From Winogradskyella sp. J14-2 (GTDB lineage: Bacteria > Bacteroidota > Bacteroidia > Flavobacteriales > Flavobacteriaceae), in contig NZ_CP019388.1 of assembly GCF_001971725.1 (NCBI RefSeq), positions 2,746,501-2,810,500 of the forward strand: 64,000 nt of DNA, read 5' to 3'. Both the position numbers and the translations under genes were made by a program. The notes below the pieces were generated by a model. The model was not told where the DNA came from, did no database searches, and saw nothing but the letters and a program-made list of their open reading frames with translations. Positions 1 through 64,000 of the stretch are shown here, piece by piece. Each line of letters opens with the position of its first letter. Within the stretch, counting starts at the first letter, position 1.

Positions 1-1
1 T

Positions 2-679
2 AATAATGGTAATATAGCGTTGTACCCAATGTTTGCAGAAAATAGAAGAAAGGAACGACGGGAAGAGGTGTTTATTAGGTTAGAGAATGAAGGGTTTAAA
101 ATTGAAAATATTATAGACTATACTTCGGCTGAGGATGAAGGTATCTTTTTAGAAGGTACAGGTAGTCTCATTTTAGATCGTGTCAGTAGAAAAGCATATT
201 GCGCGCTATCACCAAGAGCTGATGAAGACTTGTTTATTGAGTTTTGCGAGGATTTTGAATATACTCCTGTAATTTTTGTTGCCAACCAAACCGTTAATGG
301 AAAGCGTTTACCAATTTACCACACCAATGTAATGATGTGTTTGGCAGAAACCTTTGCAGTGATTTGTTTAGATGCTATAGATGACAAAAAAGAGCGTAAA
401 AATGTGCTTAAGCATTTAAAAGCAGATGGTAAGGAAATTATAGCGATTTCCGAGGCACAAATGCATCAGTTTGCAGGTAATATGTTACAACTTAGAGGAA
501 AGGAAGACAAACGTTATTTAATAATGAGTGAGGCTGCTCATAGAAGCTTAACAAAGGATCAGGTCAATAAAATTGAAAAGCACTGTTCGATAATTTCAAG
601 TTCGTTAGAAACTATAGAAACCTGTGGTGGCGGAAGCGCACGTTGTATGATGGCTGAGGTGTTTCTGCCAAAAGCCTAG
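2..679 (+). CDS. ctlX: Arginine deiminase/amidinotransferase-like protein CtlX, 3' part
   Basis: This is the C-terminal part of an amidinotransferase-fold protein of the CtlX type (arginine deiminase-related, linked in other bacteria to citrulline use). The frame is open to the left window edge, reading N-N-G-N-I-A-L-Y-P-M-F, so the TTG at 20 is an internal codon and the true start lies outside. Visible family features are the GNIALYPM stretch followed by an Arg/Glu-rich segment (NRRKERR), a central H-T-N-V segment (IYHTNVMM, the catalytic-His region of the fold), and a C-terminal GGGSARCMMAEVFLP segment in which the Cys matches the nucleophile position of the superfamily. About 226 residues are present; full-length relatives have about 300. 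The assignment rests on these motifs, and the substrate is inferred. Confidence 0.8.
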   Translation, partial: NNGNIALYPMFAENRRKERREEVFIRLENEGFKIENIIDYTSAEDEGIFLEGTGSLILDRVSRKAYCALSPRADEDLFIEFCEDFEYTPVIFVANQTVNGKRLPIYHTNVMMCLAETFAVICLDAIDDKKERKNVLKHLKADGKEIIAISEAQMHQFAGNMLQLRGKEDKRYLIMSEAAHRSLTKDQVNKIEKHCSIISSSLETIETCGGGSARCMMAEVFLPKA

Positions 680-692
680 TGAAAATGGTATA

Positions 693-763
693 AAGTAAAA
701 AGTGTAAAGAAATCATTAAATATCAATGAATTAAATTACTTTATAATCTACACTTTTTTACTT
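693..763. terminator. Imperfect inverted repeat between convergent genes
   Basis: AAGTAAAAAGTGTA at 693-706 is complementary, with one bulged base, to TACACTTTTTTACTT at 749-763. It lies in the 93-bp gap between the convergent ctlX and cpeT-like genes. The loop is long (about 42 nt), so a bidirectional terminator is only a suggestion. The left arm also has a 7-nt periodicity (GTATAAA, GTAAAAA, GTGTAAA). Confidence 0.35.
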
Positions 764-772
764 AGTACTAAA

Positions 773-1411
773 CTAGTCTTGTTTATTAAAGATATAAGGC
801 CCTTTTTCTGCACCCCAAACGTAGTTGCCTTCAGCATCAAAACCTCTGTCCCAAGACATTATTTTATCCTCGAGTATCTCTACTTCGCTTCTGGCAAAAG
901 AAGCTCCTCGCATGGTGCTAATACAAGTAGTATCACCTGTTTTTCCTATATAATGCTTTGCGGAAATGCGTTTCAATATAACTTCACAGCCTTCCTTAAG
1001 TGCAATATCCTTTATTGAAATAGAATCAAAGGCTTTTGGTGTTTTCCATTTCCCAATCCAAAGCGAATCTACATCTAATGTATAAACTGAAGAGCTAAAC
1101 GTGCTATCGTTCATTGCTATTACCTCATAAATGCGTTGACGATAAGGCTTATTCTGCATGCTATTTAAGGCCTGTTCTACGTAAAGAAAGTTACCTTTAT
1201 CTTCCCAGATAGGGTACATGTGCAACGAAATGTTGTAGTAGGAAGAATCTACTTGTGATTGTACTTCAGAATTAAAAGAACCTTGCATTAACGTAAAAAG
1301 TTCCTCGAGACCTTCAGCTTCTTTGTTTTCTTCGGTTAACGTAGTTTTTTTAGTGTTTTTACAATTGAAAACTAGAACAAAGATTAAAACTATTGGAAGA
1401 ATACGTTTCAT
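773..1411 (-). CDS. CpeT/CpcT-like lipoprotein
   Basis: A 212-residue protein matching the CpeT/CpcT (chromophore lyase) fold family. In cyanobacteria these proteins attach bilins to phycobiliproteins, but nothing in this window suggests phycobilisomes. The N-terminus is a short hydrophobic segment ending VFNC at Cys17, consistent with a lipoprotein signal in Bacteroidota. The family-type core follows: LFTLMQGSF near residue 40, a YPIW motif, PYRQRIYEV, GCEVILKR, and the C-terminal SWDRGFDAEGNYVWGAEKGP region typical of these proteins. The likely location is the periplasmic face of a membrane. The true role in heterotrophic Bacteroidota is unknown, and a lipocalin-like ligand-binding role is a guess. 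It stands alone, convergent to ctlX and 37 bp downstream of the sensor kinase gene on the same strand. Confidence 0.75.
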   Translation of the reverse strand: MKRILPIVLIFVLVFNCKNTKKTTLTEENKEAEGLEELFTLMQGSFNSEVQSQVDSSYYNISLHMYPIWEDKGNFLYVEQALNSMQNKPYRQRIYEVIAMNDSTFSSSVYTLDVDSLWIGKWKTPKAFDSISIKDIALKEGCEVILKRISAKHYIGKTGDTTCISTMRGASFARSEVEILEDKIMSWDRGFDAEGNYVWGAEKGPYIFNKQD

Positions 1412-1448
1412 AAAAGAATGTTTAAAGAGCTTAAAGATATAAAATAAG

Positions 1449-3509
1449 TTAGGCTTTTGGAGCTGACTTAGGAAGTTCTATGAAGAATTTACTACCCACA
1501 TTTACAGTACTTTCTACCCAAATACGCCCATTGTTCAGTTCAACTAAATCTTTAGCAATTGTTAGTCCAAGACCTGTGCCTTTTTCATTCTTGGTGCCTA
1601 CGGTTGTGAAGTTCTTGTTGGCGTTGAAAAGTTTTTTGATATTTTCTTCAGAAATACCAACACCTGTATCTTCAACACAGATTAAAACTTTACCATCAAC
1701 GTTTTGGTTTGAGACCGTTATGACATCACCGGTTCTACTGAATTTTACGGCATTGGTAATTAGATTCTGAATTACAATTTCTATCATACTCTTATCAGCG
1801 TATGCAAAGTCGCGTTGCGACTCATCAATAAGTACTATACGTTTATCTTCAACCTTTTGCTCAACCAATGCCATTTTGGTATGAAACACTTCTTGAATGT
1901 TAAACAACTCAGGGTTTGGCTCTAAATTCTGCATCTGCGATTTAGACCAGTTTAATAAATTAAACAAAAGTGAAGATGCGTTGTTTGCATTTTCGCTAAG
2001 CTCAGGGATTAACTCTCTAAATTCTTCCTTAGAAATACTATCTTCTTTTAATAAATCTAGAAAGGCTTTTATGGAGGAAATGGAATCTTTTAAATCGTGA
2101 GAAACTATTGAGAATAATTTGTCTTTTACTTGGTTAACTTCTTCGAGATGATGAGCTTGCTCTAAAATAGCTTCGCTTCTTATGTGTTCTTGTTTTAGTT
2201 TTTCTCTTTGCTCAACAATGGTTTCTCTATATTTTTTGTTTTTTAAGTAATTAAGTAGTAATAAGGTAAGCAAGATAGCAGTAGCCGCAAGTGCACCATA
2301 CAAAACTAAGGGATTGTGTAACCAAGTTTTTATAGTTTTATTTTTGTTTTCCTCACCTTCAAAATTTTCTATTTCATCTTCAATAGGATTAGAGTTGAAA
2401 AGGTCAATAGGATTTGTATCAGTAATAAAAGTGGGTTGGTCTATTTTTGATAATTTATCTTTTAAATCGTAGTATTTATTTTGCCAAAAAAAAGCATTCT
2501 GAAAATATCCACGTGTGGAGTCTAGCGCAACATGAAGTTTGTAATTCTCTAAGAGAGCAGGCTTATTATCAATTTTTTGGGCAATGTTATAAGCTTCGTT
2601 AAGTTGAATTTCGGCCAGCTTCACTTTACGTTTTTGAAGATTTAAGTTACCAATAGCATTTAGGGACAACAAAACACCTTCTTCGTTATTTTGCTTGCGA
2701 TTATACTTTAACCCTTCTACCAGATACACAGAGGCTTTGTCGTATTCTTTAAATTCTAAATATTGATTGCCTAATTTGGGTAGTATTTCACCACGTAGAT
2801 TTTTATCTTTAGTAGGGTTTAGCATCTCGAGTACGTTCTCATAGTACTCTATGGCTTTACGATGTTCTTTTCTTAGCGCGTAGAGATCTGCTATATTTTT
2901 TGTAGAAGTAATAATACCTGTTGGATCGTCTATTTTTTTTCTAACGTCAAGCGCCTTAAAGTTAAAATCTATGGCCTTGTCAATCTGGTTGGTTTTAAAG
3001 TATGCTTCTGCCAAATTATTGTAAGCCGTACTGAGTTCATCAAAAAGATTTTGTTTTTCAAAAATGTCAATTGCCGAAAGCGAGTTTTGAAGTCCAACCG
3101 AATAGTTTCCTCGCTTTATTTCAATGAGTCCAATGCTATTACTCACTTTTGCTATGCCAAGCGTGTCGCTAATTTGTAGATAGTATTTTCTGGATTTGTC
3201 GTAGTTATCAATGGCATTAAAGTAGTCATTACGTTGGGTGTAAATTAGCGCTCTGTAGTATGTGCTTTCCGCAAGTCCTTTGGTGTAATTTAATTTTTCT
3301 GAAAGTTTTGCAGTCTGATTTACATAGAGCAAAGCTTTATCAAAATCTTTAACAGCATATAGTTCATCTATAAGCATTAACGAGAGGTCGACCTTTGTAG
3401 AATCAGCTTCTTGGTATGCCAATTTTACCGTAAGGTCGTCTATTCTTTCATTTTGAGAAAAGCCAATGAAAGTTAAAATACAAACAGTTAATGTCATCAA
3501 CTGCTTCAT
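1449..3509 (-). CDS. TPR-domain membrane sensor histidine kinase
   Basis: A 686-residue sensor kinase. Residues 1-18 form a signal peptide (cleavage near FSQ). A tetratricopeptide-repeat region fills about residues 30-350, expected to be periplasmic. One transmembrane segment lies at about 400-423, followed by a short coiled coil and the kinase core. The HisKA box reads FSIVSHDLKDS with His471 as the predicted phosphorylated residue. The HATPase domain shows the N box (IQNLITNAVKF, Asn582 and Asn586), the G1 box EDTGVGIS and the G2 box GTGLGLTIAKDL. No receiver domain is fused and no response regulator gene is adjacent, so it is an orphan kinase here. The TPR-TM-HK layout is common in Flavobacteriia. 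The signal sensed cannot be read from sequence. Confidence 0.92.
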   Translation of the reverse strand: MKQLMTLTVCILTFIGFSQNERIDDLTVKLAYQEADSTKVDLSLMLIDELYAVKDFDKALLYVNQTAKLSEKLNYTKGLAESTYYRALIYTQRNDYFNAIDNYDKSRKYYLQISDTLGIAKVSNSIGLIEIKRGNYSVGLQNSLSAIDIFEKQNLFDELSTAYNNLAEAYFKTNQIDKAIDFNFKALDVRKKIDDPTGIITSTKNIADLYALRKEHRKAIEYYENVLEMLNPTKDKNLRGEILPKLGNQYLEFKEYDKASVYLVEGLKYNRKQNNEEGVLLSLNAIGNLNLQKRKVKLAEIQLNEAYNIAQKIDNKPALLENYKLHVALDSTRGYFQNAFFWQNKYYDLKDKLSKIDQPTFITDTNPIDLFNSNPIEDEIENFEGEENKNKTIKTWLHNPLVLYGALAATAILLTLLLLNYLKNKKYRETIVEQREKLKQEHIRSEAILEQAHHLEEVNQVKDKLFSIVSHDLKDSISSIKAFLDLLKEDSISKEEFRELIPELSENANNASSLLFNLLNWSKSQMQNLEPNPELFNIQEVFHTKMALVEQKVEDKRIVLIDESQRDFAYADKSMIEIVIQNLITNAVKFSRTGDVITVSNQNVDGKVLICVEDTGVGISEENIKKLFNANKNFTTVGTKNEKGTGLGLTIAKDLVELNNGRIWVESTVNVGSKFFIELPKSAPKA

Positions 3510-3839
3510 CTTGTAATAGTTGACAGACGAAGTGTTATGTTTTGGTTTACGTAACTTTTATTGAGGGATGTAAAAAGTAAGTCAACACTAAACAATAACA
3601 ACGTGGTTAATGTTCGATTATAAAGCCTCATTTAATGTTTGGGACATTTGTTAATAGCCTACCAAAAATGCCATATTGTGCTTAAATACGCTAATTATTA
3701 GGTTTAGATGCTAATAAATTAGTTGAAACGACAGATGAAATTCATGAAAAAAAAGTTAAATCGACCAACGGTAAAAATCATAGGAAAACGACCGTTTTAC
3801 CGATGAAATGCACATAAATTATAATGTATTGATATTTAA
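3510..3839. other. 330-bp intergenic region with nested inverted repeat
   Basis: This gap lies between two minus-strand genes (GH53 upstream, kinase downstream). I see no ORF or RNA gene. At 3769-3802 there is an 8-bp inverted repeat (CGGTAAAA at 3769-3776, TTTTACCG at 3795-3802) flanking a smaller palindrome AAAAC-GACC-GTTTT, and CGACC precedes each arm. It could be the hairpin after the GH53 gene or a protein-binding site upstream of the kinase. No T-tract follows, so a classical terminator is not well supported. Confidence 0.4.
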
Positions 3840-4952
3840 TTAATTAGTGCTATATATTCCTAGCGCTGGTAATGCTTTAAGCTCAAAATCGAAAAGACAT
3901 TGGTTTTCCCAAGATGTACCATTTGTTGAGGTTGCTTCGTTGCCTTCAAAAGCTACCCAATCTGGTGCCCAATAACAAAAACCAATCCCATGGTCGTTTG
4001 GTATGTTTTTAATGGTTTGTATTAACCATTCAAAGTATGCTTTTTGTCCTTGTGGTGTTGGCGAAAATTCTACCAAAGTTTGATCTAAGCTTCCTATATA
4101 ATTTGTTTGGTTATCATTCCACTGTAACGTAAAAGGATATGCAACTTCTACCATCAAAATATCTTTGCTGAAATTGTTGGCGAGTTCATTTAATTTTGAA
4201 GCAACAAGATCTAAATCTTTAATTTGAAACTGAGGATAATAGGATAAACCAATGATATCAAAATCAATGTTATAGGGCACTAGTTCATTAAGAAAGAAAA
4301 TAGCATTTTCTACGCTAGAGTGGTGCAGCATTATTCTTGTTTTACCTTCGTTATCAACATCTCTTACGGCGCGTATAGCTTCAGATACTAAGTCTGTATA
4401 ATTGCCCCAATTATTGTTAAAACTACCCCAAACTCTGCCAAAATCCCATAAAAATCCACTGTCAGTTTCATTGCCAATTTGTATAATGTCTGGTAATGTA
4501 TTTTGAGATTTTAACTGTTGTACAACATCTTTTGTATAATTATAAATTGCCACTTTTAATTGGTCAATATTCAAATTTTGCCAAGCAACTGGAGGGGTTT
4601 GCGTACCAGGATCTGCCCAGTAATCACTGTAGTGAAAATTGAGCAAAAAGTCCATATTTTGGGCTTTAATCTTTTGTGCATAAGCCTTTACATCTTCAAG
4701 CCCGTTTTGCCCATCTTGTGGAGTGTGCCAGAGTTTTAAACGTACTAAGTTTGTACCTTTAGATCTTACAAAATCTAATAATTCAACCGAGTTGCCCTCT
4801 TCATCTTTATAATCTACATTGTAGTTTTCTAACTCGCTTTGAAACGACAAATCCATGCCTTTGTAAAATTGATTTGAAGTCTCTCTATTTGAGTCATCGT
4901 CACTAGAACAAGATGCTAAAATGATTAGGCTAATAATCCAATACTTTTTCAT
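3840..4952 (-). CDS. GH53 endo-beta-1,4-galactanase lipoprotein
   Basis: A 370-residue glycoside hydrolase of family 53, which cleaves beta-1,4-galactan side chains of pectin-type polysaccharides (arabinogalactan type I). The N-terminus has a lipoprotein signal (IILASC, Cys15, followed by a Ser/Asp-rich linker), so it should be anchored in the outer or inner membrane. The mature domain begins FYKGMDLSF, typical of the family, and contains the LRLKLWHTP and LLNFHYSDYWADPG segments. Clan GH-A catalytic residues are apparent: acid/base Glu162 in IQIGNETDSG and nucleophile Glu269 in LMVEVAYPF. Length is normal for a single-domain GH53. No SusC/SusD pair or other glycanase is next to it, so it is not part of a visible polysaccharide utilisation locus. 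Activity is inferred from family. Confidence 0.9.
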   Translation of the reverse strand: MKKYWIISLIILASCSSDDDSNRETSNQFYKGMDLSFQSELENYNVDYKDEEGNSVELLDFVRSKGTNLVRLKLWHTPQDGQNGLEDVKAYAQKIKAQNMDFLLNFHYSDYWADPGTQTPPVAWQNLNIDQLKVAIYNYTKDVVQQLKSQNTLPDIIQIGNETDSGFLWDFGRVWGSFNNNWGNYTDLVSEAIRAVRDVDNEGKTRIMLHHSSVENAIFFLNELVPYNIDFDIIGLSYYPQFQIKDLDLVASKLNELANNFSKDILMVEVAYPFTLQWNDNQTNYIGSLDQTLVEFSPTPQGQKAYFEWLIQTIKNIPNDHGIGFCYWAPDWVAFEGNEATSTNGTSWENQCLFDFELKALPALGIYSTN

Positions 4953-5003
4953 TCTGATTTTCTTAAATGTGTATTTGTAACTTATTAAGTTTAAAAACTA
5001 TTT

Positions 5004-5369
5004 TCATGAAATTTCCTGACCAAATTTAATCATATTTCCGTCGCGATCTAAAATGGCAAATTCTCGCATGCCATAAGGGTGATTTTTTAAATTACCATTT
5101 GGGTGAATAACACCAAACGTTTTTAATTCTTCGTAGAGCGTGTCGATATCTTCTACATCTACATAACAACTTGTGTTTTCTGGGTGAATTTTGTCATTAC
5201 ATTTCCAAAAATGAACCACAAAATTGTCGCGTGCAATTATAGCATAATTATCGTCTAAATAACCAATTTTATTAAAGCCGAGTTTAGTTTTATAGAACTC
5301 TACAGTCTTTTTAATATTTAAAGAAGCTAAAACAGGTATGCCTTTGAGGAGGTGCGATTTTCGATCCAT
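5004..5369 (-). CDS. VOC superfamily (glyoxalase/bleomycin-resistance-like) protein
   Basis: A 121-residue single-domain member of the vicinal oxygen chelate fold, the family that includes glyoxalase, extradiol dioxygenases and bleomycin-binding proteins. The pattern is a first beta-alpha-beta unit (PVLASLNIKKTVEFYKTKLGF), a central HFWKC segment, and a closing REFAILDRDGNMIKFGQ strand, which is the usual C-terminal signature. The short form normally works as a homodimer. It resembles the bleomycin-binding subgroup more than glyoxalase I, but the ligand is not determinable. It is oriented as the gene preceding GH53 (gap about 51 bp) and divergent from argS. Confidence 0.8.
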   Translation of the reverse strand: MDRKSHLLKGIPVLASLNIKKTVEFYKTKLGFNKIGYLDDNYAIIARDNFVVHFWKCNDKIHPENTSCYVDVEDIDTLYEELKTFGVIHPNGNLKNHPYGMREFAILDRDGNMIKFGQEIS

Positions 5370-5420
5370 TTTTAATTTAATGTTTTTTATGTCTTTAAAA
5401 ATGGGGATTATGATGCGCTG

Positions 5421-5454
5421 TTGTCTTAATAGAATAATAAAATTGCTATCTTTG
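5421..5454 (+). promoter_or_regulatory. Probable argS promoter
   Basis: A TATCTTTG matching the Bacteroidota -7 consensus TAnnTTTG lies at 5447-5454, 32 bp before the argS ATG. A TTG at 5421-5423 may act as the -33 element, although the spacing of 23 bp is slightly long. Confidence 0.55.
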
Positions 5455-5486
5455 CAGGCGTTTTAAAAGCCTAAATTAAAATTAAT

Positions 5487-7268
5487 ATGAAGCTTCAGGA
5501 TACTTTAGAATTACATGTAAAAACAGCTGTAAAGGAATTATTTCAGGCAGATTTAGAATCTGTAGAATTTCAGGCAACTCGCAAAGAGTTTGCTGGCGAC
5601 ATCACTATTGTTGTTTTTCCTATGTTGCGCGTGGTAAAAGGAAATCCTGTGGTTATTGGCGGGCAGATAGGACAATACCTTCAGGATAATGTTACTCTGG
5701 TTAAAGGGTTTAATGTTGTAAAAGGCTTTTTAAACATAGAAATTGATGATTCGTATTATGTAGATTTCTTCAACACCATAAAAGATCAAAACAACTATGG
5801 TTTTGCGAGTCTTAAAGACGATAAAGCCGTAATGGTAGAGTATTCTTCGCCAAACACTAACAAACCGCTGCATTTAGGACATGTTAGAAATGTACTTTTA
5901 GGCTACTCGGTTTCTGAGATTTTAAAAGCTTCTGGAAAGAAAGTTTATAAAACCCAAATCATCAATGATAGAGGTATTCATATTTGTAAAAGTATGTTAG
6001 CTTGGCAACGATTTGGCAATGGAGAAACACCAGAATCTACTGGATTAAAAGGTGATAAACTTGTTGGGAATTACTATGTTGAATTTGATAAAGCCTACAA
6101 AGCAGAAATTGCAGAATTGGTGGCACAAGGACAAAACGATGAAGATGCCAAAAAAAATGCACCGATTCTTTTAGAAGCCCAAGAAATGCTTCGTAAATGG
6201 GAAGCAGGAGATGCTGAGGTTGTAGCACTTTGGGAAAAAATGAATGGTTGGGTTTATGAAGGTTTTGAAGAGACATATAAAGCTATAGGTGTAGATTTTG
6301 ATAAATATTACTATGAAAGCCAAACCTATCTTTTAGGAAAAGAATTTGTTGCTGAAGGTTTAAAAAGCGGTGTGTTCTTTAAAAAAGCGGATGGCTCTGT
6401 TTGGTGCGATTTAACAGAAGATGGTCTCGATGAAAAAATAGTGCTTAGAGCAGATGGAACCGCAGTTTATATGACGCAAGATATTGGTACCGCTATACAG
6501 CGAATTAAGGATTATCCAGATGTTGGTGGTATGGTGTATACTGTTGGAAATGAGCAAGACTATCATTTTAAGGTGCTGTTTTTAATTCTTAAAAAACTAG
6601 GCTTTGATTGGGCAAAAAATCTATACCATTTAAGTTATGGTATGGTAGATTTACCAAGTGGTAAAATGAAGAGTAGAGAAGGTACTGTAGTAGATGCAGA
6701 CGATCTTATACAAGAAATGGCAGATACCGCTGAGGAAATTTCTAAAGAATTAGGAAAGCTAGATGATTATTCTGAAGCCGATAAAAAAGCACTATACAAA
6801 ACCATTGGTTTGGGGGCGCTTAAATATTACATCTTAAAAGTAGATCCTAAAAAGCGAATTTTATTCGACCCTAAAGAATCAATAGATTTTCAAGGAAATA
6901 CAGGACCTTTTATTCAATACACTTATGCACGAATTCAATCTATTTTAAGAAAGTCTAACATAGATGAAAATATTACGCTGAGCGCGGTCGAAGTTTCACT
7001 TCAAGATAAAGAAAGAGAGCTTCTTAAACAGTTAGAGCAATTTCCTGAAGTTATTCAAAATGCAGCAGAAAACCACAGTCCTGCATTAGTTGCAAATTAT
7101 ACTTACGATTTGGTCAAAGATTTTAATTCGTTCTATCAAAATGTATCTATTCTTGGTGCTGATGAGGAAGAAGAGAAAGTCTTTAGAGTGCAGTTGTCTA
7201 AAACTGTAGGGCAAACTATAAAAAATGCGTTTAGTGTTCTCGGTATTGATGTGCCAGAACGTATGTAG
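5487..7268 (+). CDS. argS: Arginyl-tRNA synthetase
   Basis: A 593-residue class I aminoacyl-tRNA synthetase that charges tRNA-Arg with arginine using ATP. The N-terminal ArgRS additional domain (about residues 1-100) is followed by the catalytic Rossmann fold with the HIGH-type motif in NKPLHLGHVRN. The KMSKS equivalent reads MKSREGT, as usual in ArgRS. The C-terminal anticodon-binding helical domain starts near FIQYTYARIQS and the protein ends with a Met, typical of the family. The ATG at 5487 follows a recognisable -7 promoter motif and gives the expected length. It is monocistronic in appearance; the next gene starts 207 bp downstream. Confidence 0.98.
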   Translation: MKLQDTLELHVKTAVKELFQADLESVEFQATRKEFAGDITIVVFPMLRVVKGNPVVIGGQIGQYLQDNVTLVKGFNVVKGFLNIEIDDSYYVDFFNTIKDQNNYGFASLKDDKAVMVEYSSPNTNKPLHLGHVRNVLLGYSVSEILKASGKKVYKTQIINDRGIHICKSMLAWQRFGNGETPESTGLKGDKLVGNYYVEFDKAYKAEIAELVAQGQNDEDAKKNAPILLEAQEMLRKWEAGDAEVVALWEKMNGWVYEGFEETYKAIGVDFDKYYYESQTYLLGKEFVAEGLKSGVFFKKADGSVWCDLTEDGLDEKIVLRADGTAVYMTQDIGTAIQRIKDYPDVGGMVYTVGNEQDYHFKVLFLILKKLGFDWAKNLYHLSYGMVDLPSGKMKSREGTVVDADDLIQEMADTAEEISKELGKLDDYSEADKKALYKTIGLGALKYYILKVDPKKRILFDPKESIDFQGNTGPFIQYTYARIQSILRKSNIDENITLSAVEVSLQDKERELLKQLEQFPEVIQNAAENHSPALVANYTYDLVKDFNSFYQNVSILGADEEEEKVFRVQLSKTVGQTIKNAFSVLGIDVPERM

Positions 7269-7475
7269 GTTTATTAAGAAATATCTTACTAAGTGTAGTG
7301 TTTACAGTAGTTTTAACAGATTGCTGTGTAGTAATATGTTCGTTTTTTAGTATCTTAGGTGAGGTTAAATTAAGGAACTATGCTATGAAATGAGCAATGA
7401 TAATAAATTTTAGATAGACTTAAATTTTATAGCGAATTCCATCTGACAAATAAAAAAAGCAATAACAACTAACAG

Positions 7476-8771
7476 ATGAAAACTACACAGTATTTTAAAT
7501 CTTTATCCAACACATTTTTAGCTATTTTGTTGGTGACTTTTACTCTAAGTGCTCAAGAGAATTACTCAGAATTTAGTGGTAAGGTGGTAGACGGTAAAAC
7601 AAATAAGGCACTTGAAGCTGCAAGTCTTAACGTTAATGAAACTAATGTTGGAACGATTACAAATTCTGAAGGTGAATTTGTATTAAAAGTTTCAAAAGAA
7701 TATTTAGACTCTAAAGTTATTATCAGTGTATTGGGCTATAGTACTAGGGTTATTCCATTATCAGAATTGTCTGCTAAGGACAATAAGATTGAATTGTACA
7801 GAACAGTTACTGAGTTATCTGAGGTGAGTATTTCTGCCTTTAAAAATGCCGAAAGTCTAATTAGGAAGGTATTTGATAATAAAAGTAAAAATCACCAAGA
7901 TGAATCGGTGTATATGACCGCATTTTATAGGGAAACCATAAAACGACGAAATAGAAATGTGTCTTTAACCGAAGCAGTAGTTAATATTTTAAAATACCCA
8001 AATAAATCTTCTGTAGAGGATGCTATAGCTCTTAATAAAGCAAGAAAAAGTACAGATTATAAGCGGCTAGACACGATTTCAGTTAAATTACAAGGTGGTC
8101 CGTTTTCAACTATTTATTTGGATATTATGAAATATCCTGAATATATTTTCACAGATGCTACTATAAATAGTTATAAGTTCTCGTTCGACAAGCCATCTAA
8201 TATTAATAACAGAAACGTTTATGTCGTTAATTTTACACCAAAAAACAATGCTCTTAACTATAGTTATAAAGGCAAGTTGTTTATAGATGTAGAGTCTTTG
8301 GCATTGGTTAGTGCAGACTATTCATTAGATTTAAGTAATAAAAACAGAAGTAAAAATCTTTTAGTAAAAAAGAAGCCCAGTAACGTTATCGTTTATCCAT
8401 TAGAGGCTAAATATAAAGTAAACTACAAAGAAAAAGGCGGAAAATGGTATTATAGCTATTCAAATTTATTTTTAGAGTTTAAGGTAAATAAAAAACGACA
8501 AATCTTTAACAAAGTATATTCCCTCTCGAGTGAAATGGCCGTAACAGATTGGGAAATTAACTCAACAGATAAAAAAATAAAAAGTAAAGATAGATTGAGA
8601 CCTTCGGTTATAATAACTGATGCGATTTCAGGTTTTTCTGATCCAGATTTTTGGGGAGAATATAATCTTATAGAGCCAGACAAGTCTATTGAGACTGCAA
8701 TAGAGAAAATTTTAAAAAGTATCGAGAAGCAAAGGCTAAAAGAAGAATCTACAGTAAATGGTAGGCCTTAA
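7476..8771 (+). CDS. Carboxypeptidase-regulatory-like domain secreted protein
   Basis: A 431-residue exported protein. A signal peptide (cleavage near LSAQE, residue 27) is followed by a beta-sandwich carboxypeptidase-regulatory-like domain at about residues 30-115 (FSGKVVDGKTNKALEAAS, TNSEGEF), the domain also found at the N-terminus of SusC-like receptors. The remaining 300 residues form a domain common in Bacteroidota proteins of unknown function, starting SLIRKVFDNKSKNH and YMTAFYRETIKRRN. The family is usually annotated only as a carboxypeptidase-like regulatory protein. It probably sits in the periplasm or outer membrane. There is no beta-barrel of TonB-receptor length, so it is not a truncated SusC. 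Function unknown. The 207 bp upstream hold no recognisable feature. Confidence 0.75.
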   Translation: MKTTQYFKSLSNTFLAILLVTFTLSAQENYSEFSGKVVDGKTNKALEAASLNVNETNVGTITNSEGEFVLKVSKEYLDSKVIISVLGYSTRVIPLSELSAKDNKIELYRTVTELSEVSISAFKNAESLIRKVFDNKSKNHQDESVYMTAFYRETIKRRNRNVSLTEAVVNILKYPNKSSVEDAIALNKARKSTDYKRLDTISVKLQGGPFSTIYLDIMKYPEYIFTDATINSYKFSFDKPSNINNRNVYVVNFTPKNNALNYSYKGKLFIDVESLALVSADYSLDLSNKNRSKNLLVKKKPSNVIVYPLEAKYKVNYKEKGGKWYYSYSNLFLEFKVNKKRQIFNKVYSLSSEMAVTDWEINSTDKKIKSKDRLRPSVIITDAISGFSDPDFWGEYNLIEPDKSIETAIEKILKSIEKQRLKEESTVNGRP

Positions 8772-8817
8772 AACGCACCAATACACCGAAGAGTCTAATT
8801 GATATAGTTAATATTTT

Positions 8818-8919
8818 GTCAATCTGAACTCGTTTCAGATTCTAATAAAAAATTAAAATCAGTTTTTTGAGATTCTGAAATACACTTCGACTGCGCTCTG
8901 TGGGACAATTCAGAATGAC
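8818..8919. repeat. REP-like palindromic intergenic element
   Basis: A roughly 102-bp element lies in the gap between two convergent genes. Its ends are inverted copies: GTCAATCTGAA at 8818-8828 and TTCAGAATGAC at 8909-8919. Inside are a second inverted pair (TTTCAGATTCT at 8833-8843, AGATTCTGAAA at 8870-8880) and the stretch CTTCGACTGCGCTC at 8885-8898. The terminal and inner sequences are of the kind repeated across many Bacteroidota genomes. No coding capacity is seen. Confidence 0.7.
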
Positions 8920-8951
8920 AGATTTTTGTACCTTTCAGACAGCCTCTTTTT

Positions 8952-9500
8952 TTAGTTAAACGATCCATTGTATTTTAATGCTTGCTCTATATGGGCAAAA
9001 TGATGATTACTATGCCATGCATAGACACCAATGGTTTCTTCAATCGAGAATTGTTTACCATGTTCTGGGTGTATAAATGTTCGTTTTAGATCGTCTTCAG
9101 AAAAATTATTTAACAGTATACCTAGCTTGTGATGTACTCCTATTAAAATTAATAGTGAAGCATCAAGGGGTTGAGAGTAATCTGTAAGCGTCGCAAATCT
9201 ATCTTCAAAATAGGGTCTTATAGTTGGCGTATTTTCAGTAATTGCAAGCTTAAATCTAATAATGCTGTTGATATGGCTATCTGCGCAATGATGCACTACT
9301 TGTTTAATGGTCCAGCCATTTGGTCTGTATTTGTAATTGAGTTGTTCTTCGCTAAGATTCTTTGTGATATTCTCTATTTTTTGAGGAAAATCTTCAATAA
9401 TAGAAATCCAACTATTGATATGGTTTTTAGTAATTTGTTTGGGCTTTTCAAATTCTCCCACCGGAAACTTAAGTTTATATAATTCTTGTTCAGTCATCAT
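8952..9500 (-). CDS. DinB/YfiT-like putative metal-dependent transferase
   Basis: A 182-residue four-helix-bundle protein of the DinB superfamily, closest in appearance to the YfiT/BstA group (putative metal-dependent hydrolases or thiol S-transferases). The metal-binding histidines are visible as QVVHHCADSH around residue 70 and AWHSNHHFAHIEQ near the C-terminus. The N-terminal LKFPVGEFEKP opening is characteristic of the YfiT group. Flavobacteria generally lack well-known bacillithiol pathways, so the thiol substrate is unclear. It is co-oriented with the CutA-like gene upstream (9-bp gap), so the pair is probably co-transcribed. Confidence 0.8.
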   Translation of the reverse strand: MMTEQELYKLKFPVGEFEKPKQITKNHINSWISIIEDFPQKIENITKNLSEEQLNYKYRPNGWTIKQVVHHCADSHINSIIRFKLAITENTPTIRPYFEDRFATLTDYSQPLDASLLILIGVHHKLGILLNNFSEDDLKRTFIHPEHGKQFSIEETIGVYAWHSNHHFAHIEQALKYNGSFN

Positions 9501-9509
9501 CTAAGAGTA

Positions 9510-9827
9510 TTAAACTTTTGCGGTATTTTGCCTTAAATAATCACTCTGCTCAGAATTTATGTACACTATTGGTATTGCATAAATTATAGGCATATGCTCA
9601 CCATACTTTAGCTGTAATAATTGGTCAATCGCATTAAATAAAAGAGCCTTGGTAGTACCTACAATTAGAACTTCTTTTTCACTGGTTAAATTACCTCGCT
9701 CGTTTGGGTTTCTGCCAGTCATATCATTGATTATGAATTCGTTAACAACTAATCTCTCTTCAAATAAAAGTGTGGTTATTTCCTCTGCTTGTTCTCTGTC
9801 TTTGGTAATTATATTTATCTGTATCAT
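9510..9827 (-). CDS. CutA1-like small protein
   Basis: A 105-residue protein with the ferredoxin-like pattern of CutA1 divalent-ion tolerance proteins: an opening strand and helix (ITKDREQAEEITTLLFEERLV), a mid KEVLIVGTTKALL segment and a late PIIYAIPIVYINSEQ segment matching the usual closing strand. CutA1 proteins form trimers and bind metals, but their physiological role is uncertain. The central residues diverge from classical CutA, so this is a family-level call. It is the first gene of a two-gene minus-strand unit with the YfiT-like gene. Confidence 0.6.
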   Translation of the reverse strand: MIQINIITKDREQAEEITTLLFEERLVVNEFIINDMTGRNPNERGNLTSEKEVLIVGTTKALLFNAIDQLLQLKYGEHMPIIYAIPIVYINSEQSDYLRQNTAKV

Positions 9828-9889
9828 AATTGCATTTTTTGAAAAAAATAGTTCAGATTTTATGCAATATGTAAATTAAGCATAATTAA

Positions 9890-12187
9890 TTAAAAACTGA
9901 CTCTAAAGCTTAGATTGGGTGTGAATTTTAATGATCGATTATCAATTTCAACAATAGTATTGTCTGTGTCTAAGGTGTAATAACGATTTATAATGTTATT
10001 TTGATTAAACATATTCCAGACAGAAGCACCAGCTACTGCTTTTATACCTTTTGAGATCTGAAATTTATAAATTGCAGATACGTCGGCTCTAAAATAATCT
10101 TCTAATTGAGCACTATTTGGGCTTTGGTATTCTATAGAAGAATTACTGTTATCTTGTACTTGTAATGGCTTTGTATAAGCTCTGCCAGAGTGCCAATTAA
10201 TGCCTAAACCTATTTTAAAGTTTTTTAAGCTGTACGTTAACGATGCATTGGCTACGTGAGTTAAATCTACGCTGTTAGGAAATGAATTACCGTCATTAAT
10301 AACATCAAACTTATAATCGTTATTACTTAAAGTGTAGCTTAGCCAAGTGCTAAAGTTATTAAAACGTTTATTTACTAAAAAATCCAAGCCAGTAATGGTG
10401 TAAGCACCTATATCATTTACAAATTGAAATTGATTTTGAAACCCTTGACTTTGGGCAGTAATACCTTCAACATTTTTATAATACCCTTCTAGCGAAACCA
10501 AAAAGTTGTTTTGGTTGTAACTTAATCCAAAGGAAACTTGCTGACTTTTTACCAGCGGAACATTCTCTAAATTAGATAATTGCCAGCGACGTTTTTCGAT
10601 ACCAAAAAAGTCTTGCTGTAGATCTATTACTTGAGAAATAGTTTGACTCTTTAGTTCGCCTAAAATTTCTAATCTGATATCGTCAGAGATTTTTTGATTA
10701 AAGGTAAATCTTGGTTCTAACACAAGTTCTTTTAGTTTTTCAAAGTAGCTAATGCGTGCACCTAGTCGTATATATGTGTTACGAGATTTTGAATAACGCT
10801 CTATTTCCCCAAAAACGGCATGAGTTCTTATAATTTCTTTTACTAAACGTGTAAAGTCGGGATTAGATACATCTTCAAAATTAGTAACTCCCACTTCATT
10901 AAATTGGTAACCACCTCTTACCTCAACGTTATTATCTATTGTTTTATTTATATCGAAACGTAAGCCGTAATCTTCAACTTTATTTTCCTGTATAAGTAAT
11001 TGACTATTGGTTATATCATTATTTTGAGCATCTAAATCATAATGAGAATAATATACCTGTGCGGAAGCCTGTATGTCATTTTTAAAAACTTTAGAATACC
11101 TTGCACTTGCGCCATAGCTTACTTGGTTGAGTGCACTTCTTGTTTCTTGAATATTATTATCTGAGTTGGCAAAGGTTTGGTTGTAATCGAGATTGTTATA
11201 GATATTTAATAGACTTACTCTAAGTTTAGATGTGTCGTTAATATCGTAAAGAAACTTGGCATTGACATCATAAAATAAAAAGCGCTCGTCTAATGCCAAA
11301 AGTGTATTAACATCATTGGCAATGTTAAGTTCTGAGTCTCTAAAAATTCTGTCAAAATAAGCGTCGTAAGTTTGAGACACCAATATATCTGTAAAAGAGC
11401 GTCTGGCAGAAAGTTGTAATTCTGTTTTTTTACTTAAAGGTACTTTTGCATAACCATCTAAATTAAGTAAATTACTGCCTAGGCCTGCATTAAAGGTCTG
11501 GTCTATTTTATCTAAATTTTTAATGGATATTGTACCAGAAACAGCATCACCATAAAGTGCACTTGTACCATTTTTTGAAATACGAATATCATCTGACAAA
11601 TAAGGATTAAATGCTGAAATTAGCCCAAAGAAATGACCAGATTGGTACATACGAATACCTTCGTAAAGTATAAGGTTTTGATCGTTGGTGCCACCTCTTA
11701 CATTGATGTTAGATATACGTTCGTCTACACTCACAATACCAGGTAGATTTTGTACTATTTGCAAAACATCTGGTTCTATTAATCCAGGTAAAATATCAAA
11801 GGCATTGGCGTCTACAGTAATGGTACCATTGTTGGTTTTAGAAATACCTCTAGATAAATAGTTGTTAACGACGACTTCTTCTAATGTGTGCACTGTTTTA
11901 TCGGTTGGTGTAATAGCAATAAAACGTCTACTTAAAACTTCAAAATTAAGGTTGGTAATTGATTTGAGTTGGTTTAACGCTTCTTCTAAGGAGAGTTCTT
12001 CCTTTAATGGGTAAAGCTCAATATTCAGAATAGTTTTGGTTTCAAAAGAAAACTTTACTTCATAGCGTTCTTCTAGGCGCTCTAGTATTTGAACGAGTTG
12101 TTTTGGTTCCTCTTTTTGGCTGAATGCAAGATTAGAGAAGGTAAAAATTAGTAGAAATAAAACAATACGATGTATAAGTTTATTCAC
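9890..12187 (-). CDS. TonB-dependent receptor with N-terminal STN signalling domain
   Basis: A 765-residue outer-membrane active-transport receptor. A signal peptide (residues 1-24) precedes an STN domain at about 30-95 (QILERLEERYEVKFSFE, LSLEEALNQL), which normally contacts the FecR anti-sigma factor when ligand binds. The plug domain spans about 110-215 (VLQIVQNLPGIVSVD, NINVRGGTNDQNLILYEG), followed by the beta barrel ending in Phe765. It has no N-terminal carboxypeptidase-regulatory domain and no adjacent SusD, so it is not a classical SusC. Its start codon overlaps the end of the FecR gene by 8 bp, showing co-transcription with the anti-sigma and sigma genes. The ligand is unknown; an iron-siderophore or similar substrate is possible but not shown. 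Confidence 0.92.
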   Translation of the reverse strand: MNKLIHRIVLFLLIFTFSNLAFSQKEEPKQLVQILERLEERYEVKFSFETKTILNIELYPLKEELSLEEALNQLKSITNLNFEVLSRRFIAITPTDKTVHTLEEVVVNNYLSRGISKTNNGTITVDANAFDILPGLIEPDVLQIVQNLPGIVSVDERISNINVRGGTNDQNLILYEGIRMYQSGHFFGLISAFNPYLSDDIRISKNGTSALYGDAVSGTISIKNLDKIDQTFNAGLGSNLLNLDGYAKVPLSKKTELQLSARRSFTDILVSQTYDAYFDRIFRDSELNIANDVNTLLALDERFLFYDVNAKFLYDINDTSKLRVSLLNIYNNLDYNQTFANSDNNIQETRSALNQVSYGASARYSKVFKNDIQASAQVYYSHYDLDAQNNDITNSQLLIQENKVEDYGLRFDINKTIDNNVEVRGGYQFNEVGVTNFEDVSNPDFTRLVKEIIRTHAVFGEIERYSKSRNTYIRLGARISYFEKLKELVLEPRFTFNQKISDDIRLEILGELKSQTISQVIDLQQDFFGIEKRRWQLSNLENVPLVKSQQVSFGLSYNQNNFLVSLEGYYKNVEGITAQSQGFQNQFQFVNDIGAYTITGLDFLVNKRFNNFSTWLSYTLSNNDYKFDVINDGNSFPNSVDLTHVANASLTYSLKNFKIGLGINWHSGRAYTKPLQVQDNSNSSIEYQSPNSAQLEDYFRADVSAIYKFQISKGIKAVAGASVWNMFNQNNIINRYYTLDTDNTIVEIDNRSLKFTPNLSFRVSF

Positions 12188-13079
12188 GCTTTAATACAAT
12201 AGAAGTTCCGGACTTACTATAGCTTAAATTTAATGGTATTGTTACAGATTTCAATGCCAATTCTAGATTTTTATGTGTAAAACCTCCAGTATATAGTCGG
12301 TCAGCATCAGCTTTATCTACAACTATTTTTATATCGTAATAGTTTTCTAACTCCGAAATAACATGTTTAAAGGGAATATTGACAAAATTACTTTCACCAC
12401 GCAACCAATTGGGTTGCGTAGTGATTTCTTTTTCATTGGCAAATAACTTCCCATCAATTATTTTTAGTCCATTTCCTGGCGTTAACTCAGTGTAATTATC
12501 TTTTGTTTTTACGCCAACTAAACCTTCATAGCATTTTACTTCAAAGTAGTTGTCACGGTTTTTTACATTAAATTGAGTTCCAAGGACACTAACAATACCT
12601 TTGTCTGTAACCACATCAAATTTCTCACCCTTAGCAACTTTAAAAAATGCTTCACCCTTAAGTTTTACTTCACGTTTGTCGTCCCAACTATTTTTATTAA
12701 AAACCAAATTAGAATTTGTATTTAGAATAACTTCAGAAGTATCTGGTAAATCTATAGTGGTTTGCTGTGCAATTTCAGTGTTAAATGTGCTGTCTAATGT
12801 AGTTGTGTAATAATACACGCTAAAGCATATTGCTACTACGGCAGCAACTTTAAGTAATGGTTTATGCCAAGATTGTGTAGACTTGTTCTTCAAACTTGGT
12901 CGTAATGCTTGGTAGTTTTTATCAACAGAGAATTCAGGAGACTTAAAAGCGTTTAATGCTTTATCGAGTTGCATTAGATCTTTGTAGTCCTCTAACTGCT
13001 CAAAAGCCCTTTGTTCTTCTGAGTTAAGGTTATGGTCTAGCCATTTTTGTATGAGTTCTTCTCTTGTCATAAATTTCAA
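12180..13079 (-). CDS. FecR-family anti-sigma factor
   Basis: A 299-residue inner-membrane anti-sigma protein. About 85 cytoplasmic residues (opening TREELIQKWLDHNLNSEEQ, the sigma-binding region) are followed by a single transmembrane helix at about 94-110 (LLKVAAVVAICFSVYYY). The periplasmic FecR domain comes next (TIDLPDTSEVILNTNS, GEAFFKVAKGEKFDVVT, VLGTQFNVK), then a C-terminal DUF4974/STN-like segment (FVNIPFKHVISELENYY). It is predicted to hold the ECF sigma factor encoded upstream and release it on a signal from the TonB receptor encoded downstream. A start at 13070 (second Met) is an alternative to 13079. Confidence 0.93.
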   Translation of the reverse strand: MKFMTREELIQKWLDHNLNSEEQRAFEQLEDYKDLMQLDKALNAFKSPEFSVDKNYQALRPSLKNKSTQSWHKPLLKVAAVVAICFSVYYYTTTLDSTFNTEIAQQTTIDLPDTSEVILNTNSNLVFNKNSWDDKREVKLKGEAFFKVAKGEKFDVVTDKGIVSVLGTQFNVKNRDNYFEVKCYEGLVGVKTKDNYTELTPGNGLKIIDGKLFANEKEITTQPNWLRGESNFVNIPFKHVISELENYYDIKIVVDKADADRLYTGGFTHKNLELALKSVTIPLNLSYSKSGTSIVLKRE

Positions 13080-13202
13080 TTCAGTTATAGAACAGTTAAC
13101 TTATTAAATGTCCTACCTACTACCATATTTAAAGTTTAAAATTCAAAATTTTAGATTATTAATAAGAGCAACTACTAACTACTCACTACTAATTACTGTG
13201 TA
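13080..13202. repeat. Intergenic spacer with 7-nt periodic low-complexity repeat
   Basis: The gap between the sigma and FecR genes contains, at about 13160-13203, a run that reads on the minus strand as repeated variants of NNAGTAN (GTAGTAC, ACAGTAA, TTAGTAG, TGAGTAG, TTAGTAG). The same kind of heptad run occurs at three other intergenic sites in this window. No gene is visible. Confidence 0.5.
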
Positions 13203-13718
13203 CTACAACTCATCAATGTCTTCTCTTAGCTTTTTTAGCGCACCATAAATGCGTTTTTCTACAGCTTTTGTAGAAATGTCTAATAGTATAGCAATCTCTT
13301 TAAATTTTTTGCCCTCAACTCTATTCATCAAAAAAGCAACACGTTGTGCTTCTGTTAATTTACCAAGTGCTTTTTGAAGCTTTTCGTGGTATTCTTTTTC
13401 CTGTAAAACAAACTCAGGAGTCTCATTTGTGGATTTTTTTTGAGGTATTTTCTCGTATTTTAAAACGACCTTACGATGTGCAACAGCATTAAGCATTAGG
13501 TTGTTTGCAGTGGTAAATAAAAAACTTTTAGCCTTATCTGGCGTTACCTTTCCACAATTTTGCCATAGTTTAATAAAAGCTTCTTGTACTTTATCACTAG
13601 GATTTAAGTGATTACCAAATTTGTAATACAAAAAATCATGCAGATTTTTTGAGTGTTTCTTATACAAACGCTCAAATAACAATTCCTCGCAAATATGATC
13701 TTTAATTGGTTGACTCAT
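13203..13718 (-). CDS. ECF-type RNA polymerase sigma factor
   Basis: A 171-residue sigma-70 factor of the extracytoplasmic-function class in its Bacteroidota form. Region 2 is seen as LYKKHSKNLHDFLYYKFGNHLNPSDKVQEAFIKLWQN (quoted only as landmarks: the YYKFG and QEAFIKLW parts), and region 4 as AFLMNRVEGKKFKEIA plus LDISTKAVEKRIYGALKKLRE, a helix-turn-helix for the -35-type element. A GTG at 13730 would add four residues, but the ATG at 13718 is preferred. It is the first gene of the sigma / FecR / TonB-receptor unit, so the pathway is outer-membrane receptor to anti-sigma to sigma. Likely targets include this unit and perhaps the divergent acidic lipoprotein gene starting 98 bp away. Confidence 0.92.
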   Translation of the reverse strand: MSQPIKDHICEELLFERLYKKHSKNLHDFLYYKFGNHLNPSDKVQEAFIKLWQNCGKVTPDKAKSFLFTTANNLMLNAVAHRKVVLKYEKIPQKKSTNETPEFVLQEKEYHEKLQKALGKLTEAQRVAFLMNRVEGKKFKEIAILLDISTKAVEKRIYGALKKLREDIDEL

Positions 13719-13815
13719 AATTTCGCGCACAAATTATGAATAAATTTTCTATTGCAATGGTAGGAGATTTAAAACGCTAACTGTTACATAATTAAATAAT
13801 AAAGCTCCAACAAAA

Positions 13816-15771
13816 ATGAAAATTAAATTCAATCATTTCATAATTTATGCGCTTTTTGTCCTTTTGGCATTTACATCATGTCAAGACGAAACCATAGATG
13901 TTAATAGTCCTCAAGATCAGGAGATGATTCAGCCTAACTCAGAGTTGGCAAGATTTATGGGTAATGTAACCGCCAACTATGGCGAATACGATAATATTTT
14001 AGATGACTCTAGCTGTTTTTCTGTGGAATTACCAGTGACAATAATAGTTGGCGATATTACAATTGTTATAGAAACTTTAAACGATTTAGAAGAACTAGAA
14101 GATATATTTTCTCAATATGAAGATGAAGATGATTTCTTCGATTTTGTGTTTCCAATTACAATAATTTTTAACGATTACAACCAAGTTATAATAGAAAACG
14201 AAGAGCAATTAGAAGATTTTATCGAAGATTGCGACCTCGAAGATGATGATGTTATTGAATGTGTAGATTTTGTATATCCAATAACGTTCTCCGTGTTTAA
14301 TGGTGACTTTAATATTGTAGATACGGTAACCATAGCTAATGATGAAGCACTATATAATTTTCTAGATGATTTAGAAGATGATGATAATGCACTTATTGTT
14401 AGTCTCAACTATCCTGTAACACTTGTTTATGCAAATGGAGCTACTGTTGAGGTAAATTCAAACCAGGAATTATCGGATGCTATTGAAGCCGCTGAAGACG
14501 ATTGTGATGACGATGACGACGATTGTGATCTTAATATTGAAGATATTGAAAATCTATTTCTAGAATGTGGTCTTGAAGCTGAATTTTATAACGAAAGTGG
14601 AGAATTAAGCGACACACTTCATCTTTATTTTAATGAAAACGGTGAAGTAACAGTAACTGGAGATCCAACGGTTGTTGAAACAGGTGAATGGGATGTCATA
14701 GAAACAGATTTAGGATATAAACTTGTTATAGAAGGATTAGAAACTTTCGGTACTGCTAATGGCTTATGGTTATTAATAGATTGCGACGACGATGATGAGC
14801 TTGAGTTTGAAAAAGAAACTGAGGACGGCATAGTTACTATGAAGCTAGAGCTAGATTGTGAAATCAACAATGAAGTTTTTGAATGTTTCGGTGATTTTGA
14901 ACTCCAAGAATGTTTAGGTCCAAATAATGAGGCTGAGTTTAATCTAAGTGCAGATACCATTGGTTTAATAGATTGCCAGTATGCTTTTGTAGCTAGTTTC
15001 CATGAAACTGAAGCCGATGCTGAAGCAGGAGTAAGTGCTATTGTAGAAACAGAATCGTATTGGTCTGGTACTGGTGAAGTGTACTTAAGAATTGAGGCAG
15101 AGAATGGTAATTTTGAAGTGTTTACTATTTATCTCAATACAGAAGAATGTAACTATTTTGAATGTTTTGAAAGTTTTGATGCTGTTATAGAACAATGTGA
15201 CAATGGTACTGATGGACCATATAGTTTTGACCTAACCATTGCATTTTCAAACTGTAATCCTAGTGCTGATGTTGTAACTTATCATGAGACTTTGGTAGAT
15301 GCTGAAACTGGTGTTAATGCAATTTCAAATCCAGAATCATATACAATCATTGGAGTAGAGGGTGTTGTGTATACTCGAGTTGTAATCGAAGATCAATTCG
15401 AGGTGTTTCCTATTGTTCTAGTTGTTCAAGACTGTAATCCATCAGGTTGCTCAGAACAAGATGTAGACGGCTTTTTAGTGGAGTGTATTTGGAATGCAGT
15501 AAACTACAATGGTAGTGATAATCTTATGAACTGGAATTTTGATTTTGAACCAAATAGCCAAACTGTTGTAATTTATAATAACGACACTACAATAGATGCA
15601 ACATGGACAACGTCTCAATCTAATGATGGTGTAATCCTCACATTTTCTAATGTGGCAGGACCAAATATTCAAGCAATAAACGGAGAGTGGTTGGTTGTAG
15701 AATGTGAAGAAGATCGTTTACAGTTGCACAGTGGAGATGATATTTTAGTTCTTGAGAGAACATGTAATTAA
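13816..15771 (+). CDS. Highly acidic repeat-containing lipoprotein beside the ECF sigma unit
   Basis: A 651-residue surface or periplasmic lipoprotein (FTSC lipobox, Cys22) of unrecognised family. It is strongly acidic, with Asp/Glu runs such as residues 227-237. I see internal duplications. Four copies of a short unit, each with a [VY]-[FYL]-P-[IV]-T core, start near residues 67, 107, 149 and 194. A larger domain occurs twice (about 240-335 and 548-645; both have LxECG/I...W and a late GLWLLIDC / GEWLVVEC strand). A third unit occurs twice (about 355-446 and 449-541) with the core HETEADAEAGVSAI / HETLVDAETGVNAI. The last unit resembles modules of the 2422-aa secreted protein at 44344. It is divergently transcribed from the sigma factor gene and ends at a good terminator. 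Calcium binding is plausible from charge but no canonical EF-hand is evident. Confidence 0.8.
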   Translation: MKIKFNHFIIYALFVLLAFTSCQDETIDVNSPQDQEMIQPNSELARFMGNVTANYGEYDNILDDSSCFSVELPVTIIVGDITIVIETLNDLEELEDIFSQYEDEDDFFDFVFPITIIFNDYNQVIIENEEQLEDFIEDCDLEDDDVIECVDFVYPITFSVFNGDFNIVDTVTIANDEALYNFLDDLEDDDNALIVSLNYPVTLVYANGATVEVNSNQELSDAIEAAEDDCDDDDDDCDLNIEDIENLFLECGLEAEFYNESGELSDTLHLYFNENGEVTVTGDPTVVETGEWDVIETDLGYKLVIEGLETFGTANGLWLLIDCDDDDELEFEKETEDGIVTMKLELDCEINNEVFECFGDFELQECLGPNNEAEFNLSADTIGLIDCQYAFVASFHETEADAEAGVSAIVETESYWSGTGEVYLRIEAENGNFEVFTIYLNTEECNYFECFESFDAVIEQCDNGTDGPYSFDLTIAFSNCNPSADVVTYHETLVDAETGVNAISNPESYTIIGVEGVVYTRVVIEDQFEVFPIVLVVQDCNPSGCSEQDVDGFLVECIWNAVNYNGSDNLMNWNFDFEPNSQTVVIYNNDTTIDATWTTSQSNDGVILTFSNVAGPNIQAINGEWLVVECEEDRLQLHSGDDILVLERTCN

Positions 15772-15824
15772 CATATAAACGAACCGCTTAGTTAGTAATT
15801 TTAGTAAGTTTAAGTTGATGAAGG

Positions 15825-15856
15825 GAGTTGCCAACCGCTAGGCAGCTCTTTTCTTT
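15825..15856 (+). terminator. Terminator after acidic lipoprotein gene
   Basis: GAGTTGCC at 15825-15832 pairs with GGCAGCTC at 15841-15848 (one G-U pair) over an 8-nt loop, followed by TTTTCTTTT. It lies 54 bp after the stop codon. Confidence 0.75.
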
Positions 15857-15923
15857 TGTGCTATTCTTAAATACATAAGTGCATAATTATAAATATCCCA
15901 TTCGTTTATCTCTTGTAAATTCT

Positions 15924-15931
15924 TAAATTTG
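15924..15931 (+). promoter_or_regulatory. ffh -7 promoter motif
   Basis: TAAATTTG matches TAnnTTTG and lies 24 bp before the ATG at 15956. A clear -33 TTG is not obvious. Confidence 0.5.
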
Positions 15932-15955
15932 CAACTTCTAAAAGAGATAAAGATT

Positions 15956-17287
15956 ATGTTCAATAATTTAAGTGATAAGTTAGATAAAGCGTTACACGTA
16001 TTAAAAGGACATGGAAGCATTACCGAAGTTAATGTTGCCGAGACTTTAAAAGAAGTAAGACGTGCGCTTTTAGATGCCGATGTTAACTTTAAAATAGCTA
16101 AGGAATTTACCAATAAGGTTAAAGAAAAAGCACTTGGCCAAAATGTATTAACGACACTTCAACCAGGCCAATTAATGGTTAAAATCGTTAAAGACGAATT
16201 AACCGAACTTATGGGAGGCGATGCAGAAGGTATTAACCTTTCTGGCAACCCGAGTGTAATTTTAATGTCTGGTTTACAAGGTTCTGGTAAAACGACGTTT
16301 TCTGGTAAGCTTGCTAACTATCTTAAAAATAAAAAAACAAAGAAGCCTTTATTAGTTGCCTGTGATGTTTACCGTCCAGCAGCGATAGATCAGCTTCATG
16401 TCGTTGGAGATCAAATCAACGTTGAGGTTTATAGTGACAAAGGAAATAGTGATCCGGTTGCTATTGCACAAGCAGGTATAGCTCATGCAAAAGCTAACGG
16501 TCACAATGTTGTAATAATAGATACCGCAGGTCGTTTGGCGGTTGATGAAGCAATGATGACTGAGATTTCTAACATTCATAAAGCTATTCAACCACAAGAA
16601 ACCTTGTTTGTGGTAGACTCTATGACAGGTCAAGATGCTGTAAATACAGCAAAGGCCTTCAATGATATTTTAAATTTTGATGGTGTTATCCTTACCAAGT
16701 TAGATGGTGATACACGTGGTGGTGCGGCAATATCAATTAAGTCGGTTGTAAACAAACCAATTAAGTTTATTGGTACAGGTGAGAAGATGGAAGCTATTGA
16801 TGTCTTCTATCCTTCGCGTATGGCAGACAGAATTCTTGGAATGGGAGACGTTGTATCTCTTGTAGAGCGTGCCCAAGAACAATTTGATGAAGAGGAGGCA
16901 CGCAAACTTCAAAAGAAAATTGCTAAAAACCAGTTTGGGTTTGATGATTTCTTAAAACAGATTCAGCAAATCAAAAAAATGGGTAACATGAAAGACTTAA
17001 TTGGCATGATACCAGGAGCTGGAAAAATGATGAAAGATATAGACATTGATGATGATGCTTTTAAAGGTATTGAAGCCATTATTCATTCTATGACACCTGC
17101 AGAACGTGCTAATCCTTCAATTATAAATTCAAGTAGAAAGAAGAGAATTGGCAAAGGATCGGGAACCTCAGTACAAGAAGTAAACCAGCTCTTAAAGCAA
17201 TTTACGCAAATGAGTAAAATGATGAAGATGATGCAAGGTGGTGGCGGAAAACGCATGATGCAGATGATGAAAAATATGCCGAGATAG
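15956..17287 (+). CDS. ffh: Signal recognition particle protein Ffh (SRP54)
   Basis: A 443-residue SRP GTPase that binds signal sequences of nascent membrane proteins with the SRP RNA and docks to FtsY. The N domain opens MFNNLSDKLDKAL. The G domain shows GLQGSGKTTFSGKLA (P loop), DTAGR (G3) and TKLDGDTRGGAA (G4/G5). The M domain from about residue 300 is methionine-rich and ends in a Met-rich tail (MSKMMKMMQGGGGKRMMQMM), binding signal peptides and SRP RNA. An in-frame extension to 15929 overlaps the -7 motif, so the ATG at 15956 is chosen. The SRP RNA gene itself was not seen in the window. Confidence 0.98.
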   Translation: MFNNLSDKLDKALHVLKGHGSITEVNVAETLKEVRRALLDADVNFKIAKEFTNKVKEKALGQNVLTTLQPGQLMVKIVKDELTELMGGDAEGINLSGNPSVILMSGLQGSGKTTFSGKLANYLKNKKTKKPLLVACDVYRPAAIDQLHVVGDQINVEVYSDKGNSDPVAIAQAGIAHAKANGHNVVIIDTAGRLAVDEAMMTEISNIHKAIQPQETLFVVDSMTGQDAVNTAKAFNDILNFDGVILTKLDGDTRGGAAISIKSVVNKPIKFIGTGEKMEAIDVFYPSRMADRILGMGDVVSLVERAQEQFDEEEARKLQKKIAKNQFGFDDFLKQIQQIKKMGNMKDLIGMIPGAGKMMKDIDIDDDAFKGIEAIIHSMTPAERANPSIINSSRKKRIGKGSGTSVQEVNQLLKQFTQMSKMMKMMQGGGGKRMMQMMKNMPR

Positions 17288-17293
17288 TTAGCG

Positions 17294-17390
17294 GTAAACA
17301 GTATAAAGTAAGCAGTCACTTCGAGCGTAGTCGAGAAGTTATAAATATATTTTCAATTAGCTTTTGCGCCTTCGCGTCTTAGCGAGAAAA
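17294..17390. repeat. Compound intergenic repeat between ffh and folD
   Basis: Three repeat types are packed together. Heptads GTAAACA, GTATAAA, GTAAGCA and GTCACTT lie at 17294-17321. An interrupted palindrome follows, ACTTC at 17318-17322 and GAAGT at 17335-17339 flanking GAGCGTAGTCGA. A GCG-rich stretch (TTTTGCGCC, TTCGCGTCTTAGCGAG) at 17362-17386 ends just before folD. The last two resemble dispersed Bacteroidota intergenic repeats. No terminator with a T-tract is seen after ffh, so the palindrome may serve that purpose. Confidence 0.55.
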
Positions 17391-17399
17391 CAATAAAAA

Positions 17400-18278
17400 A
17401 TGACCATACTAGACGGAAGAAAAACCAGTAACGACATTAAAAACGAAATAAAAGCCGAAGTTGATAAAATGAAGGCTAATGGCGAAAAGGTGCCTCACCT
17501 TGCCGCAGTAATTGTTGGCAATGATGGTGCAAGTTTAACCTATGTAGGAAGTAAAGTTAGAGCTTGCGAGCGTGTTGGTTTTGAATCTACGATGGTCCGT
17601 TTACCAAATACTACAAGCGAAATAGAACTTCTAGATACTATTGAAGATCTTAATAACAATGATGACATAGACGGTTTTATCATTCAATTACCATTACCAC
17701 CGCAGATTAATACGCGCAAAGTGTTAATGGCAGTAAATCCCGATAAGGATGTTGATGGTTTTCATCCAACCAACTTCGGAAAAATGGCGTTGGATATGTC
17801 TACCTTTATACCAGCAACACCATTTGGAATTTTAGAGCTCTTAGATCGTTATGGTGTGGAGACTAAAGGAAAACATACGGTTGTTATAGGTCGTTCGCAC
17901 ATTGTAGGTCGCCCTATGAGTATATTAATGGGAAGAAAAGGATTTCCAGGAAACTCAACGGTAACACTAACCCATAGCCATACCAAAAACATAACTCAAA
18001 TAACATCACAAGCTGATATTATTATTTCAGCATTGGGTATTCCACAGTTTTTAAAAGCCGAGATGGTAAAGGATGATGCAGTTATAGTAGATGTAGGTAT
18101 TACACGTGTCCCAGACGAATCTGAAAAAGGCTACTACATAACGGGAGATGTAGATTTTGAAAATGTTAGTAAAAAGGCAAGTTTTATAACACCTGTGCCA
18201 GGTGGTGTAGGACCTATGACCATTGCTATGCTCCTTAAAAATACATTGTTGGCTAGAGAACAGCATAGGCAAAAGTAA
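17400..18278 (+). CDS. folD: Bifunctional methylenetetrahydrofolate dehydrogenase/cyclohydrolase
   Basis: A 292-residue cytosolic enzyme interconverting 5,10-methylene-, methenyl- and 10-formyl-tetrahydrofolate for one-carbon metabolism. The family motifs are all visible: the Tyr-x-x-x-Lys pair in TYVGSKVRACERVGF, DKDVDGFHPTNFGKM, the nucleotide-binding VVIGRSHIVGRPMS and the C-terminal PVPGGVGPMTIAMLL. Length is normal for FolD. It follows ffh by 112 bp filled by intergenic repeats, and a membrane-protein gene follows after 66 bp. Confidence 0.98.
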   Translation: MTILDGRKTSNDIKNEIKAEVDKMKANGEKVPHLAAVIVGNDGASLTYVGSKVRACERVGFESTMVRLPNTTSEIELLDTIEDLNNNDDIDGFIIQLPLPPQINTRKVLMAVNPDKDVDGFHPTNFGKMALDMSTFIPATPFGILELLDRYGVETKGKHTVVIGRSHIVGRPMSILMGRKGFPGNSTVTLTHSHTKNITQITSQADIIISALGIPQFLKAEMVKDDAVIVDVGITRVPDESEKGYYITGDVDFENVSKKASFITPVPGGVGPMTIAMLLKNTLLAREQHRQK

Positions 18279-18344
18279 TAACGTCTTAAAAATTCAAAGT
18301 AATTTCTTAACTTTAGAAGAAACAAATTTTTTAAAAAAGTCCCA

Positions 18345-19082
18345 ATGTTTTTATTGCTTAAAGACGTATCTGCTGGCTCTTTGCAACACTTATTACCTAT
18401 TGGCATTGGTATTGTTTTTTGCATTAGTGTTATTTTGTTTGCTAAACGTCGGTTAAATTTTAAAAACCGAAGCCTCCTTTTCAAAGGTCTAGGTGTTTTT
18501 GTAGCAGGCACGATTCTATTAAATCATGCGTTTCTAATAATTATTGGCGACTACGATTACCGCAACGATTTACCGCTTTGGATTTGTAGTTTTGCAGGTT
18601 TGTTAGTGCCTTTCTTTACGTTTACTCGGAAATTTTGGATGTTTGAAATACTATTGTTTTGGACCCTAGGTGGTTCTATACAAGGTGTTATAACCCCTAA
18701 TATTTCTGAAGGCTTTCCGTCTTTTGAATATTTTAGGTATTGGATAACACATATTTTTATGTTTTCAATTGTATTCTATAGTATCGTTATTTTTAAAATG
18801 TGGCCCAATTTTAAAAGTCCTCTAAAATCTATTGTAGCACTGCAAATATACGTGGCACTTATATTTTTACTTAACATCGTATTAAAAACAAACTTTTTCT
18901 TTTTAAATGCAAAACCAGACTTTCCTTCATTGTTAGATTATATTGCTGACTGGCCGTATTATATATTTATAATACAACTCATAATCATCCCTTATTTTTT
19001 GCTTTTATATTTGCCTTTCTATCTCCTAAAGAAAAGACGAAGAAAAAAAATTACGTTGCAAACAACTGACTCATATCCCTAA
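18345..19082 (+). CDS. YwaF-like (TIGR02206 type) integral membrane protein
   Basis: A 245-residue polytopic membrane protein with about seven predicted helices, for example [33 protein letters not shown], the [16 protein letters not shown] segment, [15 protein letters not shown] and the final [17 protein letters not shown] helix followed by a Lys/Arg-rich tail. The DLPLWICS and [10 protein letters not shown] motifs are those of the YwaF/TIGR02206 family, whose function is unknown. Its 3' end overlaps the convergent VOC gene by 32 bp, so there is no room for an intergenic terminator. Confidence 0.8.
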
Positions 19083-19470
19083 ATGCTTTAAACTCTAAGG
19101 CATTTCCTGAAGGGTCTTTAAAAAACATTGTGGCTTGTTCACCTACTTGTCCTTCAAAACGTATATAAGGTTCAATAATAAATTTAATGTTTTTGCTTTT
19201 TAGTAATTCTGCAAAATCCTGAAAGGCTTGCCACTGTAAGACCACACCAAAATGTGGCACAGGTACATCTTTACCATCTACAGAATTAGTATGTGCGTCC
19301 TCCTTGGTTTTTGGTTTCAGATGGATCACTAATTGATGTCCAAAAAAGTTGTAATCTACCCAATGGTCGCTACTTCTGCCTTCTTCAAAATTAAGGATAT
19401 TGGTGTAGAAATTTCTACATTCTGCAAGGTCGTCTACCGGAATTGCAAGATGAAATGGAGATAATGCCAT
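19051..19470 (-). CDS. VOC superfamily protein (glyoxalase-like)
   Basis: A 139-residue vicinal oxygen chelate protein. It opens [24 protein letters not shown] with the first metal-ligand His in place, has HQLVIHLKP in the middle and [13 protein letters not shown] at the start of the second half, and closes with [15 protein letters not shown], where the final Glu matches a metal ligand of the family. All positions needed for a metal site appear present, so it may be a true dioxygenase or lyase, but the substrate is unknown. It is the last gene of a closely spaced minus-strand run and overlaps the convergent YwaF-like gene by 32 bp. Confidence 0.82.
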
Positions 19471-19479
19471 AATTAAATA

Positions 19480-20241
19480 TTAGTTTTTTCTGGTTCGACG
19501 TTGGTTTGGTTGAAACGTTTTCTTAGAGTCGCTTATTAATTCACTCAAAGTTTTAAACTCTTCTTTAGTAAGTTCTCGATATTTTCCTATTGGTATATCG
19601 AGTTTAATATTCATTATTCTAACCCGTTTTAAGGTTTGTACTTCGTAGTTTAAGTACTCGCACATTCTACGTATTTGTCGGTTTAAGCCTTGAGTTAGTA
19701 TGATACTAAAGGTGTGTTTATCTATTTTTTTAACAACACATTTTTTGGTGCGCTGCTTAAGTTCTTCAATATAGATACCGCCTGCCATACGTTGAATAAA
19801 TGTTTGCGAAATAGGCTTATCTACGGCTACAATATACTCTTTTTCGTGATTGTTGCTAGCACGTAGAATTTTATTAACGATATCACCATCGTCTGTAAGC
19901 AAAATCAATCCTTCACTCGGTTTGTCTAATCGACCAATAGGAAAGATGCGTTTTGGGTAGTTGATGTAGTCTATAATATTATCTTTTTCAACACGTGTAT
20001 CTGTAGTACACACAATACCAACAGGCTTGTTAAATGCTAAATAGACGAAGTCTTGTTTGCGTTGACCAATAACGTCTCCATCTACTTTTACCACATCGTC
20101 AGGTGCAACTTTAGTTCCCATTTCTGGTACAACATCATTAATCGTTACTCTGCCAGCATCAATTAATCGATCGGCTTCACGACGTGAGCAATAACCTGCT
20201 TCGCTGAGGTATTTGTTAAGGCGTTTTAAATCATTAGACAT
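19480..20241 (-). CDS. rluF: 23S rRNA pseudouridine synthase RluF type
   Basis: A 253-residue RsuA-family pseudouridine synthase that isomerises uridine in 23S rRNA (position 2604 in E. coli). An N-terminal S4 RNA-binding domain (LNKYLSEAGYCSRREADRLIDAGRV) is followed by the catalytic domain with GRLDKPSEGLILLTDDG, whose Asp is the nucleophile, and a RQIRRMCEYLNYEV motif. The Arg/Lys-rich tail is common. The ATG at 20241 (MSNDLKR) is preferred over an upstream codon because a -7 promoter motif lies only 4 bp upstream of it. It is 9 bp upstream of the VOC gene. Confidence 0.94.
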   Translation of the reverse strand: MSNDLKRLNKYLSEAGYCSRREADRLIDAGRVTINDVVPEMGTKVAPDDVVKVDGDVIGQRKQDFVYLAFNKPVGIVCTTDTRVEKDNIIDYINYPKRIFPIGRLDKPSEGLILLTDDGDIVNKILRASNNHEKEYIVAVDKPISQTFIQRMAGGIYIEELKQRTKKCVVKKIDKHTFSIILTQGLNRQIRRMCEYLNYEVQTLKRVRIMNIKLDIPIGKYRELTKEEFKTLSELISDSKKTFQPNQRRTRKN

Positions 20242-20245
20242 GTGG

Positions 20246-20253
20246 CAAAAATA
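20246..20253 (-). promoter_or_regulatory. rluF -7 promoter motif abutting the start codon
   Basis: On the minus strand TATTTTTG (plus strand CAAAAATA) ends 4 nt before the rluF ATG at 20241. Initiation would fall on or beside the start codon, giving a leaderless or near-leaderless mRNA. Confidence 0.5.
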
Positions 20254-20265
20254 CAATAAAGTCTT

Positions 20266-20988
20266 TTAGGATTTAGGTAATAATAATGTCATTTCGTCAA
20301 AAACGACGCTGTCTAAGTGTCCCATTTTAGTTTCGTCTTTGGTGATAAGATGCATGTGTAAAAAAGAATCATGATGGGTGAAAACACCTTGGTGTTCAGT
20401 TGAGAAGAAACCAATGATTTCAACACTCTCATTATCTAATTCATAGTTGGTCTGGCCTTGATGTGCTTCTTTTGGAGAAGATACTTTAGTACCTTCAGGC
20501 AAATTTTGAATATGAATTGTAGCTTTAGAAATATCACCTTCTAGTTTAAAAGCGAAAGGCCTTTTTTTGTCTTTTGTTTTACTATCGATAAACGTTTCTA
20601 AATCTTTAATAGATTTTAAAGTGCTAGGCAATCTAATTTTATTCCATTCATTAACGTGTGCATACACAAAAAATGGTGCTTCGGCATCAGGTATTTTTTT
20701 AACAGTCATTGTAGTGTCTGTAAGTACCTTCGACACATAAGTTTTGCCATTATTGATGAGGATTTCACCACGCAAAAAGGCTTCAGGACCAAGACCGTAA
20801 AGTCCCTTTTTGGGATTAATGGTGTCTAATTGTATTTTACTAAATAGTTCACCTTTCCACATAACATCTTTCATGGCTGCAACACTAATAACATCTGCAT
20901 AAGTATTGTTTTGTTGCGCTTTGGTGTTTGGTTTGCAGCTAAAACAAAGCGATATTAAAAGAATGAAGAGTGTTTTATTATTCAGCAT
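20266..20988 (-). CDS. Exported acetolactate-decarboxylase-like lipoprotein
   Basis: A 240-residue protein of the alpha-acetolactate decarboxylase family, which converts acetolactate to acetoin. The family signature GLYGLGPEAFLRGEI is at about residues 62-76. The metal-binding motifs are near the C-terminus: His-x-His in LHMHLIT and a later GHLD, with HQGVFTHHDS before them, matching the zinc-ligand layout of the family. The N-terminus is a lipoprotein-type signal (LLISLCFSC, Cys18), so the enzyme is predicted outside the cytoplasm. No acetolactate synthase or butanediol genes are nearby. Exported acetolactate decarboxylases are known in some Gram-positives; the lipoprotein form here is less familiar. 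Its genomic neighbours (rluF, alpha/beta hydrolase) give no pathway clue. Confidence 0.75.
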   Translation of the reverse strand: MLNNKTLFILLISLCFSCKPNTKAQQNNTYADVISVAAMKDVMWKGELFSKIQLDTINPKKGLYGLGPEAFLRGEILINNGKTYVSKVLTDTTMTVKKIPDAEAPFFVYAHVNEWNKIRLPSTLKSIKDLETFIDSKTKDKKRPFAFKLEGDISKATIHIQNLPEGTKVSSPKEAHQGQTNYELDNESVEIIGFFSTEHQGVFTHHDSFLHMHLITKDETKMGHLDSVVFDEMTLLLPKS

Positions 20989-20997
20989 AATAAAGAA

Positions 20998-21825
20998 CTA
21001 ACGATTTATAAACTCTATAATTTTTGGTGTAAGGGACGCATCTTTAAGACCATGGCCAAAACCTTCGGTTTCTATAAGCTCAGAGTTTTTATAGCGATTG
21101 GCAAATAAGAGTGCATCTTCAAAAGGAATAATTTTATCTTTTTTATCATGAATGATTAACCCTTCAGCTTCAATAGTCTTTGTGAAGTTGGCTGCAGAAA
21201 AATAATCTACAGGTTTCCCAAAACGTTCGTAAACGATATTGTCGAGGCCTTTAGAAATGCGTTTGTTATAACCCATCATAGATTTGTATCTAGAGAATAC
21301 TCCACTAAAATGAGCTGGTGCACCAAGCGAAACAATCTTGTTTACAAAAGGTAAATTATAGTTGTGTAAACTGAAAATTGTTGCCATGCCACCTACGGAG
21401 TGACCAAGAATAACTTCGGGTTCAAACTTTTTTGCAACTACAGAAATACAATCGGCATATAAAACAGCATTAAATTGACGACCACTGGATTTTCCATGTG
21501 CAGGTGCATCTAAAGCAATAATATTGTACTCTTGAGCTTTTAAGTCATTGAGAATATAACTCCAACGCGATGCATTACTTTCCCATCCGTGAGCTAGTAA
21601 AATTGTTGGTCCATGACCTTGCCAATGGTATGTTGCAATGTTATATTCGTTGTGGGACAAGGTTTCAAATTTAGCAGAATCAACTATTGTTTCTTGGTTG
21701 TCTGTATAGCGACCTTTACGAGGTGAAGCAAACAGATGTAATGCCTTTTTTGAAGCGTATTTAGAAGAGATTAAGCTTGTAGCATTTAAAGCGTTACCGA
21801 TAGATTTTATAACAAAACTACTCAT
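20998..21825 (-). CDS. Alpha/beta hydrolase
   Basis: A 275-residue alpha/beta-hydrolase fold protein. The strand and oxyanion region TILLAHGWESNASRW, the nucleophile elbow LGHSVGGMA (G-x-S-x-G) and a C-terminal GFGHGLKDASL with the catalytic His are visible; an Asp in IHDKKDKIIPFED probably completes the triad. The N-terminal 40 residues contain a moderately hydrophobic helix (SFVIKSIGNALNATSL) without a cleavable signal. The start is set at ATG 21825, two bases after the cupin stop codon, rather than at the longer reading from 21876, which would overlap that gene by 49 bp. Substrate unknown. Confidence 0.85.
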   Translation of the reverse strand: MSSFVIKSIGNALNATSLISSKYASKKALHLFASPRKGRYTDNQETIVDSAKFETLSHNEYNIATYHWQGHGPTILLAHGWESNASRWSYILNDLKAQEYNIIALDAPAHGKSSGRQFNAVLYADCISVVAKKFEPEVILGHSVGGMATIFSLHNYNLPFVNKIVSLGAPAHFSGVFSRYKSMMGYNKRISKGLDNIVYERFGKPVDYFSAANFTKTIEAEGLIIHDKKDKIIPFEDALLFANRYKNSELIETEGFGHGLKDASLTPKIIEFINR

Positions 21826-21827
21826 TT

Positions 21828-22202
21828 TTACTCGTTTTCTCTGTTTACGGCTTCTATTGAAAATGCAGGTAAGCAAATAGCAATATATTCACAGGGTTGA
21901 TCAAAAGGATTAGAATATTGAAGTCTTGTATTCTTCTCAACTTTAATAGATTGTCCTGCTTCTAAAACTATAGTTTCACCTTCTATGATAAACTGTTTTT
22001 TTCCTTTTATGATAAAGGTGTATTCATCAAATTCTGGTGTTTGAAAAGGTTCACTCCAGCCAGGAGGTGCAACCATGTGAGCAATACTTATTTCTGAATT
22101 GCCATCAGTTGCATTTCCAAAATGCTCTTTAATGATTTTACCGTCATCAGTTGGTACAACAAATGGTGAGTTTTGGATGGTGTATTTTTTCTCTTTCTTC
22201 AA
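21828..22202 (-). CDS. Small cupin-domain protein
   Basis: A 124-residue single cupin barrel. The segments EISIAHMVAPPGWSEPFQTPEFDEYTFIIKG (core landmarks: APPGWSEP, DEYTFIIKG) and VLEAGQSIKVEKNTRLQYSNP correspond to cupin motifs 1 and 2, with Glu/Asp and Gln in place of some of the usual histidines, so metal binding is uncertain. It is immediately upstream of, and probably translationally coupled to, the alpha/beta hydrolase gene. The function cannot be assigned; ligand-binding or small-molecule isomerase roles are typical of the fold. Confidence 0.75.
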   Translation of the reverse strand: MKKEKKYTIQNSPFVVPTDDGKIIKEHFGNATDGNSEISIAHMVAPPGWSEPFQTPEFDEYTFIIKGKKQFIIEGETIVLEAGQSIKVEKNTRLQYSNPFDQPCEYIAICLPAFSIEAVNRENE

Positions 22203-22259
22203 CGTTTTTCCTATTTCATACTGTTTACTGCGACTGAGTACTGGTTACTGAATACTAAA
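22203..22259. repeat. Heptad repeat spacer
   Basis: Between the cupin and lipoprotein genes the minus strand carries, at about 22217-22256, consecutive near-heptads of CAGTANN type (CAGTATT, CAGTAAC, CAGTACT, CAGTCG, CAGTAAA, CAGTATG). They share the same style as the repeats at 13160 and 17294. Confidence 0.5.
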
Positions 22260-22817
22260 TCACCAATGAATCATAAAGTACTTAATCTTTGCCTTTTCTG
22301 GTATTTGAATTGGATCAATAGTTGCGTCCATGTCAAATCTTAGACTGCTCGGTAATTCTTTTTTGTCAATAGTAAAAGACGCATTTATCTCATTAACAGA
22401 AACAACGACAGTATTGATAAGGTTATCAACTTTAGAAATTTTATAATTGTCTTTTATATCCTTAAAGGTACTTAATGTTGAGATGTTTTTTTCTGTTCTG
22501 TAGCGCTCATCGTTAATACGTACGCTAGAAATTACAGAAGTAGAGTCTAGTGCTTCTTTCGGTGATAAGTCTAAGAGTTTTTTACCGGTTTTATCAAATA
22601 TTTCAATAACATTAACAGTACCTGCAAATTCATCGCCAGAAACATATTTTACAACAGAGTCATTGCTGAAAACAGCATCTAAATCTTTTACAGTTGTTGA
22701 GTCTGTTAGCAATCCTATATTATACTTTTTAACTAAAAAAGGGTCCATAGGTTTATCGTTAGAGCAACTTGTTATAAATACTGATGCAATTACAATTGCA
22801 TAAAAAATGTTTTTCAT
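22260..22817 (-). CDS. Hypothetical lipoprotein
   Basis: A 185-residue predicted lipoprotein (FITSC, Cys18) with no family I recognise. After a short linker it contains alternating beta strands and charged turns, including VNVIEIFDKTGKKLLDLSPKEAL and SSVRINDERYRTEKNISTLSTFKDIKDNYKI, and ends with KIKYFMIHW. The overall pattern suggests a small periplasmic beta-rich protein. It lies 17 bp downstream of the HerA-like gene on the same strand and is likely co-transcribed with it, but a functional link is not evident. Confidence 0.75.
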   Translation of the reverse strand: MKNIFYAIVIASVFITSCSNDKPMDPFLVKKYNIGLLTDSTTVKDLDAVFSNDSVVKYVSGDEFAGTVNVIEIFDKTGKKLLDLSPKEALDSTSVISSVRINDERYRTEKNISTLSTFKDIKDNYKISKVDNLINTVVVSVNEINASFTIDKKELPSSLRFDMDATIDPIQIPEKAKIKYFMIHW

Positions 22818-22834
22818 CTGAGATTCAGGGTTTC

Positions 22835-24373
22835 TTATTTTAGCATTTTGGTTAATATTCCCAATACACTTCTAATTACTGTTGGACTAGAGAGTACTTT
22901 TACTATTGGGTTTTGTCTTGTACTTCGTCTTCTACTTGTACTGGCTTTGCGTTTACTTTCTGCCTTTTTTAAAGCTGCTTTTTCGGCTTCAGCTTTACGT
23001 TTGGCTTCTTCAGCTTCTGCTTGTTTTATTTTTTCGTTTAGCATTTCATAGGCACTCTCTCTATCAACCTCTTTATTATATTTTTGAGCTAATTTAGATT
23101 GTGCTAATAAACTACCAAGTTCACTTTCTTTTAAGATATCCATACGGCTCATTGGTGCGCGCATCATTGTAGCAGCAAGTGGTGTTGGTTTTCCTTTTTC
23201 GTTTAATGCCGAAACTAAAGCTTCACCAATTCCTAAGGAAGTTAAAACTTCTGCAGTATCGTAATATTCTGTGTCTGGGTAGTTTTGTGCAGTTAACTTT
23301 ATTGCTTTTCGATCTTTAGCAGTAAAAGCACGTAAGGCATGTTGCACTTTTAAGCCTAATTGTCCAAGCACAGCTTCCGGAACATCTGTAGGATTTTGAG
23401 TTACAAAATACAAGCCAACTCCTTTACTACGTATGAGTTTTACTATACTTTCAATCTGGTTTAAAAGAGCATCTGAAGCCTCATTAAAAATCAAATGTGC
23501 TTCATCAATAAACATAATCAATTCTGGTCTTCCGCTATCTCCTTGTTCTGGGAAGGTAGAATAAATCTCAGCCAAAAGACTCAACATAAATGTTGAAAAC
23601 AACTTTGGTTTATCCTGAATATCTGTTAGTCTGATAATGTTGATATAACCACGACCATTCTCATCTATTCTTAATAAATCTTGCGTATCAAAAGAGGTTT
23701 CACCAAAGAATAAATCACCACCTTGTTGTTCTATTTCAATAATTTTTCTCAGAATTGCTCCTGTTGACGCTGTAGAGATACGACCATAGGCTTCTTCGAA
23801 TTCTTTTTTGCCGTCTCCAGTCGCATATTGTAAAATTTTCTTAAAATCTTTTAAATCTAAAAGCGGTAATTTATGATCGTCACAATATTTAAAGATAACA
23901 GATATAATTCCGGCTTGTGTTTCGGTAACACCTAATATTCTTGAAATAAGAACTGGTCCAAATTCACTAATAGTAGCTCTAAGTCTAACACCATCTTGTT
24001 CGGATAAGGTTAAAATTTCAACAGGAAAAGATTTAGGATCAAACGGAAGTCCTATTTTTTCGTGACGCTCGTCAATTTTTGGATGACCTGGACTTGCCTT
24101 TGCTAATCCACTTAAATCACCTTTTATATCCATTAATAAAACCGGTACACCTTTTTCAGAAAGATTTTCCGCTAACACCTGAAGTGTCTTTGTTTTTCCT
24201 GTACCTGTTGCTCCAGCAATGAGACCATGACGGTTCATTGTTTTTAAAGGAATATTAACAAAGGCATTTGTTTTAGTTTCGCCATCTAACATAGCAGCAC
24301 CTAAGGTGATGTAATCTCCTTTAAAAGTGTTGCCAGAATTAATATCGTTTATGAATTTTTCAGAATTACGCAT
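22835..24373 (-). CDS. HerA-like (DUF853) ATPase
   Basis: A 512-residue P-loop ATPase of the DUF853/HerA-VirB4-like group. Walker A is GATGTGKTKTLQ at about residue 54 and Walker B is LIMFIDEAHLIF in the middle. The family landmarks LMDIKGDLSGLA, RSKGVGLYFVTQNP and a late ALNEKGKPTPLA are visible. The C-terminal 80 residues are a Lys/Ala/Glu-rich coiled coil and a basic Ser/Arg-rich stretch, then a short hydrophobic end. The DUF853 group is widespread and unlinked to NurA here, so a DNA-end-resection role like archaeal HerA is not supported. A DNA-pumping or ATP-dependent remodelling role is inferred only from fold. Confidence 0.88.
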   Translation of the reverse strand: MRNSEKFINDINSGNTFKGDYITLGAAMLDGETKTNAFVNIPLKTMNRHGLIAGATGTGKTKTLQVLAENLSEKGVPVLLMDIKGDLSGLAKASPGHPKIDERHEKIGLPFDPKSFPVEILTLSEQDGVRLRATISEFGPVLISRILGVTETQAGIISVIFKYCDDHKLPLLDLKDFKKILQYATGDGKKEFEEAYGRISTASTGAILRKIIEIEQQGGDLFFGETSFDTQDLLRIDENGRGYINIIRLTDIQDKPKLFSTFMLSLLAEIYSTFPEQGDSGRPELIMFIDEAHLIFNEASDALLNQIESIVKLIRSKGVGLYFVTQNPTDVPEAVLGQLGLKVQHALRAFTAKDRKAIKLTAQNYPDTEYYDTAEVLTSLGIGEALVSALNEKGKPTPLAATMMRAPMSRMDILKESELGSLLAQSKLAQKYNKEVDRESAYEMLNEKIKQAEAEEAKRKAEAEKAALKKAESKRKASTSRRRSTRQNPIVKVLSSPTVIRSVLGILTKMLK

Positions 24374-24497
24374 TGATCAGAAAATTTGCATAAAAATAGT
24401 GTAATTTTAATCAAGTATAAAATTGAATTCATTGCTAAAACACCAATCTGTCTAGTACTTTAGTACTATCAACAACAGAATACTGAAGACTTATTGA

Positions 24498-24505
24498 TAT
24501 ATTTG
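24498..24505 (+). promoter_or_regulatory. queE -7 promoter motif close to start codon
   Basis: TATATTTG lies 6 bp before the queE ATG at 24512, so transcription would begin at or next to the start codon. No -33 TTG is evident. Confidence 0.45.
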
Positions 24506-24511
24506 CCGACT

Positions 24512-25144
24512 ATGACGAGAAGAGAACGACAAGAATTAATAGATAAAGGACATCTGTTACCTTTAATGGAAGAGTTTTATACTATTCAAGGTGAAGGATA
24601 TCATAAAGGTACTGCTGCATATTTTGTAAGAATTGGTGGTTGCGATGTAGGTTGCCACTGGTGCGATGTAAAGGAAAGTTGGCTAGCAGAGTTGCATCCA
24701 CCTACTGAAACAGAAAAAATTGTAGCCAATGCTGTAAAGTATAGTAATACAATTGTTGTTACAGGAGGTGAACCACTAACTTGGGATATGGGACCACTAA
24801 CTGAGCAGTTAAAAGCCAAAGGTGTGCAAACACATATTGAAACTTCTGGAGCATATAAATTAACGGGTCAATGGGATTGGATTTGTTTATCTCCTAAAAA
24901 AGTAAAATTACCTACCGAAGAAATTTACGATAAGGCACACGAGTTAAAATGTATAATCTACAATAAAGACGATTTTAAATTTGCAGAACAACAAGCAACC
25001 AAAGTAAATAGGGATTGTATTCTGTACTTGCAACCAGAGTGGAGTAAGCGCGAAAAAATGATGCCACAGATTGTAGATTATGTAATGGCTAACCCAAAAT
25101 GGAAGGTGTCTTTACAAACACACAAATACCTAAACATACCGTAA
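24512..25144 (+). CDS. queE: 7-carboxy-7-deazaguanine synthase
   Basis: A 210-residue radical SAM enzyme of queuosine (and preQ0) biosynthesis, converting carboxy-tetrahydropterin to 7-carboxy-7-deazaguanine. The cluster-binding motif reads GGCDVGCHWCDVKESW, giving Cys-x3-Cys-x2-Cys as in radical SAM proteins. FYTIQGEGYHKGTAAYFVRIGG and VVTGGEPLTWDMGPL are the usual QueE segments. A TTG at 24494 would add six residues but overlaps the promoter motif, so the ATG at 24512 is preferred. No other queuosine genes lie nearby, although GTP cyclohydrolase I, which feeds pterin precursors, is at 43 kb. Confidence 0.95.
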   Translation: MTRRERQELIDKGHLLPLMEEFYTIQGEGYHKGTAAYFVRIGGCDVGCHWCDVKESWLAELHPPTETEKIVANAVKYSNTIVVTGGEPLTWDMGPLTEQLKAKGVQTHIETSGAYKLTGQWDWICLSPKKVKLPTEEIYDKAHELKCIIYNKDDFKFAEQQATKVNRDCILYLQPEWSKREKMMPQIVDYVMANPKWKVSLQTHKYLNIP

Positions 25145-25216
25145 ATACTAGTAAGAATTAAGCTTTCTTATTTTTTTTGTATTTTTACAGAACCCTTAAT
25201 TAATAATAAATACGCA

Positions 25217-25765
25217 ATGATTCGAAATTTCTGGAACGAGGAATGGAAAATCGTAGTTTTTGATGATTTTGTTCATCCAAATGAACAATTTAAAGTTTCT
25301 AATTATGGCCGTCTAATTCGAATTAGAAATGGTGAAGAGAAACTTTTTAATCCTTATAATATGCATGGCTACCTCTATTTTAGAGTAAAAAAAAAGCAAA
25401 AAGGAAAATTCAAAACCTACTATGTCCATAAGCTCGTGGCGCAACATTTCTTAGTGCAAAATGATGGTATTTACGTTATACATTTAGATTATGATAAGTT
25501 AAATAATCATATCGATAATCTTAAATGGGCTACAAAACGAGAAAAAGAAATACATCAGTTTAGCAATCCTAATTACAAAAAGCCCAAAAAATTAACATCA
25601 GCGAAGCTTACTGAAATTGATGTTATGAGAATAAAAAAAATGCTAAATAACCCAAACAGAAAAACACGGTTAAAGATTATTGCTAAACAGTTTGGTGTAA
25701 GTACAATGCAATTACAAAGGATTAAAACAGGAGAAAATTGGGCACATGTTCCTGCCTTAAAATAG
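25217..25765 (+). CDS. NUMOD4/HNH-type DNA-binding protein with C-terminal HTH
   Basis: A 182-residue protein. The N-terminal 45 residues match NUMOD4 (EEWKIVVFDDF, FKVSNYGRLIRI), followed by an HNH-like module (KTYYVHKLVAQHF, VIHLDYDKLNNHIDNLKWAT) in which the His, paired Asn and last Asn positions are kept. After a linker (KLTSAKLTEIDVMRIKKML), a helix-turn-helix-like segment (RLKIIAKQFGVSTMQLQRI) closes the protein. Such arrangements are typical of homing-type endonucleases, but here it is a free-standing gene between intact housekeeping genes. It may be a domesticated nuclease or a regulator. Nuclease activity is possible from the motif but unproven. Confidence 0.75.
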   Translation: MIRNFWNEEWKIVVFDDFVHPNEQFKVSNYGRLIRIRNGEEKLFNPYNMHGYLYFRVKKKQKGKFKTYYVHKLVAQHFLVQNDGIYVIHLDYDKLNNHIDNLKWATKREKEIHQFSNPNYKKPKKLTSAKLTEIDVMRIKKMLNNPNRKTRLKIIAKQFGVSTMQLQRIKTGENWAHVPALK

Positions 25766-25792
25766 GTACTATTTTATTTATTTTTAAATAAA

Positions 25793-25826
25793 AAATCGAT
25801 TGAAACCAAAGCATTTCAATCGATTT
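25793..25826. terminator. Bidirectional terminator hairpin
   Basis: AAATCGATTGAAA at 25793-25805 is a perfect inverted match to TTTCAATCGATTT at 25814-25826 with an 8-nt loop. It is placed between the convergent HNH and DUF2911 genes and flanked by A- and T-rich runs on both sides. Confidence 0.8.
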
Positions 25827-25847
25827 GTATTTTTAATTCTTAAATAC

Positions 25848-26393
25848 TTATTTAGTAAAGGGTACCACAACTCTAACAGTGTCCCAACCCATGTGCATGT
25901 GTACACCATTATCAGATGCCTCAAAAGCTACAGAAAAAGCCTCTAGAGATTCATCATCTTTACTAGTAGGTACGGTAATTCTGGCTACATCATTTTCTTC
26001 ATTATAAAAATAACTGCCCCAAACATTTAAATCTGTACTAAGAATAACGGTCCATTCTTTTTCTCCAGGAATCGCATATACAGTATAGGTGCCTTCTTTC
26101 ACATCAGCTCCATTCAGTTTCATATCGGAATATACATGGAGTTCAGCTGCTTCATTGGCTCCAAGTCTCCATACTTTTCCAGGCTTAGCTAAATCATATA
26201 CCTCTCTGTCCTTTAACTGAGGTCTGCTGTAAACTATTTTTATTAGTTTGTCAGATACTTTGTAATCACTTGGGTAAGATGCCGCATCCATAGGGCTTTT
26301 ATCTAATCCTGAAAATTTTTGAGCTTCAGCATTAAAAGATAGAAGTAAAGCAAATGCAAATGCAATAGTTGAAATTAATCGTGTTGTTTTCAT
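25848..26393 (-). CDS. DUF2911 secreted protein
   Basis: A 181-residue exported protein with a signal peptide (cleavage near NAEAQK, residue 25). The rest is a single DUF2911 domain, with IVYSRPQLKDREVYD, GKVWRLGANEAAELHV, GTYTVYAIPGEKEWTVIL and a final HMHMGWDTVRVVVPF strand. The family is widespread in Bacteroidota with no assigned function. Periplasmic location is expected. The gene is monocistronic, converging on the HNH gene across a clear hairpin and separated from asnB by 233 bp in which I see no feature. Confidence 0.88.
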   Translation of the reverse strand: MKTTRLISTIAFAFALLLSFNAEAQKFSGLDKSPMDAASYPSDYKVSDKLIKIVYSRPQLKDREVYDLAKPGKVWRLGANEAAELHVYSDMKLNGADVKEGTYTVYAIPGEKEWTVILSTDLNVWGSYFYNEENDVARITVPTSKDDESLEAFSVAFEASDNGVHMHMGWDTVRVVVPFTK

Positions 26394-26626
26394 GTTTTTG
26401 GTTTTTAGTTGTTCTAAAATTAGGCTTTAATACATCAAAAGGTCGAAAAAAAATCCCAAAGTTTACAGATTAAAAGTTAAATAGGTGAATTGAGCTGTTT
26501 TAACTTTTAATAATTTGCAAAATCACTTATAAATGTTTTGTATTGAAACTATTTTAGTTATTTATGTTTAATAATTAAAACTTTAATTTCATATTTGTTT
26601 TAAAATTAATAATTAAAGAAAGAGTT

Positions 26627-28288
26627 ATGTGCGGAATAGTATGTGCGTTTGATATAAAACAAAAATCAGAAGATTTAAGACCTCAAGTGTTAGAAATGGC
26701 CAAATCAATTAGGCATCGTGGACCCGATTGGAGTGGTATTTACAGTAATGAAAAAGCTATTTTAGCACACGAGCGTTTGGCCATTGTAGATCCTGCTTCA
26801 GGAAAACAGCCACTATTTAGTGAAGATAAAAAGTTGATTTTAGCAGCAAATGGTGAAATCTATAACCATAAAGCCTTACGGGCTCAATTTCCAGATTATA
26901 AGTTTCAAACTAAAAGCGACTGTGAAGTTATTCTTGCCCTCTATAAGGAGAAAGGTGTTGACTTTGTAGATAAAATGAACGGCATTTTCGGTTTTGCTAT
27001 TTACGATGTTGATAAAGATGAGTACTTCATTGCAAGAGATCATATGGGAATTATCCCTTTATATATGGGCTGGGATAAGCACGGAACATTCTATGTGGCT
27101 TCAGAATTAAAAGCTCTAGAAGGTGTATGTACAAAAATTGAATTATTCCCTCCTGGGCATTATATGTCTAGTACAAATGGCGAGTTGGTAAAGTGGTATA
27201 AGCGCGATTGGGAAGATTATGATGCTGTTAAAGACAATGAAACTAGTATTGAAGAAGTTAAGCAAGCACTCGAGGATGCGGTGCACAGACAGTTAATGAG
27301 CGATGTGCCTTATGGTGTTTTATTATCAGGTGGTTTAGATTCTTCGGTAACATCTGCTATAGCAAAAAAATATTCGCAACGACGTATAGAAGCTGATGAT
27401 AAAGAGCAAGCTTGGTGGCCACAATTACATAGCTTTTCTGTTGGATTGGAAGGATCACCAGATTTGGCTGCAGCACAAAAAGTTGCAGATCATATTGGAA
27501 CTATTCATCATGAAATAAAATTTACCATACAAGAGGGATTGGATGCTATAAAAGATGTTATCTATAACATTGAGACATATGACATAACAACGATTCGTTC
27601 CTCTACACCAATGTATTTAATGGCGCGTGTTATTAAATCTATGGGAATAAAAATGGTACTATCTGGCGAAGGAGCAGATGAGATTTTTGGTGGCTATCTT
27701 TACTTTCATAAAGCGCCAAGTGCACAAGAATTTCACGAAGAGACGGTTCGTAAGTTAGATAAATTGCATATGTACGATTGTTTGCGCGCTAATAAAAGTT
27801 TAATGGCTTGGGGAATTGAAGGCCGTGTACCGTTTTTAGATAAAGAGTTTATGGATGTTGCCATGCGTATCAACCCAAAAGACAAAATGATTAATGGCGA
27901 GCGTATGGAGAAATGGGTAATTCGTAAAGCCTTTGAGGATTATTTACTTAAAAGTGTAGCGTGGAGACAAAAAGAACAATTTAGTGATGGTGTGGGTTAC
28001 AGCTGGATTGATACTTTAAAAGAAATTGTAGAAAAAGAAGTCACGGACGAGCAATTGACAAATGCTAAATTTAGATTTCCAATAAACACACCATTAAATA
28101 AAGAGGAATATTATTATCGCTCTATTTTTGAGTCGCATTTTCCGAGTGATGCAGCAGCATTAAGTGTACCGCAAGAAGCAAGTGTAGCTTGTAGTACTGC
28201 CACAGCACTAGAATGGGACGAAGCGTTTAAGAATATGAATGAGCCTTCTGGTAGAGCTATTGCCAATGTGCACGATGATGCATATTAG
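26627..28288 (+). CDS. asnB: Asparagine synthase B (glutamine-hydrolysing)
   Basis: A 553-residue enzyme making asparagine from aspartate, ATP and glutamine. The class II glutamine amidotransferase nucleophile is Cys2 (MCGIVCAF), with RHRGPDWSG and ANGEIYNH as substrate-binding segments. The synthetase domain carries the PP-loop LLSGGLDSSVT, then SVGLEGSPDL, LSGEGADEIFGGYLYF and the C-terminal GIEGRVPFLDKEFMDVA. Length matches E. coli AsnB almost exactly. No terminator is obvious downstream; a 447-bp gap follows before gyrB. Confidence 0.98.
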   Translation: MCGIVCAFDIKQKSEDLRPQVLEMAKSIRHRGPDWSGIYSNEKAILAHERLAIVDPASGKQPLFSEDKKLILAANGEIYNHKALRAQFPDYKFQTKSDCEVILALYKEKGVDFVDKMNGIFGFAIYDVDKDEYFIARDHMGIIPLYMGWDKHGTFYVASELKALEGVCTKIELFPPGHYMSSTNGELVKWYKRDWEDYDAVKDNETSIEEVKQALEDAVHRQLMSDVPYGVLLSGGLDSSVTSAIAKKYSQRRIEADDKEQAWWPQLHSFSVGLEGSPDLAAAQKVADHIGTIHHEIKFTIQEGLDAIKDVIYNIETYDITTIRSSTPMYLMARVIKSMGIKMVLSGEGADEIFGGYLYFHKAPSAQEFHEETVRKLDKLHMYDCLRANKSLMAWGIEGRVPFLDKEFMDVAMRINPKDKMINGERMEKWVIRKAFEDYLLKSVAWRQKEQFSDGVGYSWIDTLKEIVEKEVTDEQLTNAKFRFPINTPLNKEEYYYRSIFESHFPSDAAALSVPQEASVACSTATALEWDEAFKNMNEPSGRAIANVHDDAY

Positions 28289-28654
28289 TATATTAAGTTT
28301 AAGTTTTTTCAAAGGATTATTTCCTTCGATAATAACACTGGCTTCAATACATTGTTTGACGAAATTAAAGTTTTTCAAACTAAAGGATACTGTTTAAAAT
28401 AAAAACGATGTCAATTTTGAGGATTTATTGATGAAAAAATGACCTAAATTTCACTTCCATTTATGTTATGGTTCATCCAAAACTTCACTTCTAAGCCACT
28501 TTTTTAAATTTCAACTTTTAGCTAGGTTCAAAAATCAGTAAAATCGAATTTAAGGTGCTTTTTAAGCGTTTTAAGACGTTTTTGTGTTTTTAACAATTGT
28601 TGATAATTATTGCTTATAGTCGATAAAAAGCTATGTTTAGGCTTTAATTTTTTG

Positions 28655-28662
28655 TATCTTTG
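28655..28662 (+). promoter_or_regulatory. gyrB -7 promoter motif
   Basis: TATCTTTG, a match to TAnnTTTG, lies 73 bp before the gyrB ATG, so the predicted transcript has a leader of about 65-70 nt. Confidence 0.55.
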
Positions 28663-28676
28663 AAAGTACTCATAAG

Positions 28677-28698
28677 AGACGCACTAAGCGTCTTTTTT
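28677..28698 (+). terminator. Terminator-like hairpin in the gyrB leader
   Basis: AGACGC at 28677-28682 and GCGTCT at 28688-28693 form a perfect 6-bp stem with a 5-nt loop, followed by a six-T run at 28693-28698. It lies between the -7 motif and the gyrB start codon, so it would be transcribed within the first 30 nt or so of the gyrB mRNA. Confidence 0.65.
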
Positions 28699-28732
28699 GT
28701 TGTAAAATTAAAACTAAATCTTATCTAAATAA

Positions 28733-30673
<1,941 letters not shown>

Positions 30674-30698
30674 CTAAAATTTAGAACCCTAGGATTAT

Positions 30699-30733
30699 AA
30701 GCAATTACATGAAACGTGTAATTGCTTTTTTTT
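30699..30733 (+). terminator. gyrB terminator
   Basis: AAGCAATTACA at 30699-30709 pairs with TGTAATTGCTT at 30717-30727, followed by a run of T residues to 30733. Confidence 0.85.
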
Positions 30734-30828
30734 ACCATAAAATTCCGATAAAAAGCATTTAATAGCGATAAAATACACCGTTTAGGATTCTTTTAATACC
30801 TTTATTACAAATTATAAACTTAACCACA

Positions 30829-31845
30829 ATGAGATATTCTTTTCTAACACTCGTGTTTTTTTCTTCGTTTTTAGCATTAAAATCACAAAATGATATAGAT
30901 GTTCTCCTTTCTGCAGGAATAGAGGATGCAAAACGTTTTGCAAATGACTATTTGGCACCAGGAACAAATGGTGTTATGCATAGTATGAATACCAATTGGT
31001 TTAATTCTGCTAAAGTAAAACCATTAGGAGGTTTTGAGATTTCGCTTTTGGCTAATGCAGCTTTAGTTGGTGATGATGATAAAAGTTTTAGTATGAACAC
31101 AGCTAATTATAATAACGTTCAGTTTGTGACAGGGCCAAGTACTCAGAATGTAGCTACGGTTCTGGGAGAAAACAATCCTTCAATTTTTGTCCAAGTAGAA
31201 TATGACGATCCTATTTTTGGTTCTCAAACAACTGAGTTTGAGCTCCCTCAAGGAATAGGTGAAGATAGCTATAATTTAATTCCTTCTGCGACCTTACAAG
31301 CCGCAGTTGGTTTAGGAAGTGGTATAGAAGTTAAAGCACGTTACTTGCCAAAAATAGATACAGATGAAGTAACCTTTAATATGTATGGTGCTGCACTACA
31401 GTTAGAATTTACAGAATGGTTACCAGCAGATAAGTTGTGGCCAGTGGCTTTATCAGGTATTTTGGCCTATAGTCACTTAGATAGCTCCTACGACTTAACA
31501 GAGTCATCTGGTATTGAAGGAGAAAATCAAAGGTTAGAAAATAACACAGACACATGGTTATTTTAGTTAGTTGTTTCAACTAAGTTACCTGTTTTTAATC
31601 TATATGGTGGATTAGGCTATTTAACCGGTAAAGCTGAGTCTGATTTATTAGGCGATTATAGAGTAACCGATGGTATATTAACTTCAGAAACAATAACAGA
31701 TCCCTTCTCGGTTTCTAGTGATGTCTCTGCAATGAGAGGTACTCTAGGTTTTAAATTGAAGCTAGGATTTTTTAGATTAAATGGTGAATATCATATTTCA
31801 GAGTTTGATGCCTTCTCCGTAGGAATTAATTTTGGTTTTAGATAA
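30829..31845 (+). pseudogene. DUF6588-like outer-membrane protein gene interrupted by an in-frame amber codon
   Basis: The first 245 codons encode an exported protein (signal peptide ending KSQND) of the DUF6588 type, with IDVLLSAGIEDAKRFANDYL, KPLGGFEISLLAN and beta-strand-rich sequence. The reading frame stops at a TAG at 31564-31566. Without any frame shift it then continues for 92 further codons that look like the missing end of the same beta barrel (VVSTKLPVFNLYGGLGYLTG, then ...AFSVGINFGFR and TAA at 31843-31845), followed by a proper terminator. The full product would be 338 residues. The simplest explanation is a CAG to TAG change, a sequencing error or, less likely, readthrough. The truncated form lacks the last strands and C-terminal aromatic residue needed for barrel insertion. 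Confidence 0.8.
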
Positions 31846-31863
31846 AAACGAATTAAATATTCT

Positions 31864-31890
31864 AAAGCAGTCTCAAAAGGCTGCTTTTTT
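31864..31890 (+). terminator. Terminator after the DUF6588-like gene
   Basis: AAGCAGTCT at 31865-31873 pairs with AGGCTGCTT (one G-U pair) over a short loop and is followed by a T run to 31890. It lies after the distal TAA at 31845, not after the amber codon, which supports the longer gene model. Confidence 0.8.
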
Positions 31891-31935
31891 ATTTAGATAG
31901 ATGACATAAATCATGGAATTTAGCTAGTAAAGTCT

Positions 31936-31943
31936 TAAATTTG
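31936..31943 (+). promoter_or_regulatory. mdh -7 promoter motif
   Basis: TAAATTTG lies 36 bp before the mdh ATG and fits TAnnTTTG. A -33 TTG is not clear. Confidence 0.45.
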
Positions 31944-31979
31944 TGGTACATAATTAATGATTAAAAAAACAAAAATAAA

Positions 31980-32906
31980 ATGAAAGTAACCGTAGTTGGC
32001 GCTGGTGCAGTAGGCGCAAGTTGTGCAGAGTATATCGCTATTAAAAATTTTGCTTCAGAGGTGGTATTATTAGACATTAAAGAAGGCTATGCAGAAGGTA
32101 AGGCAATGGACTTAATGCAAACCGCTTCTTTAAATGGTTTTGATACTAAAATTACAGGAAGTACAAACGATTATTCAAAAACTGCAAATAGCGATATTTG
32201 TGTTATTACCTCTGGTATTCCTCGTAAGCCTGGCATGACGCGCGAAGAACTTATAGGTATTAATGCAGGTATAGTAAAAACAGTTTCTGCCAGCTTGGTT
32301 GAGCATTCACCAAATACAATTCTAATTGTTGTGAGTAATCCAATGGATACAATGACGTATTTAGCTCACAAAACTACAGGTTTACCAAAGCATAGAATTA
32401 TAGGTATGGGTGGTGCATTAGACTCTGCTCGTTTTAAATATAGGTTAGCTGAGGCCTTAGAAGCGCCAATTAGCGACGTAGACGGAATGGTAATTGGTGG
32501 ACATAGCGATAAAGGTATGGTGCCATTAACATCTCATGCCACCAGAAACAGCATTAAGGTTTCTGAGTTTTTATCAGAAGAGCGTTTAGACCAAGTTAAA
32601 GAAGCTACTAAAGTAGGCGGAGCAACTTTAACAAAGTTATTAGGAACATCTGCATGGTATGCACCAGGCGCTGCAGTAAGCGGATTGGTACAAGCAATAG
32701 CTTGCGATCAAAAGAAAATGTTTCCTTGCTCAACATTATTAGATGGTGAGTATGGTTTAAGAGATCTGTGTATTGGTGTACCAGTTATTTTAGGAAAGAA
32801 TGGGATTGAAAAAATAGTAGATGTTCCACTTAGTGACGCAGAAAAGCAGCATCTAGCAGAAAGTGCTGATGGTGTAAAAAAGACAAATGCCCTATTAGAG
32901 CTATAA
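31980..32906 (+). CDS. mdh: Malate dehydrogenase (LDH-like type)
   Basis: A 308-residue NAD-dependent malate dehydrogenase of the citric acid cycle. The Rossmann motif VVGAGAVGASCAEYIA opens the protein. The substrate loop shows SGIPRKPGMTREEL with the paired Arg residues, VVSNPMDTMTYLA carries the Asp/Asn region, and GMGGALDSARFKYRLA plus VIGGHSDKGMVPL contain the catalytic Arg and His. It belongs to the LDH-like (MDH type 3) branch normal for Bacteroidota. It sits between two hairpin terminators and is thus a single-gene transcription unit. Confidence 0.97.
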   Translation: MKVTVVGAGAVGASCAEYIAIKNFASEVVLLDIKEGYAEGKAMDLMQTASLNGFDTKITGSTNDYSKTANSDICVITSGIPRKPGMTREELIGINAGIVKTVSASLVEHSPNTILIVVSNPMDTMTYLAHKTTGLPKHRIIGMGGALDSARFKYRLAEALEAPISDVDGMVIGGHSDKGMVPLTSHATRNSIKVSEFLSEERLDQVKEATKVGGATLTKLLGTSAWYAPGAAVSGLVQAIACDQKKMFPCSTLLDGEYGLRDLCIGVPVILGKNGIEKIVDVPLSDAEKQHLAESADGVKKTNALLEL

Positions 32907-32933
32907 GGTTTTTATAAATCTTTAAAATAAAAT

Positions 32934-32967
32934 AAACCTTACCAACGTATTTGTTGGTAAGGTTTTT
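32934..32967 (+). terminator. mdh terminator
   Basis: AAACCTTACCAAC at 32934-32946 and GTTGGTAAGGTTT at 32953-32965 form a 13-bp perfect stem, ending in a T tract. Confidence 0.9.
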
Positions 32968-32996
32968 CTATATTACACAAAATAAACTTTATAAAG

Positions 32997-33656
32997 ATGA
33001 AAAAAATATTAATGTTGGCCTTACTATACAGCTTCGCCTTTATAGTTAACGCACAAGAAAAAGTTACAGAAGGTGTTATCACGTTAAAGCAAACCTATAA
33101 GTCCAATGACGAAGCAACACAAGCTCAGTTTGCAATGATGGGCGACATTGTAACAACCACTTTTTTTAAAGAAAAAAAGTCTAGAATAGAAATGTCTAAT
33201 CCCATGTCTGGCGATGTGGTAATTATTACAGATTCTAAAAGTATGGAAAGCCTAACTCTGTTAGATAATCCAATGATGGGTCAGAAATATCAAAAGCAAA
33301 CTATAGATCTGCCTAAAGATAAATCTGATGATATAAACATTGAAGAAGGAAGCGAGACCAAAACGATACTAGGTTATAAGTGTAAACAAAAATTAATGAC
33401 TATATCTGAAGGAGGTAATGACATAAAAATGGTGATGTATACTACAGACAAAATTGCGCCTGTTTTAAGTCAACAAAATGCACAATATAGCAATAAGCTT
33501 GGCGGCTTTCCAATGTACACTGAGATGAGTATGACTCAAGGCGAAGTAGTATTTACAATTATCTCTGAGGTTACAGAAGTAAAAAGCGAAAGCGTAGATG
33601 ATTCAAAATTTAGTTTAACGCCACCAGAAGGTTATACCAAGATGGAAGGCATGTAA
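32997..33656 (+). CDS. DUF4412-like secreted protein
   Basis: A 219-residue exported protein (signal peptide ending VNAQEK, residue 20). The mature part resembles DUF4412-type proteins: an initial EGVITLKQTY strand, a Met-rich stretch (QFAMMGDIV, MSNPMSGDV, DNPMMGQKY), the TKTILGYKCKQKL segment and a terminal KFSLTPPEGYTKMEGM. Such proteins are predicted periplasmic and have unknown function; methionine clustering might suggest metal contact, but this is speculation. It lies between the mdh terminator and its own weaker terminator, so it is a single-gene unit. Confidence 0.7.
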   Translation: MKKILMLALLYSFAFIVNAQEKVTEGVITLKQTYKSNDEATQAQFAMMGDIVTTTFFKEKKSRIEMSNPMSGDVVIITDSKSMESLTLLDNPMMGQKYQKQTIDLPKDKSDDINIEEGSETKTILGYKCKQKLMTISEGGNDIKMVMYTTDKIAPVLSQQNAQYSNKLGGFPMYTEMSMTQGEVVFTIISEVTEVKSESVDDSKFSLTPPEGYTKMEGM

Positions 33657-33681
33657 ATTAAGTTTAACATAATCTTAAAAC

Positions 33682-33713
33682 AAAGGCTGCAGAAATGCGG
33701 TCTTTATTTTTTG
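33682..33713 (+). terminator. Probable terminator
   Basis: AAAGGCTGC at 33682-33690 pairs with GCGGTCTTT at 33697-33705 (two G-U pairs), followed by ATTTTTTG. It overlaps the region just before the next promoter motif. Confidence 0.65.
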
Positions 33714-33714
33714 T

Positions 33715-33722
33715 TATATTTG
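33715..33722 (+). promoter_or_regulatory. -7 motif abutting the next start codon
   Basis: TATATTTG ends 4 bp before the first ATG (33727) and 13 bp before a second in-frame ATG (33736), so either a near-leaderless mRNA or use of the second ATG is expected. Confidence 0.45.
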
Positions 33723-33726
33723 CCGC

Positions 33727-34341
33727 ATGCGCACCATGTGTCATTTTGGTATTATAATTATTCTGTTCACTTTTTTAGGGAGGTTTATAGATGCATCTGC
33801 TACTCCAAATCAAGAGATAACCGTTCAGTTTACTAATACCAACGTTTCTGAGATTGAAATACAGAATGCTGTTAGCGAAATACAGAAAAAACTCCAAAAA
33901 TTAGGTGCCGAAAATTTTTACGTTGGTCATGATAAGAATGGAAACCTTAAAATTACCTATTACAGTGGTAGAGATGTTAAAAGTATTGAACAAGTACTAA
34001 ACAATAGTAGCGATTTAAGTGTTTTATTAACAACTGACAATAGCAGCAATCATCAAAATTCAGATAAAAGATCACTTCAAGACTATAGACTCAATGTTTC
34101 TAAAATTCAGAAGAAAAATCAAAAAAATGATTGGGGTTTCGATGGAGTTCAGATTGTTGAGCATAATCAAAAAACCGACAGGTTTAATAGCTTAAAAAAA
34201 AGTGTTTCTGGTCTATTAAAACATTCGGCTACATTACATCAATTAGTAAAAACTGTATGTAAGATAAATTCTGGTGTTTTCTTATTAGATAATAAAAACA
34301 CCTATGAAATACCAGAAGCAAGGGCTGGCCCATTATCTTAA
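33727..34341 (+). CDS. Hypothetical exported protein upstream of secDF
   Basis: A 204-residue protein I cannot assign to a family. The N-terminus is a hydrophobic segment (FGIIIILFTFLGRFI) ending near DASATPNQ, compatible with a signal peptide or anchor. The first half (QFTNTNVSEIEIQNAVSEI, then KKLQKLGAENFYVGHDKNGNLKITYYSG) has an alpha-beta pattern in which a helix precedes K-L-x-x-L-G and a strand pair, faintly like the P1 head region of SecD. The second half is Lys/Ser-rich and ends PEARAGPLS. The gene lies 154 bp upstream of secDF, but secDF has its own promoter. A start at 33736 is an alternative. Confidence 0.65.
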   Translation: MRTMCHFGIIIILFTFLGRFIDASATPNQEITVQFTNTNVSEIEIQNAVSEIQKKLQKLGAENFYVGHDKNGNLKITYYSGRDVKSIEQVLNNSSDLSVLLTTDNSSNHQNSDKRSLQDYRLNVSKIQKKNQKNDWGFDGVQIVEHNQKTDRFNSLKKSVSGLLKHSATLHQLVKTVCKINSGVFLLDNKNTYEIPEARAGPLS

Positions 34342-34431
34342 GGAATTTATAATAAATTCTATGACACTTCATTTAACTTTTGAATCAATCAAAAGGCACA
34401 AAAAAATAATTTATAACATAAAAAAAATTAA

Positions 34432-34462
34432 TTGTCTGATTATGTGGTAAATTCTATATTTG
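34432..34462 (+). promoter_or_regulatory. secDF promoter
   Basis: TTG at 34432-34434 and TATATTTG at 34455-34462 are separated by 20 bp, a good match to the Bacteroidota -33/-7 arrangement. The motif overlaps the extended reading frame of secDF and therefore supports the ATG at 34496. Confidence 0.7.
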
Positions 34463-34495
34463 CCCGTTAAAAAATTAGATATAAAACAAAACAAA

Positions 34496-37400
34496 ATGCA
34501 AAACAAAGGAATAATTAAACTGTTTGCGCTACTATTTGGTTTGGTAAGTATTTACCAATTGTCTTTTACCTTTAAAGCCAATCAAATTGAAGACGAAGCA
34601 AAGCAAGCTGCTATAGCTAAGTATAACGAAACTCAAGAAGGTTATAACGACCTTAGAACACAAGCTGAGATTAATTACTTAGATTCTCTAAAAACTTCTA
34701 AAGTACAAGTTGGTGATACCTATGAGCCCATCGAGGTGTATAATCTACTGGGTGTTTCTCAGTACACTTATAATGAAGTTGAAAACAATGCCATGAAATT
34801 AGGTTTAGACCTTAAAGGTGGTATTAACGCTATTATTCAGATCTCTGTAAAAGATATCCTAAAAGGATTGGCAAACAATAGCAAAGATCCAGTATTTAAC
34901 AAGGCATTAGCTGATGCCGAAGAGCTGCAAAAAGATGCACAAGAGTCTTATTTAGAATCTTTTTTTAGAGCATTTGACGCTATTAAAGGTGATACTAAAT
35001 TAGCATCACCAGATATTTTTGCAAATAGAGATTTAAGCGATGACATTAAGTTTGATATGTCAGACGATGAAGTTAAAACCATCTTAGAAAAGAAAATAGA
35101 TGAGTCTATAGTATCTGCCTTCGAGGTATTGCGCAATCGTATTGATGGTTTTGGTGTATCATCACCAAACATTCAACGTTTAGGAAACTCTGGTCGTATA
35201 TTAATAGAATTACCTGGTGCAAGAGATAAAAAGCGTGTAGTAGACATTATTACTAAAACCGCCCAATTACAGTTTTGGGATACGTACAAGGCAGAAGAAA
35301 TGCTTCCATATGTATTTCAAGTTAACCAAGCCATGGTAGAAGCTGCCAAGGAAAAAGAAAGTGAAGACGATGTAGCTGATGCTGATACTTCTGAGGAAGA
35401 TCAAGATTCAACAAAAAGCACCATTGACGAATTAACAGGTCAAATCGAAACAGATTCAACAAGTGTTGCAGACGCCAATCCTCTGGGTATTCAAGGCCCA
35501 GGTGGTGGACCAGTTATTGCCAACTTTTTAGCGAAAGATAAGGAAAAAGTGTTGGAGGCTCTAAATGATCCAAAAAATAGAGCTTTATTACCTGCAGAAA
35601 TGCGTTACGCAAAATTTGTTTGGGGTATACAGTCTAAAGATTCTGAATTTTCTGAACTATATGCTATTAAAAGTAACAGGGATGGTATACCACAACTAAG
35701 TGGTGCAGTTATTACAGATGCTAGGCAAGATTACGATCAGTTAAGCAGACCAGCCGTAAGCATGCAGATGAATGCAAAAGGATCAAAAACTTGGGAAGAA
35801 ATGACCAAAGTTGCTTACGAGACACAAGGATATATTGCTATTGTATTAGATGATATTGTTTACTCTGCGCCGAGTGTAACTTCAGGGCCAATTGCAGGAG
35901 GAAGATCTCAAATATCGGGTGCATTTACGCTGAATGAGGCTGTGGATTTGGCAAACGTGTTAAGAGCAGGTAAATTACCAGCTTCTGCAGAGATTATTCA
36001 GGCAGATGAGGTTGGACCGTCTTTAGGGCAAGAAGCCATTGATAGCGGAATGATGTCCTTCCTAATAGCATTGGCCTTTGTAGTGTTATGGATGGTGTTT
36101 TACTATGGTAAAGCAGGTATTTTTGCTGATATAGCTTTATTGTTTAATATCTTATTAATTTTTGGTGTTTTAGCAAGTTTAGGTGCAGTACTTACCTTGC
36201 CAGGTATTGCAGGTATTGTATTAACTATTGGTATCTCGGTTGACGCGAACGTACTTATATTTGAACGTATTAGAGAAGAATTAGCAAAAGGAAAATCACA
36301 AAAGGAGTCTATTAAAGACGGCTTCTCAAATGCGTTATCTTCAATTTTAGATGCCAATATTACTACAGGTTTAACGGCATTAATTTTATTTGTATTTGGT
36401 ACAGGACCAATCAAAGGTTTTGCAACAACGTTAATCATAGGTATCTTAACATCATTGTTTACTGCAATTTTCATCACACGATTACTTATAGATTGGTGGG
36501 TGAATAGAGGTGGTACTTTAGATTTCTCAACAGCAATGACTAAAGGTTTATTTAAGAATGTAAACATAGATTTCTTAAAGAAACGTAAGATTGCTTATGT
36601 TATTTCTGGTGTGTTAATTCTAGCTAGTTTAGGGTCTTTATTCACAACTGGATTAGATCAAGGTATCGATTTTGTTGGAGGGCGAACCTATCAAGTTCGT
36701 TTTGAGCAGGCAGTAAGCACAGAGGAAATTACAAGTGTGCTTAACGATCCTAATGTTTTTGGAAGTGCTGAAGTAAAAACTATCGGTGCCGCAAATCAGT
36801 TGAAGATTTCAACTAAGTATAAAGTAGAAGACAACTCGGTTGAGGCTGATGAAGAAGTACAGACTAAATTGTTTGAAGCACTTAAGCCTTACCTACCAGA
36901 TGGTATGACCTATTCGGAGTTCCAAGATGGCTCAGGTGAAGCTAAAATTGGTAAAATGTTATCGAGTAAAGTGAGTCCTACCATTGCAGACGATATTAAG
37001 AAGTCATCATTCTGGGCGGTTTTAGGTTCTTTAGTAGTCGTATTTCTTTATATTTTATTTAGATTTAAGAGATGGCAGTTCTCATTAGGTGCTGTGGCGG
37101 CAGTGTTCCATGATGTTCTAATTGTATTAGGGATTTTCTCTTTAACATGGAAGTTTATGCCATTTAGTATGGAAATTGACCAAGCATTTATTGCGGCAAT
37201 CTTAACGGTTATTGGGTATTCATTAAACGATACCGTGGTCGTTTTCGATAGAATTAGAGAGTTCTTAAATGAACATACCTCTTGGGAATTTGGAAAAACA
37301 ATTAACGCTTCTCTTAACAGTACATTGAGCAGAACATTAAATACCTCAGTAACAACATTAGTGGTGTTATTGGCTATGTTTATTTTTGGTGCAGAATCTT

Positions 37401-37558
37401 TAAGAGGTTTGTTATTCGCATTAATCGTTGGTGTGGTCGTTGGTACCTATTCTTCAATGTTTATTGCAACCCCTTTAATGTACGATACAGCCAAGAAAGG
37501 TGACGCTGCTGAGTCATTAAAGAAGAAGGTAAAAGAAGAAGACGAAGACGAAGCATAA
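34496..37558 (+). CDS. secDF: Protein translocase subunit SecDF (fused)
   Basis: A 1020-residue fused SecD-SecF, the proton-driven accessory of the Sec translocon that pulls exported proteins through. The SecD half has one N-terminal helix, the periplasmic P1 region with KLGLDLKGGINAIIQI, FEVLRNRIDGFGVSSPNIQR and RILIELPGA, then a helix bundle with VLTIGISVDANVLIFERIREELAKG. The SecF half starts near FLKKRKIAYVISG, with GLDQGIDFVGGRTYQVRF and IGYSLNDTVVVFDRIREFLNE. An acidic low-complexity insert (about residues 275-310) lies within the P1 head. The start at 34496 (MQNKGIIK) is chosen because the upstream TTG at 34460 overlaps the promoter. The Bacteroidota fused form is usual. Confidence 0.97.
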   Translation: MQNKGIIKLFALLFGLVSIYQLSFTFKANQIEDEAKQAAIAKYNETQEGYNDLRTQAEINYLDSLKTSKVQVGDTYEPIEVYNLLGVSQYTYNEVENNAMKLGLDLKGGINAIIQISVKDILKGLANNSKDPVFNKALADAEELQKDAQESYLESFFRAFDAIKGDTKLASPDIFANRDLSDDIKFDMSDDEVKTILEKKIDESIVSAFEVLRNRIDGFGVSSPNIQRLGNSGRILIELPGARDKKRVVDIITKTAQLQFWDTYKAEEMLPYVFQVNQAMVEAAKEKESEDDVADADTSEEDQDSTKSTIDELTGQIETDSTSVADANPLGIQGPGGGPVIANFLAKDKEKVLEALNDPKNRALLPAEMRYAKFVWGIQSKDSEFSELYAIKSNRDGIPQLSGAVITDARQDYDQLSRPAVSMQMNAKGSKTWEEMTKVAYETQGYIAIVLDDIVYSAPSVTSGPIAGGRSQISGAFTLNEAVDLANVLRAGKLPASAEIIQADEVGPSLGQEAIDSGMMSFLIALAFVVLWMVFYYGKAGIFADIALLFNILLIFGVLASLGAVLTLPGIAGIVLTIGISVDANVLIFERIREELAKGKSQKESIKDGFSNALSSILDANITTGLTALILFVFGTGPIKGFATTLIIGILTSLFTAIFITRLLIDWWVNRGGTLDFSTAMTKGLFKNVNIDFLKKRKIAYVISGVLILASLGSLFTTGLDQGIDFVGGRTYQVRFEQAVSTEEITSVLNDPNVFGSAEVKTIGAANQLKISTKYKVEDNSVEADEEVQTKLFEALKPYLPDGMTYSEFQDGSGEAKIGKMLSSKVSPTIADDIKKSSFWAVLGSLVVVFLYILFRFKRWQFSLGAVAAVFHDVLIVLGIFSLTWKFMPFSMEIDQAFIAAILTVIGYSLNDTVVVFDRIREFLNEHTSWEFGKTINASLNSTLSRTLNTSVTTLVVLLAMFIFGAESLRGLLFALIVGVVVGTYSSMFIATPLMYDTAKKGDAAESLKKKVKEEDEDEA

Positions 37559-37583
37559 AACTTCGATTTCATAATTAAAGTAA

Positions 37584-37614
37584 AACGCCTTTCTTTTAAA
37601 GAAAGGCGTTTTTT
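37584..37614 (+). terminator. secDF terminator
   Basis: AACGCCTTTC at 37584-37593 and GAAAGGCGTT at 37601-37610 form a perfect 10-bp stem, followed by a TTTT run to 37614. Confidence 0.9.
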
Positions 37615-37713
37615 AGTTTTTAGACGCAGCCATTCACCTATCTATACATCTAATAACGAAGGTTAAAAAAATAAATCTTATCTTATAACTCAATAACACA
37701 ATCAACCATACTC

Positions 37714-39744
37714 ATGAAAAAAATACTACTCTTAGTTTCTATTGTTATATCAAGTTTTGTCCACGGTCAAAATATCGTAATGCAAAATGGAACTATTAGT
37801 ACGTGCTCAGGGATGTTTTATGACTCTGGTGGTGCGTTTTCTAATTACGCAAGCAACGAAAATTATACTTTAACGATTTGCCCTGAAGATGAAGGGCAAA
37901 GAATTAGACTAGATTTCATCGATTTTCAAACCCAACTCAACCTAGATTTTATAACCATATATGATGGTGATGATAATACAGCATCAATGATTGGTAGTTT
38001 TACTGGTGTAAGTTCTCCTGGACTAGTATTTGCCGGATTTAATAACCCTACGGGTTGCTTAACCATCGAGTTTACTTCAAATGCAACAGGGCAAGCTTCA
38101 GGTTGGGAAGCCAATATTTCTTGTGCACAACCTTGTCAAGACATCACCGCGGTTTTAGATTCTACATTACCTATGCCAAATAATGAAGGTATTATAGAAG
38201 TCTGTGTAGGTGACACTATAAATCTAAATGGTAGTGGAGTTTTTGAAGTCGATGGCACTGATGCCACTTACACTTGGTTACTTGGTGATGGTAATACTGT
38301 AGATGGTGAAAATGTTACTATTTCTTACAACCAACCAGGAGTCTACCTGGTAAATCTTCAAATAAGGGATACCAATATGGATAATTTTATGGATGGTTGT
38401 CCCAGTACTAATTCTATAAATCAAGTAATAAGAGTATCTGGTATTCCAAATTTCGGTGGCACAGAGGCAGCAGATGCAACGCTATGTTTTGGGGACTCAA
38501 CAACCATTACTGGTGTAGCAAACCCTTTAACTCTGGTGTATAATTGCCCACCACCAGAGAGTGAGGAGACTTTTCTGCCAGATGGAAGTGGAATTGCGTA
38601 CAGAACCTGTATCAATGTAACCTGTTTTGGACCAAATGAAGTTTTAACCGATGTATCTCAAATTTTAGATATCTGTATGAATATAGAACATTCTTATTCC
38701 GGCGATTTAGACATTTTTCTCGAAAGTCCAACAGGCCAAGAAGTAAGATTATTCGATCAGGCTGGTGGTGGTACCTACTTTGGTGGAGCTAATGATGATG
38801 AAACTCTCATGCCTGGAATAGGGGAAGACTATTGTTTTTCTATGAGCGCCTCTACATTTTTGGCTGATGCACCTACTGAGATTAATGGTACACCACCTCG
38901 AGACTCATGGATTCCTGGAACCTATCTGCCCGTTGAGAGTTTTAATGCCCTATTAGGAAGTCCACTTAATGGTGAATGGTGTGTTAGAATTGTAGATAAT
39001 TTAGCAATAGATAATGGCTATATTTTTTCATGGGAACTCAATTTCGACCCTGCTCTCGATTTACAAGATTTTACTTATACACCTCAAATAAATGCTCAAT
39101 CTTGGGATGCAGACTCGAGTATCACAGAAATTAATGGCAATACAATTACAGTTGCACCAAACTCTGCAGGAGAACATTGTTACACCTTTAGAACGGTAGA
39201 CGAATTTGGATGTGAATACACTGAAGAAGTTTGTGTTACGATGACAGAAGAAGGTCAGCCGCCAACAACCTTTTACGAAGACTTAGATGGTGATGGGTAT
39301 GGAGATCCAAATAGTGCCATCGTAGATTGTTCCGATACTCCACCTCTGGGATATGTGGTAAATGGCCTAGATTGTAATGATGCAAATAATCAGATAAATC
39401 CCGATGCCACTGATTCTGAAGGCAATGGTGTTGATGAAAACTGTGATGGAGTTGATGGGGATTTATTGAGTATCGATGACTTAAGTATAAATAGTATCGA
39501 GATTTTACAAAATCCGTTTAAAGATAATATTACTTTAAATCTACCAGAACAGCTTATAGGCTCAAAAATAGATGTTGTAATTTACGATATGAGTGGTCGC
39601 AGCATCTACAATAATACTTTAGATTGTATTGCAAGCGAAATGAAAATAACAGGCTTGAGTACTCTAGAGAAGTCCCAATACTTTATTGAAATATCAAATG
39701 AAGCTATAGGGTTAAAGGCTGTTGAAAAAATCGTGAAGCATTAA
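37714..39744 (+). CDS. Secreted CUB-PKD-P-domain protein with T9SS type A sorting domain
   Basis: A 676-residue exported protein. The signal peptide is followed by a CUB-like domain (about 22-137; DSGGAFSNYASNENYTLTICP, RLDFIDFQTQ, WEANISC), a PKD domain (about 160-240; TYTWLLGDGNTV, YNQPGVYLVNLQIRD), a proprotein-convertase P-like domain (about 300-450; MNIEHSYSGDLDIFLESPTGQ, FDQAGGGTYFGGANDDE, GEWCVRIVDNLAIDNGYIFSW) and an Ig-like strand set. A MopE-type metal-binding repeat follows (YEDLDGDGYGDPN, LDCNDANNQINPDA, GVDENCDGVDGD), and the last 80 residues are a T9SS type A sorting domain. The first 500 residues closely parallel the N-terminus of the 2422-residue protein at 44344. No catalytic protease domain is visible, although P domains often accompany peptidases. 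Confidence 0.9.
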   Translation: MKKILLLVSIVISSFVHGQNIVMQNGTISTCSGMFYDSGGAFSNYASNENYTLTICPEDEGQRIRLDFIDFQTQLNLDFITIYDGDDNTASMIGSFTGVSSPGLVFAGFNNPTGCLTIEFTSNATGQASGWEANISCAQPCQDITAVLDSTLPMPNNEGIIEVCVGDTINLNGSGVFEVDGTDATYTWLLGDGNTVDGENVTISYNQPGVYLVNLQIRDTNMDNFMDGCPSTNSINQVIRVSGIPNFGGTEAADATLCFGDSTTITGVANPLTLVYNCPPPESEETFLPDGSGIAYRTCINVTCFGPNEVLTDVSQILDICMNIEHSYSGDLDIFLESPTGQEVRLFDQAGGGTYFGGANDDETLMPGIGEDYCFSMSASTFLADAPTEINGTPPRDSWIPGTYLPVESFNALLGSPLNGEWCVRIVDNLAIDNGYIFSWELNFDPALDLQDFTYTPQINAQSWDADSSITEINGNTITVAPNSAGEHCYTFRTVDEFGCEYTEEVCVTMTEEGQPPTTFYEDLDGDGYGDPNSAIVDCSDTPPLGYVVNGLDCNDANNQINPDATDSEGNGVDENCDGVDGDLLSIDDLSINSIEILQNPFKDNITLNLPEQLIGSKIDVVIYDMSGRSIYNNTLDCIASEMKITGLSTLEKSQYFIEISNEAIGLKAVEKIVKH

Positions 39745-39782
39745 TATGAATACTGTTTTATTTACTTCGTAATAAAATGCAT

Positions 39783-40277
39783 TTAGTTGTTTTTAAACTC
39801 AATTTTATCACCAACATTAAGTTGCCACTCATCAGCAAGTCCGGCGTTAATCTCTAAAACATATTGGGCTGGAGCCTCTGAGGGAAGTGCAGTTTCATCA
39901 AGTGGTTTTGCATTTTTTTGAAAACTAACAATCTCCATATTTTCATTGATATAAATAATATCTAATGGTATTTTAGTGTTCTTCATATAGAAGCTACGCA
40001 TTTGCACTTTAGGAAATATAAATAACATGCCTTGATTAGTGCCAAGTTGGTTTCTATACATTAAACCTGTTTGCGTTTCGTAATCGTCTTCGGCAAATTC
40101 TATATCCAGAATTTTTATAATAGAGTCCGTATTTGCCTTTTTAAGTTGTAAAGTGCCTTCTTTTGCAAAACTCACTTCTACTTTATCTTTAGCGGCATCA
40201 CTCGTTTCATTTTTGCAATTAAAAAGCAAAAATAAAATGAGAAGAACAGAAATTTTTAAATACGAAATTTTACGCAT
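39783..40277 (-). CDS. DUF192 lipoprotein-like exported protein
   Basis: A 164-residue protein with an N-terminal signal ending LLFNC (Cys21), suggesting a lipoprotein. The DUF192 domain shows IEFAEDDYETQTGLMYRNQL, GMLFIFPKVQMRSFYMKNT, PLDIIYINENMEIVSFQKNAKP and YVLEINAGLADEWQLNVGD, which is the normal order. The family is of unknown function and often occurs as small periplasmic or secreted proteins. It is the last gene of a minus-strand group downstream of lgt (9-bp gap), which makes a lipoprotein location fitting but not a functional proof. Confidence 0.9.
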   Translation of the reverse strand: MRKISYLKISVLLILFLLFNCKNETSDAAKDKVEVSFAKEGTLQLKKANTDSIIKILDIEFAEDDYETQTGLMYRNQLGTNQGMLFIFPKVQMRSFYMKNTKIPLDIIYINENMEIVSFQKNAKPLDETALPSEAPAQYVLEINAGLADEWQLNVGDKIEFKNN

Positions 40278-40286
40278 TACGTCATC

Positions 40287-41114
40287 TTATTTTTTTGGTG
40301 TGTAAACAAACATAAAGTAGAAGCCTATGAGTATAAAAGGTATGCTTAAAAGCTGTCCGTTGTTAAGAACGTTGCCAAAGAAAGCAGCTAAATCTTCATC
40401 TCCTTGAGGTTCTTTAACAAATTCAACAAAGAATCTAATAGACCATAAAAGCACTAAAAATAAACCAAACAAAAACCCTTCTTGTTTAGGCTTATTGGTT
40501 TTCCAATAAAAATAAAGTAGCGTAAAGAATACAAAAATATAACAGAATGCTTCGTATAATTGTGCTGGATGTCTAGGCTCGGTTTCACTCAGCTGTCTAA
40601 ATACCACACCAAAATCACTTTCAGTATACTTGCCTATAATTTCTGAATTAATAAAATTTCCTATTCTAACAAAGACTGCTCCTAAAGCTGTAGCAATAAC
40701 AACGCGATCTAGAATCCATAAGATAGATTTCTTCAAAATCTTTTTATTAAATAGATACATAGAAATAATCATGCCTATTGCCGCGCCATGGCTTGCCAAA
40801 CCTTGAAAACCTGTAAATCTAATGCCGTCTTTAAAGCTAAAAGGTAAAAATATGCTGAAAAAATCTTCGGTTATTAATTCAGACTGATAAAAGATTACAT
40901 GGCCTAGCCTGGCACCAATCATTATTCCTAATACAGAATAAATAAATAAGGAGTCAAGTGATTCATTTGATTGATTTTCGTTTTTCCAAATCTTCTTGGT
41001 GATGTAGAAGCCAAGTATAAAAGCAATAATCCACATCACACTGTAGAAATGAAGTTCAAAAAAACCAAGATCGATCGATTTAATAGGCTCCCAGTATATC
41101 TTTAATGCGTTCAT
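40287..41114 (-). CDS. lgt: Prolipoprotein diacylglyceryl transferase
   Basis: A 275-residue inner-membrane enzyme that transfers diacylglycerol from phosphatidylglycerol to the lipobox cysteine of prolipoproteins. Seven or so helices are visible. The signature motif appears as VRIGNFINSEIIGKYT (the conserved Arg, Asn and Glu), preceded by a SHGAAIG segment with the conserved His and followed by RHPAQLYEA. Length is normal. It belongs to a minus-strand group (folE, cysS, yidD, lgt, DUF192); the numerous lipoproteins in this window are its substrates in principle. Confidence 0.97.
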   Translation of the reverse strand: MNALKIYWEPIKSIDLGFFELHFYSVMWIIAFILGFYITKKIWKNENQSNESLDSLFIYSVLGIMIGARLGHVIFYQSELITEDFFSIFLPFSFKDGIRFTGFQGLASHGAAIGMIISMYLFNKKILKKSILWILDRVVIATALGAVFVRIGNFINSEIIGKYTESDFGVVFRQLSETEPRHPAQLYEAFCYIFVFFTLLYFYWKTNKPKQEGFLFGLFLVLLWSIRFFVEFVKEPQGDEDLAAFFGNVLNNGQLLSIPFILIGFYFMFVYTPKK

Positions 41115-41178
41115 GTTTTAATCTTTTCGCTGTAAATATACTATTTTGTAAGAGAGTGAAAATAGGATTAACGTAATA

Positions 41179-41412
41179 TTAATCTTCTTTTGGTGGTACT
41201 GGGTCAAATCCCTTACCTCCCCAAGGATGACAACTAAAAATTCGTTTCAATGCCAATTTTCCACCTTTAAAAAAACCATGTATCTCTAAAGCTTCTTTGG
41301 CATAATGCGAACAGGTTGGTTGATATCTGCAAGTAGCTGGAGTAATAGGAGATATAAAAGTTTGATAGACTTTGATTAAAAAAATAAACGGTGCAATCAG
41401 AACTTTTTTCAT
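41179..41412 (-). CDS. yidD: Membrane protein insertion efficiency factor YidD
   Basis: A 77-residue YidD protein. It has the canonical [11 protein letters not shown]-x-P-T-C-S-x-Y-A motif ([14 protein letters not shown]), the [21 protein letters not shown] end and a hydrophobic N-terminal helix. In E. coli it assists YidC-dependent membrane insertion; the gene is usually beside yidC/rnpA, but here it lies between lgt and cysS, as often in Bacteroidota. It is membrane-associated on the cytoplasmic side. Confidence 0.96.
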
Positions 41413-41458
41413 ATGCGTTTTATAGTCCTTTCCTTTGTAAGGGATTAAGGATAAGGCA

Positions 41459-42943
41459 TTAATTTGTCGTAAATGTAGTGCCTTCTCTACTATCGTTTAG
41501 TTGTATGCCAACTTCTGCGAGTTGATCTCTAATCTTATCGGACAATGCAAAATCTTTATTTTGTCTAGCTTCTTTTCTAAGGTTAATTAAAATCTCTACA
41601 GCACCAGATAACTTGTCAGAACCGTTACTTTCTTTAGAAACATTAACTAAACCTAAAATATCAAAAGTGAAGTTTTCCAAGGTTTCTTTCAATAAGCCTA
41701 AATCTTCTTTGGTTATTGTTGCGCTACCATCTTTAACTTGATTAATAAATTTTGCAGCTTCAAATAAGGTTGCTATTAAAATAGGAGTATTAAAGTCATC
41801 ATTCATAGCATCATAACATTTTTGTTTCCATTCAGAAACATTAAATGAAGATGAAGAATCGCTTGTTTTTAAATCATCGATTAAATTAATGGCGTCCATT
41901 AATCTGTAAAATCCTTTTTCGCTCGCCAATAAACCATTATTGGTAAAGTCTAATATACTTCTATAATGTGCCTGAAGCATAAAAAACCGAGCTACACTAG
42001 GCGCATATGCTTTAGTAATGTGAGGATTGTCGCCAGAAAAAATTTGGTTAGGCAGAATGAAGTTACCTGTAGATTTTGCCATTTTTTTACCGTTCATTAT
42101 CAGCATATTGGCGTGCATCCAATAATTTACGGGTGAATGGTTATTGCAAGCTTCAGCCTGAGCAATTTCACATTCGTGATGTGGAAATTTTAAATCCATT
42201 CCGCCACCATGTATATCAAACTGTTCGCCAAGGTATTTGGTGCTCATGGCAGTACACTCTAGATGCCAACCTGGGAAACCATCACTCCAAGGAGAAGGCC
42301 AACGCATAATGTGTTGTGGCTCGGCTTTTTTCCAGAGTGCAAAGTCTTGTGGGTTTTTCTTGTCAGATTGTCCGTCGAGCGCTCGGGTATTATGAATTAA
42401 ATCTTCTAGTTTACGCTTGCTTAAGATTCCATAAGTTTTAGATTCGTTGTATTTATGTACATCAAAGTAAACGGATCCATTTACAACATATGCCATACCA
42501 TTATCTATAATGGTTTTAATGAGTTCTATTTGCTCAATAATATGCCCAGTTGCAGTGGGTTCTATACTCGGCGGTAGAAAGTTGAATGTATTTAAGATGT
42601 TATGAAAATCTACAGTGTAGCGTTGCACCACTTCCATTGGTTCAATAGCTTCTAGTCTTGCCTTTTTTGCAATACGATCTTCACCTTCGTCGGCATCATT
42701 TTCTAAATGACCAGCGTCGGTAATATTTCTTACATACCTTACTTTATATCCAAGATGCTTAAGGTACCTAAAAATAACATCAAAAGACATAAAGGTTCTT
42801 ACGTTTCCTAAATGTACATTGCTATACACCGTTGGCCCACAAACATACATGCCTACATACCCATCATTTAGAGGTTTAAAGATTTCTTTTTCTCCAGATA
42901 AGGAGTTATATATTTTTAGGGCTTGGGTATCGTATAAAGGCAT
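41459..42943 (-). CDS. cysS: Cysteinyl-tRNA synthetase
   Basis: A 494-residue class I synthetase charging tRNA-Cys. The HIGH-type motif is in [17 protein letters not shown], with the first zinc-ligand Cys just before it. Further zinc-binding residues are in WHLECTAMS and [12 protein letters not shown]. The KMSKS motif reads [10 protein letters not shown]. The C-terminal DALR-like anticodon-binding region runs from about residue 345, ending with the typical [20 protein letters not shown]. It starts with [15 protein letters not shown], standard for the family. The gene lies 46 bp upstream of yidD and about 55 bp downstream of folE, all on the minus strand. Confidence 0.98.
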
Positions 42944-42998
42944 GTTTTAAAATTCAATAAGTTTCAACAAAACTAAACAACATTTAAGAGGAAACAAA

Positions 42999-43676
42999 CT
43001 AAAACTGCGTGTCTAATTGAATGTAATCAAGGAATTCTCTTCGTGTTTCTTTTTCTTTAAACTTTCCGCCAAACTCAGAGGTTACTGTACTACTTTCAAT
43101 GTCTCTTATGCCACGAGAATTTACGCACAAATGCTTAGCATCTATAACACAAGCAACGTCTTCAGTTCCTAAAACTTCTTGTAATTCTTTCACAATTTGA
43201 ATAGTTAACCGTTCTTGTACTTGTGGGCGTTTTGCATAATAATCTACAATTCTATTCATTTTAGAGAGGCCAACTACCGAGCCTTTAGAAATATAAGCTA
43301 CATGAGCTCTTCCTACAATAGGTAATAAGTGGTGTTCGCAAGTAGAGTAAACTGTGATGTTTTTTTCTACGAGCATTTCGCCATATTGATACTTATTTTC
43401 AAAAGTTGATGCGCTTGGTTTTTTATTAGGATCTAAACCACCAAAAATTTCGTTAACAAACATTTTTGCTACACGGTTTGGTGTGCCTTTTAAGCTATCA
43501 TCGGTAAGATCTAGTCCCAAGGTTTCCAGAATATGTCTTACATCGTCTTTAATAATATCTATTTTCTCTTCTTTTGATAAGTCAAAAGCATCATCTCTCA
43601 TAGGAGTGTCACTCGATGCGCCTATATGGTTATCACCAAAAGCATCTATATCATTAAAATCGTTATCGATTTTCAT
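42999..43676 (-). CDS. folE: GTP cyclohydrolase I
   Basis: A 225-residue enzyme producing dihydroneopterin triphosphate from GTP, the first step of tetrahydrofolate (and here also queuosine) synthesis. The zinc ligands are visible in CEHHLLPIVGRAHVAY (Cys, His) and in DAKHLCVNSRG (second Cys). The GLSKMNRIVDYYAKRPQVQERLT segment is the GTP-binding region. Residues 1-50 are an acidic, poorly conserved N-terminal extension. An ORF extension to 43727 crosses the promoter motif at 43715-43722, so the ATG at 43676 is the likely start. Confidence 0.97.
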   Translation of the reverse strand: MKIDNDFNDIDAFGDNHIGASSDTPMRDDAFDLSKEEKIDIIKDDVRHILETLGLDLTDDSLKGTPNRVAKMFVNEIFGGLDPNKKPSASTFENKYQYGEMLVEKNITVYSTCEHHLLPIVGRAHVAYISKGSVVGLSKMNRIVDYYAKRPQVQERLTIQIVKELQEVLGTEDVACVIDAKHLCVNSRGIRDIESSTVTSEFGGKFKEKETRREFLDYIQLDTQF

Positions 43677-43714
43677 AGTTAAATAATTATTAATCAATAT
43701 ATAAAAAGAAGTTG

Positions 43715-43722
43715 CAAAGATA
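43715..43722 (-). promoter_or_regulatory. folE -7 promoter motif
   Basis: On the minus strand TATCTTTG (CAAAGATA on plus) lies 38 bp upstream of the folE ATG at 43676 and fits TAnnTTTG. It rules out the longer start at 43727. Confidence 0.6.
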
Positions 43723-43870
43723 CGCAATAAAAATAGTATGGTAACGGTAGGAGTTTTACAATTCTGGTTGTTATATAGATAAAACCGTTAAAATGTTAAT
43801 ATCATTGGTGAATTAACAAAGGTTTTTATAAAATTTTCTTAATTTTCCAAACTTTAATAAAGGTTATGCT

Positions 43871-44332
43871 ATGAAAAATTTTTTTACAATTTTCATTTTA
43901 ATACTGTTGCCACTATGTTCATCTGGGCAAGAAAAAAGTAATAAAATCCCACTAAAAGTAATTGAGTTTAATGACAATGTAGACTTGACGTTAACGGCTA
44001 AGGAACGACTTCAGATCGATGAGGTTTATGGTGAATATGCTGAAAAATATATTTACAGTAATGCTTTCCGCTTAAAGAGTATTAAAGATTTATTGAGAAA
44101 TAGAATAGTAATTGAGTATATCTCTAAAGAAAGTGATAAAAAAGATTGTCAGAAGCTATCTGAGATTCCTCTTCTTAATAGTTTTGTTTCAGATTTAGAG
44201 AGAGATAAAACTTTTGACCCGAAGAACTTCAATCCTCTTAAGTATAATTTCATTTTTCATTCTAAAGGCGATAAAATGTATCGGGTAGACAATACTAATT
44301 ATTTTATAACCATAAAATCTCAATATCACTAA
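43871..44332 (+). CDS. Small hypothetical secreted protein preceding the giant adhesin
   Basis: A 153-residue exported protein (signal peptide, cleavage near SSGQE, residue 20) of unrecognised family. The mature part is short and mixed alpha/beta with many charges: DNVDLTLTAKERLQIDEVYG, EYAEKYIYSNAFRLKSIKDLL, then a Lys/Asp-rich stretch and a final DKMYRVDNTNYFITIKSQYH. It has no T9SS sorting domain. Its stop codon is only 11 bp from the ATG of the 2422-residue protein, so the two are very likely one transcript, which makes it a candidate accessory or partner of that protein. Confidence 0.7.
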   Translation: MKNFFTIFILILLPLCSSGQEKSNKIPLKVIEFNDNVDLTLTAKERLQIDEVYGEYAEKYIYSNAFRLKSIKDLLRNRIVIEYISKESDKKDCQKLSEIPLLNSFVSDLERDKTFDPKNFNPLKYNFIFHSKGDKMYRVDNTNYFITIKSQYH

Positions 44333-44343
44333 AAAATTACAAA

Positions 44344-47300
44344 ATGAAGTATTTATTAACTTTAATAGCAGTAGTATTTTCATCGGTATTGATAGCTCAA
44401 GATGTGAATATGCAAAATGGGACAGTTAGCCAATGTGGTGGAGTTTTTTATGACTCTGGCGGTGAGTTTGGGAATTATGGAAATGATGAAAGCTTTGTCT
44501 TAACAATTTGTCCTGAGAATCCGGGACAGAGGGTTATATTAGATTTTACAGAGTTTAATACCCAGTTAAATGCAGATGTAATGGTCATTTACAATGGTGA
44601 CTCAACGGCAGCAGATGCTTTTGGTACATTTTCTGGTGTTACCTCCCCTGGCTTGGTTGCTGCTACTGAAGAAAATACTGGTGGCTGTTTAACAATTCAA
44701 TTCACATCAAATGGTTCTGCCAATGGTAGTGGTTGGGCCGCAAATATTTCGTGTTTAACACCTTGTCAATCTATTAATTCTCAGATAGACTCTTCCATTC
44801 CCACACCAAATGCAGATGGTTATATAAGAGTGTGCCCTAATGAAGAGATAACTTTAAACGGTAGTGGTATTTTTGAAGTAGACGGTACAGGAGCTACCTA
44901 TGAATGGGATTTAGGAGATGGCAATACGGTAAGTGGTCAAACAGCTGTTTTTTCTTATCCAGACCCAGGCGTTTACATCGTAAATTTAAACATTAGGGAT
45001 GCCAATACATCTGAAGATCCAGAAGGTTGTCCCAATACCAATCTTATAAATCAAGTAATACAAGTTGGTACAGAGCCAGACTTTGCTGGTACTGTCGCTG
45101 CAGAAACTACAATATGCTATGGTGAAAGTACAGATATCACAGGAGTTGTTAATCCGGTTCAATTCATAAACGACTGTACACCGCCAGTAGCCGAGCAAAC
45201 ATTTTTACCAGATGGATCGGGTCAACAATATACCTCTTCAATAGTGGTAGATTGTTTTGAGTCTTCTCAAACACTTACTGATCCTAATCAATTAATAGAG
45301 GTCTGTCTCAATATGGAGCATTCTTACTCAGGCGATTTAGATATTTTTATTGAGGGTCCAAGCGGACAGGAGATTAGGTTATTCGATCAAGCTGGTGGTG
45401 GTACATATTTTGGAGGAGCCAATGACGACAATTCTCTAGCACCAGGAACCGGAGAGACCTATTGTTTTTCTATGAATGCTTCTGTCTTATTAGAGGATGC
45501 GCCAACAGAAATTAACGGTACAAATCCACCAAATAATTCTTGGGTGCCAGGTACTTACCTGCCGTTTGAAAGTTTTAACGGTTTACTTGGTACTCAATTA
45601 AATGGAACTTGGACTATTAGAGTTGTAGATAATTTAAACATTGACAACGGATATATTTTTGAATGGTATATGAATTTCGATCCAGCTATTCAACCACCAG
45701 AATTATCATTTACTCCAGTAATTACATCAGAAGAATGGGATGCAGACCCTACAATAACCAATACAAATGGAAATATTATAACTGTAACTCCACCTGATGC
45801 AGGTCAATATTGCTACACATACAGAGCTATGGATGATTTTGGTTGCGAGTATACAGAAGAAGTTTGTATTGATGTATTGCCAGAAATAGTTACAGAAGCA
45901 CCGAATAACCTGTTTATTTGCGACACTGGTGTGCCACCATACATATTCGACCTAGAAACTAATACGGCAGTTGTTTTAGCAAGTGCAACAAATGCTAGTG
46001 AACTAGAGGTTACTTATCATAATTCACAAGCAGATGCAGATGCGGACGTCGGAGCCATAACAGGTTTGAATGCTTATTCTGGTGCCGACGGTGAAATTAT
46101 TTATATGAGAGTTGAATATTTAAACTCTGGCTGTTACGAAGTAGTATCATTTACGTTGAATGTATCTGGTCAACCAGATATTAATCCTGTTCCAGATTTA
46201 GAGCTATGTGATGATCCATCAGGTGATGGAGTAGAAGAATTTGACCTAAGTTTACAAACTGTTGGAATCCTAGGTGCTCAGGCTGCCTCAGATTTTAACG
46301 TTACCTACCATTTAAGTTTTGCAGATGCAGACTCAGGTGTTGGTGCTTTACCTAATTTATATACTAGTGGGAATGCTCAAATTTTTGTGAGAGTAGAAAG
46401 CGTAGGAGATTCTAGTTGTTACAATGCTTCCGCTAACCCAGTTTTTAATTTGGTCATTATCCCTCGCGATGATGCTACATTTACAATGACACCAACTTGT
46501 GACGGTGCAACAGTCGATGCTCCTTTGGCCACTCCTGGTGGAGTATTTGAATTTACCGGCTTTCCTGGCGTAGGCGTAAATATAGATCCTGCTACTGGTG
46601 AAGTTACCGGAGCAACTTCTGGATTACCATACGAAGTCCAATACACCACGTCTGGTGTTTGTTCGAGTGTTTTTACATTTACATTTACAGTATTAACTGA
46701 AGATGATGCTAGTTTTACCGTAATACCATCTTGTGATGGTGGTACCGCGAATATATCAGGAGATGTAGGCGGAATATTTAGTTTTAATCCTATTCCAACA
46801 GATGCAGCTGTAATTGATGCAGTCACTGGGACCGTTACCAATGGTACTCCTGGTGCCACGTATACTATAGAATATACAACTACAGGTACATGTCCTTCTA
46901 CCAATACTCAAGATCTTACAGTTTTAAATTTAGATAATCCAAACTTTACGTTAACTGCGACTTGTAATGGTGCAGTCGCTGCTGTCACTGGCGATTTAGG
47001 AGGTACGTTTGAACTAAATCCCGTACCTACCGATACCGCTGAAATAGATCCTATTACAGGAACTATAACTAATGGAGTTTCTGGGACAACATATACCGTT
47101 GAATATACAACCAATGGTGACTGTCCACAATCCTCTGTTCAAAATGTTACAGTACTAGATTCAGATGATGCTAGCTTTACAGTAACACCTACGTGTGATG
47201 GAGCCACAAGTGTTATAGACGGAACGGTTGGTGGAATATTTAGTTTTACTCCAGATCCTGCTGATGGTGCTATATTAGATGTCACTACAGGTGAAGTAAC

Positions 47301-50300
47301 AAATGGAATACCAGGAAGCACATATACTATTTCATATACAACTACAGGTGTTTGCTCAAATACTCAATCTGTAACATTTGATGTTTTACAAGAAGAAGAC
47401 GCCAGCTTTAATGTTTCACCTACATGCGATGGCGGTGAAGTAACTGTAATAGGTGATTTAGGTGGTACGTTTAGCTTTAATACAATACCCTCAGATGCTG
47501 CAATTATAGATATAAATACAGGTGATGTTACTAATGGTACACCAGGTGAAACTTATACCATTGAGTATGTAACTTCTGGTGCTTGCCCAAATAATAGTAT
47601 TATAACTTTTACTGCTAACCCTTTACCCACGTTAGTATCTCCATTACCGTTAGAGGTATGCGACGACGGAACACCAGACGGATTTACGGCGATAGATTTA
47701 AACGTTAAGAATGGTGAGATCAGTGGCAATAATCCAACCTATACGGTAAGTTATTATTTTGATCTGGCGGATGCAGAATCAGGGTTAAATCCCTTAGCGA
47801 TACCATACACCAACGTTAGCAATCCACAGACTATTTTCGTACGCGTAGAGGACAACGCAACAGGTTGTTACGACACCACGACCATGGTATTGGAAGTACA
47901 ACAGGCGCCAGTAGCCAACACCCCAACACCGTTGTATTATTGCGATCCGGACAATGATGGCTTTGGTGTATTTGATTTAACAGCAGCCGATAACGAGATT
48001 ACCGGAGGGGCAGCAGGTCTAACGGTAACATATCACGAGACCTTTGCCAATGCAGACAATAATGTGGACGCTATAGACACTACAACGAGCTATAATAATA
48101 TAGTTGAAGGCGCCCAATTACTCTATGCAAGAGTAGAGAGTGAAACGATTGCCACCGATTGTGCCACCATTGTAGAATTAGCGTTATTTGTAGAAGAGAC
48201 CCCTCAAATTATAGTGCCGTCGGCATTAGAAGTATGTGATGATGACACAGATGGTTTTGCACAGTTTGATTTAACGAGTAAGGAAGATGAGCTGTTAAAC
48301 GGTGCAGCGCCTTCAGATTACGATATAACGTATTACCAGACAGAGCTCAATGCCAACGACGCCAACAATCCAATCGCAAACCCGACCGCCTACACCAATA
48401 CGATAGCAGAGATGGATGAAGTGTGGGTACGTGTAGAAGACCCAGATACCACAGGCGGTTGTTACAAGGTAACACGCTTAGAGCTCATCGTAAACCCATT
48501 ACCAGTATTGGTTCAGTCAGCGCCATTGGTGTTGTGTGATGCCCTAACCTTAGGGGATGAACAAGAAGCCTTCACGCTTGAAGATGCTAATGCCGAGATA
48601 CTGAACGGACAGACAGGAATCACACTGACCTATTATGAGACCCAGCAAGATGCGAATGATGCAGAAAACCCAATAGCGAGTCCATATGTCAATACAATGA
48701 ATGCACAGACGATTTACGTACGAGGGGAAAATGATGTTACGGGCTGTTACAGTACGATAACCCTCACGTTACGAGTAGACCCAATACCATCACCAAGCCC
48801 AGACCCAGATCCAATCGAGGTCTGTGACGATGACAATGATGGTTTTGCGGAGTTCGATCTGGAGGTCCGTACGGTAGAGATCACCAATGGTGAGGCAGAT
48901 GTGGTTATCACCTACCATGAGACTGAGGAAGAGGCCGAACAAGGGGTTAATGCCATCACAGGGTTATATACCAACATTGTAGCCAATACCCAAATGATTT
49001 ATGTGCGTTCAGAAAGTACGATTACAGGGTGTTACAGTTTAACACAAAGCACATTAGAGCTCGTTGTAGTACCATCGCCAGAAGTACCGACCAATCTAGC
49101 GCCGATAGAAATCTGTGATGCTAACGCTGACGGTTTTGCACAATTTGATTTAAACCAGCAAGAAGCTGTAATTTTAGGCACACAAGACCCATCAGAGGTA
49201 GAGTTAACCTACCATGTAACAGCAGCAGATGCAACGGCAGGGAATAACCCAATAATAAACACGGGTAATTATACCAACACTGTCAACCCACAGATCATCT
49301 ATGTAAGGTTATCCAACCCGAGCACAGGCTGTCAAGACACAGGTGCGTTTGAGATCATCGTGCAATTACCACCAGAGCCAGTACAGCCAACACCTTTAGA
49401 GCTGTGCGATGACCTAGATGAAGACCCAGGCGATGAGATCACCGTATTTGATTTAACAGTAAAAGACTCTGAAATCACCAACGGTAACGCAAGTTGGTCA
49501 GTAGCCTATTATGAGACCAGTGCAGATGCGCAATTGCAGACCAATGCCATAGCAGACCCAACGCAGTATACCAACACCTCGGTAAATGGACTTCCGGCGA
49601 ATCCGCAGACCTTATATGTTGTAGTTACCGATACCGATACAGGATGTGTAGCCTTTACGACAATGACCATACGCGTATTGCCAAATCCAACACCAACGCC
49701 AAGCGACCAAATTCCAGACTTAGAGTTGTGTGATGATATCAATACAGGAGATGGAGTAGAAGTGTTCGATTTAACGCAAAACGAAGTATTGATTTTAAAT
49801 GGTGAAAATGGGGTAACGCCAACCTACCATGAGAGTTCAGAAGATGCCTATGCAGGGGATAATGCCATAGCAGACCCAACACAGTACACCAATGTAGACA
49901 TACCAGAACAGGACATTTACGTAAGAGTCACCAACAATGCAACCGGTTGTTATGCTGTAGTTAGCTTTACAATATTTGTGCACCCATTACCAGAGGTAGT
50001 GGCCGTAACGGACTTTATACAGTGCGAACTGAATACAGACGGAATAGATAATTTTGACTTAACAACAAAAGATGAAGAAGTCCTAAACGGACAAGATCCA
50101 ACACGTTATATCGTCACCTACCATGAGACCTTGGCAGATGCTGAAGCAGAGATGAACGCGCTTGTAAGTCCGTACACCAACACAAGCAATCCCCAAGAGC
50201 TCTATGTAACCATTACAGACAACGTAACGGGATGTTCTATAAGTACACAGCGCTTTAATCTACAAGTAGATGAAGCAGCACAAGCCAATCCAGATATGGT

Positions 50301-51612
50301 AGATCTAACCTATGAGGAATGTGATGATGATATAGAGAACGATTTGGACCCAAGTAACGACAGTACACAGTTTACCTTATCAACACAAGATGCGTTTGTG
50401 TTAGACGGACAAGATCCGGCAAATTATATAGTAACTTATTATGCAACAGAAGCCGATGCTAATTTAAACGTAAACCCATTGCCAGACCTGTACGAAAATG
50501 TTGTGAACCCACAAGTGGTTTATGCAAGAGTGGATAACAATACTCAGGTCGTAATACCAATAGCCTTAGATCTAACAGCCTTAACAACGGGATTAGATTT
50601 AGACGGCGACGGTACAATAGATACCTACGACACGGATGCCGATGGTGTGTTTGATTTGATAGACGTGGACGGAGACGGACTGTCAGACGGTATCGATGCC
50701 AATGGCGACGGTCTGTTCGAGTTTGTGGATATAGATGGGGACGGCAACGGAGATCCGGTAGACCTCAACAACGATGGGGTGTTTGATAATCAGCAAGACG
50801 GATCCATATGTTACGAAGTAGCGCCACTGACACTTCAGGTAAACCCAAAGCCAAACTTCGATTTATTGGAGAGTTATATTCTATGTGTCGGCACAAACGG
50901 AACAGAGTTTTTAGATCCATTAGTATTGGACACCGAGTTGTCGGGTACCGGCTATACTTTTGAGTGGACCCTTAACGGAGAGGTCATCGCAACGGCAACA
51001 GGCCCTAGCATAATGCCAACACAGGGAGGAACCTATGGTGTTACGGTAACCGATATAGGCACCTCAATGGAGACCAACTGTGAGACCTATGATGAGACTA
51101 TTGTAGTAGAAAGTGCGCCGCCAATGCTAACCGCAAACTTTGTCACACAATTTTTTGGTGAAAATAATGTTATAGAAGCAACGGTAACGGGAATAGGGGA
51201 GTATGAGTTTAGTTTAGATGGAGGTCCCTGGGAAGACGCATTAGAAGACGGAACCATACAATTTACCAATGTATCACAAGGATTACACACGGTAACGGCA
51301 AGAGATAAGACAGGTTGTGGCATTGCTACAGAGACGGTATTTGTTGTAGATTACCCCAAGTATTTTACACCAAATGGGGATGGTATACATGAAACATGGA
51401 ACATAGAAGGTATTGGAAGTAATGCCAAAATTTATATATTTGACCGCTACGGGAAACTGTTAAAGCAGTTAAGCTCGACAGGTCAAGGATGGGACGGGAC
51501 GTTCAACGGTAACAACATGCCATCGAGCGATTACTGGTTTACGGTAGAGTACCTAGAGCCCCTGACCAACCAAACCAAAGAGTTCAAAGCCCATTTTACC
51601 TTGAAACGTTAA
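44344..51612 (+). CDS. Giant multi-module secreted adhesin-like protein with T9SS type B sorting domain
   Basis: A 2422-residue exported protein. After a signal peptide (1-19) come a CUB-like domain (about 25-137), PKD domain (160-242), P-like domain (310-446) and Ig-like unit (452-512), matching the 676-residue protein at 37714. Then follow two modules of type II (core ICD/LCDD...FDL...TYH...ADAD...GCY), five tandem modules of type I of about 75 residues (core DDASFTV..TCDG...GG.FSF...TNG.PG.TYTIEYTT), and from residue 1100 ten more type II modules of about 95-100 residues. The tenth holds an insert of Asp-rich DxDxDG-type loops at about 2083-2140. The end is a gliding-motility-associated T9SS type B C-terminal domain (YFTPNGDGIHETWNI). 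Surface export and adhesion are inferred. Base composition changes near 47,640. Confidence 0.9.
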   Translation: MKYLLTLIAVVFSSVLIAQDVNMQNGTVSQCGGVFYDSGGEFGNYGNDESFVLTICPENPGQRVILDFTEFNTQLNADVMVIYNGDSTAADAFGTFSGVTSPGLVAATEENTGGCLTIQFTSNGSANGSGWAANISCLTPCQSINSQIDSSIPTPNADGYIRVCPNEEITLNGSGIFEVDGTGATYEWDLGDGNTVSGQTAVFSYPDPGVYIVNLNIRDANTSEDPEGCPNTNLINQVIQVGTEPDFAGTVAAETTICYGESTDITGVVNPVQFINDCTPPVAEQTFLPDGSGQQYTSSIVVDCFESSQTLTDPNQLIEVCLNMEHSYSGDLDIFIEGPSGQEIRLFDQAGGGTYFGGANDDNSLAPGTGETYCFSMNASVLLEDAPTEINGTNPPNNSWVPGTYLPFESFNGLLGTQLNGTWTIRVVDNLNIDNGYIFEWYMNFDPAIQPPELSFTPVITSEEWDADPTITNTNGNIITVTPPDAGQYCYTYRAMDDFGCEYTEEVCIDVLPEIVTEAPNNLFICDTGVPPYIFDLETNTAVVLASATNASELEVTYHNSQADADADVGAITGLNAYSGADGEIIYMRVEYLNSGCYEVVSFTLNVSGQPDINPVPDLELCDDPSGDGVEEFDLSLQTVGILGAQAASDFNVTYHLSFADADSGVGALPNLYTSGNAQIFVRVESVGDSSCYNASANPVFNLVIIPRDDATFTMTPTCDGATVDAPLATPGGVFEFTGFPGVGVNIDPATGEVTGATSGLPYEVQYTTSGVCSSVFTFTFTVLTEDDASFTVIPSCDGGTANISGDVGGIFSFNPIPTDAAVIDAVTGTVTNGTPGATYTIEYTTTGTCPSTNTQDLTVLNLDNPNFTLTATCNGAVAAVTGDLGGTFELNPVPTDTAEIDPITGTITNGVSGTTYTVEYTTNGDCPQSSVQNVTVLDSDDASFTVTPTCDGATSVIDGTVGGIFSFTPDPADGAILDVTTGEVTNGIPGSTYTISYTTTGVCSNTQSVTFDVLQEEDASFNVSPTCDGGEVTVIGDLGGTFSFNTIPSDAAIIDINTGDVTNGTPGETYTIEYVTSGACPNNSIITFTANPLPTLVSPLPLEVCDDGTPDGFTAIDLNVKNGEISGNNPTYTVSYYFDLADAESGLNPLAIPYTNVSNPQTIFVRVEDNATGCYDTTTMVLEVQQAPVANTPTPLYYCDPDNDGFGVFDLTAADNEITGGAAGLTVTYHETFANADNNVDAIDTTTSYNNIVEGAQLLYARVESETIATDCATIVELALFVEETPQIIVPSALEVCDDDTDGFAQFDLTSKEDELLNGAAPSDYDITYYQTELNANDANNPIANPTAYTNTIAEMDEVWVRVEDPDTTGGCYKVTRLELIVNPLPVLVQSAPLVLCDALTLGDEQEAFTLEDANAEILNGQTGITLTYYETQQDANDAENPIASPYVNTMNAQTIYVRGENDVTGCYSTITLTLRVDPIPSPSPDPDPIEVCDDDNDGFAEFDLEVRTVEITNGEADVVITYHETEEEAEQGVNAITGLYTNIVANTQMIYVRSESTITGCYSLTQSTLELVVVPSPEVPTNLAPIEICDANADGFAQFDLNQQEAVILGTQDPSEVELTYHVTAADATAGNNPIINTGNYTNTVNPQIIYVRLSNPSTGCQDTGAFEIIVQLPPEPVQPTPLELCDDLDEDPGDEITVFDLTVKDSEITNGNASWSVAYYETSADAQLQTNAIADPTQYTNTSVNGLPANPQTLYVVVTDTDTGCVAFTTMTIRVLPNPTPTPSDQIPDLELCDDINTGDGVEVFDLTQNEVLILNGENGVTPTYHESSEDAYAGDNAIADPTQYTNVDIPEQDIYVRVTNNATGCYAVVSFTIFVHPLPEVVAVTDFIQCELNTDGIDNFDLTTKDEEVLNGQDPTRYIVTYHETLADAEAEMNALVSPYTNTSNPQELYVTITDNVTGCSISTQRFNLQVDEAAQANPDMVDLTYEECDDDIENDLDPSNDSTQFTLSTQDAFVLDGQDPANYIVTYYATEADANLNVNPLPDLYENVVNPQVVYARVDNNTQVVIPIALDLTALTTGLDLDGDGTIDTYDTDADGVFDLIDVDGDGLSDGIDANGDGLFEFVDIDGDGNGDPVDLNNDGVFDNQQDGSICYEVAPLTLQVNPKPNFDLLESYILCVGTNGTEFLDPLVLDTELSGTGYTFEWTLNGEVIATATGPSIMPTQGGTYGVTVTDIGTSMETNCETYDETIVVESAPPMLTANFVTQFFGENNVIEATVTGIGEYEFSLDGGPWEDALEDGTIQFTNVSQGLHTVTARDKTGCGIATETVFVVDYPKYFTPNGDGIHETWNIEGIGSNAKIYIFDRYGKLLKQLSSTGQGWDGTFNGNNMPSSDYWFTVEYLEPLTNQTKEFKAHFTLKR
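50587..50800 (+). repeat. Asp-rich calcium-binding-like loop repeats within the giant protein
   Basis: This DNA encodes consecutive loops such as LDLDGDGTIDTYD, DTDADGVFDLID, VDGDGLSDGIDANGDG and DIDGDGNGDPVDLNNDG, resembling thrombospondin type 3 or dockerin-like calcium loops. They interrupt the last type II module between its VYARVDN strand and its ICYEVAPLTLQV strand. Confidence 0.7.
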
Positions 51613-51630
51613 AAGAAATTATGTTAAATA

Positions 51631-51662
51631 AAAAAGCCTGAACAGTATGTTCAGGCTTTTTT
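51631..51662. terminator. Bidirectional terminator after the giant protein gene
   Basis: GCCTGAAC at 51636-51643 and GTTCAGGC at 51649-51656 form a perfect stem flanked by A5 on the left and T6 on the right, so it can serve both the giant gene and the convergent FadL-like gene. Confidence 0.9.
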
Positions 51663-51683
51663 GTGATTGTCAATGTTCTGTAA

Positions 51684-53204
51684 TTAAATTTTAAATCCAA
51701 AAGTTAAAATAATATCTGTAAACTTGGATTGAAATTCTGCTGAGTCAGTAAGGCCGACATTATATAATTGGTAATTTGTATCACGTTGGGCCTGACTAAA
51801 AGCTAAATCAAGATTTAGACTTCCAAAATTATACCCTAGGCCAAGTGAATATCCGGTTAAATCACCAAAAAAAGTATCATCCTTATAAGGGCTTTCTTCA
51901 AATCGGTAACCACCTCTAAAGCTTAGTTGTTTATATCGGTACTCGCCACCAATTCTATAAGAACTTGCTGTAGCTAAAGCATTATTAATAGAGCTATTTA
52001 ATGCTGAAAAAAACATATCAGAAGCTGGTCTAAATTTAACCCCACTAAAGTCTTTAATGGTATAATCAAAACTAATCAATCCTTTTTTACCAAAAACATA
52101 AGCTAAACTTCCAGTAAGCTTTGAAGGTGTTTGTAATCTATATTCAGGGAAAATATTAACCACGTTTGGATTTATAATTGTATTGCCTTCAGTTGTGCTC
52201 GAGGTCGCTAGATATTGAGAGGTTTCTTCAGATATTCTAAACCAAGTAGGTGAATTATAAGATAGGCCAACTCTAAACTCTTCAGTGATTTTAGCAATTC
52301 CACCTAACTGAAAAGAGAAACCGTTTCCTGTTGTTAGAAGATTATTTTCAAAATCAACATTTGTAATGGTTGAGTTTTCGTTTGAGTTACTTTCGTTTAA
52401 AAATGTACTTCTTTCATAGTTAATAAAATGAGCGTTAAGATTAACTCCCAGAAATATTTTATCCTCATAACTTGTCGCCAAATTAAATGCTAATTTTCCA
52501 TTATAACCTCTACTTGAATAAAAGAACTCTTGGTTAAAATTTGTTCCATTTAGATCTATATTTGAGGTATAGGCAGTATTCTCATCTGTGTTTTCAACTG
52601 GGTCAATTATAAATCCTTCAAAACCTAAAAAAGCTTGTTGATTTCTAAATCCATATAAAGAACCAATTTCAGAGTACGCTTGAGGTATCGTTTCATCAGG
52701 AAAAGCGGAAATTTCATCAAGCCTTAAATTTTGAGCATTTGATAGAAAATAACTTCCTATAGTATTATTTGGATTAATTCCTCTAGCCATCCAATCTTCA
52801 TCAAAATCAGCGGATCTATCGTATGCAGCGCCTAGTGTGAATTTTTTCCATGGTGAACTTTCATTTCTATTTGCAAAAACAAATGTTGCTCCAAGCTGAT
52901 TCAAATCAAAATTATGATTTGAAGAGTTTGTAAATCCGCTGAAATAATTGATGTCATCATTCTTATTAAAAATACCAACAGAAATTGAGGCATGACTATT
53001 GTTAAAAATAGCAGATCCTGCTGGGTTTATATTCACGGCCGACATATCGCCACCAAGTGCACCAAAGGCGCCACTCATAGCTCTAAAACGAGCTGTTCCT
53101 TGAATTTCATCCATAGAATAGCGAACGGCGTCAGATAAATCTTGTCCCAGAATATAAGAAGTACTCGCTAGGCCTATGCATAATAACATAAGTAATTTTT
53201 TCAT
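51684..53204 (-). CDS. OmpP1/FadL-family outer-membrane transport protein
   Basis: A 506-residue outer-membrane beta-barrel of the FadL/TodX/OmpP1 family, which lets hydrophobic molecules such as fatty acids or aromatics cross the outer membrane. It has a signal peptide (LGQD, residue 21) and the family N-terminal hatch motif DAVRYSMDEIQGTARFRAMSGAFGALGGDMSAVNINPAGSA, of which GALGGD and NPAG are diagnostic. The C-terminus (DIILTFGFKI) ends with barrel-strand sequence. It is 35 bp downstream of the Trp/Gly-rich lipoprotein gene, on the same strand. Substrate specificity is not evident. Confidence 0.92.
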   Translation of the reverse strand: MKKLLMLLCIGLASTSYILGQDLSDAVRYSMDEIQGTARFRAMSGAFGALGGDMSAVNINPAGSAIFNNSHASISVGIFNKNDDINYFSGFTNSSNHNFDLNQLGATFVFANRNESSPWKKFTLGAAYDRSADFDEDWMARGINPNNTIGSYFLSNAQNLRLDEISAFPDETIPQAYSEIGSLYGFRNQQAFLGFEGFIIDPVENTDENTAYTSNIDLNGTNFNQEFFYSSRGYNGKLAFNLATSYEDKIFLGVNLNAHFINYERSTFLNESNSNENSTITNVDFENNLLTTGNGFSFQLGGIAKITEEFRVGLSYNSPTWFRISEETSQYLATSSTTEGNTIINPNVVNIFPEYRLQTPSKLTGSLAYVFGKKGLISFDYTIKDFSGVKFRPASDMFFSALNSSINNALATASSYRIGGEYRYKQLSFRGGYRFEESPYKDDTFFGDLTGYSLGLGYNFGSLNLDLAFSQAQRDTNYQLYNVGLTDSAEFQSKFTDIILTFGFKI

Positions 53205-53239
53205 AAGTTAATTATTTAAAGGAATTTAAAACTAAAGTG

Positions 53240-54298
53240 CTATCCTCTACCTCGTCTACCACCACCAGAGCGTACACCACCAGATGACCTTGAGCTTCCC
53301 CCAGATCTCATACTACCCGATGATCTCGATGAAGAACCCCGTGACGATCTTACTGAACCAGACGATCTAGAGCTTCTTGAAGATCTCATTGTTCCAGATG
53401 ATCTACTGCTTCTTGTAGATCTTGTGGCTCTTGATGATCTTGTTGTGGTAGGCCTTGTCATTCTACTATTAGATGATCTAGATGAAGAATTTCTTATAGT
53501 GCCATTTCTGGATGAGCGAATCGCTGAGTTAGATCTCCTAGCGCTGGTACGTGAAGCATCTCGCGATAGTCGGTTTGTAAAATAATCTCTTCTAGATAGA
53601 GCAGAATTACTTCTACTAGATCTGTTTAGGTAACTATTATTTAGTACAGAGCCCCTTCTTCCACCATTAAAGGCATAACGATTACCTCTGTAATAACCAT
53701 TCCAGCCCCAATTATTCCAACCATTGCCCCATCCAGGGCCCCAGCCCCAATTGTTCCAGCCTAAGCCCCAGCCTGCATTCCAGCCCCAGTTGTTCCAACC
53801 TAAGCCCCAACCTGCATTCCAGCCCCAAGGTCGTCCCCAACCCCAGTTATTCCAGCCCCAACCAGCGTTCCAAAGCCATGGATCGTTCCAACCTAACCAG
53901 CCGTTATCTATAATGTTAATGGTAACATTATCGTTATTTTGTCCCCAGCCACCATAGGCAGGTCTTTCTTCAATAGTGTCTTGTGTATTATTTAAGTAAT
54001 TACCTTCATAAGAATCTACATCTGTAAAAATTTCATTATTTTCTCTAGCAGCATCTATTTGGGCAGCATTTTCAGCAAAATAATTCTTGTAATAATCAGA
54101 ACCAGAAGAAGAAGTGGTTGCTACTGGTTGTTCAACAACAGTTGTTCCATAATTTTCATTATTTCCATTTTCGGACGAATATATACCGTCATCATCGTAA
54201 CCTACATATTGAAAAGAACCACATGACGTTAACACGGCAATTAAACCGATTGCAACAAAAAATGGCAATTTGTGTTTTGTAATAGTTTTAAATTGCAT
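53240..54298 (-). CDS. Trp/Gly/Asn-repeat and RS-rich lipoprotein
   Basis: A 352-residue predicted lipoprotein (VLTSC, Cys26) with no family I can name. After an acidic, Asn/Tyr-rich segment comes a tryptophan-rich tract (about residues 118-209) built of WGW/WNNWG units, including two tandem copies of the 13-residue unit WNAGWGLGWNNWG. I count about 23 Trp in roughly 92 residues. From about residue 225 to the end the protein is dominated by Arg-Ser pairs and Gly (RSSRSSGTMRSSRSS-like), giving a strongly basic tail. Such low-complexity proteins recur in Flavobacteriia. It precedes the FadL-like gene by 35 bp and may be co-transcribed, while proS is divergent. Confidence 0.8.
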   Translation of the reverse strand: MQFKTITKHKLPFFVAIGLIAVLTSCGSFQYVGYDDDGIYSSENGNNENYGTTVVEQPVATTSSSGSDYYKNYFAENAAQIDAARENNEIFTDVDSYEGNYLNNTQDTIEERPAYGGWGQNNDNVTINIIDNGWLGWNDPWLWNAGWGWNNWGWGRPWGWNAGWGLGWNNWGWNAGWGLGWNNWGWGPGWGNGWNNWGWNGYYRGNRYAFNGGRRGSVLNNSYLNRSSRSNSALSRRDYFTNRLSRDASRTSARRSNSAIRSSRNGTIRNSSSRSSNSRMTRPTTTRSSRATRSTRSSRSSGTMRSSRSSRSSGSVRSSRGSSSRSSGSMRSGGSSRSSGGVRSGGGRRGRG

Positions 54299-54398
54299 AT
54301 CTCTTATATTTTATTGTTGAACATAGCAAAAATAGTTAGTTTTGCGAAACTATTTTTTTATTTAACATAGTCACAATATTTGTGCCAAAACTTTGAAA

Positions 54399-55877
54399 AT
54401 GAGTAAAAATCTTACTACAAGGGCTGAAGATTATTCAAAATGGTATAATGAGTTGGTTGTAAAGGCCGATTTAGCTGAAAATTCTGCTGTTCGTGGATGT
54501 ATGGTTATCAAACCTTATGGTTATGCAATTTGGGAGAAAATGCAGGCAGAGCTAGATAGAATGTTTAAAGAAACAGGGCATCAAAATGCTTATTTTCCTT
54601 TATTCGTTCCAAAAAGTTTATTTGAAGCTGAAGAGAAAAATGCAGAGGGTTTTGCCAAAGAGTGCGCTGTAGTAACCCATTATAGATTACAGTCGGATCC
54701 CGATAATAAAGGTAAGCTTAGAGTAGACCCAAATGCTAAACTTGAAGAAGAACTTGTTGTTAGACCAACCAGCGAAGCGATAATTTGGAATACATATAGA
54801 GGATGGATTCAAAGTTATAGAGATTTGCCAATTTTGGTAAACCAATGGGCAAATGTTGTACGCTGGGAAATGAGAACCAGATTATTTTTAAGAACAGCTG
54901 AGTTTTTGTGGCAAGAGGGACATACAGCCCATGCAACCAAAGAAGAGGCGATTGCCGAGACTATACAGATGAATAACGTCTATGCTCAGTTTGTTGAGAA
55001 TTTTATGGCGATACCTGTTATTCAAGGTATAAAAACAGAGAGTGAACGCTTTGCTGGTGCCGAAGATACCTATTGTATAGAAGCCTTAATGCAAGATGGA
55101 AAAGCTCTACAAGCTGGGACATCGCACTTTTTAGGACAAAATTTTGCTGAAGCTTTTGATGTTAAATTTACTAATAAAGAAGGAAAACTAGATTATGTTT
55201 GGGCCACGTCTTGGGGAGTTTCTACGCGATTGATGGGTGCTTTAATTATGACGCATAGCGATGATAAGGGTTTGGTGTTACCACCTAATCTGGCTCCGCA
55301 TCAGGTAGTGATAGTTCCTATTTATAAAAATGAAGAACAGTTTGATGCTATAAAAAAAGTAGCAGACCAAATAATTAGTGATTTAAGAGAATTAAACATA
55401 AGAGTAAAATTTGATGCTAGAGACACATTGCGTCCTGGTGCGAAATTTGCACAGCACGAATTACAAGGTGTGCCACTTAGAATTGCTATTGGGCCAAAGG
55501 ATTTAGAAAACGAAACTGTAGAATTAGCTCGAAGAGATACTTTTACTAAAGAGACTGTAATTTTAGATAGAGTTAATGTAGTTGTTGAAGATTTGCTTGA
55601 GGAAATTCAAGAGAGTTTATTCAACAAAGCTTTAAGTTTTAGAAATTCTCATATTACAGAGGTCAATAGTTTTGAAGAGTTTAAAAAAGTGCTAGAAACG
55701 AAATTAGGTTTTGTTTCCGCTCATTGGGATGGCACGGCAGAAACTGAGCAAAAGATAAAGGAGCTAACAAAAGCAACTATTAGATGCATACCTTTAGACA
55801 ATAAAAAAGAAGAAGGAAAGTGCGTGTTTACTGGTAACCCATCCAATCAGCGCGTATTGTTTGCCAAGGCATATTAA
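54399..55877 (+). CDS. proS: Prolyl-tRNA synthetase (short archaeal/eukaryotic-like form)
   Basis: A 492-residue class II synthetase charging tRNA-Pro. It is the short ProRS form without the bacterial editing (INS) domain. Motif 1 is near [14 protein letters not shown], motif 2 includes [25 protein letters not shown], and motif 3 lies in [20 protein letters not shown]. An anticodon-binding domain ([13 protein letters not shown]) and a C-terminal domain ending [19 protein letters not shown] follow; the expected zinc-ligand cysteines are partly present. A TTG at 54393 would add two residues, but the ATG at 54399 is preferred. Confidence 0.97.
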
Positions 55878-55905
55878 AAATTTTTTAAAAAAAATTAATT
55901 AGTTG

Positions 55906-55935
55906 TTGCAACATTTAAAAATAGTTGTATTTTTG
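55906..55935 (+). promoter_or_regulatory. Promoter of tRNA-Glu and rpsT
   Basis: TTG at 55906-55908 and TATTTTTG at 55928-55935 are 19 bp apart, an excellent match to the Bacteroidota -33/-7 arrangement, placing initiation near 55940. Confidence 0.75.
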
Positions 55936-55985
55936 CATCCGCAATGGAAACATTGTTGGTTCATTAAATAAATAAATAACCAAAT

Positions 55986-56057
55986 GGCCCGTTCGTCTAT
56001 CGGCTAGGACGCCAGGTTTTCATCCTGGTAAGAGGGGTTCGATTCCCCTACGGGCTA
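55986..56057 (+). tRNA. tRNA-Glu (anticodon TTC)
   Basis: A 72-nt cloverleaf without encoded CCA. The acceptor arm GGCCCGT pairs with ACGGGCT (first pair G-U). The anticodon stem CCAGG/CCTGG encloses the loop TTTTCAT, giving anticodon TTC for Glu. The T arm AGGGG-TTCGATT-CCCCT is canonical. The gene is 25 bp ahead of rpsT and probably shares its transcript. Confidence 0.97.
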
Positions 56058-56081
56058 CAATTTTTAATTAGAAAAAATAAA

Positions 56082-56333
56082 ATGGCAAATCATAAGTCAG
56101 CATTAAAAAGAATTAGAAGTAGCGAAAAAAAAAGAGTGCTAAACAGATATCAGCATAAAACTACGCGTAATGCTGTAAAAAAATTACGTGAGTTAACAGA
56201 TGCTAAGGAAGCACAAAACATGTTACCTTCGGTAATTAGCATGATTGATAAGTTGGCTAAGAAAAATATTATACACTCTAATAAGGCTGGCAATTTAAAG
56301 TCTCAGTTAACTAAACATGTTGCCGCATTATAA
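56082..56333 (+). CDS. rpsT: 30S ribosomal protein S20
   Basis: An 83-residue basic ribosomal protein, a primary 16S rRNA binder. MANHKSALKRIRSSEKKRVLNRY is the standard N-terminus, and the KKNIIHSNKAGNLKSQLTKHV end is also typical. The length is usual. It follows tRNA-Glu closely and ends at a strong hairpin terminator. Confidence 0.98.
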   Translation: MANHKSALKRIRSSEKKRVLNRYQHKTTRNAVKKLRELTDAKEAQNMLPSVISMIDKLAKKNIIHSNKAGNLKSQLTKHVAAL

Positions 56334-56353
56334 TTGCAAAATTAATTTATATT

Positions 56354-56381
56354 AAAAGTCTTCCGATGGGAAGACTTTTTT
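56354..56381 (+). terminator. rpsT terminator
   Basis: AGTCTTCC pairs with GGAAGACT across a GATG loop, followed by a T6 run (56376-56381). Confidence 0.9.
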
Positions 56382-56413
56382 GTTTGCAATATACCAAGCA
56401 GTATTAAAGAACA

Positions 56414-56450
56414 TAAAAAAAGCTTAGAATCTAGATTTCAAAGCTTTTTT
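56414..56450 (-). terminator. rho terminator
   Basis: AAAAAAGCTT at about 56415-56424 pairs with AAGCTTTTTT at 56441-56450, with additional GAA/TTC pairing inside. It ends 30 bp from the rho stop codon and its T-rich side is correct for minus-strand transcription. Confidence 0.7.
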
Positions 56451-56479
56451 AGGTTTATAAAGATTTTAGAGTTAATCTG

Positions 56480-58096
56480 TTATCCGTTCATAGAAATAAG
56501 AAACTCTTCATTATTTCTCGTTTGCTTAAAACGATCATTTATAAATTCCATGGCTTCAACAGGGTTCATATCTGCGAGATATTTTCGCATAACCCACATT
56601 CTTTGAATGGTGTTATCATCTAGTAATAAATCATCTCGTCTTGTGCTAGATGATGTAAGATCTATAGCAGGGAAAATACGACGGTTAGAAATCTTACGAT
56701 CTAACTGTAATTCCATATTACCAGTACCTTTAAACTCTTCAAAGATAACTTCGTCCATTTTAGAACCGGTTTCTGTTAATGCCGTTGCAATAATGGTTAA
56801 AGAACCACCATTTTCGATATTACGAGCAGCACCAAAGAAACGTTTTGGTCTATGTAAAGCATTTGCATCAACACCACCAGATAAGATTTTACCAGAAGCA
56901 GGTTGTACGGTATTATATGCTCTTGCTAAACGAGTAATAGAATCTAATAAAATTACAACATCATGTCCACACTCTACTAAACGTTTTGCCTTTTCTAAAA
57001 CAATATCTGCAATTTTTACGTGCTCGTGAGCTTCCTTATCAAAAGTAGAGGCAATAACTTCACCACGTACATTACGTTGCATGTCTGTTACTTCCTCAGG
57101 TCTTTCATCAATAAGTAATATCATTTGATAAACTTCAGGGTGATTAGCAGCTATTGCATTAGCCACGTCCTTGAGTAACATGGTTTTACCAGTTTTTGGT
57201 TGAGATACAATCATGCCACGTTGGCCTTTTCCTATAGGAGAAAACAAATCCATGATTCTTGTAGAAATTGTGCTTTGTCTTTCTGCTATGTTAAATTTTT
57301 CTTTTGGGAAAAGTGGAGTTAAGTGCTCAAAAGCAACACGATCTCTAACTACGTTTGGATCTTGTCCATTGATTTTACTCACCTTAATAAGAGGGAAATA
57401 CTTTTCACCTTCTTTAGGTGGTCTTACATGGCCAAGTACTGTATCACCTTTCTTTAAACCAAATAAACGTATTTGTGATTGCGATACATAAATATCGTCA
57501 GGCGAGGTTAAGTAGTTATAGTCAGAAGATCTTAAGAATCCATAACCATCTTGCATAATATCTAAAACGCCTTCACTTTCAATAATGGCATCAAACTCAA
57601 AATCTGGTTCGCGATAACGGTTTCTGTTATCCTTATTACCATTATTTTTTTGGTTGTTGTTATTGTTATTTCGGTTTTGTCTATTATCGTTTTTCTGATT
57701 GCCGTTAGAGCGTCTATTGTCGTTTTTACGATCATTAGACTTATTATTGTCTTGGCGCTGAGTATTCTGCTCGTCTTTATTCGACTTTTGATCTTGATCC
57801 TTTTGGTCTTCTTTTTTATCCGAAAACTCTATAGATTTTTGTTCGTTATTATCTTTTGGTTTTCTCTGTACTCTAGCTCTTTTTGGTTGAGGCTTATTTT
57901 GTTTTTGCTCTGGCTTTTGGTTAGAGTCTGTTTCAACTTTTGCTTTTACTGCTTCCGGATTTGCAGCTTGATAATCTAAGATTTGATATACCAAGTCTAG
58001 CTTTTTCATTGAGCGATACTTAGGTACATTGAGTTGTTTAGCTATATCCTGTAATTCAGGAAGCTTTTTAGCTTTTAACTGTGAAATTTCAAACAT
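56480..58096 (-). CDS. rho: Transcription termination factor Rho
   Basis: A 538-residue hexameric RNA-dependent ATPase that terminates transcription. An N-terminal helical Rho_N-like domain (residues 1-50; [21 protein letters not shown]) is followed by a long low-complexity insert (about 60-170) of Asn, Lys, Gln, Arg and Asp. The cold-shock-like RNA-binding domain comes next ([21 protein letters not shown]), then the ATPase with P loop [14 protein letters not shown], Walker [17 protein letters not shown] and the Q/R loops [15 protein letters not shown]. The protein is about 120 residues longer than E. coli Rho because of the insert, as common in Bacteroidota. ATG at 58096 gives the expected [12 protein letters not shown] start. 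Confidence 0.97.
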
Positions 58097-58281
58097 TCGT
58101 ATGTTATATAATGTATTACAATTTGATATTATTAATTCAAAATTTTCTAAATGAAATAAAAAGAAAAAAAGTGAAATTAATCTGGAAGATAGAATGATGC
58201 TTTTCAGTAATTTGCTTCATTCTATTGCAATAATACAATTTTATTTTAAAACAATTTCTATCTTTTTAAAAAATAAACTAC

Positions 58282-58289
58282 TAATTTTG
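58282..58289 (+). promoter_or_regulatory. -7 motif of the DUF4293 gene
   Basis: TAATTTTG lies 23 bp before the ATG at 58313 and fits TAnnTTTG. The 216-bp divergent region between rho and this gene holds nothing else I can identify. Confidence 0.5.
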
Positions 58290-58312
58290 CCAAGCAATTT
58301 TTAATTGAAGAT

Positions 58313-58723
58313 ATGATTCAACGTATACAAACACTTTATTTATTTTTATCTGTAGTTATTTCTGCAGGACTAATATTTGTGTTTTATCTGTGGACTAACA
58401 CTGAGGATACGAAAGTTTTTGCAACAGATAATTATTTGTATTTGGGCTTGTTTTTAGCGTCGGCTTTATTATCTTTAATCTCGATTTTTAGTTTTAAAAA
58501 TAGAAAGTCTCAATTTGTAATGGGACGAGTTAATATAATATTAAACTTTATTTTACTAGGAATCTTTGTATATCAATCTCTAAATTTATCTGGAGAGACG
58601 AATGTTTCTGAGAAAGGTATTGGGATTCTTCTTCCTATTTTTTCTATTGTGTGTTTAGTCTTGGCAAACAAGGCTATTAAAAAGGACGAAGATCTTGTAA
58701 AATCTGTAGATAGATTACGATAG
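58313..58723 (+). CDS. DUF4293 membrane protein
   Basis: A 136-residue integral membrane protein with four predicted helices (LYLFLSVVISAGLIFVFYL, YLYLGLFLASALLSLISIF, VNIILNFILLGIFVYQSL, GILLPIFSIVCLVLA) and a basic C-terminal end (KDEDLVKSVDRLR). The opening MIQRIQTLYLF and the closing ANKAIKKDE are DUF4293 hallmarks. The family is restricted to Bacteroidota, commonly sits next to rho, and has no known function. Confidence 0.93.
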   Translation: MIQRIQTLYLFLSVVISAGLIFVFYLWTNTEDTKVFATDNYLYLGLFLASALLSLISIFSFKNRKSQFVMGRVNIILNFILLGIFVYQSLNLSGETNVSEKGIGILLPIFSIVCLVLANKAIKKDEDLVKSVDRLR

Positions 58724-58751
58724 AACCTAAAATCTTAGTAGTATTAGTGCG

Positions 58752-58781
58752 AAAAACCCAGACGCTGCCGTCTGGGTTTTT
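58752..58781. terminator. Bidirectional terminator
   Basis: AAAAACCCAGACG (58752-58764) and CGTCTGGGTTTTT (58769-58781) form a 13-bp perfect stem with a 4-nt loop between the convergent DUF4293 and phosphoesterase genes. It carries its own A and T tracts for both directions. Confidence 0.93.
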
Positions 58782-58787
58782 CATTTT

Positions 58788-59279
58788 TTATCTATCAAAT
58801 TCTATAACTTCTAACTCTTTAATTTGTTTACCATCAATTTTAAATCTCAGCATTGTTCTTTTTTGATGGAATCCATGTTTGCCAACAGCGCCTGGATTCA
58901 TGTGTAGTAGATTCAATTTCTTATCTGGAATCACCTTTAGTATGTGAGAATGACCACATATAAATAAATCTGGAGGATTATTTTGAAGTGTTTCTCTAAC
59001 CCGACCATTATATTTAGGAGGATAACCACCAATGTGTGTTATCCAAACATCAACATCTTCACATTTAAAACGCAGATTCAAGGGGAATTCAGCTCTTGCT
59101 TTGGTGTCATCAATATTACCATAAACGGCTTTTAATGGCTTATGCTTCCTTATTTCATCAGTTACTTTTAAGTCTCCGATATCACCAGCATGCCAAACTT
59201 CATCGGCTTGCATTACATATTTAATAATAGTGTCATCAATGTAACTGTGTGTATCTGATAAGAGGAGTATCTTTTGCAT
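58788..59279 (-). CDS. YfcE/MJ0936-type metallophosphoesterase
   Basis: A 163-residue calcineurin-like phosphoesterase. The five metal-binding motifs of the family are visible in order: LLSDTHS (Asp, His), WHAGDIGD, YGNIDD, ITHIGG and ICGHSH, followed by LLHMNPGAVGKHGF. The short one-domain form resembles YfcE, which cleaves phosphodiesters in vitro; the cellular substrate is uncertain. It is divergent from truA and ends at a bidirectional hairpin. Confidence 0.93.
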   Translation of the reverse strand: MQKILLLSDTHSYIDDTIIKYVMQADEVWHAGDIGDLKVTDEIRKHKPLKAVYGNIDDTKARAEFPLNLRFKCEDVDVWITHIGGYPPKYNGRVRETLQNNPPDLFICGHSHILKVIPDKKLNLLHMNPGAVGKHGFHQKRTMLRFKIDGKQIKELEVIEFDR

Positions 59280-59315
59280 TAAGATAATATTGTGATTTTA
59301 ACTACCGATTCTATG

Positions 59316-59323
59316 TATCTTTG
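59316..59323 (+). promoter_or_regulatory. truA -7 promoter motif
   Basis: TATCTTTG lies 29 bp before the TTG start codon at 59353. A TTG at 59290-59292 could be the -33 element (23-bp spacing). Confidence 0.5.
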
Positions 59324-59352
59324 TGATCTAAAAAGCAAAAATAGCCAATCTT

Positions 59353-60096
59353 TTGAGATATTTTTTAGAGTTATCATACAATGGTAAAGCCTATCATGGT
59401 TGGCAAAATCAGCCAAACGCTATTTCGGTACAAGAAGTTATAGAAAAAGCACTGAGTACTATTTTAAAAGAAACTATCCATATTGTTGGTGCAGGTAGAA
59501 CAGATGCAGGTGTGCACGCATCCCAAATGTATGCTCATTTTGATTTTGAAGGCGACTTTAAAGAAAAAGATCTTACTTATAAGTTAAATTCCTTTTTACC
59601 TAAGGACATTGCAATACATGATATCTTTGAGGTTAAACCAGAATCTCATGCCAGATTCGATGCTTTAAGTAGAACGTATCATTACAGAGTTTCAACATTA
59701 AAAAATGTATTTGATTACGATTATTCATATCAAATGCATTTACCTTTAGATGTTGATGCCATGAACAAGGCTTGTAAAATTTTATTTGAGTATAAAGACT
59801 TTCAATGCTTTTCTAAGAGTAATACAGATGTAAAAACCTATAATTGTAATATTATGGAAGCGTTCTGGACTCAAAATGATGATGAACTCTTCTTTACCAT
59901 AAAAGCTAACCGGTTTCTACGAAATATGGTTAGAGCCATTGTTGGTACTATGGTAAATATTGGTTTAGGGAAATTAAAACCTGAAGATTTACATCAAATA
60001 ATCGCATCAAAGGATAGAGGCAATGCAGGATTTTCAGTTCCTGCACATGGACTATATTTGGTAAATATTGAATATCCTGAAGCAATTAAAATTTAA
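59353..60096 (+). CDS. truA: tRNA pseudouridine(38-40) synthase
   Basis: A 247-residue enzyme that isomerises uridines 38-40 in the anticodon stem-loop. The conserved motifs are LELSYNGKAYHGWQNQP, the catalytic Asp in GAGRTDAGVHA, and RTYHYRV. The C-terminal half has NRFLRNMVRAIVGTMVNIG, with the RNA-binding Arg residues, and a final GLYLVNIEYPE. A TTG start codon at 59353 is the only in-frame possibility: an in-frame TAA lies shortly upstream and no ATG falls between. Confidence 0.97.
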   Translation: MRYFLELSYNGKAYHGWQNQPNAISVQEVIEKALSTILKETIHIVGAGRTDAGVHASQMYAHFDFEGDFKEKDLTYKLNSFLPKDIAIHDIFEVKPESHARFDALSRTYHYRVSTLKNVFDYDYSYQMHLPLDVDAMNKACKILFEYKDFQCFSKSNTDVKTYNCNIMEAFWTQNDDELFFTIKANRFLRNMVRAIVGTMVNIGLGKLKPEDLHQIIASKDRGNAGFSVPAHGLYLVNIEYPEAIKI

Positions 60097-60112
60097 TAAG
60101 CATTTATAGAGC

Positions 60113-60120
60113 TAATTTTG
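60113..60120 (+). promoter_or_regulatory. ABC transporter -7 motif near start codon
   Basis: TAATTTTG ends 7 bp before the ATG at 60128, giving at most a very short leader. It is also possible that the gene is transcribed from the truA promoter 32 bp upstream of its ATG. Confidence 0.35.
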
Positions 60121-60127
60121 GCTTACG

Positions 60128-61900
60128 ATGGCAGAAAAAAATAAAAAGAAAATATTTGACACAACGCTTTTTAAGCGTTTATTGGATTATATAAAACCTT
60201 ACAAAACAGTATTTATAATCTCTTTGATTTGTGTTATTGGTTTGGCTGTTTTTGGTGCGTTAAGGCCAAGGATTTTAAAGGATGCAATAGATATTAAAAT
60301 AGCCAATAAAGAGTATAGTGGTTTTGTGTTTTACATGGGTATTATGCTTGTGCTTCTTGTTTTAGAAGTTGTATCTCAGTTACTATTTATTTATTACGCA
60401 AGTTGGTTGGGTCAATCAGTTGTAAAAGATATTCGTGTCAAACTTTTTAAGCATATCCTAAAGCTTAAAATGACTTATTTTGATAAGTCGTCTGTTGGTG
60501 TTTTAATAACCAGAGCTGTAACAGACATGGAGCGTATTGCGGATATTTTTGGGCAAGGACTATTCATGATTTTTAGTGATATTCTAAAAATGTTGGTTGT
60601 GGCGATTTTTATGGCATTTATCAACTTAAAATTGAGTTTAATTGTTTTTGCAACGATGCCTGTAATTATTGTTGCTACTAAGATTTTTCAGAAGTATATG
60701 AAGAGAGCTTTTGAAGATGTACGAACTGAAGTCTCCAACCTTAATTCTTTTGTGCAAGAGCGTGTTACCGGAATGAAAATTTTACAGCTGTTTACACGAG
60801 AAGCTACTGAATACAAAAAGTTTAAAGAAATAAACGAACGTCATAAAAAAGGCTGGTTAAAAACCGTTTGGTATAATTCTATTTTCTTTCCAGTAGCTGA
60901 GTTTGTGTCTTCGCTTACTATGGCCTTGGTAATTTTAGTTGGAGGATTTACAGCTATAAACCAAGGTGCAACCACAACCTTGGGTGATTTGATTTCGTTT
61001 ACAATGTTTATCCCTATGCTTTTTAGACCATTGTATCAAATTGCCAATAAATTTAATACGCTGCAAATGGGAATGGTTGCTGCAGATCGTGTATTTAGAG
61101 TGTTAGATACAACCTCTAATATAGATGATTTTGGTACAATTGAAGCCAATCATTTTAAAGGTGCAATTGAGTTTGATAATGTTAGATTCTCTTATGTTAA
61201 GGATGAAGAAGTTTTAAAAGGCATTTCTTTTAATGTAGAAGCAGGTGAAACAGTGGCTATCGTAGGTGCTACAGGAGCCGGAAAATCTACAATCATCAAC
61301 TTATTGAATCGTTTTTATGAAATAAATTCTGGACATATAAGAATTGATGGTACAGACATAAAGGATATGACCCTAAGCTCATTACGTAACCAGATCGCAG
61401 TCGTATTGCAAGACGTATTTTTGTTTGCGGATACCATTCTAAATAACATTACGCTTAATAACGAATATATCACAGAAGACGATGTTGTTACTGCAGCTAA
61501 AGCTATTGGTATACACGACTTTATAACAAGCCTACCAGGTGGATATCATTACAACGTAAAAGAACGTGGTGTTATGCTCTCTTCTGGTCAGCGTCAACTG
61601 ATTTCGTTTTTAAGGGCTTACGTCACTAATCCAAGTATTCTAATTTTGGATGAAGCTACTTCTTCTGTAGATTCATACTCAGAGCAATTAATACAAGATG
61701 CTACAGATACAATTACCAAAGGAAGGACATCTATTGTTATTGCACATAGATTAGCGACTATTCAGCAGGCTGATAAAATTATTGTCATGGATGCTGGTCA
61801 AATAGTTGAGATAGGAACACACAAATCTTTACTTAAGAAGAAAGATGGTTATTACAAAAATCTTTATGAAGTTCAGTTCTTAAAGGCTGAGGCAGTTTAA
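60128..61900 (+). CDS. ABC exporter (MsbA/multidrug half-transporter type)
   Basis: A 590-residue half-ABC exporter with an N-terminal six-helix transmembrane domain (about 20-320; first helices FIISLICVIGLAVFGAL and GIMLVLLVLEVVSQLLFIYY) and a C-terminal nucleotide-binding domain. Walker A is GATGAGKSTIIN at about residue 380. The signature LSSGQRQLISFLRA and Walker B ILILDEATSSVD are intact, and the H loop is IVIAHRLATI. Homodimers of this type export lipids, peptides or drugs; the substrate is unknown. The gene is 31 bp downstream of truA, and its stop codon overlaps the convergent DUF3667 stop by two bases. Confidence 0.94.
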   Translation: MAEKNKKKIFDTTLFKRLLDYIKPYKTVFIISLICVIGLAVFGALRPRILKDAIDIKIANKEYSGFVFYMGIMLVLLVLEVVSQLLFIYYASWLGQSVVKDIRVKLFKHILKLKMTYFDKSSVGVLITRAVTDMERIADIFGQGLFMIFSDILKMLVVAIFMAFINLKLSLIVFATMPVIIVATKIFQKYMKRAFEDVRTEVSNLNSFVQERVTGMKILQLFTREATEYKKFKEINERHKKGWLKTVWYNSIFFPVAEFVSSLTMALVILVGGFTAINQGATTTLGDLISFTMFIPMLFRPLYQIANKFNTLQMGMVAADRVFRVLDTTSNIDDFGTIEANHFKGAIEFDNVRFSYVKDEEVLKGISFNVEAGETVAIVGATGAGKSTIINLLNRFYEINSGHIRIDGTDIKDMTLSSLRNQIAVVLQDVFLFADTILNNITLNNEYITEDDVVTAAKAIGIHDFITSLPGGYHYNVKERGVMLSSGQRQLISFLRAYVTNPSILILDEATSSVDSYSEQLIQDATDTITKGRTSIVIAHRLATIQQADKIIVMDAGQIVEIGTHKSLLKKKDGYYKNLYEVQFLKAEAV

Positions 61901-62724
61901 TTAATTGTATCTTTTATTGTTTTGGTAGCTTCAATTTCAGCTCTTTTGGATTCTATCATAGCGTCCAATGACCCATTATAATACATTATAATGGTAGATG
62001 CTATTGTTATAATGACAAATAGTACGATTAGAATACCAATAAATAGAAGAGATCTAAGTAGTATTTGGGTAAAACTAAGACCGTAAACACGTTTAAGGCA
62101 GTATGTAAAATATAAAACCATAATTGGTATCGTAAGCAATCCAAATGCTTCAAAAGATATTAGTTTAGTGGGTACTAACGCAACTGTTAAGATGGCGATA
62201 CATATAGATAGTTGTGCTTGGCCGTACAAAAAAATAACAATTAATTCCGTGTAATTATATGTTTTTATACCCATAAAAGTAAGCCTCGCGATTAAGGCAT
62301 AGATTGGTATATATAACATCATTATAAGTGACTGATAGTCGGTCATAAAACTATATGTAGAATCAAAGACAGCTTGCTGCGTTTTACCGATTTCTGTATT
62401 TAAATCGTAAAGTGAAATCTCAGTCTGAAATTGCTTCAAGACATAAATTTGTAGACCAGACAAAGTAATGGCTAAGGCAAAATAGCTGATAACGTTTACG
62501 TACTTTTTTCTGGTGCCATTTATATAACCAACAATAACATCTTCTGGTTTTTTAAAAAGCTGAATAAAAGTTTGGAGCAGCTTGTTGTCGTAATTAAAAA
62601 AGGTTTCACTAAGATGTGTAAATAAGTTTTTTAAGGTAAGTCTGTTACGGATTACTTTTCCACCACAACGACTGCAATAATCATATTGCTCTTTTAACTC
62701 GGTATTACAGTTTTTACAATTCAT
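61897..62724 (-). CDS. DUF3667 membrane protein (second copy)
   Basis: A 275-residue protein with an N-terminal zinc-ribbon of two CxxC pairs (CKNCNTELKEQYDYCSRCGG) and an otherwise hydrophobic body with about five to six helices (for example YVNVISYFALAITLSGLQIY, LIMMLYIPIYALIARLTF, SLLFIGILIVLFVIITIAST). It belongs to DUF3667, a Bacteroidota-enriched family of unknown function. It is closely related to the adjacent upstream gene and its ATG overlaps that gene's stop codon, so translational coupling is likely. The C-terminus is charged. A sensor or scaffold role is only a guess. Confidence 0.9.
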   Translation of the reverse strand: MNCKNCNTELKEQYDYCSRCGGKVIRNRLTLKNLFTHLSETFFNYDNKLLQTFIQLFKKPEDVIVGYINGTRKKYVNVISYFALAITLSGLQIYVLKQFQTEISLYDLNTEIGKTQQAVFDSTYSFMTDYQSLIMMLYIPIYALIARLTFMGIKTYNYTELIVIFLYGQAQLSICIAILTVALVPTKLISFEAFGLLTIPIMVLYFTYCLKRVYGLSFTQILLRSLLFIGILIVLFVIITIASTIIMYYNGSLDAMIESKRAEIEATKTIKDTIN

Positions 62725-63509
62725 TGATTAAGAATTTGCTGAACTACTAAAATTATAATAACCAATACCATTAAGAATAATATTGACACCATATAAATAA
62801 TCATTGTGATTAAGAATTTGGCCAAAGTATTCACAAAGCTTTCTCTAAATATACGCTTGAGTACATAGAATAAATATAGGAACGTAGGTAACGTAAGTAT
62901 GGTGGAAACAATTAGATAGTTTAAACCAAATAGTAAAAATAAAATGCTAAAAAAAGCTGTAATTATAATAATTTGGGCAGAGTAGTATAGGTTTAATACA
63001 AGATGTTCAGTGTAATTATATTTTCTATTGCCAGTAACATAGTATGCTAGCCATGAGCCTAGAGCAGATAGAGGAACTGTTAAGATATAAATAAGGCCTT
63101 GGTATTTTGTAAACATGTCGTATTCTATACCAGCAAAAGGGTTGTTTTCTTGTCCTGGTAGATTTTGAACACCTTCAATAAATTCAGTATTAAACCCAAT
63201 AACATCTTTAAAAAAAGTAGTCATTAAAAACACCTGAATACCAGCAAGAGTTAAGGATACAGCGAAGTATTGTAATACATCAATATATTTTTTCCTTGTA
63301 CCCTCAATATAATTGACTATAACTGATTCTGGTTGTTTAAAAAGATCAATAAATGTTTTTAAAAACTTGTTGTCTAAAGAAATAAACTGCTCATTTATTT
63401 GGTTTGCAATAATCTTTGGTGTTAAACGGTTTTGAATCACTTTTGCACCACACTCATCACAATACTTTTGTGTATCCCTTAGAGCTTTATGACAATTTTT
63501 ACAATTCAT
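62721..63509 (-). CDS. DUF3667 membrane protein (first copy)
   Basis: A 262-residue paralog of the following gene with the same layout: a zinc-ribbon (CKNCHKALRDTQKYCDECGAK, two CxxC pairs), a shared FLKTFIDLFKQPESVIVNYIEGTRKKYIDVLQYF region (landmarks: PESVIVNYI and GTRKKYIDV) and several transmembrane segments. The tandem pair looks like a local duplication. Its start lies only 3 bp from the end of cdaA on the same strand, so the two DUF3667 genes are probably co-transcribed with the c-di-AMP synthase gene. Confidence 0.9.
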   Translation of the reverse strand: MNCKNCHKALRDTQKYCDECGAKVIQNRLTPKIIANQINEQFISLDNKFLKTFIDLFKQPESVIVNYIEGTRKKYIDVLQYFAVSLTLAGIQVFLMTTFFKDVIGFNTEFIEGVQNLPGQENNPFAGIEYDMFTKYQGLIYILTVPLSALGSWLAYYVTGNRKYNYTEHLVLNLYYSAQIIIITAFFSILFLLFGLNYLIVSTILTLPTFLYLFYVLKRIFRESFVNTLAKFLITMIIYMVSILFLMVLVIIILVVQQILNQ

Positions 63510-63512
63510 TAC

Positions 63513-64000
63513 TTAGTTTAAGTCTTCTTTAATCTTTTTTACAAGATCATCAGTGTCTTTAAACATTACAAATTCACCATTTTTAATATATGATATTTGT
63601 CCTGTTTCTTCACTCACAGCAATGGCAAGTGCATCTGTTTTTTCAGTAATACCTATGGCAGCTCTGTGGCGCAGGCCAAAACGTTCTGGTATGTGTTTTT
63701 CGTTATTAACCGGTAAGATAACACGTGTTGCTTTTACTACGTTTTTGTCAATGATAATAGCACCATCATGCAGTGGGCTATTTTTAAAGAAAATACTTTC
63801 TATAATGGGTTGCGAGACTAAAATATTGGTGTCGTCACCAGTATTGGTTAAGAAATCTAAATTGTTGTTGCGTTCTATAACAATTAATGCTCCAGTATTG
63901 GTAGCGCCCATTCTATTGCAGGCGTTGATAATAGCTTCGACATCGGTAGAAGTCTGATTTTCGTTTTTAAGAAATTTAAAATTTTTAAAAATTCCTTTTT
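63513..64000 (-). CDS. cdaA: Diadenylate cyclase CdaA, C-terminal part
   Basis: The 3' portion of a membrane-type diadenylate cyclase that makes cyclic di-AMP from two ATP. The DAC (DisA_N) domain is present with the two diagnostic motifs: LHDGAIII (D-G-A) and RFGLRHRAAIG (R-H-R). The reading frame continues beyond the apparent Met at 63911 to the window edge, with AIINACNRMGATNTGALIVIE as expected for CdaA, so the N-terminal membrane helices lie outside. c-di-AMP controls potassium and osmotic balance in many bacteria. The gene leads directly into the DUF3667 pair. Confidence 0.92.
   Translation of the reverse strand, partial: KGIFKNFKFLKNENQTSTDVEAIINACNRMGATNTGALIVIERNNNLDFLTNTGDDTNILVSQPIIESIFFKNSPLHDGAIIIDKNVVKATRVILPVNNEKHIPERFGLRHRAAIGITEKTDALAIAVSEETGQISYIKNGEFVMFKDTDDLVKKIKEDLN

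Follow-up and report, generated by a model that had tools for sequence, protein, structure and literature searches.

The gingipains and HagA of Porphyromonas gingivalis are surface proteins of the type IX secretion system (T9SS) with adhesin regions that are shared between loci, and in this they resemble the gene described here. The nearest precedent, as far as it has been described, is a 10 kb inverted repeat of Flavobacterium psychrophilum, which contains genes for an adhesin, a PorP/SprF protein and an outer membrane protein (PMC5808330). SprF has been reported to be bound by SprB (PMC9143113). According to work on Flavobacterium johnsoniae, three type B substrates without an sprF neighbor use one common shuttle. 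A sorting domain with 68% identity to that of a shuttle's own substrate was accepted by this shuttle, and domains with 43% or 26% identity were not (PMC12618676). Long-lasting concerted evolution of duplicated protein genes has been reported as rare in prokaryotes (PMC6053082), and the bias of gene conversion in bacteria is disputed, with reports for it (PMC4450053) and against it (PMC8153448).

The window analyzed here is the whole stretch of 64,000 nucleotides taken from the chromosome of Winogradskyella sp. J14-2 (contig NZ_CP019388.1), and the features of its giant gene are collected in Table 1. The N-terminus of the encoded protein resembles a signal peptide by eye, the CUB, PKD, P_proprotein and CHU_C matches all lie above the Pfam cut-offs, and the C-terminus reaches 115 bits against TIGR04131 (cut-off 35), which identifies a type B sorting domain. 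Five type I repeats, read from the translation, precede the break in composition, and ten type II modules, detected with an HMM built from the type II repeats, follow it; two further type II modules are located in the AT-rich front, at residues ~520–707. The type II module profile has no match among PDB sequences at E 0.01. A sprF-like gene, usual but not universal behind type B substrates, is absent from the 1.5 kb behind the window gene. Upstream of it, at a distance of 4.6 kb, a 676-aa paralog of its head is encoded (37714–39744, plus strand), 60% identical over residues 1–515, which lacks a stalk and has a different C-terminus that looks by eye like a type A sorting domain. On the minus strand, positions 53240–54298 encode a 352-aa low-complexity protein, G/W/N-rich and then S/R-rich, within a kilobase of 44% GC.

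Table 1. Features of the giant gene and its borders (positions in the window)
Feature	Position	Strand	Basis and remarks
Giant secreted protein gene, head–tail mosaic	44344..51612	+	ORF, 2422 aa; type B T9SS substrate
Head	44344..47640	+	CUB, PKD, P domain, two type II modules, five type I repeats; GC3 0.207
Two type II modules outside the shared tract	45901..46464	+	HMM matches; GC3 0.25 and 0.20; control within the same gene
Tail	47647..51612	+	Ten type II modules, end region, sorting domain; GC3 0.411
Tract of 3,965 bp with zero differences from the tail of the gene at L009:7314-14165	47659..51623	+	BLAST, base-by-base alignment
T9SS type B sorting domain (TIGR04131, CHU_C)	51346..51609	+	Residues 2335-2422; profile matches
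Vestige of the donor locus: 8-base spacer and ATG of the donor sprF-like gene	51613..51623	+	Alignment; no sprF behind
Perfect 9-bp inverted repeat and T run, terminator-like, kept by the recipient locus	51636..51662	+	By eye

The original prediction described this gene as a mosaic in which module type and base composition change together near 47.64 kb. The full-length GC3 profile, which it had proposed as a check, contains one strong step, and the best change point of the ORF falls at codon 1101 (nt 47,647), so that the predicted position holds; the gain in log-likelihood is 58.9, compared with a maximum of 9.2 in 1000 codon permutations. From head to tail, GC at fourfold sites rises from 0.196 to 0.426, with T falling from 0.42 to 0.13 and A moving from 0.39 to 0.44. 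Single lines of sequence counted by hand had exaggerated the contrast, since the mean GC is 39.0% in the front and 44.6% in the back, and the back part, taken for two-fifths of the protein, comprises about 1,321 of its 2,422 residues (55%). The border between type I and type II modules does coincide with the break, but the two type II modules of the front retain a low GC3 (Table 1), so that module type and composition change together only in part.

A search of the own genome with the back part revealed a second full copy of the tail, ~0.41 Mb from the window gene, in a giant ORF of 2283 aa (L009:7314–14165). The head of this partner is different, with CUB, PKD and choice-of-anchor L domains; its type B sorting domain is the same. 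Behind the partner, 8 bases after its stop codon, a PorP/SprF-like gene begins. The borders of the identical tract are sharp. Upstream of the junction the similarity between both genes drops at once, while at the other side the 3,965-bp identity continues 11 bases beyond the stop and ends at the ATG of the partner's sprF, beyond which the window keeps its own hairpin. In G026, G001 and G005, the bases behind the stop of the window-locus copy differ. Because the identity ends at the ATG of the donor sprF, and because other window-locus copies differ behind the stop, the window gene is the recipient and the sprF-linked locus (locus D) the donor, a direction of copying that these sequences show for this genome only. 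The composition break in the window gene is a recombination junction.

The arrangement is not confined to this strain. Sixty genomes of the genus, drawn from a larger set and counting the window's own, were searched at the DNA level. Copies found inside a genome had nearly equal scores; compared with the window, they are 68–80% identical in those genomes that were examined further. Seven Winogradskyella genomes, the draft G001 and six assemblies of one or two contigs, were compared closely, and the same two loci, locus D and a folE–fadL locus, are present in all of them. The head at the folE–fadL locus is of the window type (W) in four genomes and of another type (V) in three, and orthologous heads are 60–91% identical in the three other genomes compared. 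Within each of the seven genomes the tails of the two loci are 97.3–99.98% identical over 3.8–5.4 kb, while the window tail protein is only 67–84% identical to the tails of the six other species, so that paralogous tails within a genome are more alike than orthologous tails between species. Between the window's genome and G026, cysS, folE and lgt have ~94% protein identity and the tail 84%; tails therefore diverge rapidly from species to species, yet remain alike inside any one of them. A sprF-like gene lies directly behind locus D in all six genomes with downstream sequence, and behind none of the 11 other copies.

Phylogenetic analysis separates the two parts of these genes. In a tree of 14 tail rows the copies pair by genome in 7/7 cases, and in one of 18 rows, to which further paralogs had been added, in 6/7, the G011 pair not being resolved. 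In the head tree, W heads and D heads each group by locus; V heads are not one clade, G033 and G011 standing together and G046 apart. In AU tests, in which two sets of identical rows were left free, by-genome pairing of the heads was rejected in six of seven genomes (it was not rejected in G046, p 0.22), and a single clade of D tails was rejected as well (p 0.021). The reading that best accounts for these data, with a probability of about 0.87, is that the tails undergo recurrent ectopic gene conversion, that is, concerted evolution of a constant cassette made of stalk and sorting domain. The sequences show two giant genes with very different heads, one at locus D and the other at the folE–fadL locus, whose rear 3.8–5.4 kb are kept near-identical, and in the window's genome this part was copied from D into the window gene. 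Had the tail been duplicated or replaced just once and recently in this strain, with no long-term homogenization, the two copies would likewise be identical over 3,965 bp, but this is very improbable, given that six other species carry the same two loci with near-identical tail pairs of their own and that tails pair by genome. As to the original prediction, the recombination mosaic, sorting domain included, is shown directly by the identical 3,965 bp in another gene of the same chromosome, and a single joining to a resident front is not, since tails are homogenized in all seven genomes and in other genera too. Full-length co-linear relatives with the same gradient, which it had named as evidence against mosaicism, do exist; mosaicism nevertheless stands, because the tails of these relatives are homogenized likewise.

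Draft assemblies carry a trace of the same repeat. Thirty draft genomes with an orthologous front were examined (match from about residue 1 to at least residue 610; G001 left out). In all 30, no more than 2 kb separate the end of the front match from the end of its contig, against ~1.4 expected from rounded sizes and contig counts. All 15 plus-strand drafts run off the contig in an open frame, and the contig of G023 ends at LEVCDDGTP, which is where identity begins in the window. In a scan of named records, three of the nine Winogradskyella tail loci are tail-only contigs of 3,022–4,327 bases, as expected from a collapsed repeat; a stand-alone tail contig of W. marincola, 4,226 bases long, carries a coverage of 785 in its title. 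It could be argued that the identity itself is an artefact, since assembling a near-identical repeat of 4 kb is difficult and polishing can increase the apparent similarity of copies. This is hardly credible, because a single contig of 3.35 Mb carries both copies in the same orientation, the copies still differ by 0.02–2.7% in other genomes assembled into one or two contigs, and the breaks of draft contigs at this place are those that a genuine repeat would cause. A practical consequence is that draft assemblies break at such genes, and that databases will hold truncated heads.

In the family, 115 of 120 genomes searched have a tail match; these 120 were drawn from a larger group and include the window's own genome. 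Across the 119 sampled other-genus genomes, long matches reach at best 67% and short pieces 69%. In four one-contig genomes of other genera, chosen because their copies scored alike, the tails within a genome are 94.8–99.8% identical, and in three of the four a sprF lies directly behind exactly one of the copies examined; in G127 a sprF match is located ~1.6 kb behind a tail copy. Among other copies found, the G160 pair is 98.4% identical over 4,427 bp, and G146 holds a second copy at 100%.

The window's genome contains other repeated genes of this kind. A second homogenized pair (L092:6623–10210 and 15294–18881, at G000:C1 ~1.87–1.89 Mb) shares the end of a giant gene, a sprF-like gene and a 639-aa gene, with 98.3% identity over 3,592 bp; an upstream part of its giant genes is 80% alike, and its sprF copies have a GC3 of 0.48. 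Two more type B genes (L093:15392–16638 and 17857–19103) have ends that are 92% alike over 1,248 bp.

Import of the tail from a GC-richer organism, followed by its spread, would fit the silent-site composition of the tails, which is unlike that of their own genome in every multi-copy lineage mapped. Import is nonetheless highly improbable. Neither the 119 other-genus genomes nor the named records hold a closer relative of the tail outside the genus: nine of the ten tail loci in the named-record scan belong to Winogradskyella, and the tenth is a 43% match over 48 residues, so that different best-hit taxa, which the original prediction had named as a sign of mosaicism, were not found. Within the donor gene GC3 already rises ~170 codons before the tract, modules upstream of this rise being AT-rich, and the second homogenized pair, which belongs to another gene family of the same genome, also has a part with raised GC3, its sprF copies included.

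Composition tracks the shared tract and not the module type. Of 16 Winogradskyella genes with a mapped tract, among them an E/F pair of G011, eight have the GC3 change point no more than 2 codons from the tract border and 12 no more than 40 codons from it; in the remaining four it is found 145–462 codons upstream of the present tract, and these steps may mark older, longer tracts. The mean GC3 of type II modules is higher inside the tract than outside it in all 15 genes that have both, and module type was rejected as the cause of the shift, since type II modules outside the tract do not show it. Modules with a copy of at least 95% identity in another gene exceed those below 70% in mean GC3 in 7/7 genomes, but the rank correlation has p <0.05 in only 4/7. 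With none, one and three sharing genes, mean module GC3 in G011 is 0.415, 0.513 and 0.706, and with none, one and two it is 0.418, 0.601 and 0.719 in G033. In all 28 mapped genes, which come from 12 genomes in six genera, fourfold GC is higher inside the tract, a result for which the fair count is 12, as copies within a genome are not independent; in G127 the rise at the tract border is slight (0.13 to 0.18 and 0.06 to 0.19).

A change-point test using all four letters yields gains of 29–105 in 26/26 multi-copy genes. Its control set consisted of 29 long genes, the fetched locus L118 having been dropped because it held no ORF of sufficient length. In 21 of them the step is weak or missing (gains 2.3–19.9), with six slightly exceeding their own maximum of 200 permutations; for the one gene of these 21 that was searched for copies, that of G064, nothing was found beyond 114 bp at 88%. 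The tract is confined to the gene end in two other controls, the multi-copy L092 pair, whose gains are 11.4 and 8.8. The last six have strong steps (gains 30–221) and evidence of copies, and they were moved to the multi-copy side after the step had been seen, so the contrast is not blind. This evidence is direct for the G160 pair, originally fetched as a suspected pair, and for G146, whose gain of 159 prompted the search that found the second copy; it consists of partial copies on other contigs for G173, and it is indirect, from contig edges, for G015 and G112. One gene of G173 (C9, L113) has fourfold A/C/G/T frequencies of 0.33/0.21/0.12/0.35 before codon 735 and 0.08/0.47/0.44/0.02 after it.

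Codon selection, either for expression or for folding of the stalk, could produce such a step with the shared tract being incidental. It would account for the avoidance of T-ending codons in most lineages, which is not expected from mutation or symmetric conversion alone. This explanation is unlikely, however, because head and tail are read in one frame, the shift is absent from type II modules that lie outside the tract in the same gene, and 21 of the 29 control genes have a weak step or none. The ribosomal protein region of the own genome goes the opposite way, with T at 0.51 of fourfold sites in 28 pooled ORFs, a base that the tail avoids. Expression-type codon choice, which the original prediction had offered as its alternative, is not supported as the cause on these two grounds, the shift within one frame and the preference of the ribosomal region for T.

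The alternative of GC-biased conversion fits the direction of the shift, the tract borders and a hint of dose. It does not fit the unequal change of A and T in the tracts, where T is lost and A is kept or raised in many lineages, and as the whole cause it is contradicted by this asymmetry; it explains part of the shift at most. Recent changes could be polarized by relatives in few cases, and those of G011 and G005 point in opposite directions. No recombination or uptake word is common to ten tails among the top five over-represented 7-mers of each, measured against codon-shuffled versions of the tails, a few being shared by two tails. It is tentatively proposed, with somewhat more doubt than confidence, that the silent-site composition of the tract may result from a long history of multi-copy conversion, in which GC-biased conversion is combined with a lineage-specific A/T asymmetry. 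A separate observation concerns the tails of G137 and G160 (L103, L104, L114, L115), in which A is ~0.09 at fourfold sites and T is kept, the reverse of Winogradskyella.

In the proposed mechanism of recurrent tail conversion, copying would proceed by homologous recombination of the RecA type, seeded in the array of type II modules, and its benefit would be a common anchor for proteins with different heads. With an identical tail, the window protein would continue to fit the SprF of locus D. There is about an even chance that this protein, for lack of its own sprF, can use that SprF as shuttle and anchor by virtue of the identical sorting domain. A wider proposal, less than evenly probable, is that Flavobacteriaceae possess a constant-region system, in which an sprF-linked master locus overwrites the tails under different heads and one shuttle would serve several heads, the copying reshaping the silent sites of the tract through biased conversion and lineage-specific strand asymmetry. 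In many species one half of such a gene stays near-identical between loci and the other half diverges, which suggests that a common stalk or anchor is selected for. As head and tail are in one frame, the gene separates effects of expression on base composition from effects of recombination, and the question of bias in bacterial conversion becomes directly testable in these genes. If the constant-region system is real, it would constitute a natural experiment for biased gene conversion in bacteria.

When the open-access literature on type IX secretion, Winogradskyella, flavobacterial adhesins or Bacteroidetes surface proteins was searched for gene conversion or concerted evolution, no account of this pattern was found among the matches listed. 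The variation of gingipains and HagA is described as arising through gene conversion and allelic exchange between strains, with no common tail under different heads in the available account (PMC5266723). As in bacterial GC-biased gene conversion, the recombining sequence is GC-richer independently of optimal codons, whereas here the step lies inside single genes, at the borders of conversion tracts, and has an A/T asymmetry (PMC4450053). The orphan substrates of F. johnsoniae are alike in having no sprF neighbor, a shuttle from another locus and cross-recognition of similar sorting domains; these domains are >44% alike, not identical through conversion, and homogenization is not described in the text available (PMC12618676). 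In F. psychrophilum, an adhesin and sprF region likewise occurs twice in one chromosome and is recombination-active, undergoing inversion, but there three genes form the repeat, while the window pair shares only the tail, with sprF at one locus, so that the L092 pair is the closer likeness (PMC5808330). The concerted evolution reported for duplicated prokaryotic genes has in common with the present case that paralogs within a species are closer than orthologs between species (PMC6053082). The words surface, adhesin and Bacteroidetes do not occur in the main text of that report as available, and the genes described here differ in that they encode giant surface proteins, of which only the rear half is homogenized while the heads diverge.
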